Below, piece after piece: positions 1-64,000 of a stretch of 64,000 nucleotides of DNA (within the stretch, counting starts at the first letter, position 1; each line of letters starts with the position of its first letter). Where the stretch lies: assembly GCA_026004455.1 (NCBI GenBank), contig BPJE01000003.1, positions 1-64,000 on the forward strand. Direction: 5' to 3'. The translations under genes and the position numbers were made by a program. The notes under the pieces are model-generated. The model saw nothing but the letters and a program-made list of their open reading frames with translations, was not told the origin of the DNA and searched no databases. Source of the stretch: Patescibacteria group bacterium (GTDB taxonomy: Bacteria > Patescibacteriota > Microgenomatia > UBA1406 > GWC2-37-13).

Positions 1-1
1 C

Positions 2-577
2 AAAATGCTTGGGCCAACTGGTGTTGGAGTTCTTTGGGGAAGATATCATCTTCTTGAGGCAATGTATCCTTTTAATTTTGGCGGTGAGATGATTAGCGAG
101 GTTTATATTGATAAAACAACTTTTAAATCTCCACCTCATAAATTTGAAGCAGGTACACCAGCAATTGCTGAAGTGATTGGGCTTGGTGCAGCAGTTGATT
201 ATTTAAATTCAGTTGGACTAGCTAAAATTGAAGATCATGAGAAAAAACTGGTTAATTATGCTTATAAAAGATTAAAAGAAGAGTTTGCTCACAATATAAA
301 GATTGTTGGTGAGGGAAATATTAAAGACCGAGCTGGAATTTTAGCATTTAATTTTTTTGATATTCATCCTCATGATGTTGCCTCGATTTTATCAGAAAAA
401 GATATTTGTATTCGCTCAGGTCATCATTGCGCTCAACCGCTTCATCATTTTTATAGACTATCTGCTTCTTGTCGAGCTAGTTTTTATATTTATAATAATG
501 AAGAAGATGTAGAGAAATTGATTGAGGGATTGAAGAGAGTAAAAATAATAATGAAAAAAAGAGAAGTAATTAAGTAA
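2..577 (+). CDS. sufS: Cysteine desulfurase SufS, C-terminal part (truncated by window start)
   Basis: Open at the 5' edge; motif RSGHHCAQPLHHFY with active-site Cys region, followed by a SufU-like gene. Confidence 0.93.
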   Translation, partial: KMLGPTGVGVLWGRYHLLEAMYPFNFGGEMISEVYIDKTTFKSPPHKFEAGTPAIAEVIGLGAAVDYLNSVGLAKIEDHEKKLVNYAYKRLKEEFAHNIKIVGEGNIKDRAGILAFNFFDIHPHDVASILSEKDICIRSGHHCAQPLHHFYRLSASCRASFYIYNNEEDVEKLIEGLKRVKIIMKKREVIK

Positions 578-792
578 TTGAGTAATTAAGAAATTAAGAG
601 AAATAATTTTTCATTTTGAATTTTTCATTTTTCAATGAAAACTAAAAACTGAAAACTTATTGAAAACTAAAAACTGAAAAATAAAAAATTATTTTAGGTT
701 AATTTAAAAATTGATCATTTTTGTTTATTTTTATATTATTTTGACAATCCACAGGCGACCGCGTAGGTCGGATTGGGAAATTTTTATAACAT

Positions 793-1152
793 ATGAGCAA
801 TCTTTATTCAGAGATAATTTTAGACCATTATCAGAATCCAAGAAATTTTGGAAAACTTGATGATTTTGATAAAAAAGTTGAAGTGGCTAATAGTTTGTGT
901 GGTGATAGACTAACTTTGTATTTAAAATTTGAAAATGAAAAAGTAAAAGATGTCAGATTTGAGGGAATTGGTTGTGCTATATCAAAAGCATCATCTTCAA
1001 TGTTAACCGAGGCAATTAAAGGCAAAACAAAAAATGAATTGAAAAAAATTGATAAAAATTTTATTATTAAAATGCTTGGAGTTGAGTTAGGAGTAAATAG
1101 AATCAAATGCGCTTTATTATCACTTGAAGCTTTAAAAAAAGCAATTATTTAA
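793..1152 (+). CDS. sufU: SufU/NifU-like Fe-S cluster scaffold
   Basis: YSEIILDHYQNPRNFG, SLCGDRLTLYL, GCAISKASSSMLTE, RIKCALLSLEAL. Confidence 0.93.
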   Translation: MSNLYSEIILDHYQNPRNFGKLDDFDKKVEVANSLCGDRLTLYLKFENEKVKDVRFEGIGCAISKASSSMLTEAIKGKTKNELKKIDKNFIIKMLGVELGVNRIKCALLSLEALKKAII

Positions 1153-1179
1153 ATTATTATAAATTTATTTTTTTTAAAT

Positions 1180-1461
1180 ATGGATGATCAATATCAACTA
1201 AAAGATGAAAAAAATCCATCCGGTCCAGTAATAGTTAAAGGTAAATATAAAGTTTGGGTTGATAGAAATATCTGTATTGGTGCTGCTACTTGTGTGGCAG
1301 TTTCGCCAAAAAGTTTTCAGATGGACAATGAAGCAAAAGCAGTAATTGTCAGGACAATTGATGAGGAGGAGCTAGATAATATTATTGAAGCTGCTAAAGC
1401 TTGTCCAGTGGCAGCGATTTTTATTGAAGATGAAAATGGAAATAGAGTGTTTCCTAAATAA
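1180..1461 (+). CDS. Ferredoxin (single-cluster type)
   Basis: VDRNICIGAATCVAVSPKSF ... AAKACPVAAI; upstream of ferredoxin oxidoreductase genes. Confidence 0.85.
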   Translation: MDDQYQLKDEKNPSGPVIVKGKYKVWVDRNICIGAATCVAVSPKSFQMDNEAKAVIVRTIDEEELDNIIEAAKACPVAAIFIEDENGNRVFPK

Positions 1462-1470
1462 AAAAATAAT

Positions 1471-1504
1471 AAGGACAGAACCTTTTTAAAAAGGTTCTGT
1501 CCTT
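1471..1504. terminator. 34-bp perfect palindrome AAGGACAGAACCTTTTTAAAAAGGTTCTGTCCTT (terminator and/or dispersed repeat)
   Basis: Perfect inverted repeat between ferredoxin and korA; related copies at 7541, 23813, 55325 and 62305. Confidence 0.7.
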
Positions 1505-1531
1505 AATCTAAATTAATTTAATTTTTAATAT

Positions 1532-3283
1532 ATGAAATTTACTTGGAAGATTGGTGGAGAAGCAGGATTTGGAATAATGACAACCGGTCTTCTTTTTTCA
1601 AAAATTGCTTCAAGGTTGGGTTATGAGATTTTTGATTATATTGAGTATCCATCACTTGTTCGTGGTGGTCATAATGCTTATGAGGTTTGTGTCTCAGATG
1701 AAAAAGTGACTGCATTGGAAAAAAATATTGATATTTTGGTTTGTCTAAATAAAGAAACTTTTGAAAAACACAAAAAAAGACTTCACAAAAATAGTTTAAT
1801 CATCTATGATAATCAAGAATTTGATTTTGAAGATGATTATGTAAAAATTAATGTGCCTTTTAAAAATATTCTTAAAGAGTTAAATGGCGAGCAAATAATG
1901 AAAAATACGATTTCACTTGGAGCTAGTTTGGCAATTTTAGGTGGAGAGATCAAAGTTTTAAATGACTTAATATATGAACAGTTTATAAAAAAAGGAAAAG
2001 AGATCATTGAGTTTAATCAAAAATTTGCCAAACAAGGATATGATTTTGTAAAAAATAATTATTCAAAACATATTAAAATTTTTTTGGTTGAAAAACAAGA
2101 AAAACAGGAAAAATTAGTCTTAACAGGTAATGATAGTTTTTCTTTAGGAGCAGTGGCAGCTGATTGTCGATTCTATGCGTCTTATCCGATGACACCTTCA
2201 TCATCAGTTTTGACAAATTTAGCTTCTTGGCAAGATAAAACTGGTATGATTGTTCGTCATGCTGAAGATGAGATATCAGTTATTAATACTGCACTGGGTG
2301 CATCTTTTGCTGGATTAAGAGTAGCAGTTGGGACATCTGGTGGTGGTTTTGCTTTGATGGTTGAAAGTTTATCTTTTGCTGGAGTAGCTGAGATACCAAT
2401 AGTGGTCTTTTTAGCTTCACGTCCTGGTCCAGCTACTGGTATGCCAACTTGGACAGAACAAGGAGATTTACTTTTTGCTACTTTTGCTGGACATGGTGAG
2501 TTTCCAAAAATTGTTTTCGCTCCTGGTGATCAAGAGGAGATGCTTGAGTTGACACTTAAGGCTTTTAATTTAGCAGATATTTATCAGACTCCAGTAATTG
2601 TTATCTCTGATATGTATTTGTCAGAAGGGCATAGAACTATTGGTAAAGATTGGTTTGAGAAAGTGGTTGGGGAATATAAAATAAATAGGGGAAAAATAAT
2701 AGATAATTCAAAAGTCAATCCGCCAAACGGCGGACAAAAGTCAAAATTAGAAAATTTTTTAAGATACAAAATCACTGAGGATGGGATTTCTGAAAAGATT
2801 TTACCAGGAACACCGGGATATTTTTATCAAGAAAATTCATATGAGCATTTAGAAGATGGTCATACGACTGAAGAGGCTGAGCCTAGAAAAAATCAAGTAG
2901 ATAAAAGAAATCGAAAATGGCAGACTTATTTAGATCAAGATTTTCAAATGCCAATATTTTATGGAGAGGAAGCTGAGATGGTTTTTGTTTCTTGGGGATC
3001 AATAAAAGGAATAATTTTGGAAGCACAAAAACAATTAGCTCAAAAAGGCATCAAAACTGGTTTTTATCATTTTAATCATATTTATCCAATTGATAATGAA
3101 AAAGTTAAAAAACTATTTGAAAAAGATAAAAGATATATTTTAGTGGAAAATAATTCTTGGGGGCAATTTGGAAAATTATTAACAATGGAGACAGGAATTG
3201 AGATTAAAGAAAAAATTTTACGTTATGATGGAAGACCAATTGAGGTTGAACAGATAATTAGATTAATAATTAAAAATTTTTAA
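1532..3283 (+). CDS. 2-oxoacid:ferredoxin oxidoreductase, fused gamma/alpha subunit
   Basis: GGEAGFGIMTTG...EYPSLVRGGHNAYEV gamma domain; YPMTPSSS and GTSGGGFALM alpha-subunit motifs. Confidence 0.92.
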   Translation: MKFTWKIGGEAGFGIMTTGLLFSKIASRLGYEIFDYIEYPSLVRGGHNAYEVCVSDEKVTALEKNIDILVCLNKETFEKHKKRLHKNSLIIYDNQEFDFEDDYVKINVPFKNILKELNGEQIMKNTISLGASLAILGGEIKVLNDLIYEQFIKKGKEIIEFNQKFAKQGYDFVKNNYSKHIKIFLVEKQEKQEKLVLTGNDSFSLGAVAADCRFYASYPMTPSSSVLTNLASWQDKTGMIVRHAEDEISVINTALGASFAGLRVAVGTSGGGFALMVESLSFAGVAEIPIVVFLASRPGPATGMPTWTEQGDLLFATFAGHGEFPKIVFAPGDQEEMLELTLKAFNLADIYQTPVIVISDMYLSEGHRTIGKDWFEKVVGEYKINRGKIIDNSKVNPPNGGQKSKLENFLRYKITEDGISEKILPGTPGYFYQENSYEHLEDGHTTEEAEPRKNQVDKRNRKWQTYLDQDFQMPIFYGEEAEMVFVSWGSIKGIILEAQKQLAQKGIKTGFYHFNHIYPIDNEKVKKLFEKDKRYILVENNSWGQFGKLLTMETGIEIKEKILRYDGRPIEVEQIIRLIIKNF

Positions 3284-3286
3284 ATC

Positions 3287-4141
3287 ATGTCAACAATTCA
3301 AGATTTTACTGGATATCAACCAACTTGGTGTCCGGGATGTGGGGATTGGGGAATAGGAATGGCGATAAAAAAAGCCTTAGTTGATCTTGGATATTCACCA
3401 TCAGATGTAGCGATTGTCTTTGGAATTGGTTGCTCTGGAAATATGAATGATTTTGTTAATGCTTATGCTTTACATAGTCTTCATGGTCGGGCTCTTCCTA
3501 ATGCGATTGGTATCAAACTGGCTAATCATAAATTACCAGTGATCGCTGTTGTTGGTGATGGTGATTGTTATGGAGAAGGTGGCAATCATTTGATTCATGC
3601 TGCTCGTGGCAATCATGACATTACAGTGATTGTTCATGATAATCGGGTTTATGGGTTAACTACTGGTCAATCTGCGCCAACTTCACCAAAAGGATTTAAA
3701 TCAAAATCAACGCCTTTAGGACTCATTGAAGCTCCCATTAATCCTTTAGCTTTGGCTTTAACTCAAGGAGCTAGTTTTATTGCTCAAACTTTTGCTGGTG
3801 ATCTAAATCATATGATTTCAATGATAAAACTAGCACTTAATCATAAAGGATTTTCTTTGGTTAATATATTGCAACCATGTGTTACTTTTAATAAAGTTAA
3901 TACTTATCAGTATTATTTAAAACGAGTTTATAAACTTGATGACAATTATGATAAAACTGATTTTAAATTAGCACTAGAAAAAACATTAGAGTTAAATGAG
4001 GAAAAATTTCCTTTAGGAGTGATTTATCAAATAGAGAAAAAATCCTATCATGAACAGTTACCGCAACTATCTGATGATTTAACATTGATATCTAAAAAAA
4101 GATTTGAGAAAATTAATGATTTGATAAAAAATTTTCAATAA
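3287..4141 (+). CDS. 2-oxoacid:ferredoxin oxidoreductase, beta subunit (TPP-binding)
   Basis: PTWCPGCGDWGIG, GIGCSGN, VVGDGDCYGEGGNH, DNRVYGLTTGQ. Confidence 0.94.
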   Translation: MSTIQDFTGYQPTWCPGCGDWGIGMAIKKALVDLGYSPSDVAIVFGIGCSGNMNDFVNAYALHSLHGRALPNAIGIKLANHKLPVIAVVGDGDCYGEGGNHLIHAARGNHDITVIVHDNRVYGLTTGQSAPTSPKGFKSKSTPLGLIEAPINPLALALTQGASFIAQTFAGDLNHMISMIKLALNHKGFSLVNILQPCVTFNKVNTYQYYLKRVYKLDDNYDKTDFKLALEKTLELNEEKFPLGVIYQIEKKSYHEQLPQLSDDLTLISKKRFEKINDLIKNFQ

Positions 4142-4201
4142 TACTGATTATAAAAGTTGAACATATTTGATATTTTAGATTGATAAGATAATCTAAATAA
4201 A

Positions 4202-4220
4202 CTATAGGATTATCCTATAG
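4202..4220. promoter_or_regulatory. 19-bp palindrome CTATAGGATTATCCTATAG upstream of the lon promoter (putative operator)
   Basis: Perfect inverted repeat about 10 bp upstream of the -35 box. Confidence 0.5.
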
Positions 4221-4229
4221 AAAATTGAT

Positions 4230-4258
4230 TTGACAATTAGCAATTAATATGTTATACT
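4230..4258 (+). promoter_or_regulatory. Sigma70-type promoter of lon: TTGACA-N17-TATACT with TG extension
   Basis: TTGACA 4230-4235; TGT+TATACT 4250-4258; ATG at 4269. Confidence 0.7.
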
Positions 4259-4268
4259 GCTAAATAAT

Positions 4269-6614
4269 ATGGCTTTTTTACTTGGAGCATCAGAACAATC
4301 TATTTATCCAGTTGCCGCTGTGCGTGATGGAATTGTTTTTCCAGGCACCGAAAATGTATTGATTTTTGGTCGTTTAAAAAGTACTAATGCGATAAATCAA
4401 GCATTAAAAAAAGATAAAAAAGTAGTGTTACTGCTTCAAAAAAAACCAGACCAAGAAGATCCTAAAAAAGAAGATCTTTATACAGTTGGTGTTTTAGCTT
4501 CAATAGAAAAAACTGCGACTGGTGAAAAAGGAGAGATTAATGCCTTGATTAAAGGTTTGGAAAAAGTTAAATTAATTGAGTTTACTAAGGATAAAGATTA
4601 TTTTGAAGGAAAATTTGAAGTAGTAAAAGATATAGTGAAAATTGATGAAGAAACTGAGGCAATGGTAAAGTATTTATCTACTAAGATAAAAGAGGCAATT
4701 AATATGGGTAAAGCAGTTGATTTTGTTTTTTTAATGAATATTTTAAATGTTAGTAATCCGCAAAATTTTGCCAATCAAATGGCAGTAGTTTTGGATATTA
4801 AGCCAGAAGAACGACAAAAATTACTTGAGGAAAATGATTTAAAAAATAGACTTAAAAAAGAAGTTGAGTATATTAATAGAGAGTTAAAAATTCTTGAGAT
4901 CGAACATAAGATTGCTTCAAAAACTCAAAAGAAGTTTGAACAAGGAATAAAAGAAAATATTTTAAGAGAAAAGATGAGGACAATTGAAGAGGAATTAGGT
5001 GAACGAGATGATCAAAAAGAAATTAGAGAATATGAAGAAAAAATCAAAAAAGCAAAAATGCCAAAAGAGGTTGAGGAAAAAGCTTTAAAAGAACTTAAAA
5101 GATTAAAACAAATGTCGCAATTTAATCCGGAAACTTCATATATCAGAACATATTTAGATTGGTTAGTTGAACTTCCTTGGTCAGTAGCCTCACCAAATAA
5201 TATTGATATTAAACAAGCAGAAAAAATTTTAAACGAAGAGCATTATGGTTTGAAAAAGATTAAAGAAAGAATTTTGGAATACCTGGCAGTTTTGGAGCTT
5301 CGCAAAATGAAGAAAAATGAAAAAAACAAACAACCAACAATTATTTGTTTTGTTGGTCCTCCTGGTGTTGGAAAAACATCTTTGGGTAAATCAATTGCAA
5401 AAGCTTTAGGAAGAAAATTTGTCAAAATGTCTTTGGGTGGGATAAGAGATGAGGCGGAAATAAGAGGCCATCGACGAACATACGTTGGCGCTTTACCTGG
5501 TAGGATAATTCAGGGGATAAAGCAAGCTGGTACAAAAAATCCAGTTTTTATGCTTGATGAGATTGATAAAGTTGGTCGTGATTATAGGGGCGATCCTTCA
5601 GCGGCTTTGCTTGAAGCTTTGGATCCAGAACAGAATCAAGATTTTTCTGATCATTATTTAGAAGTACCTTTTGATTTATCTAATGTGTTTTTTATTACAA
5701 CCGCAAATATTCTAGATACAATTCCACCAGCATTACTTGATCGACTTGAGGTGATTCATTTTCCAGGATATACAGAAGATGAAAAATTTCATATTGCTAA
5801 AGATCATTTATTAAAAAAACAAATGGAAATTCATAGTTTGTCCTCAAAAGAGATAACAATTACTGATGCAGCAATAAGAATGTTAATTAGAAGATATACT
5901 CGAGAAGCAGGGGTAAGAGAATTAGACCGTCAGATTGGAACAATTATGAGAAAAGTTGCTCGTAATATTGTTGAGAAAAAATATCAGAGAAAAACAGTCG
6001 GTGTTAGTGATTTACCAAAATTTTTAGGACCTTATAAATACTCATCACAAATGATTGAGGAAAAAGATACAATCGGTATTTCCACTGGTTTGGCTTGGAC
6101 ACAAGCAGGAGGTGATATCTTGTTTATTGAAGTAGCAGTAATGCCAGGAAAAGGAAATTTGACTTTAACTGGGCATTTAGGTGATGTTATGAAGGAATCT
6201 TGTCAAGCAGCTTTATCTTATGTAAGGGCTAGATATGATAAGTTTGGTTTAAATAAAGATTTTTATCACAAAGTTGATATTCATGTTCATGTACCAGAAG
6301 GAGCAGTACCAAAAGATGGACCATCAGCGGGTTTAGCAATTGCTACAGCAATGATTTCAGCACTGACAAAAAGACCAACTTACAGAACTGTGGCAATGAC
6401 AGGCGAGATCACTTTAAGAGGTCGAGCGCTTGAGATTGGTGGTGTCAAAGAAAAAGTAATCGCTGCTCATCGAGCGGGTATAAAAACTGTGATTATGCCA
6501 AAAGATAATAAAAAAGATTTGGAAGATATTCCAGATTATGTCTTAAAAGATCTGAAATTTGTTTTTGTTAGACATATAGATGAGGTGGTTAAAGTAGCCA
6601 TAAAAGAGAAATAA
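4269..6614 (+). CDS. lon: Lon ATP-dependent protease
   Basis: GPPGVGKTSLGKS Walker A; PKDGPSAGLAIATAM catalytic Ser; KVIAAHRAGIK. Confidence 0.97.
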   Translation: MAFLLGASEQSIYPVAAVRDGIVFPGTENVLIFGRLKSTNAINQALKKDKKVVLLLQKKPDQEDPKKEDLYTVGVLASIEKTATGEKGEINALIKGLEKVKLIEFTKDKDYFEGKFEVVKDIVKIDEETEAMVKYLSTKIKEAINMGKAVDFVFLMNILNVSNPQNFANQMAVVLDIKPEERQKLLEENDLKNRLKKEVEYINRELKILEIEHKIASKTQKKFEQGIKENILREKMRTIEEELGERDDQKEIREYEEKIKKAKMPKEVEEKALKELKRLKQMSQFNPETSYIRTYLDWLVELPWSVASPNNIDIKQAEKILNEEHYGLKKIKERILEYLAVLELRKMKKNEKNKQPTIICFVGPPGVGKTSLGKSIAKALGRKFVKMSLGGIRDEAEIRGHRRTYVGALPGRIIQGIKQAGTKNPVFMLDEIDKVGRDYRGDPSAALLEALDPEQNQDFSDHYLEVPFDLSNVFFITTANILDTIPPALLDRLEVIHFPGYTEDEKFHIAKDHLLKKQMEIHSLSSKEITITDAAIRMLIRRYTREAGVRELDRQIGTIMRKVARNIVEKKYQRKTVGVSDLPKFLGPYKYSSQMIEEKDTIGISTGLAWTQAGGDILFIEVAVMPGKGNLTLTGHLGDVMKESCQAALSYVRARYDKFGLNKDFYHKVDIHVHVPEGAVPKDGPSAGLAIATAMISALTKRPTYRTVAMTGEITLRGRALEIGGVKEKVIAAHRAGIKTVIMPKDNKKDLEDIPDYVLKDLKFVFVRHIDEVVKVAIKEK

Positions 6615-7535
6615 TTTTAAATAAATCTGTCTTAAAAAATATAAAATATTGTAGATTTGATATACAAAGGGATTGATAACAAGATCAAAACTACCAACAA
6701 ACTCGACAAATTTTGTTCCATAACCGCTTTTAAAACGAGTAAAACCTGCCCAAGGATGATTTTTATTATAATCAGGAGGTAATGATCCCCACATATCAAA
6801 TTTTTTCGCTCCATTTTTTTTAGCAAATTTTATTGCTTCCCACATCAGTAAATTTGCTCCCATTAAATTGCGATATTTATTAGATGAACCGCCATATACA
6901 TAATAACCAACTTTATCATAAATCCATATTTGATAAGCAGCTAGAGGTTCATCATTATAAAAAGCAATTAGAATATGAGCAATTTTATCTTTTAGATTAT
7001 TCCAAACAATTTTGTGATAATTGTAATTATGACCTAAATAATGTTGTCTTTTGCAAGTATCAAAATAAAGTTTGGAAAAAATTTCAAAACCTTTATCATT
7101 TGAGATTTCTTTAACAACGACACCTTTTTTTTGCGCTAAACGAATATTGTAACGGGTTTTATGATGCATATTTTTTAAAAGTTCTTCTTCAGATTTTGTT
7201 AGCTCCAAAATTTGCGTCCAATTAGGAAATAAAGGATGAGGAGAGTTGATAATTTTAAAAATTTTTGATTTTTGTCCGCCATCTGGCGGATTGATTTTTG
7301 ATTTTTCTTCATATGGCTCAATTTTTATAAAAATTAAATTGTTTTCTTTACCAAATTGATAAAGTTTTTTCAAAGTTTTTTCATTAGGCATAGTTGAGCG
7401 AGGAAGATAGCCGATTTTGTATTTTGTGTAAGGGATTTTGTGAATTGTTAATAAAAAATCATCTATTTTTTTTGTTTCAATACCCATTTGTTCGCGAGCA
7501 TTTTTCCAAAAAGATGTTTGTAGGGGATGAGTCAT
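6543..7535 (-). CDS. FemAB/FemX-like peptidoglycan bridge aminoacyltransferase
   Basis: TRYNIRLAQKKGV..., YYVYGGSSNKYRNLMGANLLMWEAIKFAKKNGAKKFDMWG. Confidence 0.88.
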   Translation of the reverse strand: MTHPLQTSFWKNAREQMGIETKKIDDFLLTIHKIPYTKYKIGYLPRSTMPNEKTLKKLYQFGKENNLIFIKIEPYEEKSKINPPDGGQKSKIFKIINSPHPLFPNWTQILELTKSEEELLKNMHHKTRYNIRLAQKKGVVVKEISNDKGFEIFSKLYFDTCKRQHYLGHNYNYHKIVWNNLKDKIAHILIAFYNDEPLAAYQIWIYDKVGYYVYGGSSNKYRNLMGANLLMWEAIKFAKKNGAKKFDMWGSLPPDYNKNHPWAGFTRFKSGYGTKFVEFVGSFDLVINPFVYQIYNILYFLRQIYLKLFLFYGYFNHLIYMSNKNKFQIF

Positions 7536-7540
7536 TTTTA

Positions 7541-7586
7541 GGGACGGTCCTTTTAGGTTCTGTCCTTATCAAGGATAGAACCTTTT
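7541..7586. repeat. Dispersed palindromic element GGGACGGTCCTTTTAGGTTCTGTCCTTATCAAGGATAGAACC
   Basis: Near-identical copy at 23813-23857; supplies the C-terminal codons of the 7553-8659 ORF. Confidence 0.7.
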
Positions 7587-8659
7587 ATTACTTCTAATGT
7601 TTCGTCAGCGCATTTTTTCCAAGAGAATTGCTTTATTCGCTGATAACCTTTTTTTATTAGATCTTTTGCTAATTTTTTATCTTCTTTAAGAAGTTTTAAT
7701 TTTTCCACTAAATCAAAAACATTTTCTGGATCAAAATACAAGCAAGCATCACCACCAACTTCAGGCAATGATGAGGCAAAAGAAGCAATTACTGGACAAC
7801 TATAACTCATTGCCTCAAGAATAGGGATGCCAAAACCTTCATAAAATGAAGGTAAAACAAAACAAAAAGCATTTTTGTATAAAAAAATTAATTGAATATC
7901 AGTAACATAATCAGTAAAATAAATATCATTTTCCAAACCTAGATCTTTTACTAATTCAAATATTTTTTCATATAACCAACCTTTTTTTCCAGCAATAGTT
8001 AATTTAAATTCAGGATAAAAATGTTTAAATTTTTCAAAAGCTTTTATTAAAGTTTCGATATTTTTTCGTGGTTGAAGAGTGCCAACATAAAGAATATAAG
8101 GATTTTTAATCTTTTTATTTTTTACATCTTTTATTTGGTATTTAATATTTTTTTCAAAACCATTGTATATAACAGTAATTTTTTCTTCAGGAATTGAGTA
8201 ATTTTTTATAATATCTTTTTTTGTTGTTTTTGAAACAGCAATAATTTTTTTGGCTTTTTTTAAAGAATATTCAGTCCAGTTTTTTAACTGATACAAATCT
8301 TTTTTTAAAAAGTCTTGGGGATAATAAAGATAGGATAAATCATGAATAGTAACAACTGAAGGAATATTTAAAAATCTTGGGATATAATGGGCCGGTGAGA
8401 ACAAAACATCAATCTCTTTGTGCTTGCGAAGATATAAAGGTAAAAATATTTGTGACCAAAGAAAACTTCCTTTGACAATCTTATATTGAAAATATTTTGA
8501 TGGTTCAGGTAAATTATTAGCAGGTTTTTTTAAATACACAAAAAATCTAGTGTTTTTATCAGCTTTTTTTTTAAAATAATACAAAAGATTTAAGGTATAA
8601 GTCGAAACACCAACTTTTTTTTCAACATTAGCTTCATTGCCATCTATTCCAATAATCAT
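7553..8659 (-). CDS. Glycosyltransferase family 4 (GT-B)
   Basis: MIIGIDGNEANVEKKVGVSTYTLNLL, YVGTLQPRKNIETLIKAF, PSFYEGFGIPILEAMSYSCPVIAS. Confidence 0.9.
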   Translation of the reverse strand: MIIGIDGNEANVEKKVGVSTYTLNLLYYFKKKADKNTRFFVYLKKPANNLPEPSKYFQYKIVKGSFLWSQIFLPLYLRKHKEIDVLFSPAHYIPRFLNIPSVVTIHDLSYLYYPQDFLKKDLYQLKNWTEYSLKKAKKIIAVSKTTKKDIIKNYSIPEEKITVIYNGFEKNIKYQIKDVKNKKIKNPYILYVGTLQPRKNIETLIKAFEKFKHFYPEFKLTIAGKKGWLYEKIFELVKDLGLENDIYFTDYVTDIQLIFLYKNAFCFVLPSFYEGFGIPILEAMSYSCPVIASFASSLPEVGGDACLYFDPENVFDLVEKLKLLKEDKKLAKDLIKKGYQRIKQFSWKKCADETLEVIKGSILDKDRT

Positions 8660-8674
8660 ATCGTAAATATTATA

Positions 8675-9878
8675 TCATGTTTTATTGGGATGAAGCATTT
8701 GATAGATTTGCTCTAATTTTTCCGATATCTTTTTCCAATTGTATTTTTCTTTGATTAATAAAAATGCTTGTTTTCTAATTTTTTCATAAAAATTTTTATT
8801 ATTAAGTTTTTTTATAGCTTGAATAAAATCTTCTGGATTATCAGCAATTAATACATGTTTATTATTAATAACATCAAGTCCAGTAATACCAATAGTGGTT
8901 GAAATAACTGGTAAGCCTGATGCCATTGCTGCTAAGATTTTTAATCTTGTTCCGCCTGGTCCAAAAATTGGCGCAATAAAAAATGTTGCTTGTTGATAAA
9001 TTTTTTTAACTTTATCTATATCGTTTGATTGGATATCGATAATTTGTAGATTTTTTGTTTTATAATTGCCAATTTTATTTTTTGCGTTTTGTCCAGCAAT
9101 AATAAATTTTAAATCCGGAATTTTTTTTTGCGCTAAAGGGATTATTTTTTTTATTAAATATAAAGCTGCCTCAGTGTTTTGTAGCCAATAAAAATTGCCT
9201 TGAAATAAAGCAATGGGATTTTTTAAATTTTTTGCAGTTAATTTTTTTGCAATCATGTCTTCACCAGCACCATTGGGGATAACTACTGGATCAATATTTT
9301 TATCTAAAGACATAATAATTTTTTTATCAGCTTCAGAAACAGTGCCAACTTTAATTGCTTTTTGCCAATAGTTTTTTTTCCCATTTTTTAAGTTTTAAAA
9401 TATCAATTAACAGAAAAGGTTGAATAAAAAAAGGAAGTGAATTAACAAAGTGTTGATAAACTTGATATTCAATGGTTTGTTCCAGTAAAAAAATAGGTAT
9501 GGTAGTTTTAGGAATATGAGGCATGATGTAAAAAGTTTCGGCGTGAATAATATCAAATTTTTCTTTATTTAATAATTCTTTTAATAAAATTTCTGCTTCA
9601 CTTGAGTAATTTCTCACAATTAAAAAAGGTTTTGAAGAAAAAACTGCTTTTAAGATGTTTTTGATTGTCCACGGTTTATAGGGTCTTTTGCAAAAATAAA
9701 TTTTTTCACAAACATTTTTTAAATTTTCATAATATTTTTTTTCTTCTTTATTTTTATAAAGACAAACAAGGGTAATCTTATTGTTTTTTGAAAGATATTT
9801 TAGTAGATTATAAGTTCTTACCTGACCACCTGATGATGGCGGATAAGGAACATAAGGAGTAAGCATCAAAATTTTCAT
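8675..9878 (-). CDS. Glycosyltransferase family 4, split by a frameshift in an 8-nt T run (9372-9379)
   Basis: N-terminal half MKILMLTPYVPYPPSSGGQVRTYNLL and C-terminal half IPNGAGEDM...GPGGTRLKILAAMASGLPVIS join if one base is removed (WEKNYWQKAIKVGTVSEADKKIIMSLDKN). Confidence 0.82.
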
Positions 9879-11306
9879 AGTTTAAAAATTGTGAATTTAT
9901 CGTTTTCAAAAATTATTTTGAAATTATTCTTTATTTTTTCAATTTGTTCTTTATTTGAAGTAACTAAATATTTATAGCCAAGATTTTTTAAATCAAGAGG
10001 ATCTTTGTATATAGCTGGTGCACCTTTTCTTTCTGATAGATAAAGCAAAGTTGTGTCTCCCATTCTATCAACAACAATTTTATCTTCGGGTAATGTCAAA
10101 GATTTGATGATGTTGGCCTCTTGAATTAATTCTTTAGAATAATCATAATGATCTTTAACAAGATAAAAAGATATAAACCATGAGAAAGATATTATAAAAA
10201 TAACTATTAATACACTTAAAAAAATATTAAAAATTTTTTTATTTTCAAAAATAAAGTTTATTCCTAATCCAGAAAAAATTGCAAGACTTGGCAAAATCAA
10301 GGTTTGATAATAATCATGTTGAACATTTCCACCTTGAAAAACAAACATATAGATAAGAGAAGAAAGCAATATTGAATGTAAAAAATATTTTTTAGTTTTT
10401 TGAAGAATTCCTAAAATAAAAAAGACAGTTAGATAACCGCCTAAAATAATATTATTAATTCTTTCAAAAAATATCCATCTAAAAAAAGCTGGTTTAAAAA
10501 AAATTTTTTTCATTTCTCCACCTGTGTTAATACTATCAATTAGCCATGAATTAGCTGGTATACCTTCAGGAAAGTTTTGAATATATTGTCGCCAAATAAA
10601 TAATGGCAAAAAGCTAATTAAAAAGTATAAATAAAAGGAAATTTTTGAAAAGATTTTAAAATGATATTTTTGAAAAAATAAATAAATTAAAGGAAAAACA
10701 AAAAAAAATTGTTGTTGGTTTAATCAAAAGACTAATAGCAAAAAATAAAGAAGAGATAACAATTAGTAAATTATTTAAAAGAGATCTTTTTGTATTGGAA
10801 ATATAAAGAAAAAAAATTGATAAAAAAGCAAAACTTAAAGCGGTAGTTTCAGGAAGAATCACCCTTGAATAAAAAACAAAAAAAGGAAATGTAGCATAAA
10901 TTAATGATCCAAAAAATGCAGTGAGGCGATTTTTTTCTTTTAAAAGAAAGTAGTATATTAGAGTAATAATTATTAGACTAAAAAATATTGATGTTAGTCG
11001 ACCCCAAATTTCAATGGTTAAAAAAGGAAATGTTTTATATAGATAAGCAAAAATAGCATTGTAAATAGGAAATTCAACCATTCTTAATCCTTGAGGATTT
11101 TCCAGTCCTGATTGAATATTTGAGAGATCATCGTATTTTGGTTTAAGTAAATCAAAGCCATTTTTAATAAAATTTCGAGCAACAGCAGCAGTATCAACTT
11201 GACGCCATGAATGAAAATCAGCTAAAGGAATATTTATTTTATATAACCTAAAAATTAATCCTAAAAATAAAATAAATCCTAAAATTAAAAAATCAATTTT
11301 TTTCAT
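9875..11306 (-). CDS. PMT/ArnT-like integral-membrane glycosyltransferase, split by a frameshift in a 9-nt run (10700-10708)
   Basis: ADFHSWRQVDTAAVARNF motif; the two ORFs rejoin as KPTTIFFVFPLIYLFFQKYHFKIFSKISFYLYFLISFLPLFIWRQ if one base is removed. Confidence 0.8.
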
Positions 11307-12828
11307 ATTTTAATCGATAACCAATAAATAATCCAGCAACTATCCAAAAAGTATAAGCGACTTTTGAAGCTTCAAAAACATCAATATAAGTGGCGTTTAT
11401 TAAAAGAGCGCCAAGTCCAAAAGTAAAACCTATAAAGGGTAGATAATTTTTATCTAATTTTTTCTTAATTGAGAAAAATGTTTTTTTAACAATATTAAAT
11501 AAAATTAAAAAAAAGGTAAAGGTTCCAAGTAACCCAAATTCACCCAGCCATCTTAGATAATCATTATCAGTAGCTTCAGTGATTGATGATGGGCCAGTGC
11601 CAAGAAGTATATTTTTTTTAAAAGCGTTAATTGCTCTTGGCCATTCAACTTGAAGTCTTGTGGCAAAAGATATATCTGAAACGACTGTATTTATTGGTTT
11701 TAAATTAGCAGAAATAGTTGAGATTAATTTTTCTTTTTCAGTTTCTGTTAAAACTTTTCCAGTTGAAGTAACTTCTTTAATTTTTTCTTGAATAATTTCT
11801 TGTTTAAATTTATCTAAATTTATTTCATTATTTTCATTATTTTTTTCATTATTTTTATTATTTTTTATTGGTTCTTTTTGATCTTTTAATTTTATATAAA
11901 AAGAGCCAGCAGGTAATTCTTTAGTAGTAATTTTTTGACCTATATATACAGCACCAGTTTTTTCATCAACTAAAATTCTTCTTACTTGAAATGTTTTTAG
12001 AAATCTTTTTGTTAATTCTCCTGTTGTTAACATTAAAATAATTGTTAAAAACAAGACAAAAATAGAAAATTTATATTTTCGAATAAATATTAAAAAAGAA
12101 AAAGTAGCGATAATATAAGCGCCAAAAGAAATTCTTGAGGCAGTATAAATTAAGACAATTAAAGAAAGAATAAAAAGTATTAAATAACTTTTTTTATTAT
12201 TAATAAAATAGAAGCTTAAAATTATTGGAATAGCAAAAACTAAATAAGAAGCTAAATCATAATGACCAGCAAAAGTAGAGGAGATTCGTGCTTCAGGAGT
12301 AAGATATAAAAGATAGCCTTTAGCAAACTCTGGATTCATTGTTTGAACAGCTGGAAAATTTAAAAATTTTTGACCTAAGCCATACAAAGTTACTAACCAA
12401 ATTGAAACAAAAAAATATTTAATAATTTGAAAAAAATCTTCTTTTGTTTTAATAACAGATAAACTAATAAAAAAAACAATCATATACTCAACTCTTCGAA
12501 GGGAATGAAGAAAACCTAAATGGTGGTAGATTATTTCTTTTGAAATATAAGTATTATAAAAAAATGAAGCAAAAACAGACAACCAAAAAAGAGTAAATAA
12601 AATAAAAAATTTTTTTTCTAAAAAAGCTTTTTTTCTTAAAAGTTGGATAACATAGACAAAACTAAGTAATCCTAAAAATAAATCATCAGCCCGAAGAGCT
12701 ATATAAGTATAGTTAATTGTTTTAATCGGTAATTTTGGCCATAAAGGTACAAAAAAAATAAAACCAATTAAAAGCCATTTTAAAATATTATCATCAATTT
12801 TTTTAAGAAATCCAAAAAGCTTTTTCAT
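11293..12828 (-). CDS. O-antigen ligase/polymerase-like (Wzy/WaaL) membrane protein
   Basis: Multi-TM; GTGPSSITEATDNDYLRWLGEFGLLG ligase-type motif; Asn-rich internal tract. Confidence 0.75.
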   Translation of the reverse strand: MKKLFGFLKKIDDNILKWLLIGFIFFVPLWPKLPIKTINYTYIALRADDLFLGLLSFVYVIQLLRKKAFLEKKFFILFTLFWLSVFASFFYNTYISKEIIYHHLGFLHSLRRVEYMIVFFISLSVIKTKEDFFQIIKYFFVSIWLVTLYGLGQKFLNFPAVQTMNPEFAKGYLLYLTPEARISSTFAGHYDLASYLVFAIPIILSFYFINNKKSYLILFILSLIVLIYTASRISFGAYIIATFSFLIFIRKYKFSIFVLFLTIILMLTTGELTKRFLKTFQVRRILVDEKTGAVYIGQKITTKELPAGSFYIKLKDQKEPIKNNKNNEKNNENNEINLDKFKQEIIQEKIKEVTSTGKVLTETEKEKLISTISANLKPINTVVSDISFATRLQVEWPRAINAFKKNILLGTGPSSITEATDNDYLRWLGEFGLLGTFTFFLILFNIVKKTFFSIKKKLDKNYLPFIGFTFGLGALLINATYIDVFEASKVAYTFWIVAGLFIGYRLKYEKN

Positions 12829-13702
12829 AAGTATTTATTAAATAGTTATCTTTTTTTATTTTACCAATTATTAATGAAATAATTGCTTTTAATTTTAATA
12901 AAAAATAAAGTATTAAAAGACTTAATTTTGAATAATGTTTTTTATAAAAAAATATAAAACCTTTATAAACTTGAAGAATTGGAAAAGTTTTACCAGCTGA
13001 TGAAGCACTACCTAAATGTATAATCTGAGCATTAGGATAAAAATAAGTTTTTAATCCAAGTTTTTTAGCTCGATATAAAAGATCAACCTCTTCCATGTAC
13101 ATAAAAATTTTTTCATCGAAACCATTTAGAATATTATAATAAGTTTTTTTTGTTAAAATACAAGCTCCTGATAGCCAATCGACTTGACAAAATTTATTTG
13201 GTGAAAATCTAGTCAGCCCCCAATAATCACCTTTTAAAAATAAAGTGGCAAAAACAACTGGTAGACTAAAAAAATAAGCAGCTGATGGTTGGGGAGTAAG
13301 GTCTTTGTTAAGAAGTTTTGGTCCTAAAAAGTGAATATTTTTTTCATTATTTTTGTAAAAATAAAAAAGTTTTTCAATGGCTCGATTTAAAACAATGGTG
13401 TCAGAGTTTATAAGTAAGATATATTTTCCGTTTGATTTTTTTACTCCCAAATTATTTCCTTTACCAAAACCTAAGTTAGTATTTGTTTGAATGTAAATAG
13501 TGTTATTTTGTTTTTTTTTAGCATAATCTTCTAACATTTTTTTTGAGCCATCATGAGAGTTATTATCAACAACAATAATCTCATATTTGATTTTTGAGTT
13601 TTTTAAAGATTGGTTAATTGAATCAAGAGCTTGTTTGGTAATTTCTTTTGTATTAAATGAAACAATAATTATTGAGAGGTTAATTTGTTTTTTCTTTTTC
13701 AT
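12803..13702 (-). CDS. Glycosyltransferase family 2 (rhamnosyltransferase-like)
   Basis: LSIIIVSFNTKEITKQALDSI, EIIVVDNNSHDGS, NLGFGKGNNLG, MYMEEVDLLYRAKK. Confidence 0.92.
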   Translation of the reverse strand: MKKKKQINLSIIIVSFNTKEITKQALDSINQSLKNSKIKYEIIVVDNNSHDGSKKMLEDYAKKKQNNTIYIQTNTNLGFGKGNNLGVKKSNGKYILLINSDTIVLNRAIEKLFYFYKNNEKNIHFLGPKLLNKDLTPQPSAAYFFSLPVVFATLFLKGDYWGLTRFSPNKFCQVDWLSGACILTKKTYYNILNGFDEKIFMYMEEVDLLYRAKKLGLKTYFYPNAQIIHLGSASSAGKTFPILQVYKGFIFFYKKHYSKLSLLILYFLLKLKAIISLIIGKIKKDNYLINTYEKAFWIS

Positions 13703-13751
13703 GATGAAATTATATTATATAATATAATTTAGCTAAATACTATTTTTTAAA

Positions 13752-13823
13752 GCTAGCATAGCTCAGCGGTAGAGCAATCCTTTCATAAGGGAGAGGTCGG
13801 GGGTTCGAATCCCTCTGCTAGCA
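13752..13823 (+). tRNA. tRNA with CAU anticodon (elongator Met or Ile2; G1-C72 argues against initiator)
   Basis: Cloverleaf: acceptor GCTAGCA/TGCTAGC, D arm GCTCAGCGGTAGAGC, anticodon loop TTCATAA, T arm GGGGGTTCGAATCCCTC; CCA not encoded. Confidence 0.93.
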
Positions 13824-13844
13824 CTATTACAATTTTTTAAAAAT

Positions 13845-14396
13845 ATGAAAAAATTACAAAAAGAAGATTTTTTAAAAAATATTCAAAATCAAATTTATAC
13901 TCAAGACTATTCAAAACAACCAGTGATTGAAGGAGTACAAATTATTGATATTAAAAGATTTGTTGGTGAAGATGGAACATTTGAAGAAATTATTCGAGTT
14001 AATGAGAATGGTTGTTTAGAGGTTTTTCCTGAATTTAGGGTAAGACAGATTAATCGTTCAAAATTATTGCCAGGAGCAGTTAAAGCCTGGCATCTGCATT
14101 ATAATCAAGAAGATATTTGGTATGTTGGTCCAGATGATCATATGATTTTAGGACTTTGGGATTTGCGTGATAATTCATCAACTAAAGATTTAAAAATGAG
14201 AATTGTTCTTGGTGCTACTTATTCAAGATTAGTTTACATACCTCGAGGTGTGGCTCATGGAGTAATGAATGTTTCCAATCAAAGTGGAACAATTATCTAT
14301 TTTGTTAATCAACGATTTGACGCTAAAAATCCAGATGAACAAAGATTAAAATGGGATGCAGCGGGAGAGGATTTTTGGCAACCGAAAAAAGAATGA
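13845..14396 (+). CDS. dTDP-4-dehydrorhamnose 3,5-epimerase-like cupin protein
   Basis: RQINRSKLLPGAVKAWHLHYNQEDIWYV...YIPRGVAHGVMN. Confidence 0.8.
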   Translation: MKKLQKEDFLKNIQNQIYTQDYSKQPVIEGVQIIDIKRFVGEDGTFEEIIRVNENGCLEVFPEFRVRQINRSKLLPGAVKAWHLHYNQEDIWYVGPDDHMILGLWDLRDNSSTKDLKMRIVLGATYSRLVYIPRGVAHGVMNVSNQSGTIIYFVNQRFDAKNPDEQRLKWDAAGEDFWQPKKE

Positions 14397-14405
14397 TTTT
14401 TTAGA

Positions 14406-15203
14406 ATGACAAAAAAAATTGTTTTTATAAAATTTGGTGGAGGTTTAATAACTGATAAATCTACTTCTTTTAAAATAAATGAGGAAGTAATTGATGGATT
14501 GATTTTTCAGATAAAACATATTATTCAATCAAGGCAAGATTTGGGATTTATTATTGGTAATGGTGCTGGATCTTTTGGGCATTTTTATGCAGAGAAATAC
14601 AAAGTTAATGATAATTACACTAATTTTTCCTCAGAAGGATTAACTCTTATTCATCATTCAGTATTAACTTTAAACAAAATCATTATTGACAAGATGATTA
14701 ATAATAAAATTAATTGTTTTACTTTACACCCATCATCTTTTATTTTTTCATCAAATAAAAAATTAAAAAAAATTTTTATTGAACCAATGATTGGTTTATT
14801 AAATCAAAATATCATTCCTTTTGTTTATGGCGATATGGTAATTGATGAAAATCTTGGATCAGTTGTTTATTCAACTGAAAGAATTTTTTATGAAATAATA
14901 AAAAGATTGTACAAAAGATTTAAGATTGATGAAATTATTCATTGTGTTAATGTTGATGGTGTTTTGGATAGAGATAAAAAAAATATTGAAAAAATCAATA
15001 AGAAAAATTTTGCTCAAATAAAAAAGATGATTTATAAACCAGAAGGTTATGATGTTAGTGGAGGAATGATGCATAAGATAAGCGAAAGTTTAAAAATTGC
15101 TCAAAATTACAAAATTAAAACATTAATTTTTAACGGTTATAAGAATAACAATCTTTTAAGATATTTTTCCGGAGAAAAAGTGATTGGGACTTTTGTTGAA
15201 TAA
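14406..15203 (+). CDS. Isopentenyl phosphate kinase-like amino-acid kinase family protein
   Basis: KFGGGLITDKSTSF, GNGAGSFGHFYAEKY, GDMVID, VDGVLD, DVSGGMMHKISES. Confidence 0.8.
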   Translation: MTKKIVFIKFGGGLITDKSTSFKINEEVIDGLIFQIKHIIQSRQDLGFIIGNGAGSFGHFYAEKYKVNDNYTNFSSEGLTLIHHSVLTLNKIIIDKMINNKINCFTLHPSSFIFSSNKKLKKIFIEPMIGLLNQNIIPFVYGDMVIDENLGSVVYSTERIFYEIIKRLYKRFKIDEIIHCVNVDGVLDRDKKNIEKINKKNFAQIKKMIYKPEGYDVSGGMMHKISESLKIAQNYKIKTLIFNGYKNNNLLRYFSGEKVIGTFVE

Positions 15204-15896
15204 TTATTTTCCAAATCTTCTTTGTCTTTTTGAATAATCTTCTATTGCTTTAAGAAGGCCTTTTTCATTAAAATCTGGAAAATATTTTTTAGAAAAGTAA
15301 AGTTCGCTGTATTCAGATTGCCAAAGCATAAATCCGGAAAGTCTTTTTTCACCACCTGTTCTTATAATTAAATCAGGATAAGGATATGGTAAATCTTTGG
15401 TATCAAGATTTTTTTCAATAATTTTTTTATCAATGTTTTTAACTTGATTGATTTTTTGAATCATTCGAATGATTTCATCTTGGCCACCATAATCTAAGGC
15501 AATACAAAAGTAATATTTATTAAAATTTTTTGTTTTTTCTTCAACTTGAATGATTTTTTCTTTTAAAATGTTATCAAAACGGTCTTTTCTTCCTAAATGA
15601 ATTAATCTGATTTTGTCTTTTAAAGCTTCTTTAAGATATTCGTCAACAATATTTTTAAAAAGATTCATTAAAAAATCTACTTCTTGTTTTTTTCTTTGCC
15701 AATTTTCTGTTGACAATCCCCAAGCTGTAAAGATTTTTACTCCTAATTTTCTTAAATATCGACCAAGATTGATGATATTTTCTAAGCCTTTTTTATGACC
15801 TTGAAAGGTCGGTAATCCTTTTTCTTTAGCCCAGCGACGATTACCATCTGGAATAAGAGCAACATGTTTTGGGATAATCATATTACTTCCAATCAA
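15204..15896 (-). CDS. uppS: Undecaprenyl diphosphate synthase
   Basis: PKHVALIPDGNRRWAKEKGL; LSTENWQR; DLIIRTGGEKRLSGFMLWQSEYSELYF. Confidence 0.95.
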   Translation of the reverse strand: MIGSNMIIPKHVALIPDGNRRWAKEKGLPTFQGHKKGLENIINLGRYLRKLGVKIFTAWGLSTENWQRKKQEVDFLMNLFKNIVDEYLKEALKDKIRLIHLGRKDRFDNILKEKIIQVEEKTKNFNKYYFCIALDYGGQDEIIRMIQKINQVKNIDKKIIEKNLDTKDLPYPYPDLIIRTGGEKRLSGFMLWQSEYSELYFSKKYFPDFNEKGLLKAIEDYSKRQRRFGK

Positions 15897-17139
15897 TTAT
15901 ATAATATTTTTTTCCTCTTAAATTTTTAGGCAAATATTCTTGAGAGACTTTTTTACTAGTTTGTTTCTCAACAAGCCAAGGATATCTAATATGCCCTTTT
16001 CCATAACCTAGATTTTTCATCACTTTATTTTCTGGATTTCTAAGATGAAGAGGAATTGGATCAAAGTTTTTTTCATCAATATCTGATAGTGCTTGTTGGA
16101 TACCCAAAGTTGAGGCGATTGATTTTTTGGCTGTTGCTAAATAGGTAGCTGTTTGAGCTAAGATCAAAGTGGCTTCAGGCATACCAATCATATGAACTGC
16201 TTGCATACAAGAGGTTGCTAAAACTAAGGCAGTTGGCTGAGCATTACCAATATCTTCACTAGCAAAAATTACCATACGTCTAGCAATAGAAACAGGATCT
16301 TCGCCGGCCTTAATCATTCGCGCTAAATAATGTAAAGTAGCGTCAGGATCGCCGCCGCGCATTGATTTGATAAACGCAGAAATGGTATCATAATGCCAGT
16401 CGCCTTTTTTATCATAAAAAATTGCTTTTTGTTGAACAGCTTTTTCTGCAATTTGAAGAGTAACTTTTTTACTTAAAGAGGCAGCTAGTTCTATGGCATT
16501 AACCGCTGTTCTTCCATCACCATGAGAGTATTTAATAATATGATTGATAGCCTCTTTTTCAAATTGATGATTTGGATAGAGTTTAATTGCTTTATCAATA
16601 ATTTTTTTTATTTCTTTATCGGTTAATTGATACAAAACATATATTTGACAACGTGATACTAAAGGAGCAATTACTTCAAAACCAGGATTTTCAGTGGTGG
16701 CGCCAATTAAGGTGATTGTTCCGTCTTCAACATATGGTAAAAATGCGTCTTGTTGGGCTTTGTTAAATCGATGAATTTCATCAATAAAAATAATCGTTTG
16801 ATTTGTGAAAATTTGATTTGTAGAGATTTGTAGATTTGTAGAGACATGCCATGGCATGTCTCTACGTTGTTTTATTTTTTCGATTATTTTTTTAACTTCA
16901 GCAATTCCTGATGTGACTGCGGAAAAAGGAATAAATTCAGCATTTGTATATTTAGCAATTAATCTTGCTAGAGTTGTTTTTCCACAGCCTGGCGGTCCCC
17001 AAAAAATCATTGAAGGAATTTTGCCTTTTTCAATAATTTTTCTAATAATACCATTTTTGCCAACTAAATGATCTTGACCAACAAATTCATCCCATGTCTT
17101 TGGTCTTAATTTTTCTGCAAGGGGAATATTATTGTTCAT
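15883..17139 (-). CDS. rarA: RarA/MgsA-type replication-associated AAA+ ATPase
   Basis: [69 protein letters not shown]; start trimmed from the ORF track to ATG at 17139. Confidence 0.94.
16838..16865. repeat. 28-bp perfect palindrome GTAGAGACATGCCATGGCATGTCTCTAC inside rarA
   Basis: Identical copy at 23029-23056. Confidence 0.95.
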
Positions 17140-17242
17140 GATTTTTATAATTTTAACACACCTCGTCAGGCTTTGCCTGACACCCCTCTCAAGAGGGGGA
17201 TAACACACCCTATTACCCCTCTCAAGAGGGGAATAAGAGGTA

Positions 17243-17650
17243 TTATTTATAGAAACTCCCTTCTTTGAGAGGGGGTTTGGGGGTGTGTAAAATGTTAATA
17301 ATTGTTTTATCAATAACATATATAACATTTTCAATATTTGTTAAAACATCTTTACTTTGAAATCTTAAAAATTTTATTCCATTTTTTTCTAATTCAATTT
17401 GTCTATTTTTATCTTTATAAAATTTATATTCATGACTAATTCCATCGATTTCTATTGCTAAATTTAATTTTGGACAGAAAAAATCAACAATGTAATTTTT
17501 TATTGGTTTTTGTCTATGAAAATCATAACCCAATCTTTGCTTACCTTTTAAATATTTCCAAAGTAGAATCTCGCTTGGAGTAGACTTATTTCTTAATTGA
17601 CTGGCAAGTTTTTTTAGTTTTGGATTGTAATTAAAAAAGTTTTTTTTCAT
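17243..17650 (-). CDS. DUF559 (Vsr/endonuclease-like) protein
   Basis: LRNKSTPSEILLWKYLKGKQRLGYDFHRQKPIKNYIVDFFCPKLNLAIEIDG. Confidence 0.9.
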   Translation of the reverse strand: MKKNFFNYNPKLKKLASQLRNKSTPSEILLWKYLKGKQRLGYDFHRQKPIKNYIVDFFCPKLNLAIEIDGISHEYKFYKDKNRQIELEKNGIKFLRFQSKDVLTNIENVIYVIDKTIINILHTPKPPLKEGSFYK

Positions 17651-17754
17651 AAAGTTTTCAGTTATTTTTGATGAACAATCGTTTACCTAAATAATAGATT
17701 ATTTTTTAAATTAAATCAAGAATAATATTAATTTTAAAATGTTAAAATAAACAT

Positions 17755-19539
17755 ATGGATAAGTTTAAAAATCATCTATTTCTTAATATTAGACTTTTAA
17801 AAATTGCTTGGAGAGAAGAAAAGAAATTAGTCTTTTTCTATTTTTTTACTTCATTTTTAGGGGTGGTGTTTTTATTTTTGGTTTATTATCTATATCGGAT
17901 GATGATTGATCAAGTCTTTTTAGGTTTAACATTAGGTCAAAATCAAATAATTTTTTTAATAATAATTAGTTATCTTTTTTCAGAATATATTTCTCGATTT
18001 GTTTATTACACAGTAAATTCTTATTATCTTGAATATGTTTTAAGATCAAAATTTCAAAATATTTTAACTCGTCAATTTTGTCAAAAATTAGCTGATTTAG
18101 ATTTTGCTAATTTAGAAAATGGAGAAGTTAGAAATCTAATTGCAAAAGTTGAGAATACTTACGCATGGAGATTGCATGATAATTTAAGACTCATTAACTA
18201 CATTATTTATAATATCTCGGCTTTAATTTTATCTTTTTTAATTGCTTTAAAATTTAATTTATTTTATTTTTTAGCTTTGGGTTTATTTTCTATACCATTT
18301 TATTATCTTCGGGCAAAATACGGCAATGCTTATTGGTCAATATATTCATCTCATGCTAAAGATACTAATTTTCTTTGGTATTTGCGTTATATTTTTACAC
18401 ACTTTCAAACATTAGCCGAAATAAAAATATACCAACTTAAAGATTATTTTCTTCAAAAAATGAAGAAAGTACAAAATAATTTAATTGAAGAATATAAACA
18501 ACCAATAAAAAAATACACAATTTACTCAATTTTTTCTTCAGCAATTATACCGATTGTTATTTATTTCGCATTAAGCAACTTTGTATTAGAAATTTTTTTG
18601 AAAAGATTTTCAATAGGCGATTTTACTTTTTTTCTTAATACTCTTTTTACTTTTTCCGGTCAGATTTCAAACATTTTACTTAATATTGGCTCTATTTATG
18701 AGAATGATCTTTTTGTTGATGATTATTTTAAATTAATCGATCTTAATAATAAAATAAATTTTAATTCTCAATCAATTTCCTTAAAAAAAACTTTTTTAAC
18801 AATAGAGTTTAGAAATGTTAGTTTTTCTTATCCTGAAAGTAAAAAAGTAGTTTTGAAAAATATTAATTTAAAAATTAATAAAGGAGAAAATATTGCTTTG
18901 GTTGGTCATAATGGTGCTGGCAAAACTACCTTGATTAAGCTTTTGCTTCGTTTTTATGATCCAACTGAAGGAGAAATATTAATCGATGGAATAAACTTAA
19001 AAAAAATAAATCTTAATGATTGGTATCAACAGATTGGTATTTTATTTCAAGATTTTGCTAAATATTATTTGACTTTAAAAGAAAATGTTAAGATAGGGAA
19101 TATCAATAAAGAGAATAAAGATCTAATAATTGATTCTTTAAATAAGTCTAGTGCTGATGATTTATTAAAATTACCGAAAAAATTAGATCAAGTTTTAGGT
19201 CGATGGTTTGAAGAAGGACAAGAAATATCAATTGGACAATGGCAAAAAGTTGCTATTGCTCGAGCTCTATATAGAAACAGTCCGATTTTAATTTTAGATG
19301 AACCAACCTCAAACATTGATCCTGAAGCAGAAGAAAAAATTTTTGAAAATTTAATTAATGTTTATAAAAATAAAACACTTATTTTTATATCTCATCGTTT
19401 TTCAACTGTGAGAAAAGCTGATAAAATTTTTGTAATTGACAATGGAGAAATAGTTGAGTCAGGTACACATAATAAACTTCTTAAAAATAACAAACTTTAT
19501 GCAAACTTTTTTAAAATTCAAAAAAAAGGATATGAGTAA
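17755..19539 (+). CDS. ABC transporter, fused permease/ATPase
   Basis: GHNGAGKTTLIKLLLRFYDPTEGEILIDG, LILDEPTSNID. Confidence 0.95.
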   Translation: MDKFKNHLFLNIRLLKIAWREEKKLVFFYFFTSFLGVVFLFLVYYLYRMMIDQVFLGLTLGQNQIIFLIIISYLFSEYISRFVYYTVNSYYLEYVLRSKFQNILTRQFCQKLADLDFANLENGEVRNLIAKVENTYAWRLHDNLRLINYIIYNISALILSFLIALKFNLFYFLALGLFSIPFYYLRAKYGNAYWSIYSSHAKDTNFLWYLRYIFTHFQTLAEIKIYQLKDYFLQKMKKVQNNLIEEYKQPIKKYTIYSIFSSAIIPIVIYFALSNFVLEIFLKRFSIGDFTFFLNTLFTFSGQISNILLNIGSIYENDLFVDDYFKLIDLNNKINFNSQSISLKKTFLTIEFRNVSFSYPESKKVVLKNINLKINKGENIALVGHNGAGKTTLIKLLLRFYDPTEGEILIDGINLKKINLNDWYQQIGILFQDFAKYYLTLKENVKIGNINKENKDLIIDSLNKSSADDLLKLPKKLDQVLGRWFEEGQEISIGQWQKVAIARALYRNSPILILDEPTSNIDPEAEEKIFENLINVYKNKTLIFISHRFSTVRKADKIFVIDNGEIVESGTHNKLLKNNKLYANFFKIQKKGYE

Positions 19540-19578
19540 AATTTTTAAAGAAAATTTTTAATATTAAAGAAATTTTTT

Positions 19579-19874
19579 ATGCTTGAAAAATTAGAAAAAG
19601 ATTTGCAAAAACTTGCTAATCCTAAAAAAGCAGAAATTTTAAAAAGATTTTTTAAGACAGGAAAAGGATATTAGTTTTAGGACTGATAGTGTAGCAGATA
19701 AAGAGAAGTTGAAAAAAGAGATGAAAAAGATTTAGAAAAATTTTTAGATAAACATTATCAAAAAATGCCCAAAACAATGCTTCGATATGCGATAGAAAAA
19801 TTTGGGGAAAAGAAGAAAAAAAATATTTAAATTGGTTTAATAATAACTTTAATAAATTTAATAAAAAACATTGA
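19579..19874 (+). pseudogene. Remnant of an AlkD-like DNA alkylation repair gene
   Basis: N-terminal LEKLEKDLQKLANPKKAEILKRFFKTGKG and C-terminal DKHYQKMPKTMLRYAIEKFGE remain; middle lost, internal stops. Confidence 0.65.
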
Positions 19875-19887
19875 AATTAATTTTTTA

Positions 19888-20034
19888 TGATATAATATAT
19901 AATAATATTAATCATATGATTAAAAAACAAAATAATTATCAAAATTTTTACTTCAGGAATAGGCTTCGTAGGGGGAGGTAATCTCTTTTTATTTTATTAT
20001 AAATTCTCCCCGATGATCTCACGGGGATTTTTTT
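19888..20034 (+). promoter_or_regulatory. Candidate 5' leader with transcription attenuator (extended -10 TGATATAAT, alternative hairpins, U-tract)
   Basis: GGGGGAG 19971-19977 can pair CTCCCC 20006-20011; competing TCCCCG/CGGGGA stem (20007-20012/20022-20027) followed by T7. Confidence 0.5.
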
Positions 20035-20039
20035 ATATT

Positions 20040-20643
20040 ATGGAAAAATTAAATTTTTTACAATTAGAAAATGCAGCAAAAGACCCAAAATTAAAAATTT
20101 TAAATAATTCTTGGTTAGTTTTACCAAAAGATTTTCCTGAATTATTGAAAAAATATCAACCATTATTTTTAAATTTTGCTAATTTTTTAAGTGAGAAAAT
20201 TAGTGCTGATAGTCATATGCTGCCAATATCTGCAGATGAGATTTTAAAATCATTAGAAAAAGGATTAGGAATTATGTTAGTTGATCCTGAGTTTCTATTT
20301 CCCATAGGATTTGCAAAGTTTTATCCGTGGGAATTAGAAAGGCGAAGTTCAAGGTTTAGAATTGGGAAGTGTTTATATAATTGATGAATTGAGAGGATTT
20401 GGGATGGCTAGAGTTTTAATTGAAAACTTAGTAGCAAATTTAGATGATAATTTTAAAGAAATACCAATATTTGCTGTGGTAACTCAAGACAATCAACCAT
20501 CAAGAAAATTATTTAAAAAAATAGGTTGGAAAGAACAAGAGTTATCAGAAGAAGAGACAGATGGTTTTAATAAATTTATGATTGGAAAATCAAATATATT
20601 TGAAGGATGGGTTCAGCCATCAGTTATATATTGGTATAAATAA
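20040..20643 (+). pseudogene. Frameshifted GNAT-like acetyltransferase
   Basis: Two ORFs joined by a shift near 20340; C-terminal half LGSVYIIDELRGFGMARVLIENL...NQPSRKLFKKIGW is GNAT-like. Confidence 0.6.
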
Positions 20644-20648
20644 AAAAT

Positions 20649-21707
20649 ATGAAAAACATTAAAGAAATTTTTAAAAAAATTGTTCAGATTGATAGTGTTT
20701 CTGGAGAAGAAAAATTAATGAGAGATTTTATAATTTATCTTTTAAAAAATAAAAAAAATTATTTTTATAAGGTTGATAAGGTTGGCAATCTCTTTATTAA
20801 GAACAATAAAAAAAATAATAAACCATTACTTTTTTGCGCTCATTTAGATACAGTTGAACCTGGAAGAAAAATAAAGCCTCAGATAAAAAATGGTTATTTT
20901 GTTTCTGATGGTCAAACTATTTTAGGCGCTGATAATAAAGCTTTTGTTGCTGTTTTAATAGATATATTAATTAATCAAAAGATAGAAAAAAATATTGAGA
21001 TAGTTTTTTCTGTTAGAGAGGAAACTGGTGGTGGAATAGAGTTTTTTCCTTTTAGATGGCTAAAATCTAATAAAGGAATAATTTTTGATAATGCTAACCC
21101 AATTGGAGGTATTGTTTTGCGCTCCCCAAAAATTATAAATTTTTACATTAGTTTTTTTGGTAGATCTTCTCATGCATCTTTACCAAAGGATGGTATAAAT
21201 AGTTTAATACCAATGATAAAATTTATAAAAAATTTACCAATTGGTATTTATAAAAAAAATACGACTATCAATATAGGAATTATTAATTCAGGTAGCGCAA
21301 TTAATACTATTCCAGAAAAAACCGTTATCAAAGGAGAGATTAGATCTTATAATGAAAATAATTTTCAAGTTATTAAAAATAAGATTATTAAAAAAATTTC
21401 TTTGATTAAGAAAAATTTTCTTGGAAAAGTTGAGTTGGTTTTTGATGGTTATTGTCCTGGTTACAATTTTCAAGAAAAAGACTTTTTTGTTCAAGAGATT
21501 AAACAAATTATTATTAAAAATAAAATTAAGCCTTATTTTTTAAATCACTCAGGAATCAGTGATGCCAATATTTTAAATCAAAAAGGAATTAAAACTATTG
21601 TTTTATCTGATGGAGTGATTGATCCTCACACAACAAGAGAAAAAATTAAAGTAGAAGATTTATATAAATTAAAAGAATTAACGATTGATTTTATGAGTAA
21701 TCTTTAA
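20649..21707 (+). CDS. M20-family metallopeptidase (PepT-like)
   Basis: FCAHLDTVEPG, LGADNKAFVA, EETGGGIEFF, GRSSHASLPKDGINSL. Confidence 0.88.
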   Translation: MKNIKEIFKKIVQIDSVSGEEKLMRDFIIYLLKNKKNYFYKVDKVGNLFIKNNKKNNKPLLFCAHLDTVEPGRKIKPQIKNGYFVSDGQTILGADNKAFVAVLIDILINQKIEKNIEIVFSVREETGGGIEFFPFRWLKSNKGIIFDNANPIGGIVLRSPKIINFYISFFGRSSHASLPKDGINSLIPMIKFIKNLPIGIYKKNTTINIGIINSGSAINTIPEKTVIKGEIRSYNENNFQVIKNKIIKKISLIKKNFLGKVELVFDGYCPGYNFQEKDFFVQEIKQIIIKNKIKPYFLNHSGISDANILNQKGIKTIVLSDGVIDPHTTREKIKVEDLYKLKELTIDFMSNL

Positions 21708-21758
21708 GTTAGAATATTAAAAAAATTATTCGGCAAAATTTGGCAAAATTCGGCAAAG

Positions 21759-22736
21759 TTAGAGTAATCCCATTTTTTCTTTTACTTCTTTTATTGTCTC
21801 TTGAGCAACTTGGCTAGCTTTTTCTGCGCCATCTAAGATAACTTTTTTCACATAATTAATATCAGAGACAATTTGAGAGCGTTTTTCTTGAAATGGTTTA
21901 AGTTCCTCATAAATTGCTTGGGCTAAAGTATCTTTAAGTTCAACATATTTTAAAGTTTTATTATGATATTTGTCTTTAAACTCTTGATACAAATTTTTTG
22001 GTAAAAATATTTCTGATAAAATAAAGAGAGTTTTTATTCCGCCAATTATTGGTCCGCCAACTTCAGTTGAGGTCGGGATTGAGCGGATTTTTTTAACAAT
22101 TTCATCCAAACTATCAGTTAAGTTAATATAACTTCCTTCAACTGATTTACTCATTTTTCCTTCACCTTTTAAAGAAGGAATATATTCGCCGGAAGTAGCA
22201 AATCTTTTTGGTTCAGGAAAACTAGTTTTATAAATTTGATTCATTTTTCGAGCAATTTCTCGAGCAACTTCAAGATGTGGTTCTTGATCGATACCAACTG
22301 GTACTAAATCAGCTTTATATAAAAGAATGTCAGCTGCCATTAAAACTGGATAGTTTAAAAGGGCCATTGTATTGGCATCAGGATATTGTTTGACTTTTTC
22401 TTTATAGGTTGGTAGGTGTTGCATCCGAGCAATTGAGACAATTGAGGAGAAATAATATGCTAATTCAAAATGTTCATTGATTTGTGATTGAATAAAAAGG
22501 GTTGATTTTTCCGGATCAAGTCCAGCAGCTAGATAATCAATAATAATCTCAACTCTATTTTTTTGAAGTTCAGAAGGACTATATGGAGTGGTAATTGTGT
22601 GAGCGTCAGCTACCATATAAAAACATTGATAAGAAGGATTATTTTGGAGCTCTATCATTCCTTTAATAGCGCCTAAATAGTTGCCTAAATGAAGTCTACC
22701 AGTAGCTCTGATTCCTGATAATACTCGTTTTTTCAT
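21759..22736 (-). CDS. trpS: Tryptophanyl-tRNA synthetase
   Basis: SGIRATGRLHLGNYLGAI, KMSKS. Confidence 0.96.
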   Translation of the reverse strand: MKKRVLSGIRATGRLHLGNYLGAIKGMIELQNNPSYQCFYMVADAHTITTPYSPSELQKNRVEIIIDYLAAGLDPEKSTLFIQSQINEHFELAYYFSSIVSIARMQHLPTYKEKVKQYPDANTMALLNYPVLMAADILLYKADLVPVGIDQEPHLEVAREIARKMNQIYKTSFPEPKRFATSGEYIPSLKGEGKMSKSVEGSYINLTDSLDEIVKKIRSIPTSTEVGGPIIGGIKTLFILSEIFLPKNLYQEFKDKYHNKTLKYVELKDTLAQAIYEELKPFQEKRSQIVSDINYVKKVILDGAEKASQVAQETIKEVKEKMGLL

Positions 22737-22746
22737 ATTATTTTAA

Positions 22747-23364
22747 TTATAACTGATTTTTTTTATTTTTTTCGTTAACTATTGGATTTTCAGTGTCGAA
22801 TTGCCATTTTAAAGGATTATTTTTGATATATTGGCGAATTTCATTTAAAGATTTTTTCATTGCGGATAATGTGATCATAAAATCGTGATTGCCAGTGAAA
22901 ATTGATTTTTTGTTTATTTGTATATCGTTTTACTGCAGATTTGTATTGATTGATTATCATTGATAATGAATTTTTTATTGGTTTTGAAAATTTATTAAAT
23001 TGATTTTTCTGTGAAAATTTATCATTTTGTAGAGACATGCCATGGCATGTCTCTACATTATTATTGTCATTATTTACATTTTTATTTTTAATTATCAAAA
23101 TCCCATGAATATGATTTGGCATAATAACAAATTCATCAAGATATACATTTGAAAAATGTTTTGGTATTTGCAGCCAAAATTTTTCAGCAATTTCCCCAAT
23201 CTTTGATAATTTCATTTTTCCATTCACGATATCACCAAACCAGCAATTTTATTATATGTACATATCGTCACAAAGTACCAACTAGAAGAAGAATAATCCC
23301 AATATTTTAATCTAACCGAAGAAATGCGAAATTTATTTTTAAAATAATCTGTAAAATCAGACAT
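22747..23364 (-). pseudogene. Decayed REP-associated tyrosine (Y1, RAYT-like) transposase
   Basis: Fragments RLKYWDYSSSSWYFVTICT, FVIMPNHIHGILII, FHWQSRFYDHIIRNEK, LNEIRQYIKNNPLKW in shifted frames. Confidence 0.85.
23029..23056. repeat. 28-bp perfect palindrome GTAGAGACATGCCATGGCATGTCTCTAC
   Basis: Identical to 16838-16865. Confidence 0.95.
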
Positions 23365-23808
23365 TTAAAAATTTTTACTATCTAAAATTATTGTCACTGG
23401 TCCGTCGTTAATTATCTCAACTGTCATATAATGACCAAATTTACCAGTTTTTACAGGAATATTTTTTTCAGTTAAAAGTTTGATTAATAATTGATAAAGT
23501 TTTTCTGCTTCATCTTCTTTTAAAGCTTTGATAAATGAAGGTCGGCGTTGTGAGATATCAGCACATAAAGTAAATTGAGAGACTAGTAAAATTTCGCCAT
23601 TAACCTGGGAAATATTTAAATTCATTTTTCCTTGATCGTCAGCCATTATTCGCAGATTAGCAATTTTTTCTGCCATTTTTTTGACAATTTCTTCGTTGTC
23701 ATTTTCACAAAAGCCAACTAAAATGACATAGCCATGATTAATTTGTGAATAAATTTTATTATCAACAAAAACTTTTCCAGATTTAACTCTTTGGATAAGG
23801 CTAATCAT
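23365..23808 (-). CDS. dtd: D-aminoacyl-tRNA deacylase
   Basis: ISLIQRVKSGKV, LLVSQFTLCADISQRRPSF, KTGKFGHYMTVEIINDGPVTIILDS. Confidence 0.95.
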   Translation of the reverse strand: MISLIQRVKSGKVFVDNKIYSQINHGYVILVGFCENDNEEIVKKMAEKIANLRIMADDQGKMNLNISQVNGEILLVSQFTLCADISQRRPSFIKALKEDEAEKLYQLLIKLLTEKNIPVKTGKFGHYMTVEIINDGPVTIILDSKNF

Positions 23809-23812
23809 ATTT

Positions 23813-23857
23813 GGGACGGTCCTTTTAGGTTCTGTCCTTAGTAAGGATAGAACCTGT
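23813..23857. repeat. Dispersed palindromic element GGGACGGTCCTTTTAGGTTCTGTCCTTAGTAAGGATAGAACCT
   Basis: Near-identical to 7541-7586. Confidence 0.7.
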
Positions 23858-26076
23858 TAAAGTTTAATTATTTGATATGGTTCATTATCATGATTACAAT
23901 CAACACAATAATATCCAAACATATCTTTAATAAGTGTTTTTTCTTTCATCTCAACATCAGGCCAATTGGGTGGAGCTAATTTATCGTCTTTAGTAACAGC
24001 AACTACTTGTTTAAAAATATGAGGTTCTTTTGGTTCAGTACCTTTTATAAAATATTCAAAACGTGATTGACAACTTTCTGTACCATCTTCTTTTTTTACC
24101 ATTAAATCACCACTGTCCCAGCAAACTTGTCGACCAACGACTGTTTCAGGTCGAATTGGCCAAAGATCAGGTTGATTTTTAAGAATATAACTCATTACTT
24201 TATTCCAAATAGGAGCTGCGCCAGATATACCAGAGGTTAACCAAGGATTCATAGGTGAGTTATCATTATTACCTACCCAAACTGCTACTAAAAAATTAGG
24301 CGTATAACCAATTGTCCAATTATCACGTTTATCGTCAGTGGTCCCGGTTTTAACCGATACAGCTTTTCCCGGAATTTTTAAATATGATGATTCACCAAAA
24401 GCAGCTGATCGAGCATTATTATCAAGCAAAATATGAGAGATAATGAAAGCAGTTTCTGGAGAAATCACCTGTTTACCATTAATTGTTAAATAAGAAGGAG
24501 ATTTTAAAGACTTCTTTACATCTTTAACAAAATTTGAATCTTTAAATTCATAAAGAGTTTTTCCAAATTTATCTTCAATTTTTAAGATCTCAGTTAAAGA
24601 TTTTGTTTTTCCACGATTAGCAAAGGCAGAAAAAGCCTGGGCCATCTCAGTCATCTTGACTTCTCCACCACCTAAAGTTAAAGATAGTCCATATTTAGAA
24701 GAATCTTTAAAAGTAGTAATTCCAAAGGCTGATGCTGAAGCGATAAATTCTTTAACACCATTTAAAGCCAACATTTTTACTGCAGGTATATTGTAAGAGT
24801 TGCCAAGAGCAAATCTTAAAGCAGTTGGACCGTGAAATTTACCATCGTAATTAACAGGACAGTATCCTTGAGGTTGACCAGCAGCAGTGAAGCAAGTTGG
24901 TTGATCATTAAAAATTGTTGCGGCAGTTACTAATTTTCTATCGATACCAACAGCATAATTTAAAGGTTTAATTGCTGATCCTGGTTGTCTTAAGGCTGTT
25001 GTTACATTAAAAGCGCCACTAGAGGAGGCAAAGTAATCAACTGAGCCAACCATTGCTAATATTTCGCCAGTTGGTGGTCTTGTAACTAAAATTGCACCAT
25101 TGGAAACATTTAGATCTTTAATTTTTTCTAATTCTTCTTTAATGATTTTTTCTGCTTGTTCTTGGATATCAAGATCTAAGGTCGTGATGACTTTTAGTCC
25201 ACCTTTTTCTACAGTTTCTACTCCATATTTTTCTTCAAGAATTTTTTTTACGTAAAAAACAAAATGAGGTGCTTTTATAGTATTTATTGGCGGTTTAATA
25301 TCAAGTTTTTCATTAATAGATTGTTTATAAGTTTTTTCATCAATATATTTTTGAATATACATTTGTTTTAAGACAGTATTTTTTCTATTCATTGATAATT
25401 CGGGATTTAAATATGGTGAATAGAGAGAAGGTGCTTGGGGAAGTCCAGCTAAAAAAGCTGCTTCAGCTAATTTTAAATTTTTTGCTGATTTACCAAAATA
25501 AAGTCGACTTGCTTGTTCAATACCATAAGCAGCGCCACCATAAGGGACTTGATTAAGATACATTTCTAAAATCTCATTTTTTGAATATATTTTTTCAGTA
25601 ATTATCGCTAAAATTATTTCTCTTATTTTTCTAATAATTGTTCTCTCAGGAGTTAAAAGAGAGGTTTTTATAAGTTGCTGAGTGATTGTTGATCCTCCTT
25701 GAATTTTTTGAGTTAATAAAGTGTCTTTAATTGCTCGCAATATTCCTCCCAAAAAAGAAACACCACCATGCTTATAAAAGTCTTTATCTTCTATTGCAAT
25801 TGTTGCTTGAGCAACATAAGGTGGTAGATCTTTCAATTTTATTGGCGTGCGATTTTGTTCTTTGTAAATTTGATATAAAAGTTTGCCATTTCGATCATAA
25901 ATTTCAGTTGAAAGAGGAGTAACTTGGTAATTTTTTAATTTGTATGGATTAGGTAGTTTATAAAAAACAACAAATAAAAAAATTCCAAAAAAAACTAAAG
26001 CAAAAACAAAAGCTATTTTAATTTTGTTTTTGAAAATAAAATTAATTAATTTATTAAATCTTTTTTTGATATTCAT
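23857..26076 (-). CDS. Bifunctional class A penicillin-binding protein (PBP1A-like)
   Basis: AIEDKDFYKHGG transglycosylase motif, SxxK RQPGSAIKPLNYAVG, KTGTTDDKRDNWTIGYTPN. Confidence 0.95.
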   Translation of the reverse strand: MNIKKRFNKLINFIFKNKIKIAFVFALVFFGIFLFVVFYKLPNPYKLKNYQVTPLSTEIYDRNGKLLYQIYKEQNRTPIKLKDLPPYVAQATIAIEDKDFYKHGGVSFLGGILRAIKDTLLTQKIQGGSTITQQLIKTSLLTPERTIIRKIREIILAIITEKIYSKNEILEMYLNQVPYGGAAYGIEQASRLYFGKSAKNLKLAEAAFLAGLPQAPSLYSPYLNPELSMNRKNTVLKQMYIQKYIDEKTYKQSINEKLDIKPPINTIKAPHFVFYVKKILEEKYGVETVEKGGLKVITTLDLDIQEQAEKIIKEELEKIKDLNVSNGAILVTRPPTGEILAMVGSVDYFASSSGAFNVTTALRQPGSAIKPLNYAVGIDRKLVTAATIFNDQPTCFTAAGQPQGYCPVNYDGKFHGPTALRFALGNSYNIPAVKMLALNGVKEFIASASAFGITTFKDSSKYGLSLTLGGGEVKMTEMAQAFSAFANRGKTKSLTEILKIEDKFGKTLYEFKDSNFVKDVKKSLKSPSYLTINGKQVISPETAFIISHILLDNNARSAAFGESSYLKIPGKAVSVKTGTTDDKRDNWTIGYTPNFLVAVWVGNNDNSPMNPWLTSGISGAAPIWNKVMSYILKNQPDLWPIRPETVVGRQVCWDSGDLMVKKEDGTESCQSRFEYFIKGTEPKEPHIFKQVVAVTKDDKLAPPNWPDVEMKEKTLIKDMFGYYCVDCNHDNEPYQIIKL

Positions 26077-27467
26077 ATTTTTATTTTAGGAAATAGCGGA
26101 GGAATTTTTTTTATTTTTCCTTGACAAGACTTTAATATTTTATCAGCAGTTTCTGGTAAAAAAGGTTGTAATTCTTTGGCAATCTTTATTAATTCTTGAA
26201 AAACCTCTATTAAAAAATCTTTTCTTTCTGTTTCTGTTTTTTTCCAGGGAGCAAAATCATCAATTTTTTTATTTAATATTTTTATTTTTTTCCAGATTTC
26301 CTCAATAATAAGATTAAATTGAAAATTATTAAATAAATCAATGATTGAATTGTCAAATTGAAAATTTTCATTAATTTTTATCGTTAGATTATCTTTTTCA
26401 GCTAAATTTGTCAATCTTGAGACTAGATTGCCTAATTCATTAGCTAAGTCGGAGTTGTAAACTTCATTAAGTCTTTTAAAAGAAAAATCACCATCATTAA
26501 AAGGTGATATTTCCTTTAATAAATAATAACGTAAAGCATCAGCGCCATATTTTTCAATAACTGAAAAAGGATCAATAATATTACCAAGAGTTTTTGACAT
26601 TTTTTGACCATTAACAGTAAAGTAACCATGGACCAAAATTGCTTTTGGTAAAGGAAGGTTAGCAGATAATAAAAATGCTGGCCAATAAACTGCATGAAAA
26701 CGAATAATTCCTTTACCAATCACATGAAGATCAGCAGGCCAGATATCATCAGCAACTCCTGATCGATAGACATTTAAAGCATCAAACCAAACATACATTC
26801 TTTGATCAGGATCATTTGGTACTGGTATACCCCAATTTTTTGCTCGCTTATTTGATCGAGAAATACTTATATCTTGAAGAGGTTGTTTTAAAAAAGATAA
26901 GACCTCATTTTTTCTAAATTCAGGATAAATTTTAATTTTGTCGTTTTTTATAATATCAATTAATTGATTTTGATATTTTGAAAGTTTAAAAAAATAGTTT
27001 TCTTCTTGGACAATTTCTAGTTTTTTACCAGGATGTTCAACACATTCACCATTTACTAATTCATCTTCAGTATAAAAAGCTTCACAACCAAGACAATAAA
27101 GTCCTTGATAAGTTTTTTTATAGATATCTTTAAGACATCTATTCCAGAGATCTTGGGAAGATTTAATATGATTTTGATTTGTACTTTTTTGAAAAACATC
27201 AAAACTAGTGTTGAGTTTTTTTAAAAGTTCTAAAAATTTTTCCGCATTTTTATCAACAAATTCTTTTGTTGGTATACCGGCAATTTGAGCTGCTTGAACA
27301 TTTTTTAAGGCATTTTCATCACTGCCTGTTAAAGCGATTGTTTTTTTGCCTAATAATCGATGAAAACGGGCAATAACATCAACTTGGACAAATTCTAAGG
27401 CATGACCGATATGAGGAGCAGCATTAACATAAGGAATAGCAGCAGTGACATAAAATGGCTTTGTCAT
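26073..27467 (-). CDS. metG: Methionyl-tRNA synthetase
   Basis: AAIPYVNAAPHIGHALEFVQVDVIARFHRL; KMSKTLGN. Confidence 0.97.
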   Translation of the reverse strand: MTKPFYVTAAIPYVNAAPHIGHALEFVQVDVIARFHRLLGKKTIALTGSDENALKNVQAAQIAGIPTKEFVDKNAEKFLELLKKLNTSFDVFQKSTNQNHIKSSQDLWNRCLKDIYKKTYQGLYCLGCEAFYTEDELVNGECVEHPGKKLEIVQEENYFFKLSKYQNQLIDIIKNDKIKIYPEFRKNEVLSFLKQPLQDISISRSNKRAKNWGIPVPNDPDQRMYVWFDALNVYRSGVADDIWPADLHVIGKGIIRFHAVYWPAFLLSANLPLPKAILVHGYFTVNGQKMSKTLGNIIDPFSVIEKYGADALRYYLLKEISPFNDGDFSFKRLNEVYNSDLANELGNLVSRLTNLAEKDNLTIKINENFQFDNSIIDLFNNFQFNLIIEEIWKKIKILNKKIDDFAPWKKTETERKDFLIEVFQELIKIAKELQPFLPETADKILKSCQGKIKKIPPLFPKIKI

Positions 27468-27520
27468 TTTAAAATTATAACAAAAAATATAACATTTAAA
27501 AAATTGACCTAATTGATCTA

Positions 27521-27662
27521 AAATAAGTTTTTATTTTTCAATTTTCAGTTTTCAATAAGTTTTCAGTTTTTAGTTTTCATTGAAAATCCGCCAGCTGACG
27601 GAAAAAAATGAAAAATAAATATTCATTGAAAAATGAAAAATTTAAAATGAAAAATTACTTTT
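27521..27662. repeat. Dispersed AT-rich repeat (TTTTCAGTTTTTAGTTTTCATTGAAAA / ATTCATTGAAAAATGAAAAATTTAAA) with embedded CCGCCAGCTGACGG
   Basis: Related blocks at about 601-690 and 32577-32710. Confidence 0.65.
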
Positions 27663-27664
27663 TT

Positions 27665-27940
27665 TCATTTTATTATCAAAAATACTAAGGTAAAAAAGCT
27701 AGTAGCAAGAATGATATTTACTGGTTCAAAAAGTTTTAAAGCTAAAAGAGTTAAAAATAAAAATAATATTGAACTATAAAAAAGAGGATATTTATTGTTT
27801 TTTAAGATTAATTTTAAAATTAAAAAAAATATTAGAGTTTTTAAAATAATAAAAAGAAAAATTATTAGCCAATGGCTTGGTGGAATAAAGAAAAATATAC
27901 CTAAGAGAATTAATATTAAAAAAAGTATTGCAACTGACAT
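27665..27940 (-). CDS. Small hydrophobic membrane protein, hypothetical
   Basis: ORF with predicted TM segments; no recognised family. Confidence 0.45.
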   Translation of the reverse strand: MSVAILFLILILLGIFFFIPPSHWLIIFLFIILKTLIFFLILKLILKNNKYPLFYSSILFLFLTLLALKLFEPVNIILATSFFTLVFLIIK

Positions 27941-27964
27941 AATTATTTATTATAATGTTTAAAT

Positions 27965-28234
27965 ATGATTAAATTACCAGATGATAAACGAAAAATAATT
28001 GAAATGTTTGCTCAAGGAAAAGGTGATACTGGTTCGCCTGAAGTACAGATTGCCCTCCTTTCTTATAAAATTCAAAAATTAACTCAACATTTAGAAGAAA
28101 ATAAGAAGGATAATCATTCCCGTCGAGGTTTATTAAAAGTTATTGCTAAAAGAAGAAGAATTTTAAACTATCTTCAAAGACTTGATGAAAAAAGGTATAA
28201 AAAATTAATTAAGGAATTAGATCTTAAAAAATAA
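27965..28234 (+). CDS. rpsO: 30S ribosomal protein S15
   Basis: GDTGSPEVQIALLSYKIQKLTQHLEENKKDNHSRRGLLKVIAKRRRILNYL. Confidence 0.97.
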   Translation: MIKLPDDKRKIIEMFAQGKGDTGSPEVQIALLSYKIQKLTQHLEENKKDNHSRRGLLKVIAKRRRILNYLQRLDEKRYKKLIKELDLKK

Positions 28235-28246
28235 TAATATTTTTTT

Positions 28247-30334
28247 ATGAATGTTTTTGAAGACTCCATTGAAATTGATGGTCAAAAATTGACTTTACAA
28301 TTTGGAAAATTAGCCCAAGCAGTTGATACCTCGGTTTATGCGACATTGGGGGAGACAGCGGTTTTAGTGACAGTGGCTGTTGGTCCGGAAAATACAAATA
28401 TTGATTATTTTCCTTTAACAGTTGAATATGCAGAAAAACTTTATGCTGGAGGACTAATAAAAGGATCACGATGGGTAAAAAGAGAAGGTAGGCCTTCAGA
28501 TGAGGCAGTTTTAACTGGAAGATTAATTGATCGGTCAATCAGACCGCTTTTTCCAAAAACATACAAAAAACAAGTACAGGTAGTTATTACTTTGCTTTCA
28601 GTTGATGGAGTTAATGATCCAGCAGTTTTGTCTTGTATTGCTACTTCAGCGGCTTTAGCAGTTTCTTCAGTACCATGGAATGGTCCAATTTCAACTTTAA
28701 GAATTGGTTATGTTAGTATTAATGATAGTGGTGAGTCAGAATTGATTTTAAATCCTACAGAAAATGAAGAAGAGTTTTCTAGCCTTGATCTTTTAGTGTC
28801 AACAACAAAAGATAAAGTATTAATGATTGAAACTAAAGCAAAAATGATTGATGATAAGATAATTCAAGAAGGAATTGAAATGGCAAAAAAAGAGGGAAGA
28901 AAAATAATTGAATTTATTGAAGAAATTGCTAAAAAAATTGGTAAGAAAAAAGACATTATTCCTCCAGAACCAGATTATTCTTCAATTATAAAAATTATAA
29001 AATCAAAATATGAAGAGCCATTAAATCAAGCGATAAAACAAGCGATAGAAACTGCAGGTAGCGAAGATAAATTACTTCAAGAAATTATCAACTCAATTTA
29101 TGAAGATTTAAATAAAGAATTTGATACTAAACAAATTCAAGCAGCAATTACTAAATATAATTATGAAAATATTAAGAAAAATATTTTAGAAAAAAAGCAA
29201 CGACCAGATGGTCGAAAAGTCGATGAGGTGAGAGACCTTTATATTGAAGTATCAGTTCTACCAAGAACTCATGGATCAGCTTTGTTTCAAAGAGGTCAAA
29301 CCCAAGTTTTATCAATTACTACTTTAGGATCAACAACATTAGAACAGTTAATAGAAGGGCCTGAAGGAAAAGAAGCAAAAAGATATATTCATCATTATTC
29401 AGATGCACCCTATTCTTATGGGCAAGTAGGAAAAATTATGGGACCTTCAAGACGGGCAATTGGTCACGGAGCTTTGGCAGAAAAAGCAATTGAGCCAGTT
29501 TTACCAACTGAAGAAGAGTTTCCATATGCAATAAGAGTAGTTTCTGAAATATTATCTGAAAATGGTTCTTCATCAATGGGTAGTGTTTGCGGATCATCTT
29601 TATCTTTAATGGATGCTGGAGTACCATTAAAAGAGGCAGTTGCTGGAGTTGCTATGGGATTAATGAGTAAATCTGATGATGAGTATGTTATTTTGACTGA
29701 TATTATTGGACTAGAAGATTTTGCTGGAGAAATGGATTTTAAAATTGCTGGTACAAAAGACGGAATTACGGCAATTCAACTTGATGTGAAAAATCAGGGA
29801 TTAACAAAAAAAATGATCGCTGATACTTTTTCTCAAGCAAAAAAAGCTCGCCTTGAAATTCTTGAGGCTATGAATAAGGTTATTAGTAAACCAAGAAAAG
29901 AAATATCAAAATATGCACCAAAAGTAGTAGTATTAACTCCTCCTCTTGATAAAATTGGCGAAATTATTGGTCCAGGTGGAAAAAATATCAGGGCATTAAT
30001 TACTAAAACTCAAACAGATATTAATATTGACGATGAGGGAAAAGTAATAATTAGCGGATTAGATAGACAAAAAGTTGATGAGGCAGTTGAGTATATAAAT
30101 AATATTACTCGAACAATTGGGGTTGGTGAAGAGTTTATTGGTACAGTAAAGAGAGTTTTACAATTTGGTGCTTTTGTTGAGATTATTCCAGGAAAAGAAG
30201 GGTTAGTTCATGTATCAAAAATGGGTAGAGGTTTTATTAAAAATCCTTTTGATGTGGTTAAAATTGGTCAAAAAGTGAGAGTCAGAGTTTATGAGATTGA
30301 TAATATGGGCAGAATTAATCTTCAGATGATATAA
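28247..30334 (+). CDS. pnp: Polyribonucleotide nucleotidyltransferase
   Basis: RPSDEAVLTGRLIDRSIRPLFPK, KH motif IGEIIGPGGKNIRALI, S1 domain; follows rpsO. Confidence 0.97.
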   Translation: MNVFEDSIEIDGQKLTLQFGKLAQAVDTSVYATLGETAVLVTVAVGPENTNIDYFPLTVEYAEKLYAGGLIKGSRWVKREGRPSDEAVLTGRLIDRSIRPLFPKTYKKQVQVVITLLSVDGVNDPAVLSCIATSAALAVSSVPWNGPISTLRIGYVSINDSGESELILNPTENEEEFSSLDLLVSTTKDKVLMIETKAKMIDDKIIQEGIEMAKKEGRKIIEFIEEIAKKIGKKKDIIPPEPDYSSIIKIIKSKYEEPLNQAIKQAIETAGSEDKLLQEIINSIYEDLNKEFDTKQIQAAITKYNYENIKKNILEKKQRPDGRKVDEVRDLYIEVSVLPRTHGSALFQRGQTQVLSITTLGSTTLEQLIEGPEGKEAKRYIHHYSDAPYSYGQVGKIMGPSRRAIGHGALAEKAIEPVLPTEEEFPYAIRVVSEILSENGSSSMGSVCGSSLSLMDAGVPLKEAVAGVAMGLMSKSDDEYVILTDIIGLEDFAGEMDFKIAGTKDGITAIQLDVKNQGLTKKMIADTFSQAKKARLEILEAMNKVISKPRKEISKYAPKVVVLTPPLDKIGEIIGPGGKNIRALITKTQTDINIDDEGKVIISGLDRQKVDEAVEYINNITRTIGVGEEFIGTVKRVLQFGAFVEIIPGKEGLVHVSKMGRGFIKNPFDVVKIGQKVRVRVYEIDNMGRINLQMI

Positions 30335-30387
30335 ATCTTCATAAAAAAGTTGATTTTTAATAGAAAAATAAAGTAAAATCAATTTAT

Positions 30388-32553
30388 ATGGCAAGAAGAA
30401 AATCAATAATTAGACTTCCTTTTTTTAAATTTAAAATCAATAGTAAAACTGTTTTTAATATTTTTGGATTTATTTTAATTTGCACGTCACTAATAATGTT
30501 TTTATCATTTTCTAAAAATTTTTCTTCTGATAACTCGGGTCGATTGCTTTTTGTTTTAAATAATTTTTTAAAAGAGAAATTTGGAGGATTGGCAATATTT
30601 TTACCAGTATTAACACTTCTTTTTTCAGCTCATTTTTTTAACTCAAAAAAATTAAAATTTATTAAACCAAATATAACTTTTGGACTTTTATTAATATATT
30701 TTGCTTTATTAGGAATTTTATCAACTGGTGAAACAGGTAAATCAATCTTTGAAAATTTATCTTTATATTTTTCCTCAATTGGTACGGTTTTAATATTACT
30801 GATTACTTTTGTAATTGGTTTAGTGCTGTTTTTAGATACTTCAATTGATATTTTTTTAATTTATATTTTTAATCTAATTAAATCAGGTTTTATTTTTGTT
30901 AAAAAGTATTTATTTAGAAGTAGTTTTGATAAAAAACCTTTCATTACTGATAAAAAAGTAGAAAATCAATTAATCACCGATAAAAAAGTTGAAGAAAAAC
31001 CAAAATCACCCTTACCATTATTTAATCAACCACAATCACAATTAAAAGAACAAAAACAACCATTACAAGATATTGTTATAAAACCATTACCTCAACATCA
31101 AGGTAATTCAACTTGGATATATCCACCATTATCACTTTTATCAGATGTTGATCAAAAAGAAGCTGATAGAGGTGATATCAATAAAAATGCTGCGATTATT
31201 GAACAAACATTAGATAGTTTTGGAATTAGAGCAAAAGTTGAAGAGGTGAATAAAGGTCCAGCAGTTACCCAATATGCAATTGCCATTGCTATGGGAACAA
31301 AACTCTCTAAGATTACTGCTTTAGCTAATAATTTAGCTTTATCATTGGCAGCGACTACTGGTCAAGTGAGAATTGAAGCACCGATTCCTGGAAGATCATT
31401 GGTAGGGATTGAAATTCCCAATATCAGGCCAGAAATTGTTACTGAGAAAGCTATTTTATCATCACCTATTTTTACTTCAAATAGTGATCCTTTACTTGTG
31501 CCATTAGGTCTTGATGTTTCAGGTCAACCAGTTGCTTCATCAATTGCTAAGATGCCTCATGTATTAATTGCTGGTGCTACTGGTTCAGGTAAATCTGTAC
31601 TTTTGAACGCTTGGATATCTGCATTTTTGTTTAGAACAAGACCAGAACAATTAAGGTTAATTTTGGTTGATCCAAAAAGAGTTGAGTTATCTGTTTACAA
31701 TGATGTACCTCATCTTTTAACACCAGTGATTGTCGAGGCAGAAAAAATTATTTCGGCATTAAAATGGACTGTTGCTGAGATGGAAACAAGATATAAAATA
31801 TTTGCTAAATATGGAGTAAGAAATATTGAAAGTTATAATGAAATTCCAGGAGTTGAAAAAAAACCTTACATTGTCTTTATTATTGATGAATTAGCTGATT
31901 TGATGATATTTGCGCCGGGTGAAGCAGAAGAATTAATCACTCGAATTGCTCAAATGGCAAGAGCAACAGGAATTCATTTAGTTTTAGCAACTCAAAGACC
32001 ATCAGTTGATGTGATTACAGGTTTAATGAAAGCTAATATTCCAACTAGAATTGCCTTTAATGTATCATCAATGATTGATTCTCGAGTGATTATTGATATG
32101 CCTGGAGCAGAGAAGTTATTAGGTCGAGGAGATATGCTTTTTTTACCACCCGATAAAGCAAAACCAATTAGAATTCAAGGACCATTTATTACCGAAAAAG
32201 AAGTTCATAATTTAGTGAAATTTTTAAAAAGTCAAGCTCCTGAAGTTCATTATACTGAAGAAGTGACTGAACAACCAGTTTCTGTTAAAACTTCATCCGG
32301 CACAATTGCTGTCAATGGTGGAGATAGAGATCCATTATTTAATCAAGCGCTTGAGATAATTATGCAACAAGATAAAGCTTCAGCTTCGCTTTTGCAACGA
32401 CGACTATCAATTGGTTATGCGCGAGCGGCAAGAATATTAGATCAGATGGAAGCAGCTGGATATGTTGGTCCGGCTGAGGGTTCAAAGCCAAGAGACGTGA
32501 TTAAAAGACAGCAAGGGAATGAAGAGACGGTAATAGAGAATGAGACTGTTTAA
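30388..32553 (+). CDS. ftsK: FtsK/SpoIIIE DNA translocase
   Basis: HVLIAGATGSGKSVLLNAWI, LILVDPKRVELSVYNDVPHLLTPVI, C-terminal gamma domain LLQRRLSIGYARAARILDQME. Confidence 0.97.
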   Translation: MARRKSIIRLPFFKFKINSKTVFNIFGFILICTSLIMFLSFSKNFSSDNSGRLLFVLNNFLKEKFGGLAIFLPVLTLLFSAHFFNSKKLKFIKPNITFGLLLIYFALLGILSTGETGKSIFENLSLYFSSIGTVLILLITFVIGLVLFLDTSIDIFLIYIFNLIKSGFIFVKKYLFRSSFDKKPFITDKKVENQLITDKKVEEKPKSPLPLFNQPQSQLKEQKQPLQDIVIKPLPQHQGNSTWIYPPLSLLSDVDQKEADRGDINKNAAIIEQTLDSFGIRAKVEEVNKGPAVTQYAIAIAMGTKLSKITALANNLALSLAATTGQVRIEAPIPGRSLVGIEIPNIRPEIVTEKAILSSPIFTSNSDPLLVPLGLDVSGQPVASSIAKMPHVLIAGATGSGKSVLLNAWISAFLFRTRPEQLRLILVDPKRVELSVYNDVPHLLTPVIVEAEKIISALKWTVAEMETRYKIFAKYGVRNIESYNEIPGVEKKPYIVFIIDELADLMIFAPGEAEELITRIAQMARATGIHLVLATQRPSVDVITGLMKANIPTRIAFNVSSMIDSRVIIDMPGAEKLLGRGDMLFLPPDKAKPIRIQGPFITEKEVHNLVKFLKSQAPEVHYTEEVTEQPVSVKTSSGTIAVNGGDRDPLFNQALEIIMQQDKASASLLQRRLSIGYARAARILDQMEAAGYVGPAEGSKPRDVIKRQQGNEETVIENETV

Positions 32554-32782
32554 AATTTTTTAATTACTATAATTAATCCAAAAATAAGTTTTCATTTTTC
32601 AGTTTTCATTTTTCAATAAGTTTTTAATTTTCAGTTTTCATTTAAAAATTAAAAAAATTAAAAATAAATATTCATTGAAAAATGAAAAATTTAAACTGAA
32701 AAATTATTTCCTTAATTACTCAATTACTTAATTACTTTTCATTTTGACTTTTGACTTTTGAATTTTGACTTTTGACTTTATC

Positions 32783-33757
32783 TTATCTTAAGTATTTTTC
32801 AATATTTCTTTCATGTTCTTCAAGAGTTTTTGCGTAGTGCATATTGGTATTTTTATCTGAAATATAATACCAATAAGGAGTATTAATATCTGATTCAATT
32901 ACAGCAATAATTGAGTCTAAACCAGGATTGCAAATTGGTCCAGGAGGCAAACCTTTATTTTTATAAGTATTGTAAGGAGAGTCAATTTTTAAATCATCTA
33001 AACTTAAGTTTTTTTTCCACCAAGTTTTTTCATTTATTTGATAACCTAAAGCATATTGAATTGAAGCATCAACTTGCAGTGGCCAGTCATTTTTTAATCT
33101 TTTTAAAAGAATACTAGCAACAGTTTTTTTATCTTGTTTATGTTTAGCTTCTTTTTCTACAATTGAAGCTAATGTAACAACCTCATCAACTGTTAAACCT
33201 TTTTTTTCTGCTTGTTTTTTAAGATTTTGATTAAATTTATTATTAAAATTATTTTTTAAAATATTAATAATCATTTTACTATCAGCGTTTTTCGGTATAA
33301 GATATGTATCTGGGAAAAGATAACCTTCTTTAGCAAGTTTTATGAATTCAGTTTGAGAAATATTGAATTTTTTACTTAAAATTTCAGCGATTTCTTCTTT
33401 TCTTAAACCCTCAATAATTGTGACCCAGACATCAAGGGTTCCATGAGTTAAGTTATTAGCGATTTCGTAAGCATTCATTGATTGTGATAATCGAAAATCT
33501 CCTGCTTGAATGTTTTTTTCAATACCAAGTTGTTTAACAACAAGAAAAAAAACAATTTTGCTCCGGATTAATTCCTCTTTTTCTAAATTATCAATAATTT
33601 TTTGCAATGGTTGACCTGGAGTAATAACAAAGATTTTAGTTGATTTATTATTTTTATTTACTGGTAAAGTACCTTGTTTAAAAAAAAGATAAAAAAATAA
33701 AACTAAAAATAAAATTATGAAAAATATAATTGAACTTTTTTTCATATTATTTTTCAA
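32783..33757 (-). CDS. mltG: Endolytic murein transglycosylase MltG
   Basis: VTIIEGLRKEEIAEIL, EGYLFPDTY, ASIVEKEAK, DSPYNTYKNKGLPPGPICNPG. Confidence 0.95.
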   Translation of the reverse strand: MKNNMKKSSIIFFIILFLVLFFYLFFKQGTLPVNKNNKSTKIFVITPGQPLQKIIDNLEKEELIRSKIVFFLVVKQLGIEKNIQAGDFRLSQSMNAYEIANNLTHGTLDVWVTIIEGLRKEEIAEILSKKFNISQTEFIKLAKEGYLFPDTYLIPKNADSKMIINILKNNFNNKFNQNLKKQAEKKGLTVDEVVTLASIVEKEAKHKQDKKTVASILLKRLKNDWPLQVDASIQYALGYQINEKTWWKKNLSLDDLKIDSPYNTYKNKGLPPGPICNPGLDSIIAVIESDINTPYWYYISDKNTNMHYAKTLEEHERNIEKYLR

Positions 33758-35015
33758 TAATAAAAATTGGTAAATTTTGTAGCGTCACTTCAGCTTCTTT
33801 TAACAGATATTTATCACTTGAGTACATAATCATTATTGGTTCGTTTTTATCAACATTATGATCTAATTTTTTTAATAGATAAATTCCTGCTTTTTTATCT
33901 TTTGGCGCACCTAAAAGTTTAGCAATTGTGTTTAAATTATAATTGTTTATATCTTTTATTTTGCCAGAGACAGAAGAAACAATTTCTTTTTTAAACTCCG
34001 CTAATTTTAAACTTGAAGATGTGATATTTTTATCACCTTTTTGAGCAGCAACAATTTCTCTAAATTTTTTTAATGCTTCTCCAGATTTTAAAATTCTTAG
34101 TGCTTCTTCTTCTCCATTAAGATTTTTTATTCCTTTATCTTTAAAACATAAATCCAAAAGCATTCCAGCTAGTCTAACAGCTTTTGCCTCAAGTTTTAGT
34201 GGTCTGTCTTTATGTTGTTCTAATACATATAAGACGTCTCTTGCTTCAAGTACAGGTCCGATTCCGCGACCAGCTGGTTCTAACATCTCATTAATATCAA
34301 TAACAGTTTGGATATTAAATTTTTTTGCTAAATTTTCAAATTTTTTTGCGACTTTTTTTGCATCAGAAAAATGACGAATTTTAGCAGTTTTTCCATAAGG
34401 TAAATCTAAAGCTAAATGAGTAGTACCAGCGGCAACCTTTTTTGCCATAACAGAGATAATAATTTTATCAAATGATTCAAATGATAAAGGCTCCTCAACT
34501 CTTATGATAATATCATCAGCTGGAGCAATACCAAGATGACCATTCCAAGCAATACAACCACCAACATCATTAACAATTCTTTCAATTTCCTTTGGTGAAA
34601 ACTCAACATTAGCAATTGCCTCCATCACATCAGCAGTACCAGCGGGAGTTGTTATTGCTCGAGAAGAAATTTTTGGGATTTTAAAACCAGCAGCAGCAAT
34701 AATTGGTACAAGAATCATTGTTACTCTAGTGCCAGCAATACCGCCAACTGAGTGTTTATCAGCGACAATGCCTTTGAATTTTAATGTATTTCCAGTTTCT
34801 ACCATCGCTTTAGTAAAAAAATATAGTTCTTCAGCAGTATATCCCTCTTTAAATGATGAGGCGACAAAATATGTGATTAATATATCACTTAATTTTTCTT
34901 TAGCAATCTCATCCATTATTGTATAAACTTCTTTATAAGTAAGTTTTTTTCCTAAAAGTTTTTTTTGGATTGCTTTTATAGCAATGATTTTTTTTGTATC
35001 CTCATTTTTATTCAT
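33747..35015 (-). CDS. Thymidine/AMP phosphorylase family protein
   Basis: KHSVGGIAGTRVTMILVPIIAAAGFKIPKISSRAITTPAGTADVMEAI; resembles archaeal AMP phosphorylase motifs. Confidence 0.85.
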   Translation of the reverse strand: MNKNEDTKKIIAIKAIQKKLLGKKLTYKEVYTIMDEIAKEKLSDILITYFVASSFKEGYTAEELYFFTKAMVETGNTLKFKGIVADKHSVGGIAGTRVTMILVPIIAAAGFKIPKISSRAITTPAGTADVMEAIANVEFSPKEIERIVNDVGGCIAWNGHLGIAPADDIIIRVEEPLSFESFDKIIISVMAKKVAAGTTHLALDLPYGKTAKIRHFSDAKKVAKKFENLAKKFNIQTVIDINEMLEPAGRGIGPVLEARDVLYVLEQHKDRPLKLEAKAVRLAGMLLDLCFKDKGIKNLNGEEEALRILKSGEALKKFREIVAAQKGDKNITSSSLKLAEFKKEIVSSVSGKIKDINNYNLNTIAKLLGAPKDKKAGIYLLKKLDHNVDKNEPIMIMYSSDKYLLKEAEVTLQNLPIFIIEK

Positions 35016-36638
35016 ATTGGTTGTATATTTCTATAATTTTTTTCTGATATTCTTTAACTTTTATTAAAATTTTTGTAATTAAATAGATTTCTTTAACATT
35101 AATTATCCAACAAATAAAAAGATATATCAAGATAAATATACTAAAAACTGTCACTAAAAGAAAAAATACATTGATTGAAAATGAGGTATTAAATATTAAA
35201 CCATCAAGAAGCCTCATAGCAAAGTAGGCGATAAAAGAAGAAATAAAAGCGCTAAATAATATTTTCATTGTTGATAAAAAAAGATTTTTCATATCAAACC
35301 CATTGATTTTTTTTGAAAGAAATATAAAAAGTAAAATTGTGTTGATGATTATTGATGTAGAAAATGATATTGCTAAAGCCCAAACAGGTAGTTTTAAATA
35401 AAAAACAAAAATAAAACTGAATATTATGTTAATCAATATTGCAAAAAATCCGATTAAAAATGGTGTTTTGCTATCAATCATTGCGTAAAAACAGCGAGTT
35501 AAAAGATAATAAATTGAGTGAAAAGGAAGACCAATGGCAAAAAAAGATAAAGTTTTTGCTGTATCAACAGTTGCTTGCCAATCAAATTTTTCTCCGCCAA
35601 AAAAAAGTCTAATTAAAGGAGTTCTGGCGAATATAAAAAATACTGATAAAGGAAGTATCATAAAAAATACATTTAAAATAGATTGAGTAATAATATTTTT
35701 AAATTCTTCAATTTTTTTATCTTTATAAAGATCTGTTAGATAAGGAAGTGATGCTTGACCTAGGGAAATACCAATTACTGATACGGGCAAAAGTTGTAAA
35801 TGTTGAGCAAAGTAAAAAATTGTGTATGATCCGGCAGATAAGAAAGAAGATAAAATAAGATCAATTGTTGCGTCAATTTGAGCAATAATTACAGTTAAAG
35901 TTCGCGGAATAATCATCTTAAAAAAATCAATTAAAGCTTTAGCTTTTTTAATTATTAATTGGTATTGAAACTGAGAGTATTTAATTATTGGAATTTGGAT
36001 AATAAATAGAATAAAACTTCCTAAAACAACGCCATATATTGGTGCATAAAGTCCTAATTGATTATGAAAAATAACCGTTGAGACAATGATACTAATGTTA
36101 TATAAGACTGGTCCTAAAGCAGATAAAAAAAAGATTTTATTAGCTTGACCAATACCAGTTAAGATATTACCGGCAACAAAAAATGGTAATTGTCCAAAAA
36201 GTAAAATTCTTGAAAAAGTAACAATTACTTTGATTTTTTCTTGAGAAAAACCAGGAGTAATAAAATTAATAATAGGAGATAAAAAAATATTAATAAATAA
36301 AATAAAAATGAAAAGACTAATAAAAGTAAGATTAATAATGGACGAAATAGTTATTTTTAATTCATCTTGATTGTTTTTTAAAGAAAGATATATTGGTATA
36401 AATGAGGTAGTTAAAGCACCAGTGATTAAGATTTCAAAGATTAAATCGGGTATTTTGAAAGCAGCAAAAAAAAAGATCAAGGTCTTCTTTAGTAAAAAAA
36501 GTGGCTAAAATTCTGTATCTTAAAAAGCCGGGAGATTGAGGTGAGGATAATCATTGAGGAGATTAAAATTGCTGATGAAAAAATACTAGTTTGTTTGGCA
36601 AAAATAAAATCAGAAGTCTTTTTCAAAAATCTGTTCAT
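35008..36638 (-). CDS. murJ: Lipid II flippase MurJ, frameshifted at two sites near its 5' end
   Basis: ORF track covers FFAAFKIPDLIFEILITGALTTSFIPIYLSL onward; upstream MNRFLKKTSDFIFAKQTSIFSSAILI... and FLRYRILATFFTKEDLD are in other frames. Confidence 0.85.
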
Positions 36639-36663
36639 AAGAGTATTATAATGGATTTTCTTC

Positions 36664-36721
36664 TTGACAAAAGGATATTTTTGGTGAATAATGGTTATAT
36701 ATGGTGTTTTTTGGTGAATAT
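36664..36721 (+). promoter_or_regulatory. mraZ promoter (TTGACA-N17-AATAAT) with four 10-bp-phased TGGTK-N5 boxes
   Basis: TGGTGAATAA/TGGTTATATA/TGGTGTTTTT/TGGTGAATAT at 36682, 36692, 36702 and 36712. Confidence 0.7.
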
Positions 36722-37099
36722 CAACTATCCTTTACTTCACCTGGACGTTTAGTCTTACCTAAACGCATTCGCGAACTTCTTAAAGGTAACACTTTTATTT
36801 TAACCAAAGGGTTTGATTTATGCTTAGCTGGTTATGATAAAGAAGATTGGGAAAATAGAGCTAAAGAACTTTTTAAATCATCGCTTTTATCAAAAGAAAA
36901 TTTAGATAAGCAAAGATTGCTTTTTTCATCAATTGTTTATCTAGAGATTGATGATCAAGGAAGATTTGTTATTCCAAAAAATCTTTTAACTTATGCTGGA
37001 TTAAAAAAAGATGTTGTTATTTTGGGGGTTGGCGATCATTTTGAGATATGGGATCAAGAGTCATGGAAAAAATATAGTAAAGACAAAATGAATTTATAA
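36701..37099 (+). CDS. mraZ: Transcriptional regulator MraZ
   Basis: FFGEYQLSFTSPGRLVLPKRIREL; DDQGRFVIPKNLLTYAGL; dcw cluster start. Confidence 0.94.
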   Translation: MVFFGEYQLSFTSPGRLVLPKRIRELLKGNTFILTKGFDLCLAGYDKEDWENRAKELFKSSLLSKENLDKQRLLFSSIVYLEIDDQGRFVIPKNLLTYAGLKKDVVILGVGDHFEIWDQESWKKYSKDKMNL

Positions 37100-37143
37100 T
37101 TTTTGATTTTTGTCCGCCAGCTGGCGGATTTGAATTTTTTATT

Positions 37144-37968
37144 ATGCACACCCCAGTACTTTTACAACAAGCGATTGAAAAGTTAGACATTAAAAAAGAT
37201 GGATTGTATGTTGATGCTACATATGGTGAAGGTGGTTATACAAAAGAGATTATTAAAAAAGGAGGAAAAGTTTTAGCAATTGATTTAGACATTGAACAAA
37301 TTCAAAAGCCAAAATTCCCGCCTAAAATGGCAGGTAAAAAAAATTTAAATTTGATTCAAGGGAATTTTGCTGAGATTGAGAAAATTGCTAAAGAAAATAA
37401 TTTTTTTCCGGTTGATGGAGTGGTATTTGATCTGGGTTTATCAATGAATCAACTTGAAAATTCAGGAAGAGGATTCTCTTATAAGAAGCTAGAGGATGAT
37501 TTGGATATGCGGCTAGATTTAAGTCAAGAAATGACAGCTAAAGAGTTGCTTAGAAAATTAACAGTTTTTGATTTAACAGAAATATTAGAAAAATATTCTG
37601 AAGAAGTTAATGCTAAAAAGATTGCTAAAGTCATAAAAAACAGTCAAAAAATGGAAAAAGTAAAAGATTTAGTTTTGGCAATTGATAAGGCTTTAGGAAA
37701 AAAAGATGAGAAAACATATGCCAGAATTTTTCAAGCACTAAGAATAGCAATTAATCATGAATTTGAAAATTTAGAAAAAGGTTTAGCAGGAGTATTAAAA
37801 ATTATAAAAAAAGGCGGAAGAATAGTTGTTGTCACTTTTCATTCGCTTGAGGATAGAGTGGTAAAAAAATTTGTTTTACAAAATCATTTAAAGTTTGTTG
37901 ATAAAAAACCAGTGTTTGGAGTTAAAAGTTTTGAGAGAAGCGCTAAGTTAAGAACAATAATCATATGA
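37144..37968 (+). CDS. rsmH: 16S rRNA m4C1402 methyltransferase RsmH (MraW)
   Basis: HTPVLLQQAIEKL, VDATYGEGGYT, GVVFDLGLSMNQLENSGRGFSY, VTFHSLEDRVVK. Confidence 0.96.
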   Translation: MHTPVLLQQAIEKLDIKKDGLYVDATYGEGGYTKEIIKKGGKVLAIDLDIEQIQKPKFPPKMAGKKNLNLIQGNFAEIEKIAKENNFFPVDGVVFDLGLSMNQLENSGRGFSYKKLEDDLDMRLDLSQEMTAKELLRKLTVFDLTEILEKYSEEVNAKKIAKVIKNSQKMEKVKDLVLAIDKALGKKDEKTYARIFQALRIAINHEFENLEKGLAGVLKIIKKGGRIVVVTFHSLEDRVVKKFVLQNHLKFVDKKPVFGVKSFERSAKLRTIII

Positions 37969-38244
37969 AAAAAAATCAATTTATTTTTAGGATTATTAAT
38001 TAGTTTATCAATAATAATTAATTTATTTTTTTTCTTTTTTTCGATTAAATTAAGTGACGATATTAGTCTATATGAAGATAAAATGGAAAAAATTCATCAT
38101 CAAAATATCAATTTAGAAAAACAGTTGTCACAAATTTCCTCTCTTGAATATGCTAAAAAAGTGGCTGTTAATCTTGATCTAAACAAAAAAGTTGAGCCAA
38201 TTTATTTAGAAAATTTGAAATATGCCTTTATTTTTAATAAATGA
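37965..38244 (+). CDS. ftsL: FtsL-like small division protein, frameshifted in an A8 run right after ATG
   Basis: Removing one A from 37968-37975 gives MKKINLFLGLLISLSIIINLFFFFFSIKLSDDISLYEDKMEKIHHQNINLEKQLSQISSLEYAKKVAVNLDL...; positioned rsmH-ftsL-ftsI. Confidence 0.7.
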
Positions 38245-39896
38245 AAACAAAAATTTTATTTTTGGGATTTATACTCCTTTTTATCTTAATTATTATTAAA
38301 CTTTTTTATATTCAAATAATCTCTCCAGTTAATGTCGATTATGATTTATATTTAAAATCAAAAAAACTATATCCAGAAAGAGGTAAGATTTATGATCGAA
38401 AAAATTCTCCTTTAGTTTTAAATCAGAACTCATATTTACTATATATTGAGCCAAAAAAAATTGATGATAAATTAAAATTACTCAAATTTTTAAGTGAAAA
38501 ATTAGAAATGGATGAGGCATCACTTGAAGCAAAAATTGATTTTAATAAACAGTGGGTGGCAATAACATCAGGATTGCTTGAAGAAAAAAAAATTGAGATT
38601 GAAAAACTTAACTTAAAAGGGGTTGGTTTTGAAAAAAAGATGAAAAGATTTTATCCCGAGGCTTCTCTTTCTGCTCATATTTTAGGATTTGTTGGTAAAA
38701 ATGAAAAAGGTGATGATGTTGGTTATTTTGGAATTGAAGGATTTTATAATCAAGATTTATCAGGTCTTCCGGGTTTAATTGAGACAGAAAGAGATCTTTT
38801 TGGTAGACCAATTTTTTTTGGTGTTCAAAAAAAATTAAATCCAGAAAACGGTCGAGATTTAATACTAACAATTGATAAGACAGTTCAAGAAATTGCTAAA
38901 AAAAAATTACTTAATGGTATTGAAAAATATCAAGCAAAACAAGGATGTGTTATTATCGCTGATCCAAAAACAATGGCGATTATTTCTTTAGTTTGCTTAC
39001 CTGATTATGATTTGGATAATTATTATCAATTTAATGAAAGTTATTTTAAAAATCCAGCTATTTCTGAAGTTTATGAACCTGGCTCAATTTTTAAACCATT
39101 GATAATGGCTGCAGCAATTGAGGAAAAAAAAATTAGACCAACTGATATTTATGATGAACAAGGACCAGTAAAAATTGGTGAGTATGAGATAAGAACATGG
39201 AATAATAAGTATGAGGGAAAAATATCAATGACAAGAATATTGGAAAAATCTTCTAATGTTGGTATGGTTTATATTGGTGAAAAATTAGGAAAAAATAAAA
39301 TTTTTGAATATTTAGATAAATTTCAATTTGGAAAAATTACCAATATTGATCTTCAAGGCGAGATAGCAGGAGTGATGAAACCAAAAAATCAATGGTATCC
39401 GATTGATTATGCGACAGTGACTTTTGGTCAAGGAATTGCGGTGACACCAATTGGGATGATTAAAGCATTTTCAAGTATTATTAATGGTGGATATTTAATG
39501 AGGCCATATGTTGTGGAAAAAATTATTTCTTCAAAAGGAGAGATTAAAATAAAACCAAAAATTGAAAAAAAGATTTTTTCTAACTTAACTTCAGAAATTA
39601 TGAAAAAAATGTTAGTTTCAACTGTAGAAAATGCTGAGGCAAAATGGAATCGACCAAAAAATATTAAAATTGGTGGAAAAACAGGCACAGCGCAAATTCC
39701 AATAAAAGGCCATTATGATCCTTCATTAACCAATGCTTCATTTATTGGCTTTTTACCAGCTGATGATCCGAAAATAATTGCCTTAGTGATGCTTAAAGAA
39801 CCAAGAACTTCTCCTTGGGGTTCAGAGACAGCGGCACCAATATTTTTTGAAATTGCCAATGACCTTATAGTATACTATGGCATAAATAATGAATAA
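38241..39896 (+). CDS. ftsI: FtsI/PBP2-like transpeptidase
   Basis: EVYEPGSIFKPL, SSNVGM, GGKTGTAQIP. Confidence 0.95.
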   Translation: MKTKILFLGFILLFILIIIKLFYIQIISPVNVDYDLYLKSKKLYPERGKIYDRKNSPLVLNQNSYLLYIEPKKIDDKLKLLKFLSEKLEMDEASLEAKIDFNKQWVAITSGLLEEKKIEIEKLNLKGVGFEKKMKRFYPEASLSAHILGFVGKNEKGDDVGYFGIEGFYNQDLSGLPGLIETERDLFGRPIFFGVQKKLNPENGRDLILTIDKTVQEIAKKKLLNGIEKYQAKQGCVIIADPKTMAIISLVCLPDYDLDNYYQFNESYFKNPAISEVYEPGSIFKPLIMAAAIEEKKIRPTDIYDEQGPVKIGEYEIRTWNNKYEGKISMTRILEKSSNVGMVYIGEKLGKNKIFEYLDKFQFGKITNIDLQGEIAGVMKPKNQWYPIDYATVTFGQGIAVTPIGMIKAFSSIINGGYLMRPYVVEKIISSKGEIKIKPKIEKKIFSNLTSEIMKKMLVSTVENAEAKWNRPKNIKIGGKTGTAQIPIKGHYDPSLTNASFIGFLPADDPKIIALVMLKEPRTSPWGSETAAPIFFEIANDLIVYYGINNE

Positions 39897-41046
39897 AAAT
39901 ATGTGGCAAAAAATTAAAAACATTTACCATCTATTTCAAGCAATAGTTGCCAATATCTATTATGGTTTTCCTTCAAGAAAAATAAAAGTTATTGGTGTTA
40001 CTGGTACGGATGGAAAAACAACAACAACGACCTTGATTGCTCATATTTTAAAACAATCTGGAAAAAAAGTTTCTTTTATCTCAACAGTTTATGCAGAGGT
40101 TGCAGGAAAGATATATGATGTTGGTTTGCATGTGACTACTCCTTCATCTTTTATGGTTCAAAAGTTTTTACGCCAAGCAGTTGATAATGATGATGAGTAT
40201 TTTGTTTTAGAGACGACTTCCCATGCTTTAGATCAAAATCGAGTTTGGGGAGTAAAGTTTGAAATTGGGGTGATTACTAATATTACTCATGAACACTTAG
40301 ATTATCATAAAACTTATGAAAATTATGTAAGAGCTAAAGAAAAACTGTTAAAAATGGCAAAAATTGGTATTGTTAATAAAAATATCAAATATCAAATATC
40401 AAATATCAAATATTCATATCAAATATCAAATACAATAAAAAAAAATTTTCCGAATATTACCAGATATAACCAAGAAAATTATTCAGCAGCATTTTTAGTT
40501 TGTCAACTGCTTGGTTTATCAGAAAAAAAAATTATTAATGCTATGCAAAATTTTACATTACCAAAAGGAAGATTGGAGGTTTTTTATGATAAAGAGTTTA
40601 AGGTGATTATTGATTTTGCTCATACACCTAACGCTTTTCAAAAATTACTACCTGAGATTAGAAAAAAATATTTGAAAAAAAATAGTCGATTAATTCATGT
40701 TTTTGGTTCAGCTGGTCTTCGCGATAGGACAAAAAGACCAATTATGGGTAAGATGAGTGATAAATACAGTGATTATATAATTTTGACCGAGGAAGATTAT
40801 CGTACAGAAAATGTTGATGATATCTGTATTCAAATTGCTTCAGGAATAAAACATAAGCCCTATGAAATTATTACCAATCGAGAAAAAGCAATTGAAAAAG
40901 CAATTTTTATGGCTAAAAAAGGAGATGTAGTTTTGTTGACTGGTAAATCTCATGAAAAAAGTTTAGCTCGAGGAAAAAAAGAGTATCCTTGGAGTGAACA
41001 TAAGGCAGTAGAGAAAGCGATAAAATTAAAAATTAATAATGAATAA
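39889..41046 (+). CDS. murE: MurE-like Mur ligase lacking the N-terminal substrate domain
   Basis: GVTGTDGKTTTTTLIAHIL, ETTSHALDQNR, ITNITHEHLDYH, FGSAGLRDRTKRPIMG. Confidence 0.87.
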   Translation: MNKNMWQKIKNIYHLFQAIVANIYYGFPSRKIKVIGVTGTDGKTTTTTLIAHILKQSGKKVSFISTVYAEVAGKIYDVGLHVTTPSSFMVQKFLRQAVDNDDEYFVLETTSHALDQNRVWGVKFEIGVITNITHEHLDYHKTYENYVRAKEKLLKMAKIGIVNKNIKYQISNIKYSYQISNTIKKNFPNITRYNQENYSAAFLVCQLLGLSEKKIINAMQNFTLPKGRLEVFYDKEFKVIIDFAHTPNAFQKLLPEIRKKYLKKNSRLIHVFGSAGLRDRTKRPIMGKMSDKYSDYIILTEEDYRTENVDDICIQIASGIKHKPYEIITNREKAIEKAIFMAKKGDVVLLTGKSHEKSLARGKKEYPWSEHKAVEKAIKLKINNE

Positions 41047-41090
41047 TGAAAAATTAAAAATTTTGACTTTTGACTTTTGACTTTTGAATT

Positions 41091-41843
41091 TTGAATTTTA
41101 TTATTATGATTCTATTTAATAAAAATTTAAAAATTTATTATTCAACCTTAATTAACGATAATCGTTATTTTAGTGGTTTTGGGACGAAGGATATTGGCGA
41201 TGGAAGAAAAATAGAGACGATTTTAAAATTTTTAAAAATAAATCAGATTGATTATAAAAAAATTGTTATTCCTGATCAGATTCATTCGGTTAATATTGAG
41301 GTTTTTGAAAATAAAAATAATGATTTGATTCAAAGAATTGATGACACTGATGGAATAATAACAACAGAAAAAAATATTGTTTTAACAGTAGTCACGGCTG
41401 ATTGTTTACCAATGATTATTGTTGATAAAAATCTTGGCGCAATTGGTATTTCTCATCAAGGTTGGCGTGGTAGTGTAAAAAAAATGGCGCAAAAAATGGT
41501 GGAGAAGTTTATCCAATTAGGGAGTAATTTAAAAGATATAAAAGTAGCTTTAGGTCCTCATATTGGCCAATGTTGTTATGATATTGATGAGGATAGATAT
41601 TATCAGTTTAAACAAGAATTTGATGGTTATTCAGAGAAAATTTTTCACTGGCAGCAAGGTCGTTGGCATTTGAATTTAGGACTTTTAAATTATTTGCTTT
41701 TGCAAGAAATTGGTTTGCAAAAACATCATATTGATTTTTTTCCATTTTGCACAAAATGCAATAAAAAACAATTTTTTTCTTTTCGTCGAGATAAAAAAGA
41801 AAACTATGGAGAAATGTTAAGTTTTATTATTAAAAATGAATAA
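41091..41843 (+). CDS. pgeF: PgeF/YfiH (laccase-domain) polyphenol oxidase family protein
   Basis: VVTADCLPMIIVD, GISHQGWRGSVKKM, LGPHIGQCCYDID, FSFRRDK. Confidence 0.93.
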   Translation: MNFIIMILFNKNLKIYYSTLINDNRYFSGFGTKDIGDGRKIETILKFLKINQIDYKKIVIPDQIHSVNIEVFENKNNDLIQRIDDTDGIITTEKNIVLTVVTADCLPMIIVDKNLGAIGISHQGWRGSVKKMAQKMVEKFIQLGSNLKDIKVALGPHIGQCCYDIDEDRYYQFKQEFDGYSEKIFHWQQGRWHLNLGLLNYLLLQEIGLQKHHIDFFPFCTKCNKKQFFSFRRDKKENYGEMLSFIIKNE

Positions 41844-43224
41844 TAAATTTTTAAATCAATTTAAAAACATTTTTTTTCTTGGTATTAAAGGAGTGGCGAT
41901 GACTAATCTGGCGGTTTTTTTAAAAAAAATGAGAAAAAATATTTATGGAGTTGATGTTGAGGAAGAGTTTATAACTGATAAATTACTATCAAAATATAAC
42001 ATATTATATCAAAATAATTTTAATAATCTACCAGAAAATATTGACCTTTTTGTTTATTCAGCTGCTCATCAAGGATTAAATAATCCCTTAACAAAAGAGG
42101 CAAAAAAAAGAATGATTACAGTTATTTCTCAAGCAGAATTATTAGGAGAGATAATGAAAAATTTTCAAAATAAAATTGCAGTTTCTGGTTGCCATGGTAA
42201 GACAACAACCTCATCTTTACTATCATATGCTTTGCTTAAATTAAATCAAAAACCCTCATACATTGTTGGTGTGCCTTTTTTTGGAGATTATCAAGGTGGT
42301 GATTATCAAGAGAAAAAATATTTTGTTGTTGAAGCTGATGAATATGGGATTAATCCGCCAATTGATAAAATGCCAAAATTTTTAAAATTAAATCCTGATT
42401 GGATAATCTGTACCAATATTGATTTTGATCACCCGGATGTTTATAAGGATATCAAAGATACAAAATCAGTATTTTTAAAATTTTTTCAGAGTAAAAAGTT
42501 GATTGTCAATATTGATGATGAAAATATAAAAGAGGTAGTTGGAAAAATTAAAAATAATCAAAATATCTATACTTATGGTTTTTCTGATAAAGCTGATTAT
42601 CAAATATTAGATTGGCAAGTTAATGAAGATGGATCAAAGTTTACAATAAAGAATTTAGGAGAGTTTAAAATTGATATTTTTGGAAAACATAATATCTTAA
42701 ATGCCACTGCGGTGATTGTCCAGTTATTAAAACTTGGATTTGATGTTGACAAAGTAAAAGAAAATTTAAAAGGATTTATTGGCGCGAAAAGACGAATGGA
42801 ATTAGTTTTTAAAGGAGATTTTTATATTGTTGATGATTATGCTCATCATCCTCAAGAAATTAAAGCTACTCTTGAGGCAGCAAGAGAACGATTTAAAAAT
42901 AAAAGATTAATTGTTATTTTTCAACCTCATACTTATTCGAGAACAATGTCACTTTTAAATGATTTTAAGGAAAGTTTGGAGGTAGCTGATATTGGTTTTC
43001 TTTTGCCGATATTTGCCTCAGCAAGAGAAAATAAAGGTGATTTTACTGTTTCATCAAAAGACATTGTTTCTAATTCAAAAAAATTATTTTATTGCGAAAA
43101 TGAAGATCAGTTATTGAAAAATTTAGAAAAAATATTGAAAAAAAATGATGTTGTCTTTACAATGGGAGCAGGAGACATATATAAATTAAAAGTCAAAATT
43201 CAAAATGCAAAAGTCAAAAGTTAA
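41836..43224 (+). CDS. murC: UDP-N-acetylmuramate--L-alanine ligase
   Basis: FLGIKGVAMTNLAVFL, VSGCHGKTTTSSLLSYAL, DDYAHHPQEIKATLEAAR. Confidence 0.95.
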   Translation: MNNKFLNQFKNIFFLGIKGVAMTNLAVFLKKMRKNIYGVDVEEEFITDKLLSKYNILYQNNFNNLPENIDLFVYSAAHQGLNNPLTKEAKKRMITVISQAELLGEIMKNFQNKIAVSGCHGKTTTSSLLSYALLKLNQKPSYIVGVPFFGDYQGGDYQEKKYFVVEADEYGINPPIDKMPKFLKLNPDWIICTNIDFDHPDVYKDIKDTKSVFLKFFQSKKLIVNIDDENIKEVVGKIKNNQNIYTYGFSDKADYQILDWQVNEDGSKFTIKNLGEFKIDIFGKHNILNATAVIVQLLKLGFDVDKVKENLKGFIGAKRRMELVFKGDFYIVDDYAHHPQEIKATLEAARERFKNKRLIVIFQPHTYSRTMSLLNDFKESLEVADIGFLLPIFASARENKGDFTVSSKDIVSNSKKLFYCENEDQLLKNLEKILKKNDVVFTMGAGDIYKLKVKIQNAKVKS

Positions 43225-44119
43225 TATGTTAGATATAAAATCAAGGATTGGGAAAAATAAGGAGATATCGAATCTTTTTACTTTGAAAAATCAGGTGATA
43301 GTAGAAAATTTTTTTGAAGCAAAAACAAGAGAGGATTTGATTAACATAAAAAAATACTGTTTAGATAATAATTTACCACTTTTAATAATTGGTGGCGGAT
43401 CAAATATTGCGATATTAAAAGAAAAGGTAAATGGTATTGTGGTAAAAAATAGTTATAAAGAGTTAAAAATTATTGAAGAAAACGATGATGAGGTTATTAT
43501 CTCTGTTTCTTCTGGTTATCCGGTATCTCTTTTAATTGCTAAATCACTTGAGGCTGGTTGGAGCGGGTTTGAATATCATCAAGGATTACCAGGTACAATT
43601 GGTGGAGCAATTTATATGAATTCAAAATGGACAAAACCTTTGACTTATTTTGGTGATAATTTAATCTATGGATATCTACTAGATAATCAAGCTAAGATAA
43701 AAAAAGTTTCTCGAGATTATTTTCAATTTGCTTATGATTATTCGATATTGCAAAAAACAAAAGAGATCTTACTTGAGGGAATTTTTAAATTAAAAAAAGA
43801 AGATAAAAAAATTATTAAAGAAAGAGCTTTATTTGCTTTAAATTATCGAAAAAAGACTCAGCCATTTGGAGTAGCAACTTGTGGCTGTTTTTTTAAAAAT
43901 CCTGGTAATATTTCTGCTGGTTATTTGATTGATAAGGCTGGATTAAAAGGATTTTCTGTTGGTGATTTTTATATTTCTGATATTCATGCTAATTTTATTA
44001 TTAACAAAGGTAAGGGTAAAAAAGAAGATTTGTTAAAATTATTATCAATTATAAAGACAAAAGTAAAAGAAAAATTTGGTGTAGAATTAGAGGAGGAAGT
44101 GATAATAATTAATAATTAA
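43205..44119 (+). CDS. murB: UDP-N-acetylenolpyruvoylglucosamine reductase (alternative start 43226)
   Basis: LLIIGGGSNIAIL, GFEYHQGLPGTIGGAIYMN, YRKKTQPFGVATCGCFFKNP. Confidence 0.95.
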   Translation: MQKSKVNMLDIKSRIGKNKEISNLFTLKNQVIVENFFEAKTREDLINIKKYCLDNNLPLLIIGGGSNIAILKEKVNGIVVKNSYKELKIIEENDDEVIISVSSGYPVSLLIAKSLEAGWSGFEYHQGLPGTIGGAIYMNSKWTKPLTYFGDNLIYGYLLDNQAKIKKVSRDYFQFAYDYSILQKTKEILLEGIFKLKKEDKKIIKERALFALNYRKKTQPFGVATCGCFFKNPGNISAGYLIDKAGLKGFSVGDFYISDIHANFIINKGKGKKEDLLKLLSIIKTKVKEKFGVELEEEVIIINN

Positions 44120-44171
44120 TAATGAATAATGAAAAATTTTGACTTTTGACTTTTGAATTTTAACTTTTATT

Positions 44172-45494
44172 ATGGAAGATTCTTATATTATAAAAGGCGG
44201 GAAAAAAATACAAGGTGATGTTTATTTATCAGGAGCAAAAAATGTTGCTTTAAAGATGATAATCGCTTCGCTTTTATTTGAAGAAAAAGTAATTTTGGAT
44301 AATATACCTCAAATTAATGATGTTAAGGAATTAATTCATTTAGTGAATCAATTAGGGGCAAAAACAATTTTTATAGAGAAAAACAAATTAGAAGTTGATC
44401 CAAGAGGATTAAAATTAAATAAAGTTGACTTTCTTCATGCTTCAAAAATAAGAGTTTCTTTTATGCTTTTTGCGCCACTATTATATAAATTTGGTAGTTG
44501 TTATATACCTAATCCAGGAGGTTGTCGGATTGGTGCTCGACCAATTGATAGAATAGTTGAGGGAATGAAGAGTTTAGGTGTTGATGTTGTTTATAATTCA
44601 GAGACTGGTTATTATTATGCAAAATTAACTAAAAAACCATCAGGTATTTATAAATTTTCTAAACAAACTCATACAGGAACAGAACTTTTGATAATGTTAT
44701 CGATTTTTTCCGATAGTGAAGTGATACTAGAAAATTGTGCTTTAGAGCCTGAGATTGATGATTTAATAAATTTTTTAAATCAATCTGGGGCCAAAATTGA
44801 AAAAAACGAGCGAACAATAAAAATTGTTGGTGTAAAAAAACTTAAATTTAATCAACCTTATTCAATCATTACTGACAGAAATGAAGCAGTAACTTTTGTT
44901 TGTTTGGGATTAGGAACTGGAGGATGGATAAATCTTAAAAATATTAATCCTTTTTATTTAGATTATTTTATAAACAAATTAAAGCAAATTGGAGTTAGTG
45001 TTGAAAAAAATAGTCAAGGATTATTATTTAAATCGGAAAAAAAATTAACTGCTACTAATATTGAAACTATGCCTCATCCTGGATTTATGACTGATTGGCA
45101 ACCCAATTGGGCAGTGTTGATGACTCAAGCTGAAGGAATATCAACAATAACTGAACGAGTTTTTGAAAATAGGTTTTCTTATGTTGAAGAGTTAAAAAAG
45201 TTAGGAGCAAAAATTAATTTTATTGAATTTACTCCATCTAATCCTTTTGATTATTATTATTTTAATTATGAAGAAAGAAAAAAATACTCTCAAAAAATTG
45301 AGATTATTGGTCCAACAAAACTTCACGGAGGAGTATTAAATATTGTTGATCTTCGGGCTGGAGCTTCATTAGCAATTGCCGCTTTAATTGCCAACGGAGA
45401 ATCAATTATTAATCAAGTCTCTATACTAGAACGCGGTTACGAAAATTTTATTGAAAAAGTTAAAAAAATAGGTGGAGAGATAAAAAAAGTGTAA
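44172..45494 (+). CDS. murA: UDP-N-acetylglucosamine 1-carboxyvinyltransferase
   Basis: YLSGAKNVALKMIIASLL, PGGCRIGARPID, MPHPGFMTDWQPNW, DLRAGASLAIAALIA. Confidence 0.96.
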   Translation: MEDSYIIKGGKKIQGDVYLSGAKNVALKMIIASLLFEEKVILDNIPQINDVKELIHLVNQLGAKTIFIEKNKLEVDPRGLKLNKVDFLHASKIRVSFMLFAPLLYKFGSCYIPNPGGCRIGARPIDRIVEGMKSLGVDVVYNSETGYYYAKLTKKPSGIYKFSKQTHTGTELLIMLSIFSDSEVILENCALEPEIDDLINFLNQSGAKIEKNERTIKIVGVKKLKFNQPYSIITDRNEAVTFVCLGLGTGGWINLKNINPFYLDYFINKLKQIGVSVEKNSQGLLFKSEKKLTATNIETMPHPGFMTDWQPNWAVLMTQAEGISTITERVFENRFSYVEELKKLGAKINFIEFTPSNPFDYYYFNYEERKKYSQKIEIIGPTKLHGGVLNIVDLRAGASLAIAALIANGESIINQVSILERGYENFIEKVKKIGGEIKKV

Positions 45495-45523
45495 TCCTCA
45501 TTAAACTTTGATAAAATTAGTTT

Positions 45524-46801
45524 ATGAGAAAAATCAAAAATATTCTAATTTTAGCTGGAGGAGATGGAGATCGATTTTGGCCATTGGAAAATAAAGTTTT
45601 ATTTAATTTTTTAGGTGATCCGTTTATCATTCATCTTATTCGTCAATTAAAAGAATACGCTGAAAAAATTCATATTGTTAGTCATAGTTCAAATGCTTCA
45701 ACAATAAAAAGATTAATAGATAATTATCATTTATCAGTTAATACTGATGTGACGATCCAAAAAAGTGATATTCCGGGACAAGCAGGCGCAATTGAAACAA
45801 TGAAAAATTTTATTAGTGGTGAAGTTTTGATTTTGAATGCTAATGATAAAATTGATTTTTCTATTTTAAAAAATATTACTCAATTACCTTTTAAAAATAA
45901 TCAGATTATTTTATTTGGAAAAAAAGTTAATGAATATTTTCCTGGAGGTTATTTTAAATTTAATAACGCTAATCAATTAGAAGAAGTGATTGAAAAACCG
46001 AAAAAAGAAGCAGTTCCTTCAAATGTTATTAAATTAGTTTTAGATTATTTTTCAGATTTTAAAATATTAACAAACATAATCTCTACAGTTAAGACATTAA
46101 ATGATGATATTTATGAACAAGCAATAAATAAAATTTTGAAAGAAAATAATGTTAATAAAGATTATTTTGTTTATGATGGAGAATTCATAAGCTTAAAATA
46201 TCCTTGGCATGTATTAAAAATGATGAAAAGTTATTTGAGAGAGTTAAATAAAAGATATATTTCAAAATCAGCCAAGATCTCTAAAAAATCAAAAATAATT
46301 GGTGATGTTTTTATCAGTGATAATGTTGTTATAGGAGATTATGTAAAAATTTTAGGACCAGTATTTATTGGCGAAAATTCAATAATTGGTGATTATTCTT
46401 TAGTTCGCGAGTCACATATTGGCGAAGATTGCTTAATTGGATCATATAGTGAAATTGCTCGATCATACATTGCTAATAAAGTATTTTTACATAGAAATTA
46501 TGTTGGTGATTCGGTTTTAGACAATGAGGTGATGATGGGAGCACAAGCAGTAACAGCTAATTTAAGATTTGATGGAGAGACAATTAAGTCAAATATTTAT
46601 GAGAATAAAGTTGATACAAACTTTTATAAATTAGGAGCGATTATTGGTAGAGAATCAAAAATCGGTGTGAATACGACTATATTTCCTGGAGTAAAAATTG
46701 GTAAAAAAACTTGGGTGGGACCAGGTGAGTCTGTGAGATATGATTTAGAAGATAAAACATATCTGATTTTTGGCGAAGAAAAAAATAATTTGAAAGTTTA
46801 A
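45524..46801 (+). CDS. Sugar-phosphate nucleotidyltransferase with left-handed beta-helix (GlmU-like)
   Basis: NILILAGGDGDRFWPL; hexapeptide repeats IIGDVFISDNVVIGDYVKILGPVFIGENSIIGDYSLV. Confidence 0.85.
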   Translation: MRKIKNILILAGGDGDRFWPLENKVLFNFLGDPFIIHLIRQLKEYAEKIHIVSHSSNASTIKRLIDNYHLSVNTDVTIQKSDIPGQAGAIETMKNFISGEVLILNANDKIDFSILKNITQLPFKNNQIILFGKKVNEYFPGGYFKFNNANQLEEVIEKPKKEAVPSNVIKLVLDYFSDFKILTNIISTVKTLNDDIYEQAINKILKENNVNKDYFVYDGEFISLKYPWHVLKMMKSYLRELNKRYISKSAKISKKSKIIGDVFISDNVVIGDYVKILGPVFIGENSIIGDYSLVRESHIGEDCLIGSYSEIARSYIANKVFLHRNYVGDSVLDNEVMMGAQAVTANLRFDGETIKSNIYENKVDTNFYKLGAIIGRESKIGVNTTIFPGVKIGKKTWVGPGESVRYDLEDKTYLIFGEEKNNLKV

Positions 46802-46806
46802 ACATT

Positions 46807-47775
46807 ATGAAAAAAATTACTGTTGTTGGCGGCGGAACTGGAACTTTTGTAGTTTTATCAGGATTAAAAAACTATCCTTTAGATTTAGCTGTGATTGTGT
46901 CAATGACTGATTCAGGTGGATCAACTGGTAAACTACGTGATCAATTAGGGGTGTTGCCGCCAGGTGATTTAAGACAGTGCTTGGTCGCTTTATCTGATGC
47001 TCCAATTTTATGGAGAAAACTTTTTTTATATCGTTTTGAAAAAGGAGATTTTCAAGGTCACAATTTTGGCAATTTATTTTTAGCTGCTTTAGAAAAAATT
47101 TGCAACAATTATGATGAAGTGATTGAAACTGCTTCTTATGTATTACAAACAAAAGGAAAAGTAATTCCTGTTACTCATGATAAACTACACTTAACAGTTG
47201 AGTATCAAAATGGTAAAAAGTTGACTGGCGAAGGATTAATTGATGAAAATATAACAGAAAGATCAAGGATAGTTAATGCTTATTTAACCCCATCAGGTCA
47301 AGCTAATAAAAAAGCTATTGATAGAATCATAACTTCTGATTTTATTGTTATTGGACCAGGAGATTTATATACAAGCATTATTCCTGTTTTTTTAGTTGAT
47401 GGAATAAAAGAGGCTTTTAAAAAAACCAAAGCAAAAATTATTTTTATTATGAATTTGATGACAAAAGCTGGGCAAACTACTGGTTATACTGCCTTAGATC
47501 ATATAAAAGATTTAGAGCAATATTTAAATAAGAAAATTGATTTTATATTAATTAACAACTCGCCAATAGATAAACAAATTTTAGAATTTTATCAAAGACA
47601 TGATGAAGAAAAAGTTATTGATAATTTAGATGATAAATTTTATAAAATTATAAGAGAAGATATTATTGATAATAAACCAATTGAAAAAAATAAGGTAGAT
47701 ATAGTTTATCGAAGTATTTTGCGTCATGATTCTAAAAAATTAGCTGAAGTTTTAAATAAAATTTTTTATGGTTAG
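46807..47775 (+). CDS. yvcK: YvcK/CofD-like gluconeogenesis factor
   Basis: VVGGGTGTFVVLSGLK, SMTDSGGSTGKLRDQLGVLPPGDLRQCLVAL, GPGDLYTSIIP. Confidence 0.95.
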   Translation: MKKITVVGGGTGTFVVLSGLKNYPLDLAVIVSMTDSGGSTGKLRDQLGVLPPGDLRQCLVALSDAPILWRKLFLYRFEKGDFQGHNFGNLFLAALEKICNNYDEVIETASYVLQTKGKVIPVTHDKLHLTVEYQNGKKLTGEGLIDENITERSRIVNAYLTPSGQANKKAIDRIITSDFIVIGPGDLYTSIIPVFLVDGIKEAFKKTKAKIIFIMNLMTKAGQTTGYTALDHIKDLEQYLNKKIDFILINNSPIDKQILEFYQRHDEEKVIDNLDDKFYKIIREDIIDNKPIEKNKVDIVYRSILRHDSKKLAEVLNKIFYG

Positions 47776-48130
47776 ATACCACACGATTTCTTTTAAACAT
47801 GCTTGGGACGGATTGATTTGGTCATTAAAAACTCAACCAAATTATCGAATCCATTTATTTTTATCTTTTTTATCAATAATTGGCGGTTTTTATTTTAAAA
47901 TTAGTTATTTTGAATTTTTATTAATTATTTTTTTAATTACGGTTGGATTGGTGGTTGAGACAATTAATACTGGTTTGGAGCAAACAACTGATGCAATTGA
48001 TAAAAAAATACGTGAGGATATTAAAATTGCCAAAGATGTTGCAGCAGCAGCTATGCTTATTTATGCAATTGGTTCCTCAATAATTGCTTTGATTATATTT
48101 ATTCCAAGAATTTTTAAATTATTTATATGA
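47768..48130 (+). CDS. dgkA: Diacylglycerol/undecaprenol kinase DgkA
   Basis: SFKHAWDGLIWSLKTQPNYRIHL, VETINTGLEQTTDAI, AKDVAAAAML. Confidence 0.94.
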   Translation: MVRYHTISFKHAWDGLIWSLKTQPNYRIHLFLSFLSIIGGFYFKISYFEFLLIIFLITVGLVVETINTGLEQTTDAIDKKIREDIKIAKDVAAAAMLIYAIGSSIIALIIFIPRIFKLFI

Positions 48131-49167
48131 CATCAGTATATTTATTTGCTTTAATTGTTTCCTTTATTTTTAATTTTTTTTTAATAATTCCTTTTATTAA
48201 TTATTTATATAAACTTAAATTTCAAAGAGTTGAACAAGGTTATAAAGATGTTTTAAATAAACCAACACCAATTTTTGAAAAATTTAACAAACATAAAACC
48301 GGTATACCAATTGGTGGTGGAATTTTAATATTGGCAACAACTACTTTAGTATTTTTTTTCTTTATTTTTATGTATTGGCTTTTTAAACAAAAAATTCTTA
48401 CCAATTATCCTTCAATTGCCTCCGAAATAAAAATTATTCTATTTACTTTTTTATCTTTTGGTTTTTTAGGATTATTTGATGATTTTCAAAAAATTTTTGG
48501 TTGGAAAAAAACTGGTTTTTTTGGTTTGAAGATGTCACAGAAGTTTTTAATTGAGTTTGTTTTATCAATTATTATTTCTTGGATGCTTTTTAATGAATTA
48601 AAAATCGATATTGTTAATATTCCTTTTTTTGGAGTTTTTGAATTAGGTTATTTTTATTTAATATTTGCTAGTTTTATTATTATTGCTTTTGCCAATGCAG
48701 TTAATATCACTGATGGTTTGGATGGTTTGGCTAGTGGAATTATGGCATTTTCATTAATTGGATTTTGGGTGGTGGCAAGATCAATCCTTGATGTCCCAAC
48801 TTCTCTTTTTATTGCTGCTTGGCTTGGTGGAATTTTAGCATTTTTATATTTTAATATTTATCCAGCAAGAATTATGCTTGGTGATACAGGAGCCTTGTCT
48901 TTTGGCGCTACTTTTGCGGTAATTGGTTTGATTTTAGGAAAAGCTTTTTCTTTACCAATTATTGGTGGAATTTTTGTTATTGAGGCAGCTTCTTCTTTAA
49001 TTCAGATTTTAGGAAAAAAATTTTTAAAGAAAAAAATATTTCCAGTTGCCCCTTTTCATCTTTATCTTCAATATAAAGGTTGGGAAGAGCCAAAAATCGT
49101 AATGCGACTTTGGCTTATCTCAATAATCCTAGTCTTCTTTGGTCTAATGATTGCGTTTATGAAATAA
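48127..49167 (+). CDS. mraY: Phospho-N-acetylmuramoyl-pentapeptide-transferase
   Basis: NKHKTGIPIGGGILI, FGFLGLFDDFQKIF, NAVNITDGLDGLASGIMAF, MLGDTGALSFGA. Confidence 0.95.
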   Translation: MTSVYLFALIVSFIFNFFLIIPFINYLYKLKFQRVEQGYKDVLNKPTPIFEKFNKHKTGIPIGGGILILATTTLVFFFFIFMYWLFKQKILTNYPSIASEIKIILFTFLSFGFLGLFDDFQKIFGWKKTGFFGLKMSQKFLIEFVLSIIISWMLFNELKIDIVNIPFFGVFELGYFYLIFASFIIIAFANAVNITDGLDGLASGIMAFSLIGFWVVARSILDVPTSLFIAAWLGGILAFLYFNIYPARIMLGDTGALSFGATFAVIGLILGKAFSLPIIGGIFVIEAASSLIQILGKKFLKKKIFPVAPFHLYLQYKGWEEPKIVMRLWLISIILVFFGLMIAFMK

Positions 49168-49200
49168 AAATAAATAATTAATAGAAAATACGTATAAAAA

Positions 49201-49229
49201 TTGACAAATAAAAAAATTTTTTATATATT
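49201..49229 (+). promoter_or_regulatory. Sigma70-type promoter TTGACA-N17-TATATT driving the scoutRNA candidate / cas12d
   Basis: TTGACA 49201-49206, TATATT 49224-49229; predicted start about 49235. Confidence 0.7.
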
Positions 49230-49234
49230 TAAAA

Positions 49235-49330
49235 TGGGTCCCTAACCCAAGCGCTCAGGTGGTTTTCCCCTTGAATATTTTATTCAAGGTTGCCTTTTGA
49301 CTTATTAGTCATACTGCCTGAGCGCATTTA
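49235..49330 (+). ncRNA. scoutRNA (type V-D short-complementarity RNA) candidate in the cas12d 5' UTR
   Basis: GTCCCTAACC (49238-49247) perfectly complementary to repeat GGTTAGGGAC; 9-bp closing stem GCGCTCAGG/CCTGAGCGC (49251-49259/49317-49325); inner hairpins CCTTGAATA/TATTCAAGG (49269-49277/49281-49289) and TGACT/AGTCA (49298-49302/49307-49311); GCCTTTT (49292-49298) complementary to repeat AAAAGGC. Confidence 0.75.
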
Positions 49331-49337
49331 TATAAAA

Positions 49338-52300
49338 ATGAAAGGTTATAAAATTCATATAAAAAGAATTGAAGAAACTTCTGGAGAGATTATCAGAACT
49401 ATTAAATATCCTCTTCAAAATATAAATAAAAATAATATAGAAATTGAAAATCAGTTATTTTCCAATCTCATTAATGATGATAAAAAAACAAGAGGAATAA
49501 GCAATATTATAGATTTTTATCAAGAAAATGAAAATTATAATCTTTTTGATTTTTGGATTGATTCTTTAAAAGCTGGAATTATTTTTCAGCCTACCTCAAA
49601 ATATTTAATTGATTTTGTAAAAAAAATAAGAAACGAAAAATCAATCGCTGATGAAATTTTTGAAAATTCAAGTGAAGAAATAAAAAAATATTTTAAAAAG
49701 AGAGAGTTTATAAAGAATATAATTATTTCTGATCCAAAAAGATCAAATTCTTCAAAAAATGGTTTTTTTAATACTCTTTTTGAATCTATAAAAGATGAAT
49801 ACAAAGATTTAAAAAATAAGCGAATAGTTGATCAGAATTTAGAAAAAATTATCAAAACTATAATTGACTCTTTTTATGATGATAAAGATAAATTGTTATT
49901 AGAATCTGGAGAAAAACAAAATAATTTTTGGAAGAAACAATTTAATATAGACAAAGATTTACTTAGTAGTAAAGAAAAAACAAAAATAGGTGAATTAACA
50001 AATTTTATTTTACCTGAATTGATAAATATTAAAAATAATCAAGTTACTTTAGAAGAATTAATTAATCAAAGAATTAAATTAGCTGAATCATATTTACAAA
50101 AAATAAATTTAAATCTAAATAATAAATATGAAATAACAAAATCGTTATTGGGACTAGAAAATAATTTTAATGCTTTATCTAATTATTTAAATATTTTTTT
50201 TAATTTTTTAATTGAAGAAAAAATTGATGATATTATTGATGCTTATTTAAAAATAACAACTTTAAATGAACAAGAGAAAGAGCTTGTGAAAGAATCTTTA
50301 TTTTACTTATCAAAAAAAACAAAAAATTTAGGAAAACCTAAGTTTATTAATTCAAATTGGCAAGATTATAGAAGTATTTTTGGTGGTAAAATTCAAAGTT
50401 GGTATTCTAATTATGTAAACAGATTAACAAAATCAAAAGAAAATTATAATTTATTTATAAAAACTTTAGAAAATACTATTGATTATCTAAACAAAAATAT
50501 AAATTTAAATATTGATGAAAATAAGGAAAAGATAGAAATTGATATTTTAAATAGGATAAATTATCTTAAAGATATTTGTTTAAAAAATAAAGATATATTT
50601 GAAAATGTAGAAAAATTTCAAATATTTTCTGATTATTTAGCTGAAATAAAAACGTTAGTAAATCTTTATTTTCAAAAATATTTGAAAAAAAATGACGATG
50701 ATAAGATAAATCAAAATAAAATATTTGGTTTTTTATTCAAAAAAATAGAAAAACCAATTAATTTTTATGGGTATTCTAAAAAACAATTTTTAAGCAAAAT
50801 AATTAAAACTACTTCTTTAAAAATAAAAGATGGATACATTATTATAAAAAAACTATTAAATGAAATAAATAATTTAAAAGATAAAGATTACAAAAAAGCA
50901 ATTGAAGAGATATTAGAGATATTTTTTGAAAAAATATCAAGAAAAACAATAACTTCGGCTTTTTTCTTTAATGAATATAAAAAAATTTTTAAAAAATATA
51001 TAGACGAAAAAGAGGATTTAAAAAGGATTTTTAATCATTCTGATTATTATGCTTTTTATAAAAATCCAAGAGAAAAGCAGAATAAGAAAATTATTCAAAT
51101 AAAAAAAGATATAAAAATAAAAGATTTATTATATGATTTTTACAATTTAATCAATAGTATCAACTATGAATATCTTATTAAGAATCCTTTGTTATTCTTA
51201 GAATACCTTGAAACAGCAAAATCATTAATATCTATTTTTATTCAAAATAATGTCAATAATAAATTTAAAATAAACAAAAATGAGTTTTTAAACTATGAAA
51301 AAATTAATCATTTTATTGAGTTACAAAAAAAAGAGGATTTTACCAATGATGAATTTAATAAAATTATAAATCAATATTTTTTTTCAGAATTAAAAGGAGC
51401 TTTAAATATCTATTCAAAAAAAGTTGAAGTTAATAAATACAATCTTCAAATAATAAAAAGCCAAGAAAAATTTCCCATTATTTTAGAATTTCCTCAACAA
51501 TTAACTATTGATGATTTAATTAATAAAAATAAAGAATTAATTAATCTTTCTCATAAATATTTTGTTGTCTTTGATCAAAATTTTTCTTTTAAGAAAATCA
51601 AAAATAATAATGAAAAAACCAACCATTTCTTTATAAATAAAAATGAAATAATTCCTATAAAAATTATTAATTTAAAAAAAGAATTAATTTATTTTATTAA
51701 TTCTTCTTTTTACCAAACTCAATTTTTAGATAGATTAATTTATAAGCCAAAAAATTGGGAGAATATTAAGATTACAATATCTGAACCTTCTTTTATATTA
51801 GAGATAAAGAATTGTATAAACTTTGATATTTTTAATGAAAAAATTGATTTTAAGGAAAAAAATAGACAGTTATTTATATCAGTTCCTTTTAATATCACTT
51901 CAAAACAAAATATATCAACAAATAAAATGGAGAATAAAAAAAATCTTTATATGGGTATTGATGCGGGTGAGTATGGTGTAGCTTATTGTTTGGTAGATTT
52001 TTCAGAAAAAAAAACCAAAAATTTTAGAAACAGATTATATAAGAAGCAAAAATATAAGAAAAATCAAAGATTATTATCATAAAATTCAAGAAAGGGCAAA
52101 AAAAGGTATATTTATTCAATCTTCATCTATATTACAAGAAATTAGAGAAAACTCAATCAATGAGATAAGGAACAAAATACATAATTTATATGTTAAATAT
52201 AAATCTCCAATTATTTATGAATATTCAATCAGTAATTTTGAAACAGGTTCAGGAAGAGTCACTAAAATATATGATTCTATTAAAAAATCTGATGTTGTGC

Positions 52301-52950
52301 CAGATAATGAAGCTGATAAAACTATTATCAAACATATTTGGGGAAAAGAATACATAAGAGTAGGAAAAAATTTATCAGCTTATGCCTCAAGTTTTACTTG
52401 TGTTAAGTGTGGAAGAAGTATTTATTCTATTTTAGAAAATTTTGAAAATCATAAAATGAAAATTTTAAAAAGAATTCAGAATGATGGTATAAAAAATATT
52501 TTAGAAATAGAAACAAATTTAGGTATTATCTTTGGTTATTCAAATGATAGTAAGTTTAAAGAAGATTATCTATTTAATAATTCTAAAGAAGATAAAAGTA
52601 ATTTTATAAAAATAGTAAAAAATTTTACTAGACCTCCATTAGAAAAAAGCGAAGTTTTGCTAACTTTTAAAAAATTAAATAGAAAAACTTTAAAAAATAT
52701 CAAGAAAAAAAGAGGTAATTCTGCTATATTTATCTGCCCATTTAAAGATTGTCAACATGTATTTGATGCTGATTTACAAGCTGCTTTTATAATGGCTTTA
52801 AGGGGTTTTATAAAAGATATCATCCCAAATAATAAAGATATAAATATTTTTGAAGAAACTTTAGAATATTTATCTGAAAATAAACCTGTTAATTTTGAAT
52901 TTTTACAAAATCAAGATTTATTTTCTTTGCCTCAGTCCAAAAATCAGTAA
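49338..52950 (+). CDS. cas12d: Type V-D CRISPR effector Cas12d (CasY)-like, split into two ORFs by a +1 frameshift in A9 (52006-52014)
   Basis: RuvC-I MGIDAGEYGVAYCLVDF; RuvC-II IIYEYSISNFETGSGRVTKIYDSIKKSDVVPDNEADK...WGK; Zn finger CVKCG...CPFKDC; RuvC-III DADLQAAFIMALRG; TRPP and RGNSAIFICPF resemble recalled CasY C-terminal motifs; array and cas1 adjacent; one A removed gives about 1203 aa. Confidence 0.88.
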
Positions 52951-53905
52951 TGCCTGCTGTATGACCATAAAGTTTAAACCCAGAATTTATCGGTCTTCCT
53001 CCTCTTGGTTTATCTATTTGAGGCACTATAAATCTTCTTGTTTTTTTATTTAAATACATCCTTAAAGATAAAACTATTCCATGTAAAAGTTCTTGAAAAG
53101 TAGCTATTTGTCTTGTTGAGTGGACATAGACTTGTTTATTTAGTAATTCTTTAATTTTTTCTATTGCTATTGGCAATAAATTATTATTATTTTTTATACT
53201 TTGATTTTCTTTGTATAAATCAAAAATTACTTTATCAAAATAACCCCTATAAGGCTCAATTAGATCATATACTAAAGATGGATAATCTGTTGGATTGTGT
53301 AAAAATCCATGATATGGGCTTAAATTATGATATAAAATCCATCTTAAAATAATACTACTTACAAATTTTGATATTGCGTTTAAAGTTTTTTGGATTTCAT
53401 TATTTTCTCTTCTTTTTTGATCTAAACCAAGGCTTAAAAAATATTCTTTCCAATATCGTTTTGCGTGCCAAGCTTCGATATTTTTCATTTTTTGAATATC
53501 TGTAATTTTATAAAGTTGATCTTTTGCTGAATTTATAAGCCATTCCATACTTTTAAATTTTGCTAAAATAAGTTTTTTTGCTATATAACTTCTTTTTTTA
53601 TCATTTTCTCTAAATTTTATTTGTTTTGTTAATAAATCATCTGAATCAGATGTAAGACTAGGAGTGATTATTGATGCTCGAGCTAAATTACGTCTATGAA
53701 AAATAATTGGTATTTTATAAAAGGCACATTTATCTATAAAATCTGCAGGCAAATCACAACTATCTCCATAAATCATTATTGAATGTATATCGACCCAATC
53801 TATCTGAACCTCTCCGCCTTTATATATAAATTTTACATTTTTTGGTTTTATATCTATACTATTTAGATAAGGAAGCCATAAATATTTTTTTCTTTTATAG
53901 GACAT
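52889..53905 (-). CDS. cas1: CRISPR-associated integrase Cas1
   Basis: MIYGDSCDLPADFIDKCAFYKIPIIFHRR N-terminal Cas1 pattern; HNLSPYHGFLHNPTDYPSLVYDLIEPYRGYFDKVIFDL catalytic-domain motif; adjacent to array. Confidence 0.93.
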   Translation of the reverse strand: MSYKRKKYLWLPYLNSIDIKPKNVKFIYKGGEVQIDWVDIHSIMIYGDSCDLPADFIDKCAFYKIPIIFHRRNLARASIITPSLTSDSDDLLTKQIKFRENDKKRSYIAKKLILAKFKSMEWLINSAKDQLYKITDIQKMKNIEAWHAKRYWKEYFLSLGLDQKRRENNEIQKTLNAISKFVSSIILRWILYHNLSPYHGFLHNPTDYPSLVYDLIEPYRGYFDKVIFDLYKENQSIKNNNNLLPIAIEKIKELLNKQVYVHSTRQIATFQELLHGIVLSLRMYLNKKTRRFIVPQIDKPRGGRPINSGFKLYGHTAGITDFWTEAKKINLDFVKIQN

Positions 53906-53958
53906 AAAAATATAAAATTTAAAATGTTAAAACAATAAAATCTATATATTATAAGATA

Positions 53959-53987
53959 ATTATACACAGATTTTTATTGATTTTCAA
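53959..53987 (-). promoter_or_regulatory. Putative cas1 promoter (TTGAAA-N17-TATAAT on minus strand)
   Basis: TTTCAA 53982-53987 and ATTATA 53959-53964 on the plus strand. Confidence 0.55.
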
Positions 53988-54005
53988 ATTTATTTGGATT
54001 ATAAT
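53977..54005 (+). promoter_or_regulatory. Putative pre-crRNA promoter in leader (TTGATT-N17-TATAAT)
   Basis: TTGATT 53977-53982, TATAAT 54000-54005; first repeat at 54028. Confidence 0.65.
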
Positions 54006-54027
54006 AACAATAAAAAAATTAATTTCT

Positions 54028-55306
54028 CACCGAAGGTTAGGGACAAAAAGGCAATTGAAAACTCCGACATCACCGAAGGTTAGGGACAAAAAGGCAAGAC
54101 TTTCTCTCTGTCCCACCGAAGGTTAGGGACAAAAAGGCAAACTTTCAAGCGGGGATCACCGAAGGTTAGGGACAAAAAGGCTATCTCTGACCACATTAAC
54201 ACCGAAGGTTAGGGACAAAAAGGCAGCAGTGGTTGAGGTTGTCACCGAAGGTTAGGGACAAAAAGGCAGAGTGATTGGGAGGCTTCACCGAAGGTTAGGG
54301 ACAAAAAGGCAACAAATAAGAGAATTTTACACCGAAGGTTAGGGACAAAAAGGCTTTGAAACAAATGGTATGGCACCGAAGGTTAGGGACAAAAAGGCTC
54401 CGTCGTAATGAACAACGCACCGAAGGTTAGGGACAAAAAGGCGCGTGGTCTTATGATGGCGCACCGAAGGTTAGGGACAAAAAGGCATACCATACTTCAC
54501 ACCATCACCGAAGGTTAGGGACAAAAAGGCTTCTTTTTATTAACAGTTCACCGAAGGTTAGGGACAAAAAGGCTCTTTCGCATCAATTGCATCACCGAAG
54601 GTTAGGGACAAAAAGGCTTGGAACCTCCTGTTTTCCACCGAAGGTTAGGGACAAAAAGGCCAATATAAAAAACTTTCCCACCGAAGGTTAGGGACAAAAA
54701 GGCAACAGGAGGAAGTAGGAGCACCGAAGGTTAGGGACAAAAAGGCAAAGCGTTGCTCCTCTTTCACCGAAGGTTAGGGACAAAAAGGCTAATAGTCAAT
54801 AATCCAACACCGAAGGTTAGGGACAAAAAGGCCTTCTTTTGGTCTGCCTTCCACCGAAGGTTAGGGACAAAAAGGCACAAAACAAAAAAAGCATCACCGA
54901 AGGTTAGGGACAAAAAGGCTTTTATAACCTAAATCTTCACCGAAGGTTAGGGACAAAAAGGCAAAAACGAAACCCGCCAGCACCGAAGGTTAGGGACAAA
55001 AAGGCAAAAGCGGTGTTTTTGCCACACCGAAGGTTAGGGACAAAAAGGCAAAAGAGCTGATGGTTGGCACCGAAGGTTAGGGACAAAAAGGCTATCCCCC
55101 CTTTTTTGACCACCGAAGGTTAGGGACAAAAAGGCTTATAAACATTATCAGGTAACACCGAAGGTTAGGGACAAAAAGGCTGGCACAAAATCCAACAGGC
55201 ACCGAAGGTTAGGGACAAAAAGGCCAAGTCAGGCCAAACGGCCACCGAAGGTTAGGGACAAAAAGGCTTAACAAAAATTTTAGAACACCGAAGGTTAGGG
55301 ACAAAA
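54028..55306 (+). CRISPR. CRISPR array: 30 repeats of 25 nt (last one degenerate), 29 spacers of 18-20 nt
   Basis: CACCGAAGGTTAGGGACAAAAAGGC; hand-counted spacers: 19 x 18 nt, 9 x 19 nt, 1 x 20 nt; last repeat (55286) loses its 3' AGGC. Confidence 0.99.
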
Positions 55307-55324
55307 TAATTTTTTATTTTTAAC

Positions 55325-55365
55325 AAGGACAAAACCTTTTTAAAAAAGTTCTGTCCTTTTTTTTT
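55325..55365 (+). terminator. Terminator downstream of the array (AAGGACAAAACCTTTTTAAAAAAGTTCTGTCCTT + T tract)
   Basis: Imperfect inverted repeat followed by poly-T; same family as 1471 and 62305. Confidence 0.7.
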
Positions 55366-55397
55366 AAATGTTAGATGTTAGATGATATAATATCTTC

Positions 55398-56738
55398 ATG
55401 GGTTTAATTGATGATTTAAAAGCAAAATATCAAGGAAAAAAAGTTTTAGTAGTTGGTTTGGGATTGCAGGGTGGAGGAGTTGGAGTAGCGAAGTTTTTTG
55501 CAGAATTAGGAGCAAAAGTGACAGTCACTGATAAAAAAAATGAGACCCAATTAGCAGATTCAATTGAAAAATTAAAAAAATACTCCATTAATTATTCTTT
55601 AGGAGGTCATCGGACTGAAGACTTTTTAAATAGCGATATTATTTTTAAAGGACCGGGTGTTCCTTGGTCGCTAAAAGAGATCGTTGAGGCAGAAAAAAAA
55701 GGTATTCCTATTGAGATGGAGATGGCATTTGTAGCGAGATGTTTTCCTGGAAAAATTATAGGTATTACTGGAACAAGGGGCAAGTCAACAACTACCAATT
55801 TAATTTATAAACTTTTAAAAGATAATGGTTTTGAGACATTGTTAGGAGGTGGATTGCCAGGGATATCTAATTTAGAATATTTAAAAAAAGCAAATAATAA
55901 TACTTGGTTGGTGGCAGAGTTATCATCTTGGTCATTATCAGGTTTTCATAAGAAAAAAATTAGCCCTCATATTGCAGTTTTTACAAATTTTTATCCGGAT
56001 CATTTGAATTATTATCAAAATATGGATGATTATTTATTTGATAAAAAAGCGATTTTTATGTATCAAAAAGCTAGTGATTATTTAGTAATTAACAAAAAAT
56101 TATTAAATTTTTTAGATAAAAATTCAATTAAATCAAAAGTTTTAACTTTTAGTAGCAATGATGTTCAAGAAAATTTTGAAAATTTAACTGGCGATCATAA
56201 TAAAGAAAATATTGCTGCTGTTTTAAAGGTGGTTGAAATTTTGAATATTGAAAAAACAAAAGCGATTAATACAATTTCCAATTTTCAATCTTTACCTTTT
56301 AGACAACAAATTATTGCTAAAAAACAAAATGTAATTTTTGTTAACGATACTACCTCAACAACACCAACAGCCACAATTTACGCTATAAAAAGATTTTCTG
56401 ATAAGCCAATGATTTTGATTTTAGGCGGTAATAGCAAAAATCTTCCTTTTGAAAAATTAATTGAAGAATTAAATAATCCTCAAATAAAAAAAATATTTTT
56501 ATTAGCTGGTAGTTTTACTGATGAAATTTTGCCTTTTTTAGAAGAAAAATATCAAGAAAAAATATCAAAAAAAATTTATGACAATCTTCAATTAGCGATA
56601 AAAGAGGCTTTTTTAGAAGCTAAAAAAATAAATAATGATGTTTATTTAGTTTTTTCTCCAGGAGCAACTTCATTTGCGATGTTTAACAATGAGTTTCATC
56701 GCGGTGAAGAATTTAATAAAATAGTAAACAAATTATAA
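55398..56738 (+). CDS. murD: UDP-N-acetylmuramoylalanine--D-glutamate ligase
   Basis: GITGTRGKSTTTNLIYKLL, ELSSWSLSGF, TNFYPDHLNYY, NDTTSTTPTATIYAI. Confidence 0.95.
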   Translation: MGLIDDLKAKYQGKKVLVVGLGLQGGGVGVAKFFAELGAKVTVTDKKNETQLADSIEKLKKYSINYSLGGHRTEDFLNSDIIFKGPGVPWSLKEIVEAEKKGIPIEMEMAFVARCFPGKIIGITGTRGKSTTTNLIYKLLKDNGFETLLGGGLPGISNLEYLKKANNNTWLVAELSSWSLSGFHKKKISPHIAVFTNFYPDHLNYYQNMDDYLFDKKAIFMYQKASDYLVINKKLLNFLDKNSIKSKVLTFSSNDVQENFENLTGDHNKENIAAVLKVVEILNIEKTKAINTISNFQSLPFRQQIIAKKQNVIFVNDTTSTTPTATIYAIKRFSDKPMILILGGNSKNLPFEKLIEELNNPQIKKIFLLAGSFTDEILPFLEEKYQEKISKKIYDNLQLAIKEAFLEAKKINNDVYLVFSPGATSFAMFNNEFHRGEEFNKIVNKL

Positions 56739-56741
56739 AAT

Positions 56742-57833
56742 ATGAAAAATTTTTTTTTAAAAAATAGTTTTTTTTGGCCTTTAGTTTATATTCCTTTGAT
56801 TTTATCTTTTCTAGGGATTGTATTTATATTTGAGGCATCAGCAATAAGAGCGGCAAATCAATATTATGATAGTCTTCATTTTGCAAAAGCTCAATTTATT
56901 TGGTTAATAATTGGTTTTTTAGCAATGATTTTTTTCTCAATTTTTGATTATAAAAAGCTTTATTTTTTTTCTTTTTTTTCAATGATAGCAACAATATTTT
57001 TGTTAATCATTGTTTTAATTCCCGGAATTGGTTTTCAGGCAGGTGGCGCCAGGCGTTGGATTGATTTTGGTTTTTTTAATTTGCAACCGACAGAATTAGC
57101 AAAATTTTCAATAATTATTTATTTATCATCTTGGTTTGTTAATAAAGAGAAAAAAGTTTTTTTACCATTCATCACCTTGATTGGATTTCTTGATTTACTA
57201 ATTATTCTTCAGCCAGATATGGGAACAGCGATTATTGTTTTTTTATTAAGTTTGATTGTTTATTATCAATCTGGTATGAATTTATTTTATTTATTATTAT
57301 TTTTACCAATTGCTATTTTTTGTTTTTTTATTTTAATAAAAGCCGCTCCTTATCGTTTAGCAAGATTAATGGCGTTTCTTAATCCTCAATCTGATCCTCA
57401 AGGAATTGGTTATCATATTAATCAAATTTTTATTTCTTTATCCAATGGAGGATTGTTAGGTCAAGGATTTGGAGCATCAAGACAAAAATATTTGTTTTTG
57501 CCAGAAGCTCATACTGATTCAATTTTTGCAATAATTGCTGAAGAATTTGGGTTTTTAGGTAGTTTAGTATTAATCTTTCTTTATTTTTTGTTTGTTTATA
57601 GAATTTATCATATAATTCGTTTAGCACCAGATAGATTGGGAAAACTTTTAGCAACAGGAATATTTGGTTTTTTTAATTTACAAATTATTATTAATTTGGC
57701 TGGTATGGTTGGTCTTTTTCCTTTAACTGGTGTGCCTTTACCATTTTTATCTTATGGGGGGAGTAATTTAATTATTTCTTTTGCTTTAATTGGGATTTTG
57801 TTAAATATTGAGAAAAGAATAAAAATAATTTAA
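56742..57833 (+). CDS. ftsW: FtsW-like SEDS glycosyltransferase
   Basis: GGARRWIDFGFFNLQPTELAKFSIIIYLS, AHTDSIFAIIAEEFGFLGSL, PFLSYGGSNLI. Confidence 0.95.
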   Translation: MKNFFLKNSFFWPLVYIPLILSFLGIVFIFEASAIRAANQYYDSLHFAKAQFIWLIIGFLAMIFFSIFDYKKLYFFSFFSMIATIFLLIIVLIPGIGFQAGGARRWIDFGFFNLQPTELAKFSIIIYLSSWFVNKEKKVFLPFITLIGFLDLLIILQPDMGTAIIVFLLSLIVYYQSGMNLFYLLLFLPIAIFCFFILIKAAPYRLARLMAFLNPQSDPQGIGYHINQIFISLSNGGLLGQGFGASRQKYLFLPEAHTDSIFAIIAEEFGFLGSLVLIFLYFLFVYRIYHIIRLAPDRLGKLLATGIFGFFNLQIIINLAGMVGLFPLTGVPLPFLSYGGSNLIISFALIGILLNIEKRIKII

Positions 57834-57841
57834 TAAAAAAT

Positions 57842-58942
57842 ATGAAAATTTTAATTACTGGTGGTCATTTAACTCCAGCTTTAGCAATAATTGATGAATT
57901 AAAAAAAACCAAACCTAATATTGAGATTATTTTTGTTGGTAGAAAGTATTCTTTAGATAGTGAAAAAACTTTATCACTTGAATATAAAGAAATTACTAAG
58001 AGGAAAATCTTATTTATTCCTTTTTATGCTGGTCGTTTAACAAGAGTGATTAATTTTCAGTCAATTATAAATTTTTTAAAAATTCCTTTAGGTTTTATCA
58101 GTGGTTTTTTTGTGATTAATCAATATCGTCCAGATTTTGTTTTATCTTTTGGCAGCTATCTAGCCTTACCAATTGTTTTTTGGAGTTATATTTACAAAAT
58201 TCCAATTTTTACTCATGAACAAACAATTAATCCAGGTTTAGCTAATAGAATTATTGCTCAATTTGCCAAAAAAATATTTGTTTCTTTTGAAAAAGCAAAA
58301 GACCATTTTAAAAAAAGGCAAGTAATCTTAACAGGTAATCCAATAAGAAAATCAGTTTTTGAGATTGTTAAAAAACCTTTTAATATTAAAAAAGATAGAC
58401 CGGTTATTTATATTACTGGTGGTAGTCTTGGTAGTCATAGTATCAACCTTCATATAAAAAAAATTTTAAAATCACTACTAAAAAAATACATTGTTATTCA
58501 TCAAACAGGTGATACTAAACAATATCATGATTATGAAGATTTATTAAAAATAAAAGAAAATCTACCTATCGAATTAAAAAGAAATTATTTTTTAGTAAAA
58601 CATTTTTTTGAAGATGAGATAGGTTATATTTATTCAATATCAGATTTAGTAATTGGTAGATCTGGGGCTAATACTTTTTTTGAACTTTTATATTTAAAAA
58701 AACCAGTAATTTTTATCCCTTTGCCTTGGTCAGCTGGAAAAGAACAACAATATCACGCAGAGATTTTTGCTAAAGCTGGTTGTGGTGAAATTTTTCATCA
58801 GATTGAAACCAGTGAAAAACTTTTAAGATTGATTGATAAAATGATTAATAATTTATCTTTTTATAAAAAAAATTTTTCAAATTTACAAAATTTATATCAT
58901 GAAAATGCCGCTTCTTTTATCATTAAAGAAATTTTTTCTTAA
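57842..58942 (+). CDS. murG: UDP-GlcNAc:lipid II GlcNAc transferase MurG
   Basis: ITGGHLTPALAIIDEL, THEQTINPGLANRI, ITGGSLGSHSIN, GRSGANTFFELL. Confidence 0.94.
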   Translation: MKILITGGHLTPALAIIDELKKTKPNIEIIFVGRKYSLDSEKTLSLEYKEITKRKILFIPFYAGRLTRVINFQSIINFLKIPLGFISGFFVINQYRPDFVLSFGSYLALPIVFWSYIYKIPIFTHEQTINPGLANRIIAQFAKKIFVSFEKAKDHFKKRQVILTGNPIRKSVFEIVKKPFNIKKDRPVIYITGGSLGSHSINLHIKKILKSLLKKYIVIHQTGDTKQYHDYEDLLKIKENLPIELKRNYFLVKHFFEDEIGYIYSISDLVIGRSGANTFFELLYLKKPVIFIPLPWSAGKEQQYHAEIFAKAGCGEIFHQIETSEKLLRLIDKMINNLSFYKKNFSNLQNLYHENAASFIIKEIFS

Positions 58943-59630
58943 GGTTTTAAAAATTGTTATTTTTTGTTTTATTGTTGGGTTTTTTGTTTTTTTAATTAAT
59001 TTTTTTTATGAATATACGAAAATTAAAGAACTAAAAATCATTAATGTTGAAAAAGAAGAAATTATCGGATTAGAAAATTTAAAAAATAAATCATTAGTTT
59101 TTTTAAATTTAGAGGAAACAAAAAAAATATTACTTAATAAAAATCCTTTTATAAAAGAAATTGATCTTGAAAAAAAAATTCCAAATATATTAATTATTAA
59201 AGTAATTTTTGATCAACCAATAGCTGTGTTATCGTCAGATAATGGTTATTTTTATTTATCAAGTGAAGGTAAAATTTTAGAAAAAATAAAAGACTTAAAA
59301 AAAGCATATTTTCCTAAGATTAATTTTTATCAAAAATTATCTTTTAATAGTTATAGTTTAGGAGATAAAATTGAGTTTAAAGAAATACTTTTTGGTTTAC
59401 AAATTTTAAAAATGTTAACTGATTTAAAAATTAAAGTTAATAGTCTTGATATTAATAGCGTAAATGTGCTACTATTTAATTTAGAAAACAAAAAGGTTTA
59501 TTTTTCAAGCGAAAAAGAAATAGGAGCTCAGTTTTATCAATTTGAAAAAATTTACCGGCAATTTAAGATTGAAGGAAGAAATTATCAAGAAATAGATTTA
59601 AGATTTGATAAACCAATAGTTAGATTTTAA
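58899..59630 (+). CDS. ftsQ: FtsQ/DivIB-like division protein
   Basis: N-terminal TM; POTRA-like region NKNPFIKEIDLEKKIPNILIIKV; YQEIDLRFDKPIVRF; position murG-ftsQ-ftsA. Confidence 0.8.
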   Translation: MKMPLLLSLKKFFLKVLKIVIFCFIVGFFVFLINFFYEYTKIKELKIINVEKEEIIGLENLKNKSLVFLNLEETKKILLNKNPFIKEIDLEKKIPNILIIKVIFDQPIAVLSSDNGYFYLSSEGKILEKIKDLKKAYFPKINFYQKLSFNSYSLGDKIEFKEILFGLQILKMLTDLKIKVNSLDINSVNVLLFNLENKKVYFSSEKEIGAQFYQFEKIYRQFKIEGRNYQEIDLRFDKPIVRF

Positions 59631-59641
59631 TATTAAAATAT

Positions 59642-60898
59642 ATGCCTGAAACAATTATCACTGCTTTAGATATAGGTAGTAGTAAAATAGCAACTGTTGT
59701 TGGTGTAAAAACTGAAAGTAGCGATGAGATAAAAATTATTGGCTTTAATACCACTTCAGCTCGAGGCATAAAAAAAGGTTTGATCGTTGATATTAAAGAG
59801 GTTGTTGATGCGGTTGAAGAAAGTGTGGAAAGAGCAGAAAGAATGGCTGGGCATAAGATTAATAATTTATTTGTTTCTGTTGGTGGTCCTCATATTTCTT
59901 CTCTTAATTCTCATGGTATTGTTGCTATTTCTAATCCTCAAGGAGAGATAAATGATATTGATGTGGATAGAGTAATTGAGGCGGCTCGGGCAATATCTTT
60001 GTCAACAACAAGACAAATAATTGAGGTTGTTCCTCGTGATTTTATTGTTGATGGTCAAAATGGAATTAAAAATCCTGTAGGAATGACTGGTGTAAGACTT
60101 GAAACTGATACTCATATTATAACTGCTTCATCAATTAATTTAAAAAATATTGAAAGAGTTTTAGACGAATTAGGATTAAATAACTCTGGTTTTGTTTTTT
60201 CAGGATTAGCTTCAGCGGAGGCAGTTTTAACTGATACGGAAAAAGAATTAGGAGTAGTACTTGTTGATATTGGTGGAGGAAAGATTGATTTAGCAATATT
60301 TGTTGAGGGAGCATTATCGCATTCATCATCAATTCCAATTGGCGCTCGTCATATAACTAATGATATTGCTGTTGGTTTGCGAGTATCTTTAGATTCAGCT
60401 GAAAAAATAAAACTTTATCTAAGCAAAAATTTAACTTCTAAAAAAAAGGCAACATCGCTTGATTTTTCCTCTCTTAATCTACCAGAGAACATTACTGATA
60501 TTTCTTTACCAACATTAGTTGACGGCATTATTGCTGCAAGACTTGAGGAGATTTATAAACTAATTTTTGAGGAGATAGAAAAAAGCGGATTTACTCAAAA
60601 TATTCCTTCAGGATTAGTAATTACAGGAGGAGGCGCATTAACTGTTGGAATAATTGAAATAGGTAAAAGAGTTCTTGGTTTACCAATTCGTCTCGGTATT
60701 CCTGATAAAGTCTCAGGTCTTGTTGATGAGACAAACGACCCTCAATATTCCACCGCCATAGGATTGCTTTTGTATGGATTTAAAAATATAATAAATAAAA
60801 ACAATAATTTTAAAAATTTTGGTAATATTTTAAAAGAATTTAATTTAGGAGTATCAGTTAATAAAATAAAAGATTTTTTTAAACAATTTATACCATAA
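59642..60898 (+). CDS. ftsA: Cell division protein FtsA
   Basis: ALDIGSSKIATVVG, GGGKIDLAIFVEGAL, GLVITGGGALTVGI. Confidence 0.96.
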   Translation: MPETIITALDIGSSKIATVVGVKTESSDEIKIIGFNTTSARGIKKGLIVDIKEVVDAVEESVERAERMAGHKINNLFVSVGGPHISSLNSHGIVAISNPQGEINDIDVDRVIEAARAISLSTTRQIIEVVPRDFIVDGQNGIKNPVGMTGVRLETDTHIITASSINLKNIERVLDELGLNNSGFVFSGLASAEAVLTDTEKELGVVLVDIGGGKIDLAIFVEGALSHSSSIPIGARHITNDIAVGLRVSLDSAEKIKLYLSKNLTSKKKATSLDFSSLNLPENITDISLPTLVDGIIAARLEEIYKLIFEEIEKSGFTQNIPSGLVITGGGALTVGIIEIGKRVLGLPIRLGIPDKVSGLVDETNDPQYSTAIGLLLYGFKNIINKNNNFKNFGNILKEFNLGVSVNKIKDFFKQFIP

Positions 60899-60900
60899 TA

Positions 60901-60970
60901 GTTGAAAATAGTTAAAAATGGTTATAAATAGTTGAAAATAGTTATAAATAGTTAAAAATAGTGGAAAAAA
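60901..60970. repeat. Seven tandem 10-bp units (GTTGAAAATA-like) in the ftsA-ftsZ intergenic region
   Basis: gttgaaaata gttaaaaatg gttataaata gttgaaaata gttataaata gttaaaaata gtggaaaaaa. Confidence 0.95.
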
Positions 60971-60971
60971 T

Positions 60972-62093
60972 ATGTTGGTAAAACCAAGAGCAGGACAAGA
61001 AGCAAAAATTAAGGTTGTTGGTGTTGGTGGTTGTGGCGGTAATGCTGTTTCTTCAATGATTGCTGATGGAGGAATAAAAGGAGTTGAGTTTATTGCCGTT
61101 AACACTGATGCTCAAGCTCTTCTTGCTAATAAAGCAACTGTTAAAATTCAAATTGGAGAAAATTTAACTAAAGGATTAGGTTCTGGTGGTAATCCAGAAA
61201 TTGGTCGACAGGCAGCAGAGGAGTCAAGAGAGAAATTAAAAGAGGAATTATCCGGCGCTGATATGATCTTTTTGACTTGCGGTGAAGGTGGTGGTACTGG
61301 TACAGGAGCAGCGCCAGTAATTGCGGAGATTGCCAAAGAAACTGGAGCTTTAACGATCGCGGTTGTTACTAAACCATTTGATTTTGAAGGAGTAAAAAGA
61401 AAGTTTACTGCTGAGGATGGAATTGCTAATTTAAAAGAAAAGGTTGATACCTTAATCGTTGTTCCCAATCAAAGGATTTTAAGTGTTATAGATAAAAAAA
61501 CTCCAATTCTTGATGCTTTTAGAAAAGTAGATGAGGTTTTGGTTTCTGGGGTAAAAGGAATTGCTGAGTTAATTACTACTCCAGGACTAATTAATGTTGA
61601 TTTTGCTGATGTCAAATCAATTATGACTAATTCAGGGACAGCGTTAATGGGTATGGGTATGGGAAGCGGTGATAAACGGGCAATTACCGCGATAAAACAA
61701 GCAATAAGCTCACCTCTTTTAGATATCTCAATTGAAGGAGCAAAAGGAGTGTTATTTAATGTTGTTGGCGGTCCAGATCTGACAATGTCTGAGATTGATG
61801 AAGCAGCTTCAGTGATTGCTAAAAACGTTGATCCTGATGCCGATATTATTTTTGGAGCAGTTATTGATGATAAGATGATGGATCAGATAAAAATCACTCT
61901 TATTGCTACCAGATTTGATGATAATAAGATTCGACTTTTTAAATTTAGAAAAAATGATGAAGAAAAGCAAGAAGTTATAAAACCTAAAGAAGAATTAAAA
62001 GATGATATAAATGAAGAATTAGTTGATGAAAATGAAGAATTTTTTGATGATTCCTCTGAGTTTGATATTCCTGCTTTTTTGAGGAAAAAATAA
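60972..62093 (+). CDS. ftsZ: Cell division protein FtsZ
   Basis: [34 protein letters not shown]-terminal peptide DIPAFLRKK. Confidence 0.97.
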
Positions 62094-62215
62094 AAATATT
62101 TAACACTTAAAAATAAGTCAAAAGTCAAAATTCAAAAGTCAAAATGAAAATTCAAAATTAAAAATGGAAAAAAACTACTTTGTCATTCCTGGCTTGACCA
62201 GGAATCCAATCTTCT

Positions 62216-62247
62216 CCAATCCGACCTACGAGTTCGCCTGTGGATTG
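62216..62247. repeat. Dispersed element CCAATCCGACCTACGAGTTCGCCTGTGGATTG
   Basis: Inverted-orientation relative at 745-776. Confidence 0.7.
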
Positions 62248-62304
62248 CCGGGACAATATAAAAATAAACAAAATTGAGTAATTTTTAAATTAAACTTAAT
62301 TATT

Positions 62305-62341
62305 AAGGACAGAACCTTTTTTTCAAAAAGGTTCTGTCCTT
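62305..62341. terminator. Palindrome AAGGACAGAACC-(T7C A5)-GGTTCTGTCCTT
   Basis: Same family as 1471-1504. Confidence 0.7.
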
Positions 62342-62466
62342 GTTATTTTATCAAATACTGTCTTTGCAATTTTTGCAAAGACAGTCTTTAATAAATTAGT
62401 CTTTATCATTTTTCATTATTTATTATCATTGTTTTTTAAAATTATTTTTAATATAATTTTTTTCAT

Positions 62467-64000
62467 ATGTTTAAACCAATTGCTGACAATCATAATTTTA
62501 TTGAGATGGAAAAGAATTGGTTAAAGCATTGGTATGAAAAAGGAGTTGTTAATAAATATTTGAAAAAAAACAAAGATTCAAAAAAATACTTTTCATTTCT
62601 TGATGGACCGATTACTGCTAATAATCCAATGGGTGTTCATCATGCTTGGGGTCGAACTTACAAAGATCTTTGGCCAAAATTTTATAATTTATTAGGTTAT
62701 AAACAACGTTTTCAAAATGGTTTTGACTGTCAGGGGCTTTGGGTTGAAGTCGAAGTAGAAAAAGAGCTTGGATTAAAGACAAAAAAAGACATTGAAAATT
62801 TAGTCCCAGGTGATAAATTTGCCTCAATTGCTAAATTTGTTCAGCTTTGCAAAGATAGAGTAAAAAGATTTTCTGCAATTCAGACAGAGCAGTCAAAAAG
62901 ATTGGGTTATTTTGCTGATTGGGAGAATTCTTATTTTACAATGAGTGATGAGAATAACTATATGATCTGGACTTTTTTAAAAAAGTGTTATGAAAACGGC
63001 TGGATTTATAAAGGTCAAGAATCAGTGCCTTGGTGTCCAAGATGCCAAACAGCAATATCTCAACACGAGATTTTAACTGAAGATTATAAAGAAGTAGTTC
63101 ATGAATCAATATATTTTAAATTAAAACTTAAAGAAAAAGATAATGAATATCTTCTTGTTTGGACAACTACTCCTTGGACACTGATTGCTAATATTGCTGT
63201 TGCTGTTGAGAAAACATATGATTATTCTTTGGTTGAAGTTAAAAATAGTGAGCGATATTGGTTAGCAAAAGAGTTAGTAAAAACTGTTTTAGGTGAAGAT
63301 GTTAATAAAATTATTAAGACAGTTAAAGGTAAAGATTTGGTTGGTTTAGAGTATGAAGGACCTTTTGATAATTTAGAAGCAGTGAAAAAAGTAGCTGAAA
63401 ATAACAAAGGTAAATTTCATATTGTTATTGCTACTGATGAAAATATTATGCCAATATCGCTTGAAGAGGGTACAGGATTAGTTCATACAGCAGTTTCTGC
63501 GGGAACAGAAGATTATAAGCTTGGTAAAAAACTAGGATTGCCAATGATACCAGTGATTGATGATGAGGCTAATTATTTAGAAGGATTAGGTGAGTTTTCG
63601 GGCAAAAATGCTAAAAAAAATCCTCGTTTAATTTTAGACTACATGGAAAAAAACAGTTATGCTTATAAAATTCACAATTATAAACATCGTTATCCTGCTT
63701 GTTGGCGTTGTAAGACAGAATTAGTTTGGAAAGTCGCTGATGAATGGTATATCGCAATGGATAAATCAAGCAAAAATCAAAATTTGGAAAATAAAACATT
63801 AAGAGAGAGGATGATTGATGTCGCGAAAAAGATAAAATGGATGCCTGAATTTGGTCTTGATAGAGAGCTTGATTGGCTTAAAAATATGCATGATTGGCTT
63901 ATCTCAAAAAAAAATCGTTTTTGGGGATTGTCTTTGCCTATTTATGAATGCAAAAAATGCGGTCATTTTGAGGTGATTGGTAGCAAAGAAGAGTTAAAAG
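62467..64000 (+). CDS. ileS: Isoleucyl-tRNA synthetase, N-terminal part (truncated by window end)
   Basis: FLDGPITANNPMGVHHAWGRTYKD, WTTTPWTLIANIAVAV; frame open to window end. Confidence 0.94.
   Translation, partial: MFKPIADNHNFIEMEKNWLKHWYEKGVVNKYLKKNKDSKKYFSFLDGPITANNPMGVHHAWGRTYKDLWPKFYNLLGYKQRFQNGFDCQGLWVEVEVEKELGLKTKKDIENLVPGDKFASIAKFVQLCKDRVKRFSAIQTEQSKRLGYFADWENSYFTMSDENNYMIWTFLKKCYENGWIYKGQESVPWCPRCQTAISQHEILTEDYKEVVHESIYFKLKLKEKDNEYLLVWTTTPWTLIANIAVAVEKTYDYSLVEVKNSERYWLAKELVKTVLGEDVNKIIKTVKGKDLVGLEYEGPFDNLEAVKKVAENNKGKFHIVIATDENIMPISLEEGTGLVHTAVSAGTEDYKLGKKLGLPMIPVIDDEANYLEGLGEFSGKNAKKNPRLILDYMEKNSYAYKIHNYKHRYPACWRCKTELVWKVADEWYIAMDKSSKNQNLENKTLRERMIDVAKKIKWMPEFGLDRELDWLKNMHDWLISKKNRFWGLSLPIYECKKCGHFEVIGSKEELK

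What the first reader, a model, noticed from the sequence alone, without database searches (positions are those of the whole stretch)
49235..49330. Candidate scoutRNA with a 10-nt perfect anti-repeat, in the 5' UTR of cas12d
Seen: TTGACA-N17-TATATT predicts a start at about 49235. The RNA opens with GTCCCTAACC, the exact reverse complement of repeat GGTTAGGGAC. A 9-bp stem (GCGCTCAGG/CCTGAGCGC) then encloses two hairpins, with unpaired GCCTTTT between them, complementary to the repeat 3' end AAAAGGC. Established: Cas12c/Cas12d use short-complementarity scoutRNAs rather than classical tracrRNAs. Here one segment is 10 nt and the two segments are not collinear with the repeat, implying a different pairing geometry. 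The closing stem ends 12 nt before the effector ATG with no evident terminator, so the guide cofactor may also be the mRNA leader.
Basis: partly seen in the sequence, partly recalled or inferred. Interest (0 to 1): 0.88.

Follow-up and report, generated by a model that had tools for sequence, protein, structure and literature searches.

The report
Cas12d guide-partner RNA with long anti-repeat
Just in front of the CRISPR nuclease gene cas12d in this small uncultured bacterium lies a folded helper RNA whose two repeat-matching segments are preserved across related bacteria even where the repeat sequence has changed, which marks it as a real partner of the guide RNA that grips it over about ten letters rather than the three to five described for this kind of RNA.

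Summary
Window 49235-49325 encodes a stable RNA (z -7.5) directly upstream of a Cas12d/CasY gene, with a 10-nt perfect anti-repeat (AR1, 49238-49247) and a GCCTTTT dock (49292-49298). A homologous RNA lies upstream of cas12d in 10 further loci. All 11 carry 9-12 nt of perfect anti-repeat in the same register (repeat -19/-17 to -9/-8). The anti-repeat follows the repeat when the repeat changes: 9 of 12 pairs show changes on both sides, and a sister lineage keeps 10-12 nt with a largely different sequence. The closing stem covaries and the dock is nearly invariant. These effectors form one supported clade whose repeats lack a stable internal hairpin; in the other Cas12d loci with a known repeat, six of seven repeats fold on themselves there and the long anti-repeat is mostly absent. 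It is therefore the Cas12d scoutRNA, in a form that pairs extensively. The 'non-collinear geometry' is not new: Cas12c2's tracrRNA pairs in the same order at overlapping positions. Co-transcription as the cas12d mRNA leader is likely, but transcript, processing and activity are untested. This window's cas12d copy has a frameshift in an A9 run. New variant of a known kind.

The parts
49201..49229 (+). sigma-70-like promoter TTGACA-N17-TATATT, 5 nt before the RNA 5' end
   Evidence: TATAAT-like hexamer 4-6 nt before the RNA in 10 of 11 homologous loci, strong two-hexamer match in 7
49235..49325 (+). scoutRNA/tracrRNA-like RNA, conserved in the leader of cas12d
49235..49249 (+). 5' hairpin TGGGU-CCCUA-ACCCA that holds the anti-repeat in the free RNA (present in 8 of 8 group A loci, absent in group B)
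49238..49247 (+). AR1: 10-nt anti-repeat GTCCCTAACC, complementary to repeat positions -18..-9
49251..49263 (+). closing stem P1, 5' strand (GCGCTCAGG plus extension)
   Evidence: compensatory changes in 6 of 7 counted pairs
49269..49289 (+). hairpin P2 inside P1
49292..49298 (+). dock GCCTTTT, complementary to repeat 3' end AAAAGGC (-7..-1); GCCTT invariant in the clade
49298..49311 (+). hairpin P3, variable insert between dock and P1 3' strand
49313..49325 (+). closing stem P1, 3' strand
49338..52950 (+). cas12d/casY, frameshifted (open 49338-52082; continues in another frame to 52950)
   Evidence: NCBIfam NF033951 625.7 and 328.5 bits, cut-off 250; PADLOC Cas12d; one-base indel in A9 run 52006-52014
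52889..53905 (-). cas1, convergent with cas12d
   Evidence: Pfam PF01867, PADLOC
54028..55306 (+). CRISPR array, repeat CACCGAAGGTTAGGGACAAAAAGGC: 29 exact copies to 55267, then a truncated last repeat from 55286; spacers 18-20 nt

Best explanation
The RNA is the guide-RNA cofactor (scoutRNA, functionally a tracrRNA) of this type V-D system. It is read from the promoter at 49201-49229 and probably runs on into the cas12d mRNA. Its 5' segment forms a 9-12 bp helix with the middle of the crRNA repeat (R:AR-1). Its internal dock GCCUU pairs with the repeat 3' end AAGGC (R:AR-2). The closing stem P1 lies between the two helices, as stem 1 does between PK1 and PK2 in Cas12c2. In the free RNA of this lineage AR1 is folded into a small hairpin whose loop can start pairing with the repeat, and the hairpin then opens in favour of the longer duplex. 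Shown here: sequence, predicted fold, conservation, covariation of P1 and of R:AR-1 with the repeat, and clade distribution. Inferred: transcription, release from the mRNA, assembly with Cas12d and need for cleavage.
For: Effector is Cas12d by curated model. A homologous RNA lies upstream of cas12d in L001, L002, L003, L004, L005, L012, L021, L022, L026 and L029. AR1 of 9-12 nt is present in 11 of 11 in the same repeat register, with arrays of four of these genomes found on other contigs. Covariation: AR1 x repeat has 9 of 12 pairs with both sides changed, P1 is 100% paired with 6 of 7 pairs compensatory, the dock is nearly invariant; score 0.556 against 0.155 +/- 0.027 shuffled and 0.06-0.14 when slid. 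Predicted interaction is strong with the own repeat and weak to near zero between the two main repeat types. Tree: the loci with AR1 form one 100/100 clade. The Cas12c2 structure has the same order and overlapping positions (PMC9522604). The P1-TTYC-hairpin-GCCTT descriptor has one hit in the 64-kb window, here.
Against: No RNA or protein experiment could be run. The AR1 covariation rests on six distinct repeat/anti-repeat combinations, and the largest change (group A to group B) is one lineage split. One predicted cross-pairing (L005 RNA with the window repeat, -13.5) is no weaker than L005's own (-10.7), so specificity is not absolute. This copy of cas12d is frameshifted, so the system may be inactive here, unless the indel is an assembly error or is bypassed by slippage. 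In group B and L005 the dock is partly self-paired in the predicted fold.
Confidence: 0.87

Rival explanations
1. The RNA is mainly a cis-acting leader of cas12d: free or unprocessed repeats bind AR1 in the mRNA and change translation or stability of cas12d, with the guide role limited to the dock.
For: In all 11 clade loci the RNA lies just before the cas12d start codon on the same strand; 12 nt separate P1 from the ATG in the window, leaving no room for another promoter; AR1 is at the very 5' end, and in group A is held in a hairpin with an exposed loop.
Against: P1, P2 and dock match the known scoutRNA/Cas12c2 guide scaffold in order and position; AR1 abuts P1 as PK1 abuts stem 1 in Cas12c2. 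A regulatory role alone does not predict the dock. Both roles may hold at once.
Confidence: 0.1
2. AR1 is conserved only as a 5' hairpin; its match to the repeat is incidental or a fossil of an inverted repeat copy.
For: The hairpin is kept in 8 of 8 group A loci with one two-sided change. At repeat position -18 the hairpin pair is kept in L002 and L005 where the repeat pair is lost. A 10-nt match somewhere in the window is not rare.
Against: Group B has no hairpin there but keeps a 10-12 nt match to a largely different repeat. A fossil would not follow the repeat through both-sided changes at nine positions.
Confidence: 0.02
3. The locus is a decaying remnant: cas12d is broken and the RNA persists only by recent inheritance.
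For: One-base indel in an A9 run in cas12d; a fragmented CasY with self-targeting spacers is known from Roizmanbacteria (PMC6509639).
Against: The rest of the reading frame is intact on both sides, cas1 is intact and the array is uniform; no spacer matches the rest of the window closely (best 3 mismatches); relatives have intact genes with the same RNA. It concerns this copy only, not the nature of the RNA.
Confidence: 0.15

Closest known systems
Type V-D (Cas12d/CasY) scoutRNA (Harrington et al. 2020, Mol Cell 79:416; paper not held, known here through PMC9522604, PMC7889808, PMC11127173)
   Same: Encoded next to cas12d; internal segment complementary to the repeat 3' end; stem-hairpin-dock layout found in the other Cas12d loci too.
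   Different: Adds a 9-12 nt anti-repeat at the 5' end, against the 3-5 nt docks cited for scoutRNAs. Whether the original paper shows such a member could not be checked.
Cas12c2 tracrRNA/scoutRNA (Kurihara et al. 2022, PMC9522604; PDB 7V93, 7V94)
   Same: 5' segment pairs with mid-repeat (PK1), next comes stem 1, linker, stem 2, linker, then a segment pairing with repeat -4..-1 (PK2), then stem 1'. Same non-collinear order; both first helices end at repeat -8 or -9.
   Different: First helix is 9-12 bp and reaches -17..-19, not 4 bp (-11..-8). In Cas12c2, repeat -18..-12 probably pairs with a 3' tracrRNA segment (R:AR-3); here AR1 covers most of that stretch and no third segment was found upstream of the ATG.
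Scout RNAs of the other Cas12d lineages in this study (L010, L025, L028, L031, L034, L037, L038)
   Same: P1-UUYC-hairpin-GCCUU-P1' core, next to cas12d.
   Different: No significant mid-repeat anti-repeat in most; where the repeat is known it usually folds on itself (-5.7 to -8.1 kcal/mol; L034 is the exception) and the array runs up to the RNA.
Classical tracrRNA (Cas9, Cas12b, Cas12e)
   Same: Extensive anti-repeat pairing with the crRNA repeat.
   Different: Two separate non-collinear segments on either side of a closing-stem strand, not one continuous anti-repeat.

Membership tests
Type V-D scoutRNA | Encoded at a locus with a Cas12d effector and CRISPR array | tested here: met
   NF033951 far above cut-off; array 54028-55306
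Type V-D scoutRNA | Segment complementary to the repeat end next to the spacer (dock/anchor) | tested here: met
   GCCTT x AAGGC in 9 of 9 distinct rows
Type V-D scoutRNA | Conserved stem/hairpin fold around the dock | tested here: met
   P1 100% paired with 6 of 7 pairs compensatory; folds
Type V-D scoutRNA | Only short (3-5 nt) complementarity to the repeat, as the name says | tested here: not met
   A further 9-12 nt perfect segment in 11 of 11 clade loci. The same objection was raised for Cas12c2 (PMC9522604), so this concerns the label rather than homology
Type V-D scoutRNA | Required for Cas12d-catalysed DNA cleavage | not testable with these tools
   needs biochemistry
Cas12c2-type tracrRNA scaffold | Order PK1 - stem 1 - stem 2 - PK2 - stem 1' | tested here: met
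   AR1 49238-49247, P1, P2, dock 49292-49298, P1'; compared with PMC9522604
Cas12c2-type tracrRNA scaffold | Third repeat-pairing segment 3' of stem 1 (R:AR-3, stem 4) | tested here: not met
   Only AR1 and dock reach 6 nt in the 220 nt before the ATG; only 12 nt lie between P1 and the ATG. Coding sequence was searched only for matches of 9 nt or more
Classical tracrRNA | One long collinear anti-repeat processed with crRNA by RNase III | tested here: inconclusive
   Two non-collinear segments; processing not testable
Any Rfam family | Match above gathering score on the + strand | tested here: not met
   Only sub-threshold matches on the other strand

The most novel reading that the evidence does not exclude
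Within Cas12d the central repeat strand is held in one of two exchangeable ways: in cis by the repeat's own 5' arm, or, in one clade including this window, in trans by a caged 10-nt 5' segment of an RNA that is at the same time the 5' leader of the effector mRNA, so that guide assembly and effector expression are coupled through one molecule.
Probability: 0.3. Interest if true: 0.72.

Novelty: new variant of a known kind. Interest (0 to 1): 0.56.

Why it matters
No Cas12d structure was found among solved structures by sequence (only Cas12c1 and Cas12c2), and scoutRNAs are described as needing only 3-5 nt of pairing. A covariation-backed 10-nt helix in one clade, mostly absent where the repeat folds on itself, gives a concrete, testable secondary structure for the Cas12d guide complex, suggests how to fuse the two RNAs into a single guide for these enzymes, and shows that scoutRNA and tracrRNA are ends of one continuum.

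Tried and rejected
Rfam scan of the locus: nothing above threshold. Viral contig collection: no Cas12d relatives. A long mid-repeat anti-repeat in the other Cas12d lineages: not general; L025 has 9 nt (20 of 1000 shuffles) and L028 a different 12-nt match to repeat -12..-1. A covariance model was not built, because MAFFT misaligned the 3' strand of the closing stem in L003/L004; pairs were counted on ungapped composite alignments instead. Those composites were assembled by hand in the register being tested; slid and shuffled controls accompany them. Structure prediction of Cas12d was not run, as it would not place RNA. Harrington et al. 2020 is not held.

Full report
Observation. The promoter is TTGACA-N17-TATATT. 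The RNA 49235-49325 folds stably: with the 14 nt that follow, -41.9 kcal/mol against -19.3 +/- 3.0 for shuffles. Its parts are a 5' hairpin holding GTCCCTAACC (49238-49247), a closing stem P1, a hairpin P2, the open dock GCCTTTT (49292-49298), a third hairpin and the other strand of P1, ending 12 nt before ATG 49338. GTCCCTAACC occurs nowhere else in the window outside the array. A 10-nt anti-repeat somewhere in 64 kb is not remarkable by itself. In the 220-nt leader it is reached by 4 of 1000 shuffles.

Setting. The gene behind it is cas12d (NCBIfam NF033951, 625.7 and 328.5 bits for its two halves, cut-off 250; PADLOC), followed by a convergent cas1 and an array of 25-nt repeats with 18-20 nt spacers. 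The cas12d frame is broken by a one-base indel in an A9 run at 52006-52014 relative to the intact relative in L002.

Relatives. Cas12d searches of whole genomes and of the GTDB contigs gave further loci. In ten of them a homologous RNA sits immediately upstream of cas12d: L001 and L002 (same genus), L003 and L004 (same family), L021, L026 and L005 (same class), and L012, L022 and L029 (a Dojkabacteria lineage). I call the first seven plus the window group A and the last three group B. A TATAAT-like hexamer lies 4-6 nt before the RNA in ten of the eleven, and a strong two-hexamer promoter match in seven.

The anti-repeat follows the repeat. Where the array was on another contig the repeat was found by pattern search in the same genome. 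Repeat core and RNA segment: GGTTAGGGAC with GTCCCTAACC (window, L001); AGTTAGGAACT with AGTTCCTAACT (L003, L004, L021, L026); GTTAGGAACC with GGTTCCTAAC (L005); ATTTAGGTGGTG with CACCACCTAAAT (L012, L022); TTAGGTGGTG with CACCACCTAA (L029); L002 keeps 9 nt. The register is the same throughout, from -19..-17 to -9..-8 of the repeat. Of twelve possible pairs nine have changes on both sides; the closing stem is 100% paired with six of seven pairs compensatory; the dock is invariant at five positions. The covariation score is 0.556 against 0.155 +/- 0.027 in shuffles and 0.06-0.14 when partners are slid. These counts were made on composite rows that I assembled in the register under test. Much of the change separates groups A and B, so the number of independent events is small. 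Within group A, -11 (G-C to A-U), -18 and -8 change independently of that split.

Hairpin or repeat pairing? In group A the anti-repeat also folds into a 5' hairpin, kept in 8 of 8 with one two-sided change. Group B has no such hairpin but keeps 10-12 nt of complementarity, so repeat pairing is the shared feature and the hairpin is a group A feature. Predicted opening is favourable: hairpin -4.9, duplex -19.3 kcal/mol for the window. Interaction with the own repeat is -10.7 to -16.0, and weak to near zero between groups A and B.

Clade distribution. In a protein tree the eleven AR1-bearing effectors form one 100/100 clade and the other lineages fall outside (some outside branches are long). 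Repeats of the clade have little internal fold (0 to -3.3 kcal/mol). Of the seven other Cas12d lineages with a known repeat, six have a self-folding repeat (-5.7 to -8.1) using part of the same strand; L034 (-1.2) is the exception. The other lineages share the P1-UUYC-hairpin-GCCUU core (read from the sequences; partly recovered by the descriptor; not located in L033). The long mid-repeat segment is mostly missing there; L025 has a 9-nt match and L028 a different one. I infer an exchange between a cis hairpin and a trans helix; the direction is not resolved.

Comparison with known systems. In the Cas12c2 structure the tracrRNA 5' segment pairs with repeat -11..-8 (PK1), stem 1 follows, then stem 2, then a segment pairing with -4..-1 (PK2), then the other strand of stem 1; a 3' segment probably pairs with -18..-12 (PMC9522604). 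The order and the spacer-side ends match this RNA, so the non-collinear arrangement is not a new geometry. New here is one continuous 9-12 nt helix at the first position, with no third segment found. The authors of that structure argued that Cas12c2's RNA should be called a tracrRNA; the same argument applies to this Cas12d clade. No Cas12d structure was found by sequence in the PDB copy. The original scoutRNA paper was not readable, so I cannot say whether a member of this clade was shown there; the held papers found with the searches used do not describe it in the passages read.

Mechanism. Most likely: transcription from 49201-49229, RNA released from or shared with the cas12d message, R:AR-1 and R:AR-2 formed with each crRNA around P1, and binding by Cas12d as in Cas12c2. 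Because only 12 nt separate P1 from the ATG, a transcript starting at 49235 and reaching cas12d would carry both, and cleavage after P1 would leave a nearly leaderless mRNA. These last steps are inference.

Noticed in passing
window 52006-52014: cas12d is frameshifted by a one-base indel in an A9 run; a fragmented CasY with an A-run deletion is reported for Roizmanbacteria (PMC6509639). Could be an assembly error, a real lesion, or a slippage site.
   Followed up: partly
window 48127-49167 and 55398-56738: The CRISPR-Cas locus lies between a MraY-like glycosyltransferase gene (PF00953) and a MurD-like ligase gene (PF21799/PF08245), inside what looks like a mur/fts cluster.
   Followed up: partly
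L010 (4526-4610 region), L025, L037: In other Cas12d lineages the array runs up to the scoutRNA; in L010 the last repeat is fused to the closing stem, so array, scoutRNA and cas12d could be one transcript.
   Followed up: partly
L039:4830, L028:2164: A 13-nt (L039, Cas12c-like locus in a cyanobacterial bin) and a 12-nt (L028) perfect collinear anti-repeat including the dock motif lies after the array end.
   Followed up: no
L040:4300-4365: A Cas12c-like locus in a Propionibacteriaceae bin has the same stem-UUCC-hairpin-GCCUU core between array and effector.
   Followed up: no
window 55324-55366: Hairpin AAGGACA...TGTCCTT followed by T9 after the truncated last repeat, likely the array's terminator.
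   Followed up: no
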